The notes beneath the pieces are model-generated. The model did no database searches. It was not told the origin of the DNA and saw nothing but the letters and a program-made list of their open reading frames with translations. 13,783 nucleotides of DNA, taken from contig CAMPGU010000088.1 in the NCBI GenBank assembly GCA_946885645.1, forward strand, positions 1 through 13,783, written 5' to 3'. Both the position numbers and the translations under genes were made by a program. The DNA comes from an uncultured Haloferula sp. (lineage in GTDB: Bacteria > Verrucomicrobiota > Verrucomicrobiae > Verrucomicrobiales > Akkermansiaceae). This document shows positions 1 to 13,783 of the stretch, piece by piece. The stretch's first letter is position 1. The number at the start of each line of letters is the position of its first letter.

Positions 1-2982
1 CTCATCGGCCGGGACAACCGGAAGATGGAGGTCATCGCCATCACGGACAAGATCCGGAAAAAATCCGCCGCTTCCAAGGATGGCAAGGATGCGGGCGGCA
101 AGGATCAGTTCACCATCGGCACCCCGGAGCAGCAGCGGCCCGTGGAAACCCAGGGCGAACTCCCCTTCCAGGTCGGCGAGCTGGAGCGCGCGCTCTACGC
201 CCGCGTCGTGAAGAAATGCGGCAATCGCAACCACTGGGAGGAATGGGCGAACGACATCGCCAAGATCGCCCGGACCCACATTTCCCGCATCACCGCCATC
301 GTCTCCGATCCGGCGAATGAAAAGGAGGTCGCCGCCTTCAATGCCTTCGCCCACGAGCTGCGGGACGACCTGAACGACTCCATCACCGATGCCGAGGTGA
401 TCGAGATGCTGGCCCAGCACCTGATCACCAAGCCGGTCTTCGACGCCCTTTTCGAGGACTACTCCTTCGCCAGCCAGAATCCCGTCTCCCGCGCCATGCA
501 GGACGTGCTGGAGGTCCTCCACGAGCACCGGCTGGAAAAGGAGGCGGATACCCTGGAGCGATTCTACGCCAGCGTCCGCCGCCGCGCCGACCAGATCGAG
601 GACATCACCGCCAAGCAGAAGATCGTGGTGGAACTCTACGACAAGTTCTTCCGCAACGCCTTCCCGAAGATGACCGAGCGCCTCGGCATCGTTTATACCC
701 CGGTGGAAGTGGTGGATTTCATCATCCACAGCGTGAACGACCTCTTGAAGTCGGAGTTCGGCCAATCCCTCGGCAGCAAGGGCGTCCACATCATCGACCC
801 CTTCACCGGCACCGGCACCTTCATCACCCGCCTGCTCCAGAGCGGCCTGATCAAGCCGGAGGAACTCCCGCACAAATACAAGCACGAGATCCACGCCAAC
901 GAGATCGTCCTGCTCGCATACTACATCGCCGCCATCAACATCGAGGCCGTCTATCACGCCCTCGTCGGCGGGAAATACGTCCCCTTCGAAGGCATCTGCC
1001 TCACCGATACCTTCCAGATGTACGAGAAGGAGGACCTCGTCAGCGACCTGATGGAGCACAACAGCGCCCGCCGCAAGCGTCAGAAGAAGCTCGATATTCG
1101 GGTCATCATCGGGAACCCGCCGTATTCGGTAGGTCAGGAAATTGCTACCGACGGAACCCAGAATGTAATTTATCCGTCGCTCGATCAAAGGATCAGGGAA
1201 ACCTACGCGGAGCGTTCGGGCATCAAAATGGTGCGGGCGCTCTACGACTCTTATATTCGCGCAATTCGCTGGGCTAGTGATCGGGTTGGAAAGAGCGGTG
1301 TCGTAGGATTCGTCACCAATGGAAGCTTCCTTGAAGCAAACTCATGCGATGGCCTAAGGAAGTGTCTCGCAGACGATTTTAGTAGCATTTACGTATTCCA
1401 TTTGCGGGGGAACGCGCGCACTGCTGGGGAACAGCGTCGCAAGGAGAAAGACAGCGTTTTTGGCCAAGGAACGCGGACACCGATCGCCATTACTATTCTT
1501 GTCAAAAATCCCGGCTCAGAGCGAACCGGCGAGATCTTTTGGCACGATATTGGAGACTATCTCACTCAGGCTCAAAAGCTGGAAATCATCGCCCGCTTCG
1601 AGGGAACGTCAGGGATTCTAAAGGCGGGCGAATGGAAGAAGATTACGCCAGACTCCCACGGAGACTGGGTGAATCAACGTGATGCCTCGTTCTTGAACCA
1701 CTTAGCCATGGGGACCAAGAAGGATGGATCAGCACCGACGCTCTTCGAAACCTACTCCTGCGGCGTGAAGTCGAACCGAGATGCGTGGGTTTATAATCAG
1801 TCCCGAGGCCTCCTCATCGAAGGAATTAAAGGGTGCATCGCGTTTTTCAACGAGGAGTCGAAGAGATTCCAAGAGCTTGAGGCTCCGAAGTCAGCCAAAA
1901 GCGTTGACGAGTTTATTACCATTGATCCAACCCGGATCGCTTGGGCTGACGATCTGAAAAAGTATCTTTCCCGCGGACTGACGTTGAATTACAGCGAATC
2001 GCACGTGGTGTCCGCTCTTTACCGTCCATTCACGAAGCAATGGTTCTACGACGGCAAGCATTTGAATTGGAGCCGCTACAAGATGCCCGTGATCTTTCCT
2101 AACGGGGCGGCGAAGAATCGCGTGATCGGCGTTTCCGCTTCCGAGTCTCGAAGCGGCTTCTCCGTGCTCATCGCGGACTGCATGGTTAGCCTTCATGCCG
2201 CTGACATGGTTGGCGGGCAATATTTCCCGCTCTACCTCTACTTCGCAACGGAAAGCGATGAAGGGTCCAGCGAAGAACTGTTCAATGCCAAGAAGCACTC
2301 CGGCTCCACTCGGCGCGACGCCATCACCGACGGCGGCTTGGCGCACTTCCGGGAAAAATATCCCGCAGCGGGCGAGGGCGAGACGTTGAGGAAGGAAGAC
2401 CTGTTCTACTACGTGTATGGCCTGCTGCATTCTCCCGACTACCGCAGCCGCTACGCCGACAACTTGGGCAAGGAGCTGCCGCGCATCCCCGCGGTGAAGA
2501 CCTTCTCGGATTTCATCGCCTTTTCCCGAGCCGGGCGGGACCTCGCGCATTGGCACCTGAACTACGAGACCGTCGCCATCCATTCCGGCGCGACGCTGGA
2601 CACCGGCAAGGTCCCCCTCTCCCGGCTCCAGCCGGAGGATTACCGGGTGACCAAGATGAAATTCGCTAAGGCCAAGGACCCGGCGACCGGCAAGAGCGTG
2701 AACGACAAGAGCACGGTGATCTACAACGAGCGGATCACCATCCGGAACATCCCGCTGGAAGCCTACGACTACGTGGTCAATGGCAAGCCCGCGCTGGAAT
2801 GGGTGATGGAGCGCCAGGCCGTCACCACGGACAAGGCCAGCGGCATCGTCAACGACGCCAACCTCTGGGCCACCGAAACCATGGGCGACGCGAAGTACCC
2901 GCTGGAACTCTTCCTGCGGGTCATCACCGTAAGCCTGGAGACGATGAAGATCGTGACCTCCCTCCCTCCCCTCGACATCTAA
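1..2982 (+). CDS. Type ISP (LlaBIII-like) restriction-modification enzyme, methyltransferase and target-recognition part, 5' partial
   Basis: C-terminal part of a single-chain Type ISP enzyme, which in this family joins an Mrr-like nuclease, SF2 helicase, coupler, N6-adenine methyltransferase and target-recognition domain (about 1,600 residues). The frame is open to base 1, so the ATG at 25 is probably internal and the nuclease and helicase lie off the left edge. Counting from that ATG, a helical coupler-like region covers about 50-210. Motif X is at 224-232 (YTPVEVVDF), the SAM-binding motif I at 258-265 (DPFTGTGTF) and catalytic motif IV NPPY at 364-367. The last 600 residues should include DNA target recognition, and the end (RVITVSLET) is typical of the family. 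Codon use changes sharply just after NPPY and returns near base 2280. The next gene starts 10 bases downstream. Predicted role: methylate self DNA and cut unmodified invading DNA. Family call confident; specificity unknown. Confidence 0.9.
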   Translation, partial: LIGRDNRKMEVIAITDKIRKKSAASKDGKDAGGKDQFTIGTPEQQRPVETQGELPFQVGELERALYARVVKKCGNRNHWEEWANDIAKIARTHISRITAIVSDPANEKEVAAFNAFAHELRDDLNDSITDAEVIEMLAQHLITKPVFDALFEDYSFASQNPVSRAMQDVLEVLHEHRLEKEADTLERFYASVRRRADQIEDITAKQKIVVELYDKFFRNAFPKMTERLGIVYTPVEVVDFIIHSVNDLLKSEFGQSLGSKGVHIIDPFTGTGTFITRLLQSGLIKPEELPHKYKHEIHANEIVLLAYYIAAINIEAVYHALVGGKYVPFEGICLTDTFQMYEKEDLVSDLMEHNSARRKRQKKLDIRVIIGNPPYSVGQEIATDGTQNVIYPSLDQRIRETYAERSGIKMVRALYDSYIRAIRWASDRVGKSGVVGFVTNGSFLEANSCDGLRKCLADDFSSIYVFHLRGNARTAGEQRRKEKDSVFGQGTRTPIAITILVKNPGSERTGEIFWHDIGDYLTQAQKLEIIARFEGTSGILKAGEWKKITPDSHGDWVNQRDASFLNHLAMGTKKDGSAPTLFETYSCGVKSNRDAWVYNQSRGLLIEGIKGCIAFFNEESKRFQELEAPKSAKSVDEFITIDPTRIAWADDLKKYLSRGLTLNYSESHVVSALYRPFTKQWFYDGKHLNWSRYKMPVIFPNGAAKNRVIGVSASESRSGFSVLIADCMVSLHAADMVGGQYFPLYLYFATESDEGSSEELFNAKKHSGSTRRDAITDGGLAHFREKYPAAGEGETLRKEDLFYYVYGLLHSPDYRSRYADNLGKELPRIPAVKTFSDFIAFSRAGRDLAHWHLNYETVAIHSGATLDTGKVPLSRLQPEDYRVTKMKFAKAKDPATGKSVNDKSTVIYNERITIRNIPLEAYDYVVNGKPALEWVMERQAVTTDKASGIVNDANLWATETMGDAKYPLELFLRVITVSLETMKIVTSLPPLDI
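1126..2280 (+). other. Lower-GC mosaic segment inside the ISP gene
   Basis: From just after the NPPY codons to about 2280 the reading frame is intact, but synonymous choice shifts. Flanking codons nearly all end in G or C, whereas this block often uses GTA, GGT, GAA, ATT, GCT, GGA, AAT and TAT. Hand counts of single 60-base rows give about 47-58% GC inside (rows 1141, 1321, 1501, 1861) against 58-72% outside (rows 121, 901, 2521, 2581). Position in the protein fits the end of the methyltransferase core and the target-recognition domain. Inference: gene conversion or horizontal replacement of the specificity part. Edges are approximate. Confidence 0.6.
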
Positions 2983-2992
2983 GACACGCACG

Positions 2993-4042
2993 ATGGCTCT
3001 CTACAAATTCGGTGCCGGCGAACTCCGGCAGGTGAAGCAGAAGACGATGACCGACCTCAAGATCAGGGAGCGCGGCGACCTTCAACGTCTCCTCCGGGAC
3101 AAGATCGATGCAGTTTCTCCGGGGACTTTGGTGATTTCCGAGGAATTCAGCGGCTGGGTGGGTAGTCTGCGCCGCATCGACCTGCTGGGAATCGACCCCG
3201 ACGGCACCCTCGTCGTTTTCGAACTAAAGCGCACTGAAGATGGAGGTCACATGGATCTCCAAGGCATTCGCTATGCCGCAATGGCCTCCCTACTTTCCTT
3301 CAAAGAGGTCGTGGGGATCTATGCCGCACATCTTGCCAAGCATCAGCCGGGGGAGGATGCGGAGGCCCTGCTAGGGGAACACTTGGAACCCGGAAGCGAC
3401 GTAGAGGTGGCGGCCAAGGTGCGGATCGTGCTGGTCTCCGGGGACTTCGGCCCGGAGATTACCACCACCGTGCTGTGGCTGAGGGGTCAGGGACTGGATA
3501 TCCGCTGCGTCCGGCTAGTGCCGTATGAGGATGCGGAAGCGATCTACCTGGATGTCCAGCAGATCATCCCCATCCCGGAGGCTGCGGACTACCTGTTAAA
3601 ACTGCGGGAGCGGGAAGAACGGAAGGAGGTCGCACGGCAGGGAGAGCGGGACTTCACCCGCTTCATCGTGAGCTACGCCGGCCATCGCACGGTCCCTCTG
3701 CCAAAGAGACGGGCGATGCTGGAAATCATTCGGGCACTGATCAGCAAAGGTCACACCCCGGAGGAGATTCAGGAGGTATTCTCGGCGAATCGCTTCCTCG
3801 TGGCCCACGGGATACTACGTTCAGAGGAGGAGTTTGCGGGACAGCCGGTGGTCACAGTCCGGGACCAGTCGCCGGTTGACTTCAATTCCCAGCGCTACTT
3901 CACGGCGGAAGACGAATTGCTCCACATCGGAAGCAAGACGTATGTCTTCAGCCATCAATGGGGATCAAAGACGAGGGAAATTATGAAGAAGATTTTTGAC
4001 CGCTTTCCCCAATCAGGCATCCGGGTAGAGGAGGTCTCATGA
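2993..4042 (+). CDS. DUF91/NucS-like PD-(D/E)XK endonuclease
   Basis: A 349-residue protein whose first 120 residues match the DUF91/NucS-type nuclease pattern. There is an N-terminal E-R-x-D-L-Q helix (26-31), a catalytic aspartate in RRIDLL (D63), an E-x-K pair in VFELKR (E77, K79), and a following Q-x3-Y (Q90, Y94) as in RecB-family nucleases. All the expected acidic and lysine residues are present, so it is predicted active on DNA. The C-terminal part (about 215-349) is a second, separate domain ending in an aromatic block around KTYVFSHQWG; I do not recognise it with certainty. The start lies 10 bases after the ISP stop and the end overlaps the next start by ATGA, so the three are probably co-transcribed and the protein may be an accessory nuclease of the ISP system. 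No signal peptide or membrane segment is seen. Confidence 0.8.
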   Translation: MALYKFGAGELRQVKQKTMTDLKIRERGDLQRLLRDKIDAVSPGTLVISEEFSGWVGSLRRIDLLGIDPDGTLVVFELKRTEDGGHMDLQGIRYAAMASLLSFKEVVGIYAAHLAKHQPGEDAEALLGEHLEPGSDVEVAAKVRIVLVSGDFGPEITTTVLWLRGQGLDIRCVRLVPYEDAEAIYLDVQQIIPIPEAADYLLKLREREERKEVARQGERDFTRFIVSYAGHRTVPLPKRRAMLEIIRALISKGHTPEEIQEVFSANRFLVAHGILRSEEEFAGQPVVTVRDQSPVDFNSQRYFTAEDELLHIGSKTYVFSHQWGSKTREIMKKIFDRFPQSGIRVEEVS

Positions 4043-4818
4043 AGAAGGCCAAAGGTGATCGAGCCGGAAAACCTGCCGGGGAAGGAGATAATGAGAAGCA
4101 ACCCGACCTGGAGGAAGCCCGCCGACAGTTCCTGGTGAACGTCTTTGGCTATGCCGATCCGCCGAGCGTCTGGGAGCTTGCGCAATTGGCAGCGATGATC
4201 GGAGGGAAGATTCCCGCGAATCGCCCGGGTCAGTCAGCAGACGAGGCCGAGAGGAGTGTGGAGCTTGCGCGCGATATCTGGGACTCGGCTGGAAGGGTGA
4301 GGAAGGAAATGCAGAAGCGGCTGGACAAGGTTCGGAAAGACTTCGACGCGAGAATGCCATTCTACGGACCGCTCAAAATCGGCAGTCACTTTCTTCCACG
4401 GATTACCCAATGGGATGAAGTGGACGGCAAGGTTCCCTTCAAGCGCTACCTGGAACAAGTCATCGGGATGGCCAGGGAGGAGGACCGAGCGCGGTGGTGG
4501 CGGGCATATATTACGGCGAAGATCCGGATGGACACTCACGCCGAGCGATGGGGATATCGAGACAAGGACGAGCACCGGGAATCTCCGGAATGGTGCGAGC
4601 CCGAGGACTTTCCCATTGATGATAACGCCGTCCCGGAAGCCATCGAACACCAACGCACCCGCGGATTCGATATTGGATTCACCGCAAGCTACTTCCTCGA
4701 AGAATTCCGGACGTGGCGTTTGGGAATGAAGACTCCCACGAAAAAGGCCGATTCCCCGGTTTCATTGGAGGACGCCGTTAGAAATGGCTTGGAGGCGGAG
4801 AATGCTGCCGAATCCTGA
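4039..4818 (+). CDS. Unrecognised 259-residue protein of the defence operon
   Basis: I do not recognise the family. The start is well supported: AGGAGG at 4029-4034 lies four bases before an ATG that overlaps the previous stop (ATGA), indicating translational coupling to the nuclease gene. The protein is hydrophilic, without signal peptide or membrane segment. Residues 1-30 are Lys/Glu/Gly-rich and likely disordered. About 70-110 is a charged helix (RKEMQKRLDKVRKDF). The middle is Trp- and Arg-rich (RARWWRAYITAKIRMD) and could contact nucleic acid or a partner protein. The last 30 residues are again charged. Its place behind an ISP enzyme and a nuclease suggests a cytoplasmic accessory role, but no catalytic motif is visible. 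A real gene by coupling and codon use; function unknown. Confidence 0.75.
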   Translation: MKKAKGDRAGKPAGEGDNEKQPDLEEARRQFLVNVFGYADPPSVWELAQLAAMIGGKIPANRPGQSADEAERSVELARDIWDSAGRVRKEMQKRLDKVRKDFDARMPFYGPLKIGSHFLPRITQWDEVDGKVPFKRYLEQVIGMAREEDRARWWRAYITAKIRMDTHAERWGYRDKDEHRESPEWCEPEDFPIDDNAVPEAIEHQRTRGFDIGFTASYFLEEFRTWRLGMKTPTKKADSPVSLEDAVRNGLEAENAAES

Positions 4819-4827
4819 AAAAACCTG

Positions 4828-4850
4828 CCGGGAGCTTGAGATTCTCCCGG
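4828..4850. terminator. Hairpin just after the defence operon
   Basis: A perfect 7-bp stem (CCGGGAG 4828-4834, CTCCCGG 4844-4850) with a 9-base loop starts 9 bases after the stop of the 259-residue gene. It overlaps a second dyad, CCCGGATTCCGGG (4846-4858). On the + strand no T-run follows, so it is not a classical intrinsic terminator in that direction. Read from the - strand, TTTTTT follows the stem after four bases, but no - strand gene is seen here. It may stop or attenuate read-through between the two gene groups. Confidence 0.35.
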
Positions 4851-4899
4851 ATTCCGGGGAGCAAATCGGCCGAATCCGTGAGATTTCCGGGCGAATCCG
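4848..4899. repeat. Three copies of GAATCCG, one inverted
   Basis: GAATCCG occurs in direct orientation at 4872-4878 and 4893-4899, with starts 21 bases apart (about two helical turns). It occurs inverted (CGGATTC) at 4848-4854. The two direct copies share an extra 5' C. The cluster lies in the gap just upstream of the excisionase-like gene. It could be an operator for that protein or an excision/attachment accessory site. Short repeats like this can arise by chance in GC-rich DNA. Confidence 0.35.
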
Positions 4900-4958
4900 C
4901 GAAGGGGGCCACTCGGGACGGTCGATTGCAGGGATGCCCCCATGGCATGGTGGTGCCG

Positions 4959-5183
4959 ATGAACGCATCACCAAACCACCCGCAACTTGTCGGCGCAGAG
5001 GACTGCATCCGGATCGTCTTTCCCTGCGAGAACTCCCGGCCCGGCCTCCGCACCTTCCGCGACTGGCAGGCGAAGGGCTACATCCCCGTCCATAAAATCG
5101 GCCGACGTACCTACTTCGACCCGGAGCAGGTCCGCGCCGCGCTTGAGCGCCGTTTCCGCATCCATCCCACCGAAGTCCGCTGA
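4959..5183 (+). CDS. Excisionase/AlpA-like small DNA-binding protein
   Basis: A 74-residue protein with the layout of MerR-superfamily winged-helix proteins of the excisionase/AlpA type. A first helix (TFRDWQAKGYIP, with the conserved Trp-x-x-x-Gly-x-I/L-Pro turn) is followed by a basic wing (HKIGRRTYFDPEQV) and a last helix (RAALERRF). Such proteins bind operators or act as Xis factors in integrative elements and prophages. The frame is open back to an ATG at 4836, but residues before 4959 look like translated non-coding repeat sequence, so I choose ATG 4959; ATG 4947 is possible. No strong Shine-Dalgarno is seen. It is the first gene of the replication module and lies directly after the repeat cluster, which could be its own operator. 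DNA-binding role likely; Xis versus activator is undecided. Confidence 0.7.
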   Translation: MNASPNHPQLVGAEDCIRIVFPCENSRPGLRTFRDWQAKGYIPVHKIGRRTYFDPEQVRAALERRFRIHPTEVR

Positions 5184-5283
5184 CCAAACCGGGCCGACCT
5201 CGTGGAGATCGACCCGGCGGAAGTGAGAAGCTGCCAGAACGCTATCCCTTCGCGAGCGAGGCCGCAATCCATCATCGCAGGCC

Positions 5284-6354
5284 ATGCCTCAATCCCCGCA
5301 ATCCATCACCGCGGAGGCGCTCGCCGCATCCGCAGGTGGAGCCCCAAAGCGACAGTGGCTTGAAATCTGGAAACCCTCCGACTTCGCCGCCTTTCAACCG
5401 CCCGCGGACTTCGTCCTCATGGGGGACTGCCACCTCACCCGCGGAGGCATCACCGTTCTCGGCGGCTGGCCGGGGGTCGGCAAGAGCCGCGCTGCGCTCG
5501 GGCTCGCCATCGCCGGAGCGACCGGCAAGGCGTGGCTCGGACATCAAGTTCACGCCCGGTTCCGGACTCTCATCATCCAGATCGAGAATGGACAGTGGCG
5601 CTTGAAGCACGAACTGGCAGATGCCGTTCCCGATGGCGGCCTCGACGACTGGCTGCGGATCACTCCGCCACCGACATACGGTCTCGCGTTTCATGAGGCG
5701 GGCTTTCGCGAGCGGGTCAGCGAGATCATCCGGGAATTTCGGCCCGGACTCGTCATCATCGATCCTTGGAACCGGGTCGCAGAGGGAGACAAGCAAGGCG
5801 ACTACCGTCAGGCCCTGGAAGCGATCCTGGAGTGCCTGCCTGCCGATCCTAGCGAGAAGCCTGCGGTGCTCATCATCCATCACATGAGGAAGAAGGGCAG
5901 CGACTCCACCCGCAAGCAGGGCCGGGACCTCCTGCACGAATTGGCCGGTAGCTACCAAATCGGCAGCGCGGCGCGGTGTGTCTTCGTGCTCGAACCCGGC
6001 AGCAACGAGACCACGGACCCGACCGTCGTCCTCACCTGCTGCAAGAACAACGATGGACGAGAAGGCGAGCCGAGCGCCTGGACGCGCTGCAACGGCCTTT
6101 TCTCCTCCGCCGAGGATTTCGACATGGAAGCCTTTCTCTCATCCGAAGCGCCGGCACGGGGCCGATCCACTTCCCCCGATGCCGTGGCTAAAGTTCTTCG
6201 CGGCATGGCGGGAGAAGCAAAGCCCAAGGCCGTCGGGCGGCTCGTTTCAGCCGGTGTTTGCGCGAAGTCCAAGGCTTACCAGATCCTCGCGGATCATCCA
6301 AACGTCGAGGAGGATTCTTCGGGCAAGCTATGGTGGAAGGAGCAGGCTGGATGA
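5284..6354 (+). CDS. RepA-like RecA-fold ATPase/helicase (AAA_25 type)
   Basis: A 356-residue P-loop ATPase of the RepA/DnaB-like RecA superfamily found in plasmids, prophages and islands. Walker A is GGWPGVGKS (60-68). The strand with a catalytic glutamate follows at IIQIEN (E101), Walker B is GLVIID (D160), and the strand-4 histidines are IIHH (199-200). The next segment, AGSYQIGSAARCVFVLE (221-237), matches the 'GS-x-x-IxxAxR' region of this family. Residues about 297-335 look like a small helix-turn-helix tail. Predicted role: hexameric helicase or DNA-loading ATPase that works with the primase encoded next. The start ATG 5284 follows 100 bases after the excisionase-like gene; a conventional Shine-Dalgarno is not obvious. 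Related to RSF1010 RepA in fold; whether it is a true helicase is inferred. Confidence 0.8.
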   Translation: MPQSPQSITAEALAASAGGAPKRQWLEIWKPSDFAAFQPPADFVLMGDCHLTRGGITVLGGWPGVGKSRAALGLAIAGATGKAWLGHQVHARFRTLIIQIENGQWRLKHELADAVPDGGLDDWLRITPPPTYGLAFHEAGFRERVSEIIREFRPGLVIIDPWNRVAEGDKQGDYRQALEAILECLPADPSEKPAVLIIHHMRKKGSDSTRKQGRDLLHELAGSYQIGSAARCVFVLEPGSNETTDPTVVLTCCKNNDGREGEPSAWTRCNGLFSSAEDFDMEAFLSSEAPARGRSTSPDAVAKVLRGMAGEAKPKAVGRLVSAGVCAKSKAYQILADHPNVEEDSSGKLWWKEQAG

Positions 6355-6371
6355 AGCGCGTCGGCCATTAT

Positions 6372-6417
6372 TTCCACACCCGATTCCACGGAATTTCCAT
6401 GCGGAAGTCCTGTGGAA
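6372..6417. repeat. TTCCA(C/T) cluster, possible iterons
   Basis: TTCCAC at 6372 and 6384 and TTCCAT at 6395 are spaced 12 and 11 bases apart, and an inverted copy (GTGGAA) lies at 6412-6417. The same TTCCA unit begins the large inverted repeat at 6431. Spacing near one helical turn suggests a protein-binding array, for example an origin or an operator. The units are short and degenerate, so support is modest. Confidence 0.35.
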
Positions 6418-6430
6418 GACGGTCGATTGC

Positions 6431-6473
6431 TTCCATTCCATCCACGGCCTCCGGGAAAATGGATGGAATGGAA
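6431..6473. repeat. Perfect 14-bp inverted repeat upstream of the primase gene
   Basis: TTCCATTCCATCCA (6431-6444) and its exact reverse complement TGGATGGAATGGAA (6460-6473) flank a 15-base spacer. This is the strongest dyad I found in the gaps of the window. It lies in the 139-base gap between the ATPase and primase genes, ending 20 bases before the primase start. Possible roles are an operator, a hairpin controlling primase translation, or a single-strand initiation site like RSF1010 ssiA/ssiB, which also pair an inverted repeat with a dedicated primase. No T-run follows, so a terminator is unlikely. Confidence 0.65.
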
Positions 6474-6493
6474 AAGCTCAACATTCCCCATCA

Positions 6494-7477
6494 ATGACAC
6501 CGGCATCGCGAACGCTCCACTTCGACCTCCTCGAAAAGGTCCGGCTCCACATCTCCGGCAAGATCACCGCCCGGTGCCCCGCTTGCGCGGAAGAGGGTGG
6601 TGACCGAAAAGGCAATCACCTCGTGATATTCCCCGATGACCGCTTTGCCTGCGCTGCGCACGGGGGAGACGGGGAACATCGAAAGCGCATCATGGCGCTC
6701 ATCGGCGTCCGCAGCGGTATCCAGCCCGATCCCGAGCAACGGCGGCAATGGCGCGAACGCAGCGCCATCGAACAACGCCGGAGAACTGAGGCCCTCCGCC
6801 TTGCCGAGTCAGCCCGGGCTCACCGGCGCGATCTCATCCGCCGCTTCACATGGTACCCGACCGACGTGTGGCATGACTCCCCGCAACGGATCGACGGCGA
6901 CCTTGTCGCAACCGAGCCCACGCATTTCCTCGCCAGCCTGTTCCGCCCCTCCGATGTCCTCTGGACCGGCGAAGTCCACCACAGCGGCAGCATTATCCAC
7001 GCGGAACGGTGGAGGCCCTGCCGGGACTGGTACAGGGCCGCCGGTCCCATCGGCCCCATGACCACGCCGGCCGTCTGGAAGCCCGAAACCCATTCCCGCG
7101 CCTCCGGCAATGTCCTTTCCGCACCCTACACCGTCCTCGACTTCGACGGCTTCGACGGGATCAAGCCCGCCTCGCGGGACGCTCTTTCCCGGCACGTGCA
7201 CGACTCGCTCGCCCTCGTCCGCTGGCTTCGGGAGGGCATGGGCTGGCATCTTGCCGCGATCCTCTGGACCGGCGGCAAGAGCCTTCACGCATGGTTCCAT
7301 ACACCCCCGCCGGCCGTGCTCGGAAGCCTGCATCCTGTCGCCAAATCATTCGGGATGGACTCCGGGCTCATCGGTCGCCCGGAGCATCCTTGCCGCCTTC
7401 CGGGACAGGTTCACCGCATGACGCATAGGATATCAAGGGTGCTTTGGCTACAATCCTCCCCCTCCCTTCTCCTTTGA
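6494..7477 (+). CDS. Zinc-ribbon plus AEP-type primase
   Basis: A 327-residue primase-like protein. An N-terminal zinc ribbon has Cys-Pro-Ala-Cys at 28-31 and Cys-Ala-Ala-His at 53-56, as in CHC2-type primase fingers. A helical, Arg/Glu-rich linker covers about 80-115. The C-terminal half carries archaeo-eukaryotic primase motifs: DFD in TVLDFDGFD (D216, D218), the 'SxH' type motif GGKSLHAWF (H265), a third acid in GMDSG (D289), and RLPG (301-304). Predicted role: make primers for replication of the element together with the ATPase encoded upstream. The frame is open back to 5978 inside the ATPase gene, but homologous-looking sequence begins only near ATG 6494, just after the inverted repeat. 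The stop overlaps a possible TTG start of the next gene. Primase fold is confident; the exact subfamily is not. Confidence 0.75.
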   Translation: MTPASRTLHFDLLEKVRLHISGKITARCPACAEEGGDRKGNHLVIFPDDRFACAAHGGDGEHRKRIMALIGVRSGIQPDPEQRRQWRERSAIEQRRRTEALRLAESARAHRRDLIRRFTWYPTDVWHDSPQRIDGDLVATEPTHFLASLFRPSDVLWTGEVHHSGSIIHAERWRPCRDWYRAAGPIGPMTTPAVWKPETHSRASGNVLSAPYTVLDFDGFDGIKPASRDALSRHVHDSLALVRWLREGMGWHLAAILWTGGKSLHAWFHTPPPAVLGSLHPVAKSFGMDSGLIGRPEHPCRLPGQVHRMTHRISRVLWLQSSPSLLL

Positions 7478-7788
7478 AACGAAGCATCCCGCCTCACGAA
7501 AAGGCCATCCTCCGGGAGATGATCCTCCGTGTGGTTCGTTGCGGCTATCATCATCGCAGGGTGGCTGCGACCGTCGGCATTCACCGGGCAACCCTCTACC
7601 GCTGGCTTGCGTCCGATCCGGACTTCGGGGAACAATTCGCCAAGGCTTGGGAAGACGGAGCCGAACGGCGGGACTTCCTCCGGTGGTTCAATCACCCCTT
7701 TCGGGGGTTCCGCCCTCCGGCCGACAGGTGTACAAGAAACTTTCCTCGTTACGGGCATCCGCGAATCATCCGCGGACAAATGAAGTAA
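7474..7788 (+). CDS. Small helix-turn-helix protein, terminase-small-subunit-like
   Basis: A 104-residue protein with a clear homeodomain-like helix-turn-helix at about 29-46 (VAATVGIHRATLYRWL). It is followed by an acidic/aromatic helix (DPDFGEQFAKAWEDGAERR), the arrangement seen in phage terminase small subunits and related phage or island regulators. The C-terminus is basic with an aromatic-proline motif (NHPFRGFRPP). The start is uncertain: I choose TTG 7474, whose last two bases overlap the primase stop TGA; TTG 7444 in the same frame is possible. Neither has a convincing Shine-Dalgarno. It ends the + strand module and could recognise element DNA for packaging, bind the origin (RepC-like), or regulate transcription. 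The sequence does not decide among these. Confidence 0.6.
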   Translation: MKRSIPPHEKAILREMILRVVRCGYHHRRVAATVGIHRATLYRWLASDPDFGEQFAKAWEDGAERRDFLRWFNHPFRGFRPPADRCTRNFPRYGHPRIIRGQMK

Positions 7789-7869
7789 AGTGTCGCCGCG
7801 AGGGATTGTTCCCTTCTTCGAGCAAGATGGCCGTTTCAGGCCCCTCTGGGAGAAGATAGGCTCGTGGAT

Positions 7870-7902
7870 GCCGAACTCGCATTTTTTGTTAGCGAGCTCG
7901 GC
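7870..7902 (-). terminator. Long hairpin at the end of the PEP-CTERM gene
   Basis: GCCGAACTCGC (7870-7880) faces GCGAGCTCGGC (7892-7902) over an 11-base loop holding the stop codon of the PEP-CTERM gene. In - strand RNA the single imperfect position is a G-U pair, so all 11 pairs form. In + strand RNA it is an A·C mismatch. The asymmetry suggests selection for the - strand transcript, as a terminator or 3'-end protector between convergent gene groups. No T-run follows the stem. Confidence 0.45.
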
Positions 7903-8581
7903 GGCGGCGGAGCAAGCCGATGGCAGCCAAGGGCCCCAGATACATCAAGGTGGGCTCCGGGACAGAAACAGGAGCATCATCCAAGGTGAAGACAAAGGAA
8001 CTTGCACCTGTAGAAACCCATTGGTCGGTCTGCAAGTTCAGGGAGGCTCCAGTGGTCCCCGTGCCTTGCCGGTGGCTCCAGAACCAAGCCGAATCTTCGG
8101 GATCGCTTGTGTCAACGTCGCCGGGCGTATCGTTGTAGATGCTGACCCAGTAAGTTCCTGTGAGCAATTCGACAGGGGCAGAGAAGTTTAAAGAGATCCG
8201 GTATATATCAAATCCCATGGAATCAACACCGGTGTCAACGCTATAGCTCGCTACAGACTGAGAGCTTCCGATGATCGCCCCGGGGGTCCAGCCGTCACCG
8301 TTATCGTGGTAAAAGGCTATCGAAAATGCATCCGCAACCGGGGGCGTGTTTCCGCTGGCGTACATGCCTTCGACGGTAGCCGAGAGGAGCGTTGTCCCTG
8401 ACGTCAGGTTGAATTTGGTTGCTTGGATGAACTGCCGATCCGACAGGCTGCCCTCGGGCGGCGGCTCCATCGGGGCAGGGCTTCCGCTTGAATAAACAAC
8501 GGCGGCCGAACAAGCAGAACGGCAGATGAGGAAGATCGCGAAAGCGAATCGGAAGTATTTATAGAATGCGAATTTCGGCAT
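7889..8581 (-). CDS. PEP-CTERM sorted secreted protein
   Basis: A 230-residue exported protein. An N-terminal signal peptide has basic residues (K3, K8, R11) and a hydrophobic stretch AFAIFLI, with likely cleavage near SACSAA (about residue 26). The C-terminus is a classic PEP-CTERM signal at 207-230: VPEP, a short hydrophobic helix (LMYLGPLAAIGLL) and a basic RRRRAR tail. In this family an exosortase processes the tail, usually in exopolysaccharide-producing bacteria. The middle is rich in Ser, Thr, Gly and aromatic residues in alternating pattern, consistent with a beta-sandwich, and resembles 'choice-of-anchor' type surface domains (AFSIAFYHDNGDGWTPG). No Shine-Dalgarno is evident before the ATG. 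It follows the immunity candidate by 52 bases but shows no functional tie to it. Confidence 0.85.
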   Translation of the reverse strand: MPKFAFYKYFRFAFAIFLICRSACSAAVVYSSGSPAPMEPPPEGSLSDRQFIQATKFNLTSGTTLLSATVEGMYASGNTPPVADAFSIAFYHDNGDGWTPGAIIGSSQSVASYSVDTGVDSMGFDIYRISLNFSAPVELLTGTYWVSIYNDTPGDVDTSDPEDSAWFWSHRQGTGTTGASLNLQTDQWVSTGASSFVFTLDDAPVSVPEPTLMYLGPLAAIGLLRRRRAR

Positions 8582-8633
8582 TTTAGGGGTGCTTCTAAAA
8601 GGTGAAATGAAAATCGGTGCGGGGTGTAATAGG

Positions 8634-9467
8634 TCAGGAGACGGGAGGATAGCCCGGCATTAACTCGGGCGGCCCGCCAGCCGGTTCATCCGAAATCCCG
8701 CCGGAGCCGGGCGGCCATTCGCAATCCTCGTGGAAGAGGAGCCGCCACAGCATTTGTTGGATGCGACCTTGTTCGCCGTCGGGCCGGGTGAAGGGATGCG
8801 GCCAGCTTTTGAGGTAGAGGAATTGCGGCGTGTCGCGGACTTCGAGGAAAAAGTCGGCGGCTAATACCTCCTCCTTCCTGCACGGAGCGAACTGCCAGAA
8901 CGCGGGGCCGAGCCACATTTCTGCGGAGACCCCCAGCGAGAGTGCATCTCTGACGTGATTTCGACCTGGATTTCTGGATGTATCCAAGACCATCCGATTC
9001 ACAGGAGGATCGCCTTTCTCATACTGTTTGAAATTCACCGCTGAGCCGAATTGCCTCGTATAGCGTCCGATGTCCTCGCAGTTCTGCCAAGCGGAATACA
9101 ACGACAGGGTGGACTTGGCCACCACCAGTGGTGCCATCGAGGAAAGAAGCTCCACGAGATCGCTCCAATCGATTGGCAGATTTCCCGCATCGAGGGAGGC
9201 GATTGAGAATCCCTGAAGTCCTCCATCAAGCGGTGTTGGATGATAGGTGATGATTTGAGGGGTTCTGTCGCCACCGCTTTGAACGGTGAATCCAGAAGCG
9301 GGATCCAAGGAAATCTCATGCTCGATGTCTTGCGGCGACATCTCCTTGAGGAAATCCCGGAAATTTCGACGAGAGCCAATCCCAGGGTTGATACGATAGG
9401 CTTCTGACGCGGCGCCTTGGTTATGAAGGAATTCATGGGCTTTCCGCCAAATCTGGGCGGCGTCCAT
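8634..9467 (-). CDS. Candidate immunity protein for the upstream toxin
   Basis: A 277-residue soluble protein with no signal peptide or membrane segment. I do not recognise the family. It begins right behind the toxin gene's stop on the same strand, the usual place of a polymorphic-toxin immunity gene. I choose ATG 9467, 40 bases after that stop, preceded by a purine-rich GGGGCGAGG. An ATG at 9536 would overlap the toxin by 29 bases and add a Cys/His-rich stretch that looks unlike a protein start. Visible features are a Trp/Pro/Phe-rich C-terminal third (YLKSWPHPFTRPDGEQGR, EDCEWPP), a mixed alpha/beta pattern, and a Pro/Gly-rich end. Predicted to act in the cytoplasm by binding and neutralising the nuclease tip. 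The role rests on position, size and solubility only. Confidence 0.6.
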   Translation of the reverse strand: MDAAQIWRKAHEFLHNQGAASEAYRINPGIGSRRNFRDFLKEMSPQDIEHEISLDPASGFTVQSGGDRTPQIITYHPTPLDGGLQGFSIASLDAGNLPIDWSDLVELLSSMAPLVVAKSTLSLYSAWQNCEDIGRYTRQFGSAVNFKQYEKGDPPVNRMVLDTSRNPGRNHVRDALSLGVSAEMWLGPAFWQFAPCRKEEVLAADFFLEVRDTPQFLYLKSWPHPFTRPDGEQGRIQQMLWRLLFHEDCEWPPGSGGISDEPAGGPPELMPGYPPVS

Positions 9468-9507
9468 GTCCTCGCCCCAGAAACTGCAATGGAGAGAGGG
9501 GCGCAGA

Positions 9508-12500
9508 TCACGGTGCTGGCAGAAAATCATACTCATGGATATTGAATGTGATCGTAAGGCCGTTGTTTGATGGATTCAGTGTGGCGATGTAGTCATCGAG
9601 CTGCTGCTGGAGGGCTGACGTGTCCAATCCCGGCTTCTTCCTGATGTCTAAAATTAAGTCGGTCTTGCCATTGCTCACCCCATAGTCCCGCATGGCTAGA
9701 ACGGCCTCCTTCATTCGGGTGATGGTATTGGAATTGACGGTCCCGATGCTTTTCAACTGGAGAGCTTGGACACCTTTGATGAAGTCCACCGCTTCCGAGG
9801 TGGGGAGGTGAGCCCATCCGGCGGGCTTGTACACCCGGTACCAAAGTTCCAACTCGACCAACAAGCCGCGGACGATCGGGGCCTTCCAGTTCGTCTCCAA
9901 TCCCTCCTCGAATTTCCAAGCATACCCGGGGAGAGGTTCGCTGAGGAAGTTCTTGAGCCGCTGAACGCCGTTGGAGCTCAAGTCGTCCAATGGAGGACGA
10001 TTCACGAACTCGGCCGCATTGCCTTTGAAAGCCCGCAGGAAGTCCTCGATCCATTCGTCGATCTCGCCTCCCGATCGCTCCAGAATCAACCGCTGTTCGA
10101 CCACGTCCATGAAGTTTTTCATAACGGTCTCGTCGCACTCGTCTCCGAGCAGGTGGGCGATTTGGGCGGCCCGTTTGTGAATGACGGCCTCACTGCCCTC
10201 TTTGGCCATTAGTTTCCGGATATTTCCGTCGGGGACCAGGTCATCGAGGAATTCCTTGAAGTTGTAAGTGGCGCGGTTGAACCCTTGCCGGGAGAAGAGC
10301 GATTCAAGGATGTCGAACGCGCACTTCTTGATGGTCGGGCCGGTCGGTTCGACGGCGGCGGCGAGCATGCCGCGCTCGTACATCGCGCGGATGATGGCGT
10401 CGCCGAGGCCGGAATCGGCCATGATTTTCTTCATCCAGTGACCGCGGATTGCCACGGTGGCGGCGGTGCGCTTGGCCACATTGGCGGCGAGCGAAATGCC
10501 GCCCTTGGCCGCAACCTGGGCGATTTTGACCGTGCCTCCGGTCAGGGCCCCGATGGCGACCTGTTCGCACAAGTAGCCGAACGTATAGCCGAAGGTATAA
10601 CACTGCTCGCGCATGAGTTGGGTGCCTTCGGCGAAGAGCCCCGTCTTGTCGAGCGGCGTGTCCAGCCAGGCGGCGCGCTCGGCACCGTCGGCCATCCGGT
10701 TGCCGAAGTCGTCGAACCACTCTTCCAGCGCGTTGACCGTGCTGTACCAGAGGTTGGTGTTGACGGCGATGGAGACCGTGATGCCCTTCGCCACGGCCTG
10801 CCAGAACCGCTTCTTGAAGCCTTCGAAGGTGGTCAGATCCGCGGCAACCGTGGCCAACGGTTGGAAGACCTGCTTGTCGAAGAAGTCGGTGACCATCGCG
10901 TGAAGCTCGGACATCCGGGCGCGCGGGTCGTTCTGCCATTTCTCGATTTCGTTCAGCAGGGCCTGGGCAGACCAGTCGGCGACGATGACGGCCCCGCTCA
11001 AGATGAGCCCGACGAATTCGAGATCGTCCTTGAGACCGGCCACCACGCCCTCGCCCAAACCGCGGACGACGATCGTCACGCCCTCGACCTGGTGGCCGAT
11101 GAGCATGAAGGGAATGAGGGTGGGCGTTGACCAATGGTGAGGGTCGTCGAGACCTTCCCCGTCGAGGAGGTTGTTCATCACCGTGACACCGCCGCCGCCG
11201 CCGGTGTTGAAGCCGAAGCCCCTGCCTGCGGCCCAACCGGTCACCAGATCGATGGTTTGGGCGAACTGCGCGTCTGCCTGGAGCGTTCGTTCGATGCTGC
11301 CGAGGCTTTGCCCCTGCACCTTCGCCTCAACCTTGATCTTGCCGTAGGCCTCTCCCGGCGCACCGGACACGAGGTAGAATTCCACCCGGTTGAACGAAAG
11401 AGGATCGCGCAGGAACCAGACGCTCGGATCGCTGACGAGGGTTCCCCAACGGTCCTCGTAGCCGAGCATCCCTTTGACGGATTCGTAAACGCGGGTGTCG
11501 CCTCCGCCCACGAGATAGCCATGGGTGCCGAAGTCCCGTCCGGTATCCGGGCTGGTGATGGTCAGTTCCATCTGCTCGAAGCCCGGAAGGATGGTCACCG
11601 CACCCGCGAACATGCGGTCTATCGTGTGGGTCTGGACCGAGTAGAGGACGACGCGGCGGTCGGAGTAGTTCCGTTTGAATTCCGAGGCATCCGCCGCAAC
11701 GTCGTTGGCTTCGTCATTCAACAGACGGCGGGTGGGATCTAGCGTTCCGTCCGAGGGATTCCAGGAGTCGATCAGCATGCCGCCATGGTCTCCTTGGGAC
11801 TGGACCTTGAAGGTGTAATCGAAGTCCGGGCCCTCGGCCGAGATCCCAAGGCTAGGATTGGCGGGTCGGCTCGCAAGGTTGGAGCCCTGCCACTGGATTT
11901 GGAACGAATAGGACTCGCCCTTGCGGAAGATATCCTTGGTCTCTTGCTTGTACTGGCCGAAGCCGCCGGAGCGGACCGTGTAAATGCGCTCCTCTTCGCC
12001 CGTCTCGCGGTCGATTCGATAGCAGTTGAGAACATAGTCCTCACTTTCGCTGCCGCTTTGGTCGCCCACTCCAAGGAGAATGGAGACCTTCTCTTCCGGC
12101 GAAGGAGATTGCCCGACGTCGCCCGGATCGTTGGGATTGGAACCTCCATCGACCTCGTCCCCGTCGTTAACGGTATCGGGGTTATCGGGGTCTCCGCCGT
12201 CGGAGTTGGGGTTGGTGGGATTGGTGTTATACTGCCACTCCTCACGGTTGGTCAGGCCGTCTCCGTCGGGATCGAGCAAACCGTCTGAGGGATCGAGGGG
12301 GTCGAGAATCGCCGGATATTTCAGCTCCCATCCGTCGGGGATGAGATCGCCGTCGGTGTCGGCCTGCGCGATGTCGGTCCCGGCAATTTGCTCGGCAAGG
12401 TCGCTGGCCTCGTCCCGGTCGGTGTCATGTTCGGCGGGCTGCCACTCGAACGGGGAGACCACGAAATCGAACTCCGCGGGCGTCGCCGTGGCGTCGGAGT

Positions 12501-13783
12501 TCGCGTCCCGCCACAGGCGGGTTTTGGTCTCGGTGATGTCCCACAGGCCGTCGCGGTCGATGTCCTCGTGGTGGAGGGCGGCGATTTCGGTGGTGGTAAC
12601 GGCGTCCGACCAAGCCCGGAGCCGGTCGAAACGACCGCGGGCCACGGCCTGGTTGCCGGGTTGGGCGACGATGCTGTCGGGAGACGGACCGTAAACGCGG
12701 CCCAGGCTGATGCCCGCGTATTGGTTGGCGGTGATTGTCTCGAAGGTATGCGATTTCTCCCCTGCCTTCTGCCCGTCGATGTAGAGGGTGGTTTTCCCCC
12801 CCGCGCGGGTCATGACGTAGTGGTGCCACTTGCCGTCGTCGATGGTACCGAGGTCGCGGTCCAGCATCACGCCCGAAACCACGGTGGTCGGCGGGCTGAT
12901 GAGCGTGCCGCCGTTGTGGTTGGTGTAGGAATAGGTGCCCGCGCGGAGGATTTCCCGTCCGCCGATTTTCTGGACCCAGATGCCGTTGACCTTGGCGGTG
13001 ACCAGTCCCCAGTTGGGAGAACCGTTGGTGATGTGCGGCAGGTAGTAGTGATGGGTGAAGAGGCCGACCGGCCGACCGTCGGAATTCTCGACGGACCCCT
13101 CGTCCAAGGCCGCCCAGAAGGATACCGACCAGGTGGTGCGGTTGTTGAGAAGGGACGGCGGGATGGTGACGAATCCTCCGGCGTGGCTGGTCGCCTTCGA
13201 GGGCATCCCCAAACCATGCGTGAACACCGAAAAGGAGGTGGCATGCCGCCCGCCGGTGGTTTTGTCCGGGAACCGCCAGGGCGTGTGGCCCGTGGGCGGG
13301 CTCGTGATCGTGTCGTAGGATTCGAAGTCCCAGCGACCGATCATGTTGGTGGACAGGGTGGTCCCAACCAAGCCTGCCCCGTCGGGATCGGCGACAGCAT
13401 TGTTGGAAAGCGGCGTCGTGTCCGTGTTGTCGGGGATCCCGTCGAGATCGGTGTCGGAGCTGTAAGGGTTGTAGCCCAGAGCCAGTTCTTCCCAGGTGGT
13501 CAGGGTATCGCCGTCGGGATCATCGTCCTCGATCTTCACGCGCCAGAAGAGCCGGTCGGGAATCGTGCCGTCCTCATGAATCGCATCGACCGCCAGGCTG
13601 ATGTTCTGGCCGGTGCCGGGCATCAGCTCGCCGAAGTCCGTCCAGGCGACGAGATCCGGCGACATGGCGAGCTTGTACACTTTACCCTGGACCGACGGCC
13701 ACTTGAGGATGAACAGCCCTTCGGCATCGGGGTGCTTCGCGATGTCGCTTTTCACCCAGCCCGCGGGAAGCGCGGTCGAGAAT
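9508..13783 (-). CDS. Giant LamG/TSP3 polymorphic-toxin-like protein with nuclease tip, 5' partial
   Basis: The frame is open to the right edge; the first in-window start is GTG 13755, likely internal, so the N-terminus and export signal are missing. Counting 1,415 residues from that GTG, a 'WPSVQGKVYKLAMSPDLVAW' motif comes first. DxDxDG calcium repeats follow (about 77-110) and then a LamG-type concanavalin-like domain (about 137-395, with GKWHHYVMTRAGGKTTLYIDG). More TSP3-like repeats lie at about 398-545 and beta-rich domains at about 555-835. A Gly-rich linker (about 840-870) leads into hydrophobic Gly/Ala helices (about 880-925, 990-1103), possibly for membrane passage. The last 130 residues are a separate tip with E1301, D1324 in AVDFI and Q1333-x-K1335 (LQLKS), a pattern fitting a PD-(D/E)XK or Mrr-like nuclease. 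An immunity candidate follows. Likely a secreted or surface toxin against other cells; the nuclease call is by motif only. Confidence 0.7.
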   Translation of the reverse strand, partial: FSTALPAGWVKSDIAKHPDAEGLFILKWPSVQGKVYKLAMSPDLVAWTDFGELMPGTGQNISLAVDAIHEDGTIPDRLFWRVKIEDDDPDGDTLTTWEELALGYNPYSSDTDLDGIPDNTDTTPLSNNAVADPDGAGLVGTTLSTNMIGRWDFESYDTITSPPTGHTPWRFPDKTTGGRHATSFSVFTHGLGMPSKATSHAGGFVTIPPSLLNNRTTWSVSFWAALDEGSVENSDGRPVGLFTHHYYLPHITNGSPNWGLVTAKVNGIWVQKIGGREILRAGTYSYTNHNGGTLISPPTTVVSGVMLDRDLGTIDDGKWHHYVMTRAGGKTTLYIDGQKAGEKSHTFETITANQYAGISLGRVYGPSPDSIVAQPGNQAVARGRFDRLRAWSDAVTTTEIAALHHEDIDRDGLWDITETKTRLWRDANSDATATPAEFDFVVSPFEWQPAEHDTDRDEASDLAEQIAGTDIAQADTDGDLIPDGWELKYPAILDPLDPSDGLLDPDGDGLTNREEWQYNTNPTNPNSDGGDPDNPDTVNDGDEVDGGSNPNDPGDVGQSPSPEEKVSILLGVGDQSGSESEDYVLNCYRIDRETGEEERIYTVRSGGFGQYKQETKDIFRKGESYSFQIQWQGSNLASRPANPSLGISAEGPDFDYTFKVQSQGDHGGMLIDSWNPSDGTLDPTRRLLNDEANDVAADASEFKRNYSDRRVVLYSVQTHTIDRMFAGAVTILPGFEQMELTITSPDTGRDFGTHGYLVGGGDTRVYESVKGMLGYEDRWGTLVSDPSVWFLRDPLSFNRVEFYLVSGAPGEAYGKIKVEAKVQGQSLGSIERTLQADAQFAQTIDLVTGWAAGRGFGFNTGGGGGVTVMNNLLDGEGLDDPHHWSTPTLIPFMLIGHQVEGVTIVVRGLGEGVVAGLKDDLEFVGLILSGAVIVADWSAQALLNEIEKWQNDPRARMSELHAMVTDFFDKQVFQPLATVAADLTTFEGFKKRFWQAVAKGITVSIAVNTNLWYSTVNALEEWFDDFGNRMADGAERAAWLDTPLDKTGLFAEGTQLMREQCYTFGYTFGYLCEQVAIGALTGGTVKIAQVAAKGGISLAANVAKRTAATVAIRGHWMKKIMADSGLGDAIIRAMYERGMLAAAVEPTGPTIKKCAFDILESLFSRQGFNRATYNFKEFLDDLVPDGNIRKLMAKEGSEAVIHKRAAQIAHLLGDECDETVMKNFMDVVEQRLILERSGGEIDEWIEDFLRAFKGNAAEFVNRPPLDDLSSNGVQRLKNFLSEPLPGYAWKFEEGLETNWKAPIVRGLLVELELWYRVYKPAGWAHLPTSEAVDFIKGVQALQLKSIGTVNSNTITRMKEAVLAMRDYGVSNGKTDLILDIRKKPGLDTSALQQQLDDYIATLNPSNNGLTITFNIHEYDFLPAP

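Follow-up and report, generated by a model that had tools for sequence, protein, structure and literature searches.

A probable integrative, phage-satellite-like element with Type ISP restriction cargo and an RSF1010-like replication module in Verrucomicrobiales

Results

We found that the window, the whole 13,783-nucleotide stretch of Haloferula DNA that was analyzed, has a single run of open, co-oriented reading frames (positions 1..7788, + strand), with opposite-strand genes beyond it. The run encodes, in order, a Type ISP restriction-modification enzyme, the candidate defence protein PDC-S11, a protein without a family, an AlpA/HTH_17 protein, an AAA_25 ATPase, an AEP-type primase and a small TerS-like protein. 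A counterpart in H. helveola has an integrase, an ISP enzyme, the primase, a TerS-like protein and a 64-bp att repeat. We consider it rather likely that the window contains the right-hand end of one member of a family of integrative, phage-satellite-like elements in Verrucomicrobiales, with a replication module like that of RSF1010. The element probably travels as a passenger in particles of viruses of Verrucomicrobiota.

An earlier note on this DNA had described the order AlpA/excisionase-like protein, RepA-like ATPase, primase and TerS-like HTH protein, and open reading frame and profile scans confirmed it. Scans of seven proteins from 1-7788 with Pfam and PHROG found no structural gene apart from the TerS-like one. 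The flanking genes (7889..13755, - strand), which have weak matches to PEP-CTERM, TSP3 and laminin-G families, are probably host genes outside the element.

Restriction and defence genes

Type ISP restriction-modification enzymes are LlaGI-like. The first gene in the window (1..2982, + strand) is open at the left edge and encodes the C-terminal ~990 residues of such an enzyme, as recognized by Pfam (Type_ISP_C, 343 bits; ISP_coupler, 171 bits) and PADLOC (PDLC03597, profile positions 661-1640 of 1646). Because the PADLOC match starts at profile position 661, ~660 residues of the enzyme should lie to the left of the window. The coupler, methyltransferase and Type_ISP_C domains that mark a Type ISP enzyme are present, and the N-terminal part is beyond the window edge. 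The protein shares Type_ISP_C and ISP_coupler domains with known Type ISP enzymes and is 52% identical to the 1736-aa ISP enzyme of the H. helveola island. In contrast to the LlaGI-like enzymes, that relative sits on a tRNA-integrated, satellite-like island.

The next gene (2993..4042, + strand) encodes a nuclease-like protein, the candidate defence protein PDC-S11 (PADLOC, 368 bits; Pfam NucS_C, 19.5 bits, below the cut-off). It is overlapped by a gene (4039..4818, + strand) for an uncharacterised 259-aa protein that had no meaningful family in four profile libraries and no match in the 43 loci compared.

The replication module

The AlpA/excisionase-like HTH_17 protein (4959..5183, + strand) had an HTH_17 score of 20 bits, below the cut-off of 27, and matched the PHROG excisionase profile at 7e-4. 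Its relatives at other loci are 80% (L053), 74% (L056) and 42% (L064 and L065) identical. It is followed by a RepA-like ATPase (5284..6354, + strand), a putative replicative helicase that was above the cut-off for Pfam AAA_25 (73 bits) and has 176 relatives; public contigs of up to 18.4 kb encode an ATPase that is 99% identical to it.

The primase (6494..7477, + strand) is the hallmark of the element family. It belongs to no Pfam or NCBIfam family and has 393 relatives. In the alignment, a C-C-C-H zinc finger and the residues DFD / SxH are invariant; the latter we take to be the motifs of AEP primases. A comparison with PDB sequences at E up to 10 gave two matches, the better of which was the AEP domain of PrimPol (E 0.2). 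Distribution of the primase is patchy: it was detected at E 1e-30 in 25 of 386 genomes of the order, three of which had two or three matches. Across relatives, the one conserved primase is found next to interchanged helicases (AAA_25, DUF5906/D5 or DUF3987). The primase alignment also matched five loci in viral contigs, through its zinc-finger part. A search of 50,697 phage records with the primase found nothing.

Between the ATPase and primase genes is a hairpin (6431..6473), a perfect 14-bp inverted repeat with a 15-nt loop, that is a candidate single-strand initiation site or origin. None of 300 shuffled sequences equalled it. Six other AAA_25-type loci have a hairpin in the equivalent position, with arms that differ or are alike in sequence and are complementary every time. 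At L055, L057 and L058 the hairpins occur in mutually inverted pairs. Hairpins are also present at loci that have no cassette, which the origin idea leaves unexplained. We also considered whether the hairpins are genome-wide REP-like repeats: one hairpin core occurred 9 times in 8 genomes, equal to its reversed control (9), but all nine copies of that core sit in hairpins, at four loci.

RepA is the ATPase of the RSF1010 replication module. The same plasmid has an AEP-class primase, RepB', and hairpin initiation sites, ssiA and ssiB, one per strand (PMC4434180). The window resembles it in having an ATPase, an AEP-class primase and a hairpin, and the hairpins in verrucomicrobial elements are sometimes in mutually inverted pairs. 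The two also differ. The window primase has a zinc finger and RepB' does not, the verrucomicrobial hairpin adjoins the primase gene, the hairpin arms vary between elements, and RepC was not recognized. In addition, searches with window proteins, at the thresholds applied, did not match the sequences of RepA or RepB' chains of solved structure.

It is possible, if improbable, that the DNA is a plasmid-derived, RSF1010-like integrative replicon that moves by conjugation or transformation without packaging, and that the TerS-like protein is a DNA-binding replication accessory. The combination of ATPase, AEP-type primase and hairpin, the inverted hairpin pairs and the overlap of the TerS-like gene with the primase gene are all consistent with this. 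In contrast, neither the primase nor the ATPase had a match in 72,556 plasmid records, a Pfam scan of ten window proteins detected no relaxase, and relatives have phage-type integrases at tRNA genes as well as TerS-like proteins. The earlier note had offered an RSF1010-like scheme as the alternative to a satellite. A hairpin that resembles ssi sites accompanies the ATPase-primase module, and such a scheme is compatible with a satellite.

The TerS-like protein

The last gene of the run (7474..7788, + strand) encodes a small protein with an Sf6-TerS-like DNA-binding domain and a conserved HPFRGxRPP tail. Its TTG start at 7474 is the one that matches the H. helveola protein, and in both elements the gene overlaps the primase stop. 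The Sf6_terminase score was 24.7 bits (below the cut-off of 27), the PHROG terminase small subunit profile matched at 8e-6, and there were weak matches to other HTH families, including transposase HTHs. In Foldseek searches with the predicted structure, the four best PDB matches were all Sf6 TerS (probability 1.00, 2.1-2.3 Å); the E value was only 0.09, no match reached 0.001 or better, and the TerS oligomerisation region was not recognized. Judged from this model and the profiles, the protein resembles TerS DNA-binding domains.

At E 0.01 the sole match of the window protein in the 50,697 phage records was the TerS of Akkermansia phage Chantilly, which adjoins TerL, and two of the three phage-record matches of the TerS-like family directly precede an annotated terminase large subunit. 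In viral contigs the window protein matched 15 loci through its HTH part; of 30 pattern matches to the TerS-like alignment none was confirmed, nor was either of two for C11, a second TerS-like family. The PHROG terminase small subunit profile, and no other PHROG, matched C11 weakly in 4 of 18 members. An integrase was present at 9 of the 18 C11 loci and a tRNA gene was within 1.3 kb at 9 of 18. TerS was absent among the best 50 of 352 PDB matches to the C11 model.

Borders and bordered relatives

A profile scan of the window revealed no integrase, and the window has no tRNA gene. Comparison of the right border with 64 tRNA sequences detected no tRNA 3' fragment, the best exact match being 12 bp, and there was no convincing direct repeat across that border (longest, 15 bp). 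A flanking gene (8634-9536) was uninformative as a probe for an empty site: of the 195 family genomes only 7 had it, and in two of these it was present as tandem copies.

The closest full relative among those found is the H. helveola island (493531-505882, 12.35 kb), which is bordered by a perfect 64-bp direct repeat in tRNA-Ser. It contains genes for an integrase (27.5 bits; cut-off 27.1), an ISP enzyme, an AlpA-like protein recognized by eye in the translation, a DUF3987 helicase, the primase, a TerS-like protein and a second TerS-like protein. Order-wide, eight islands, that of H. helveola and seven others, combine an integrase with direct repeats at a tRNA gene. In the seven, the repeats are 31-63 bp, at tRNA-Ser, -Met, -Arg and -Cys, and the integrases were called by Pfam or by a custom profile. 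Fourteen of 23 loci in the direct-repeat test had no repeat.

We compared ten tRNA-Ser(TGA) loci from 18 genus genomes. Only in H. helveola were the primase, the TerS-like gene and C11 within ~1.5 kb; at most of the loci the match was limited to the tRNA itself. At this site the genes are not fixed; the earlier note had named fixation across the genus, together with a lack of integrase and border repeats, as what would speak against a mobile island. A joined-flank search of the genus genomes found no clean empty site for the H. helveola island, because the left flank and the tRNA were never together in another genome; the result indicates only variable occupation of the tRNA. The gene flanking the L056 cassette was in 2 of 18 genus genomes, one of them G108 itself.

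The proposal of a satellite-like island is partly supported: the integrase, att repeats and repeated cassettes named as its test were all found in relatives. In the window itself no integrase or border was visible, and a search limited to tyrosine-type integrases gave none in the 20-kb loci of five AAA_25-type integrated relatives (L055-L058 and L061) and no match to PF00589 out to 70 kb. Those five relatives, together with a right side that has no att or tRNA fragment, are what might be expected if the window copy had decayed or become immobile and were now a resident cassette of AlpA, ATPase and primase genes that has no integrase and sits beside restriction genes. We regard this as unlikely: the genes of the window copy have open, co-oriented reading frames and share the order ISP, AlpA, helicase, primase, TerS-like with the bordered island of H. 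helveola, and two loci (L008 and L060) combine ATPase, primase and integrase. Still less probable, to the point of being very doubtful, is an ordinary prophage or prophage fragment. A prophage could have the integrase of the relatives, the TerS-type domain and the primase/helicase modules. However, the gene inventory between the H. helveola repeats, with four proteins scanned by Pfam and PHROG, had no recognized terminase large subunit, portal, capsid or tail gene, and five C11 islands measure just 5-9 kb.

Comparison with known satellites

Phage satellites are described as elements of 7-20 kb that have att repeats, an integrase, and regulatory and replication genes, and that lack structural genes (PMC13376191). 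Relatives of the window element have the direct repeats, and the window has the regulatory and replication genes (AlpA-like, AAA_25 and AEP-type primase). The H. helveola island and those at L059 (10.6 kb), L066 (7.8 kb), L167 (9.0 kb) and L170 (7.5 kb) are within the size range, L171 (5.9 kb), L175 (5.3 kb) and L178 (5.2 kb) are smaller, and the window copy is at least 7.8 kb.

Phage-inducible chromosomal minimalist islands (PICMI) of Vibrionaceae are described as small, with an integrase, AlpA (PF12728 or PF05930) and primase families DUF3987 or DUF5906, and as protecting the host from other phages (PMC10803314). DUF3987 and DUF5906 occur in verrucomicrobial islands too, and of the PICMI set H. 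helveola has int and DUF3987, with AlpA judged from its translation. In contrast to PICMI, which by that description are next to fis, the eight bordered verrucomicrobial relatives are at tRNA genes; the elements add a zinc-finger AEP-type primase and TerS-like proteins, and the window has AAA_25 in place of DUF3987/DUF5906. PICI of Gram-negative bacteria are described as having int, AlpA, a primase/rep module with an origin, sometimes terS, accessory genes and att (PMC6092414). The verrucomicrobial family has broadly comparable kinds of genes and att sites, but its putative TerS counterpart joins a DNA-binding domain to another tail.

Discussion

The mechanism that we infer for the satellite-like element extends to the integrase and borders of the window copy, origin function, induction and packaging. 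A tyrosine integrase encoded outside the window would insert the element, by analogy at a tRNA gene, and the AlpA-like protein would govern its excision and its induction. Replication by the RepA-like ATPase and the zinc-finger primase would start at the hairpin that separates their genes. The TerS-like protein, presumably translationally coupled to the primase, would bind the element's own DNA and either bring it to the terminase of a helper phage or take packaging away from that terminase. The ISP enzyme and PDC-S11 would be defence cargo.

A bolder version, which we put forward only tentatively, is that these elements are an undescribed, order-wide satellite family that has one zinc-finger AEP primase, interchangeable helicases, element-specific hairpin origins and a primase-coupled, stripped-down TerS consisting of the DNA-binding domain and the HPFRGxRPP tail, with no oligomerisation domain. 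Coupling of TerS to the primase would then hand satellite DNA straight to the helper's packaging motor, or poison helper packaging.

The earlier note had supposed that such a satellite would be new for Verrucomicrobiota. In the literature searched we found no description of phage satellites in the phylum; one related paper leaves satellites out of its analysis. If our reading is correct, a phylum of environmental and gut relevance would have satellites of its own that carry restriction genes. H. helveola, an environmental strain that grows in culture, would then offer a way to test how satellite replication is linked to packaging, and Akkermansia phage Chantilly a way to test the relation to TerS.

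The element in the window and its closest full relative

We found that the element part of the window (1-7788) contains seven genes, all in the same orientation, with an opposite-strand cluster beyond. The first gene, open at the left edge, encodes an ISP restriction enzyme; PADLOC profile positions suggest that ~660 residues are missing beyond that edge. It is directly followed by PDC-S11 and a gene of no assigned family, and then by AlpA/HTH_17, an AAA_25 ATPase, a primase, and a TerS-like protein. The window thus shows, co-oriented, the order (AlpA/excisionase-like, RepA-like ATPase, primase, TerS-like) described in an earlier note. The opposite-strand genes (7889-13755) gave weak matches (PEP-CTERM; TSP3/laminin-G) or had no family; relatives of the middle gene occur in tandem in two other genomes.

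Haloferula helveola (G131, 5.68-Mb contig) contains a 12.35-kb island in tRNA-Ser(TGA); the two 64-bp repeat copies that bound it, at 493531 and at 505819, are identical. The island encodes an integrase (PF00589, 27.5 bits vs a cut-off of 27.1; PHROG integrase, 3e-28), a 132-aa frame, an ISP of 1736 aa (52% identity to that of the window), a 282-aa protein with no assigned function, an AlpA-like HTH recognised in translation only, a DUF3987 protein, a primase (62% identity), a TerS-like protein (48% identity), and, last, C11, a second TerS-like family. In both window and island, the stop of the primase gene and the start of the TerS-like gene overlap. No structural gene was recognised in the island, from which four proteins were run through Pfam and PHROGs. 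Thus, the integrase and border repeats that the earlier note proposed looking for are present in this relative. The note's opposing possibility, that the genes are fixed at one locus across the genus, did not hold for the H. helveola set: among ten tRNA-Ser loci from 18 genus genomes, primase, TerS-like gene and C11 lie within about 1.5 kb only in H. helveola, and one other locus has an integrase. In most of the ten loci the match was confined to the tRNA; G246 and G253 also matched in the right flank.

A family of bordered islands

The repeated cassettes anticipated in that note were also found: eight islands in total combine an integrase with a direct repeat at a tRNA. Three carry the primase (L054, L059, L066) and five carry C11 (L167, L170, L171, L175, L178; integrases called by a custom profile). 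L170 matches DUF3987 and TOPRIM-primase, the replication-gene match of L167 is weak, and no replication gene was recognised in L171, L175 or L178. The helicase beside the primase varies (AAA_25, DUF5906/D5, or DUF3987). Direct-repeat searches gave two clear results in a first set of 11 loci (L059, L066) and five in a second set of 23, with none in 14, among them L182, whose contig ends inside the searched range; in the second set the L131 repeat was ambiguous and that of L064 was at chance level. The L072 result is void because the searched ranges overlapped. L184, also of the second set, has a 30-bp repeat at tRNA-Arg without a recognised integrase.

The primase

The window primase has no family in Pfam or NCBIfam. 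It has 393 relatives; among the best 120, all five bearing organism names are from Verrucomicrobiota. Named relatives of the AAA_25 ATPase are likewise from Verrucomicrobiota, save one MAG protein labelled Pseudoalteromonas. The zinc finger is invariant in the primase alignment (n=27), as are DFD / SxH residues that we take to be AEP primase motifs. With an E limit of 10, two PDB sequences matched, and a PrimPol AEP domain scored better (E 0.2). We ran the profile at E 1e-30 on 386 genomes of the order, an even draw from a larger group; it matched in 25 of them, two or three times each in G015, G257 and G295. At L129:11260-12213, the zinc finger is instead joined to a TOPRIM domain (TOPRIM-type primase). 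It was also matched in five IMG/VR contigs (L012-L016).

TerS-like proteins

Across 17 aligned members of the TerS-like family, W, HP, RG and RPP residues are invariant. The family has 28 matches at E 1e-6, spread over 25 of the 386 genomes; one MAG protein of the family carries a cyanobacterial label. The model of the window protein has a pLDDT of 78, with 92-98 in the blocks that cover residues 21-80. Its best match is Sf6 TerS with prob 1.00, but with a Foldseek E of 0.09. Searched against 50,697 phage records, the window protein gave a single match, the TerS of Akkermansia phage Chantilly (E 4e-3), which adjoins TerL. The H. helveola homologue matches Chantilly and two further phages (E 6e-3 to 7e-2); in one of these two, a gene annotated as TerL lies 0.2 kb downstream of the match, and in the other the matched gene is followed by an unannotated 510-aa frame. 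These matches are weak in score and mutually consistent. A scan of viral contigs with the HPFRGxRP motif gave no confirmed member of the family.

C11 is present in 22 of the 386 genomes (E 1e-4). The PHROG terminase small subunit is matched by 4 of 18 members, and Terminase_2, below cut-off, by one of three members scanned. The 50 best PDB matches listed for the model include no TerS, and there was no match in phage records, so we hold the assignment of C11 as a terminase small subunit with moderate confidence.

A hairpin between ATPase and primase

The ATPase-primase gap of the window contains a perfect 14-bp inverted repeat (6431-6473), equalled in 0 of 300 shuffles. Scores of at least 12 occur upstream of the primase in 7 of 24 loci, and in 7 of the 223 windows taken as controls (p 7e-5, Fisher test). 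These loci are related to one another, and some of the control windows in them are themselves such hairpins. Seven of nine AAA_25-type loci have one or more perfect repeats (12 bp or longer) in the gap from ATPase to primase, centred on CCTAGG in five; L008 and L060 have none. Besides the window, hairpins with mostly CCTAGG loops are in L055 (9480, 9620), L056, L057, L058, L061 and L067. The arms are element-specific yet always complementary (the L067 arm is that of the window).

L055, L057 and L058 have two mutually inverted copies, recalling ssiA/ssiB of RSF1010 (PMC4434180), a likeness in keeping with the alternative of an RSF1010-like, plasmid-derived integrative replicon. We propose that the hairpin is a replication origin, and go no further because alike hairpins occur at loci without the cassette. 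By profile, neither ATPase nor primase is present at L200 (5642-12905), L201 (7346), L202 (7292 and 7739) or L203 (7699-8485), whose hairpins are clustered, paired or single.

Mobility

We favor a phage-satellite-like element, compared here with features of PICMIs (PMC10803314) and PICIs (PMC6092414) and with a satellite size range (PMC13376191). In the literature searched on satellites in Verrucomicrobiota or Akkermansia and on Haloferula islands, we found no report of such elements.

Among loci with the ATPase type of the window, L008, L060 and L182 (the last without primase) have an integrase. No integrase of the tyrosine type was found in the 20-kb loci L055, L056, L057, L058 and L061 with a custom profile, nor a PF00589 match within 70 kb in these genomes. 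One genome has the AAA_25-primase cassette twice without a nearby integrase (L057, L058). Because same-ATPase relatives split in this way and no att was seen at the right side of the window, it is from the analogous H. helveola island that we infer mobility of the window copy.

In 18 loci inspected of the 28 TerS-like matches, five have an integrase within 6 kb of the TerS-like gene, and in eight this gene is 244-369 bp from a tRNA gene (L126, L128, L130, L131, L133, L134, L137, L141; seven of these without a recognised integrase). It is possible that such HPFRG genes near tRNAs without an integrase are footprints of past integrations.
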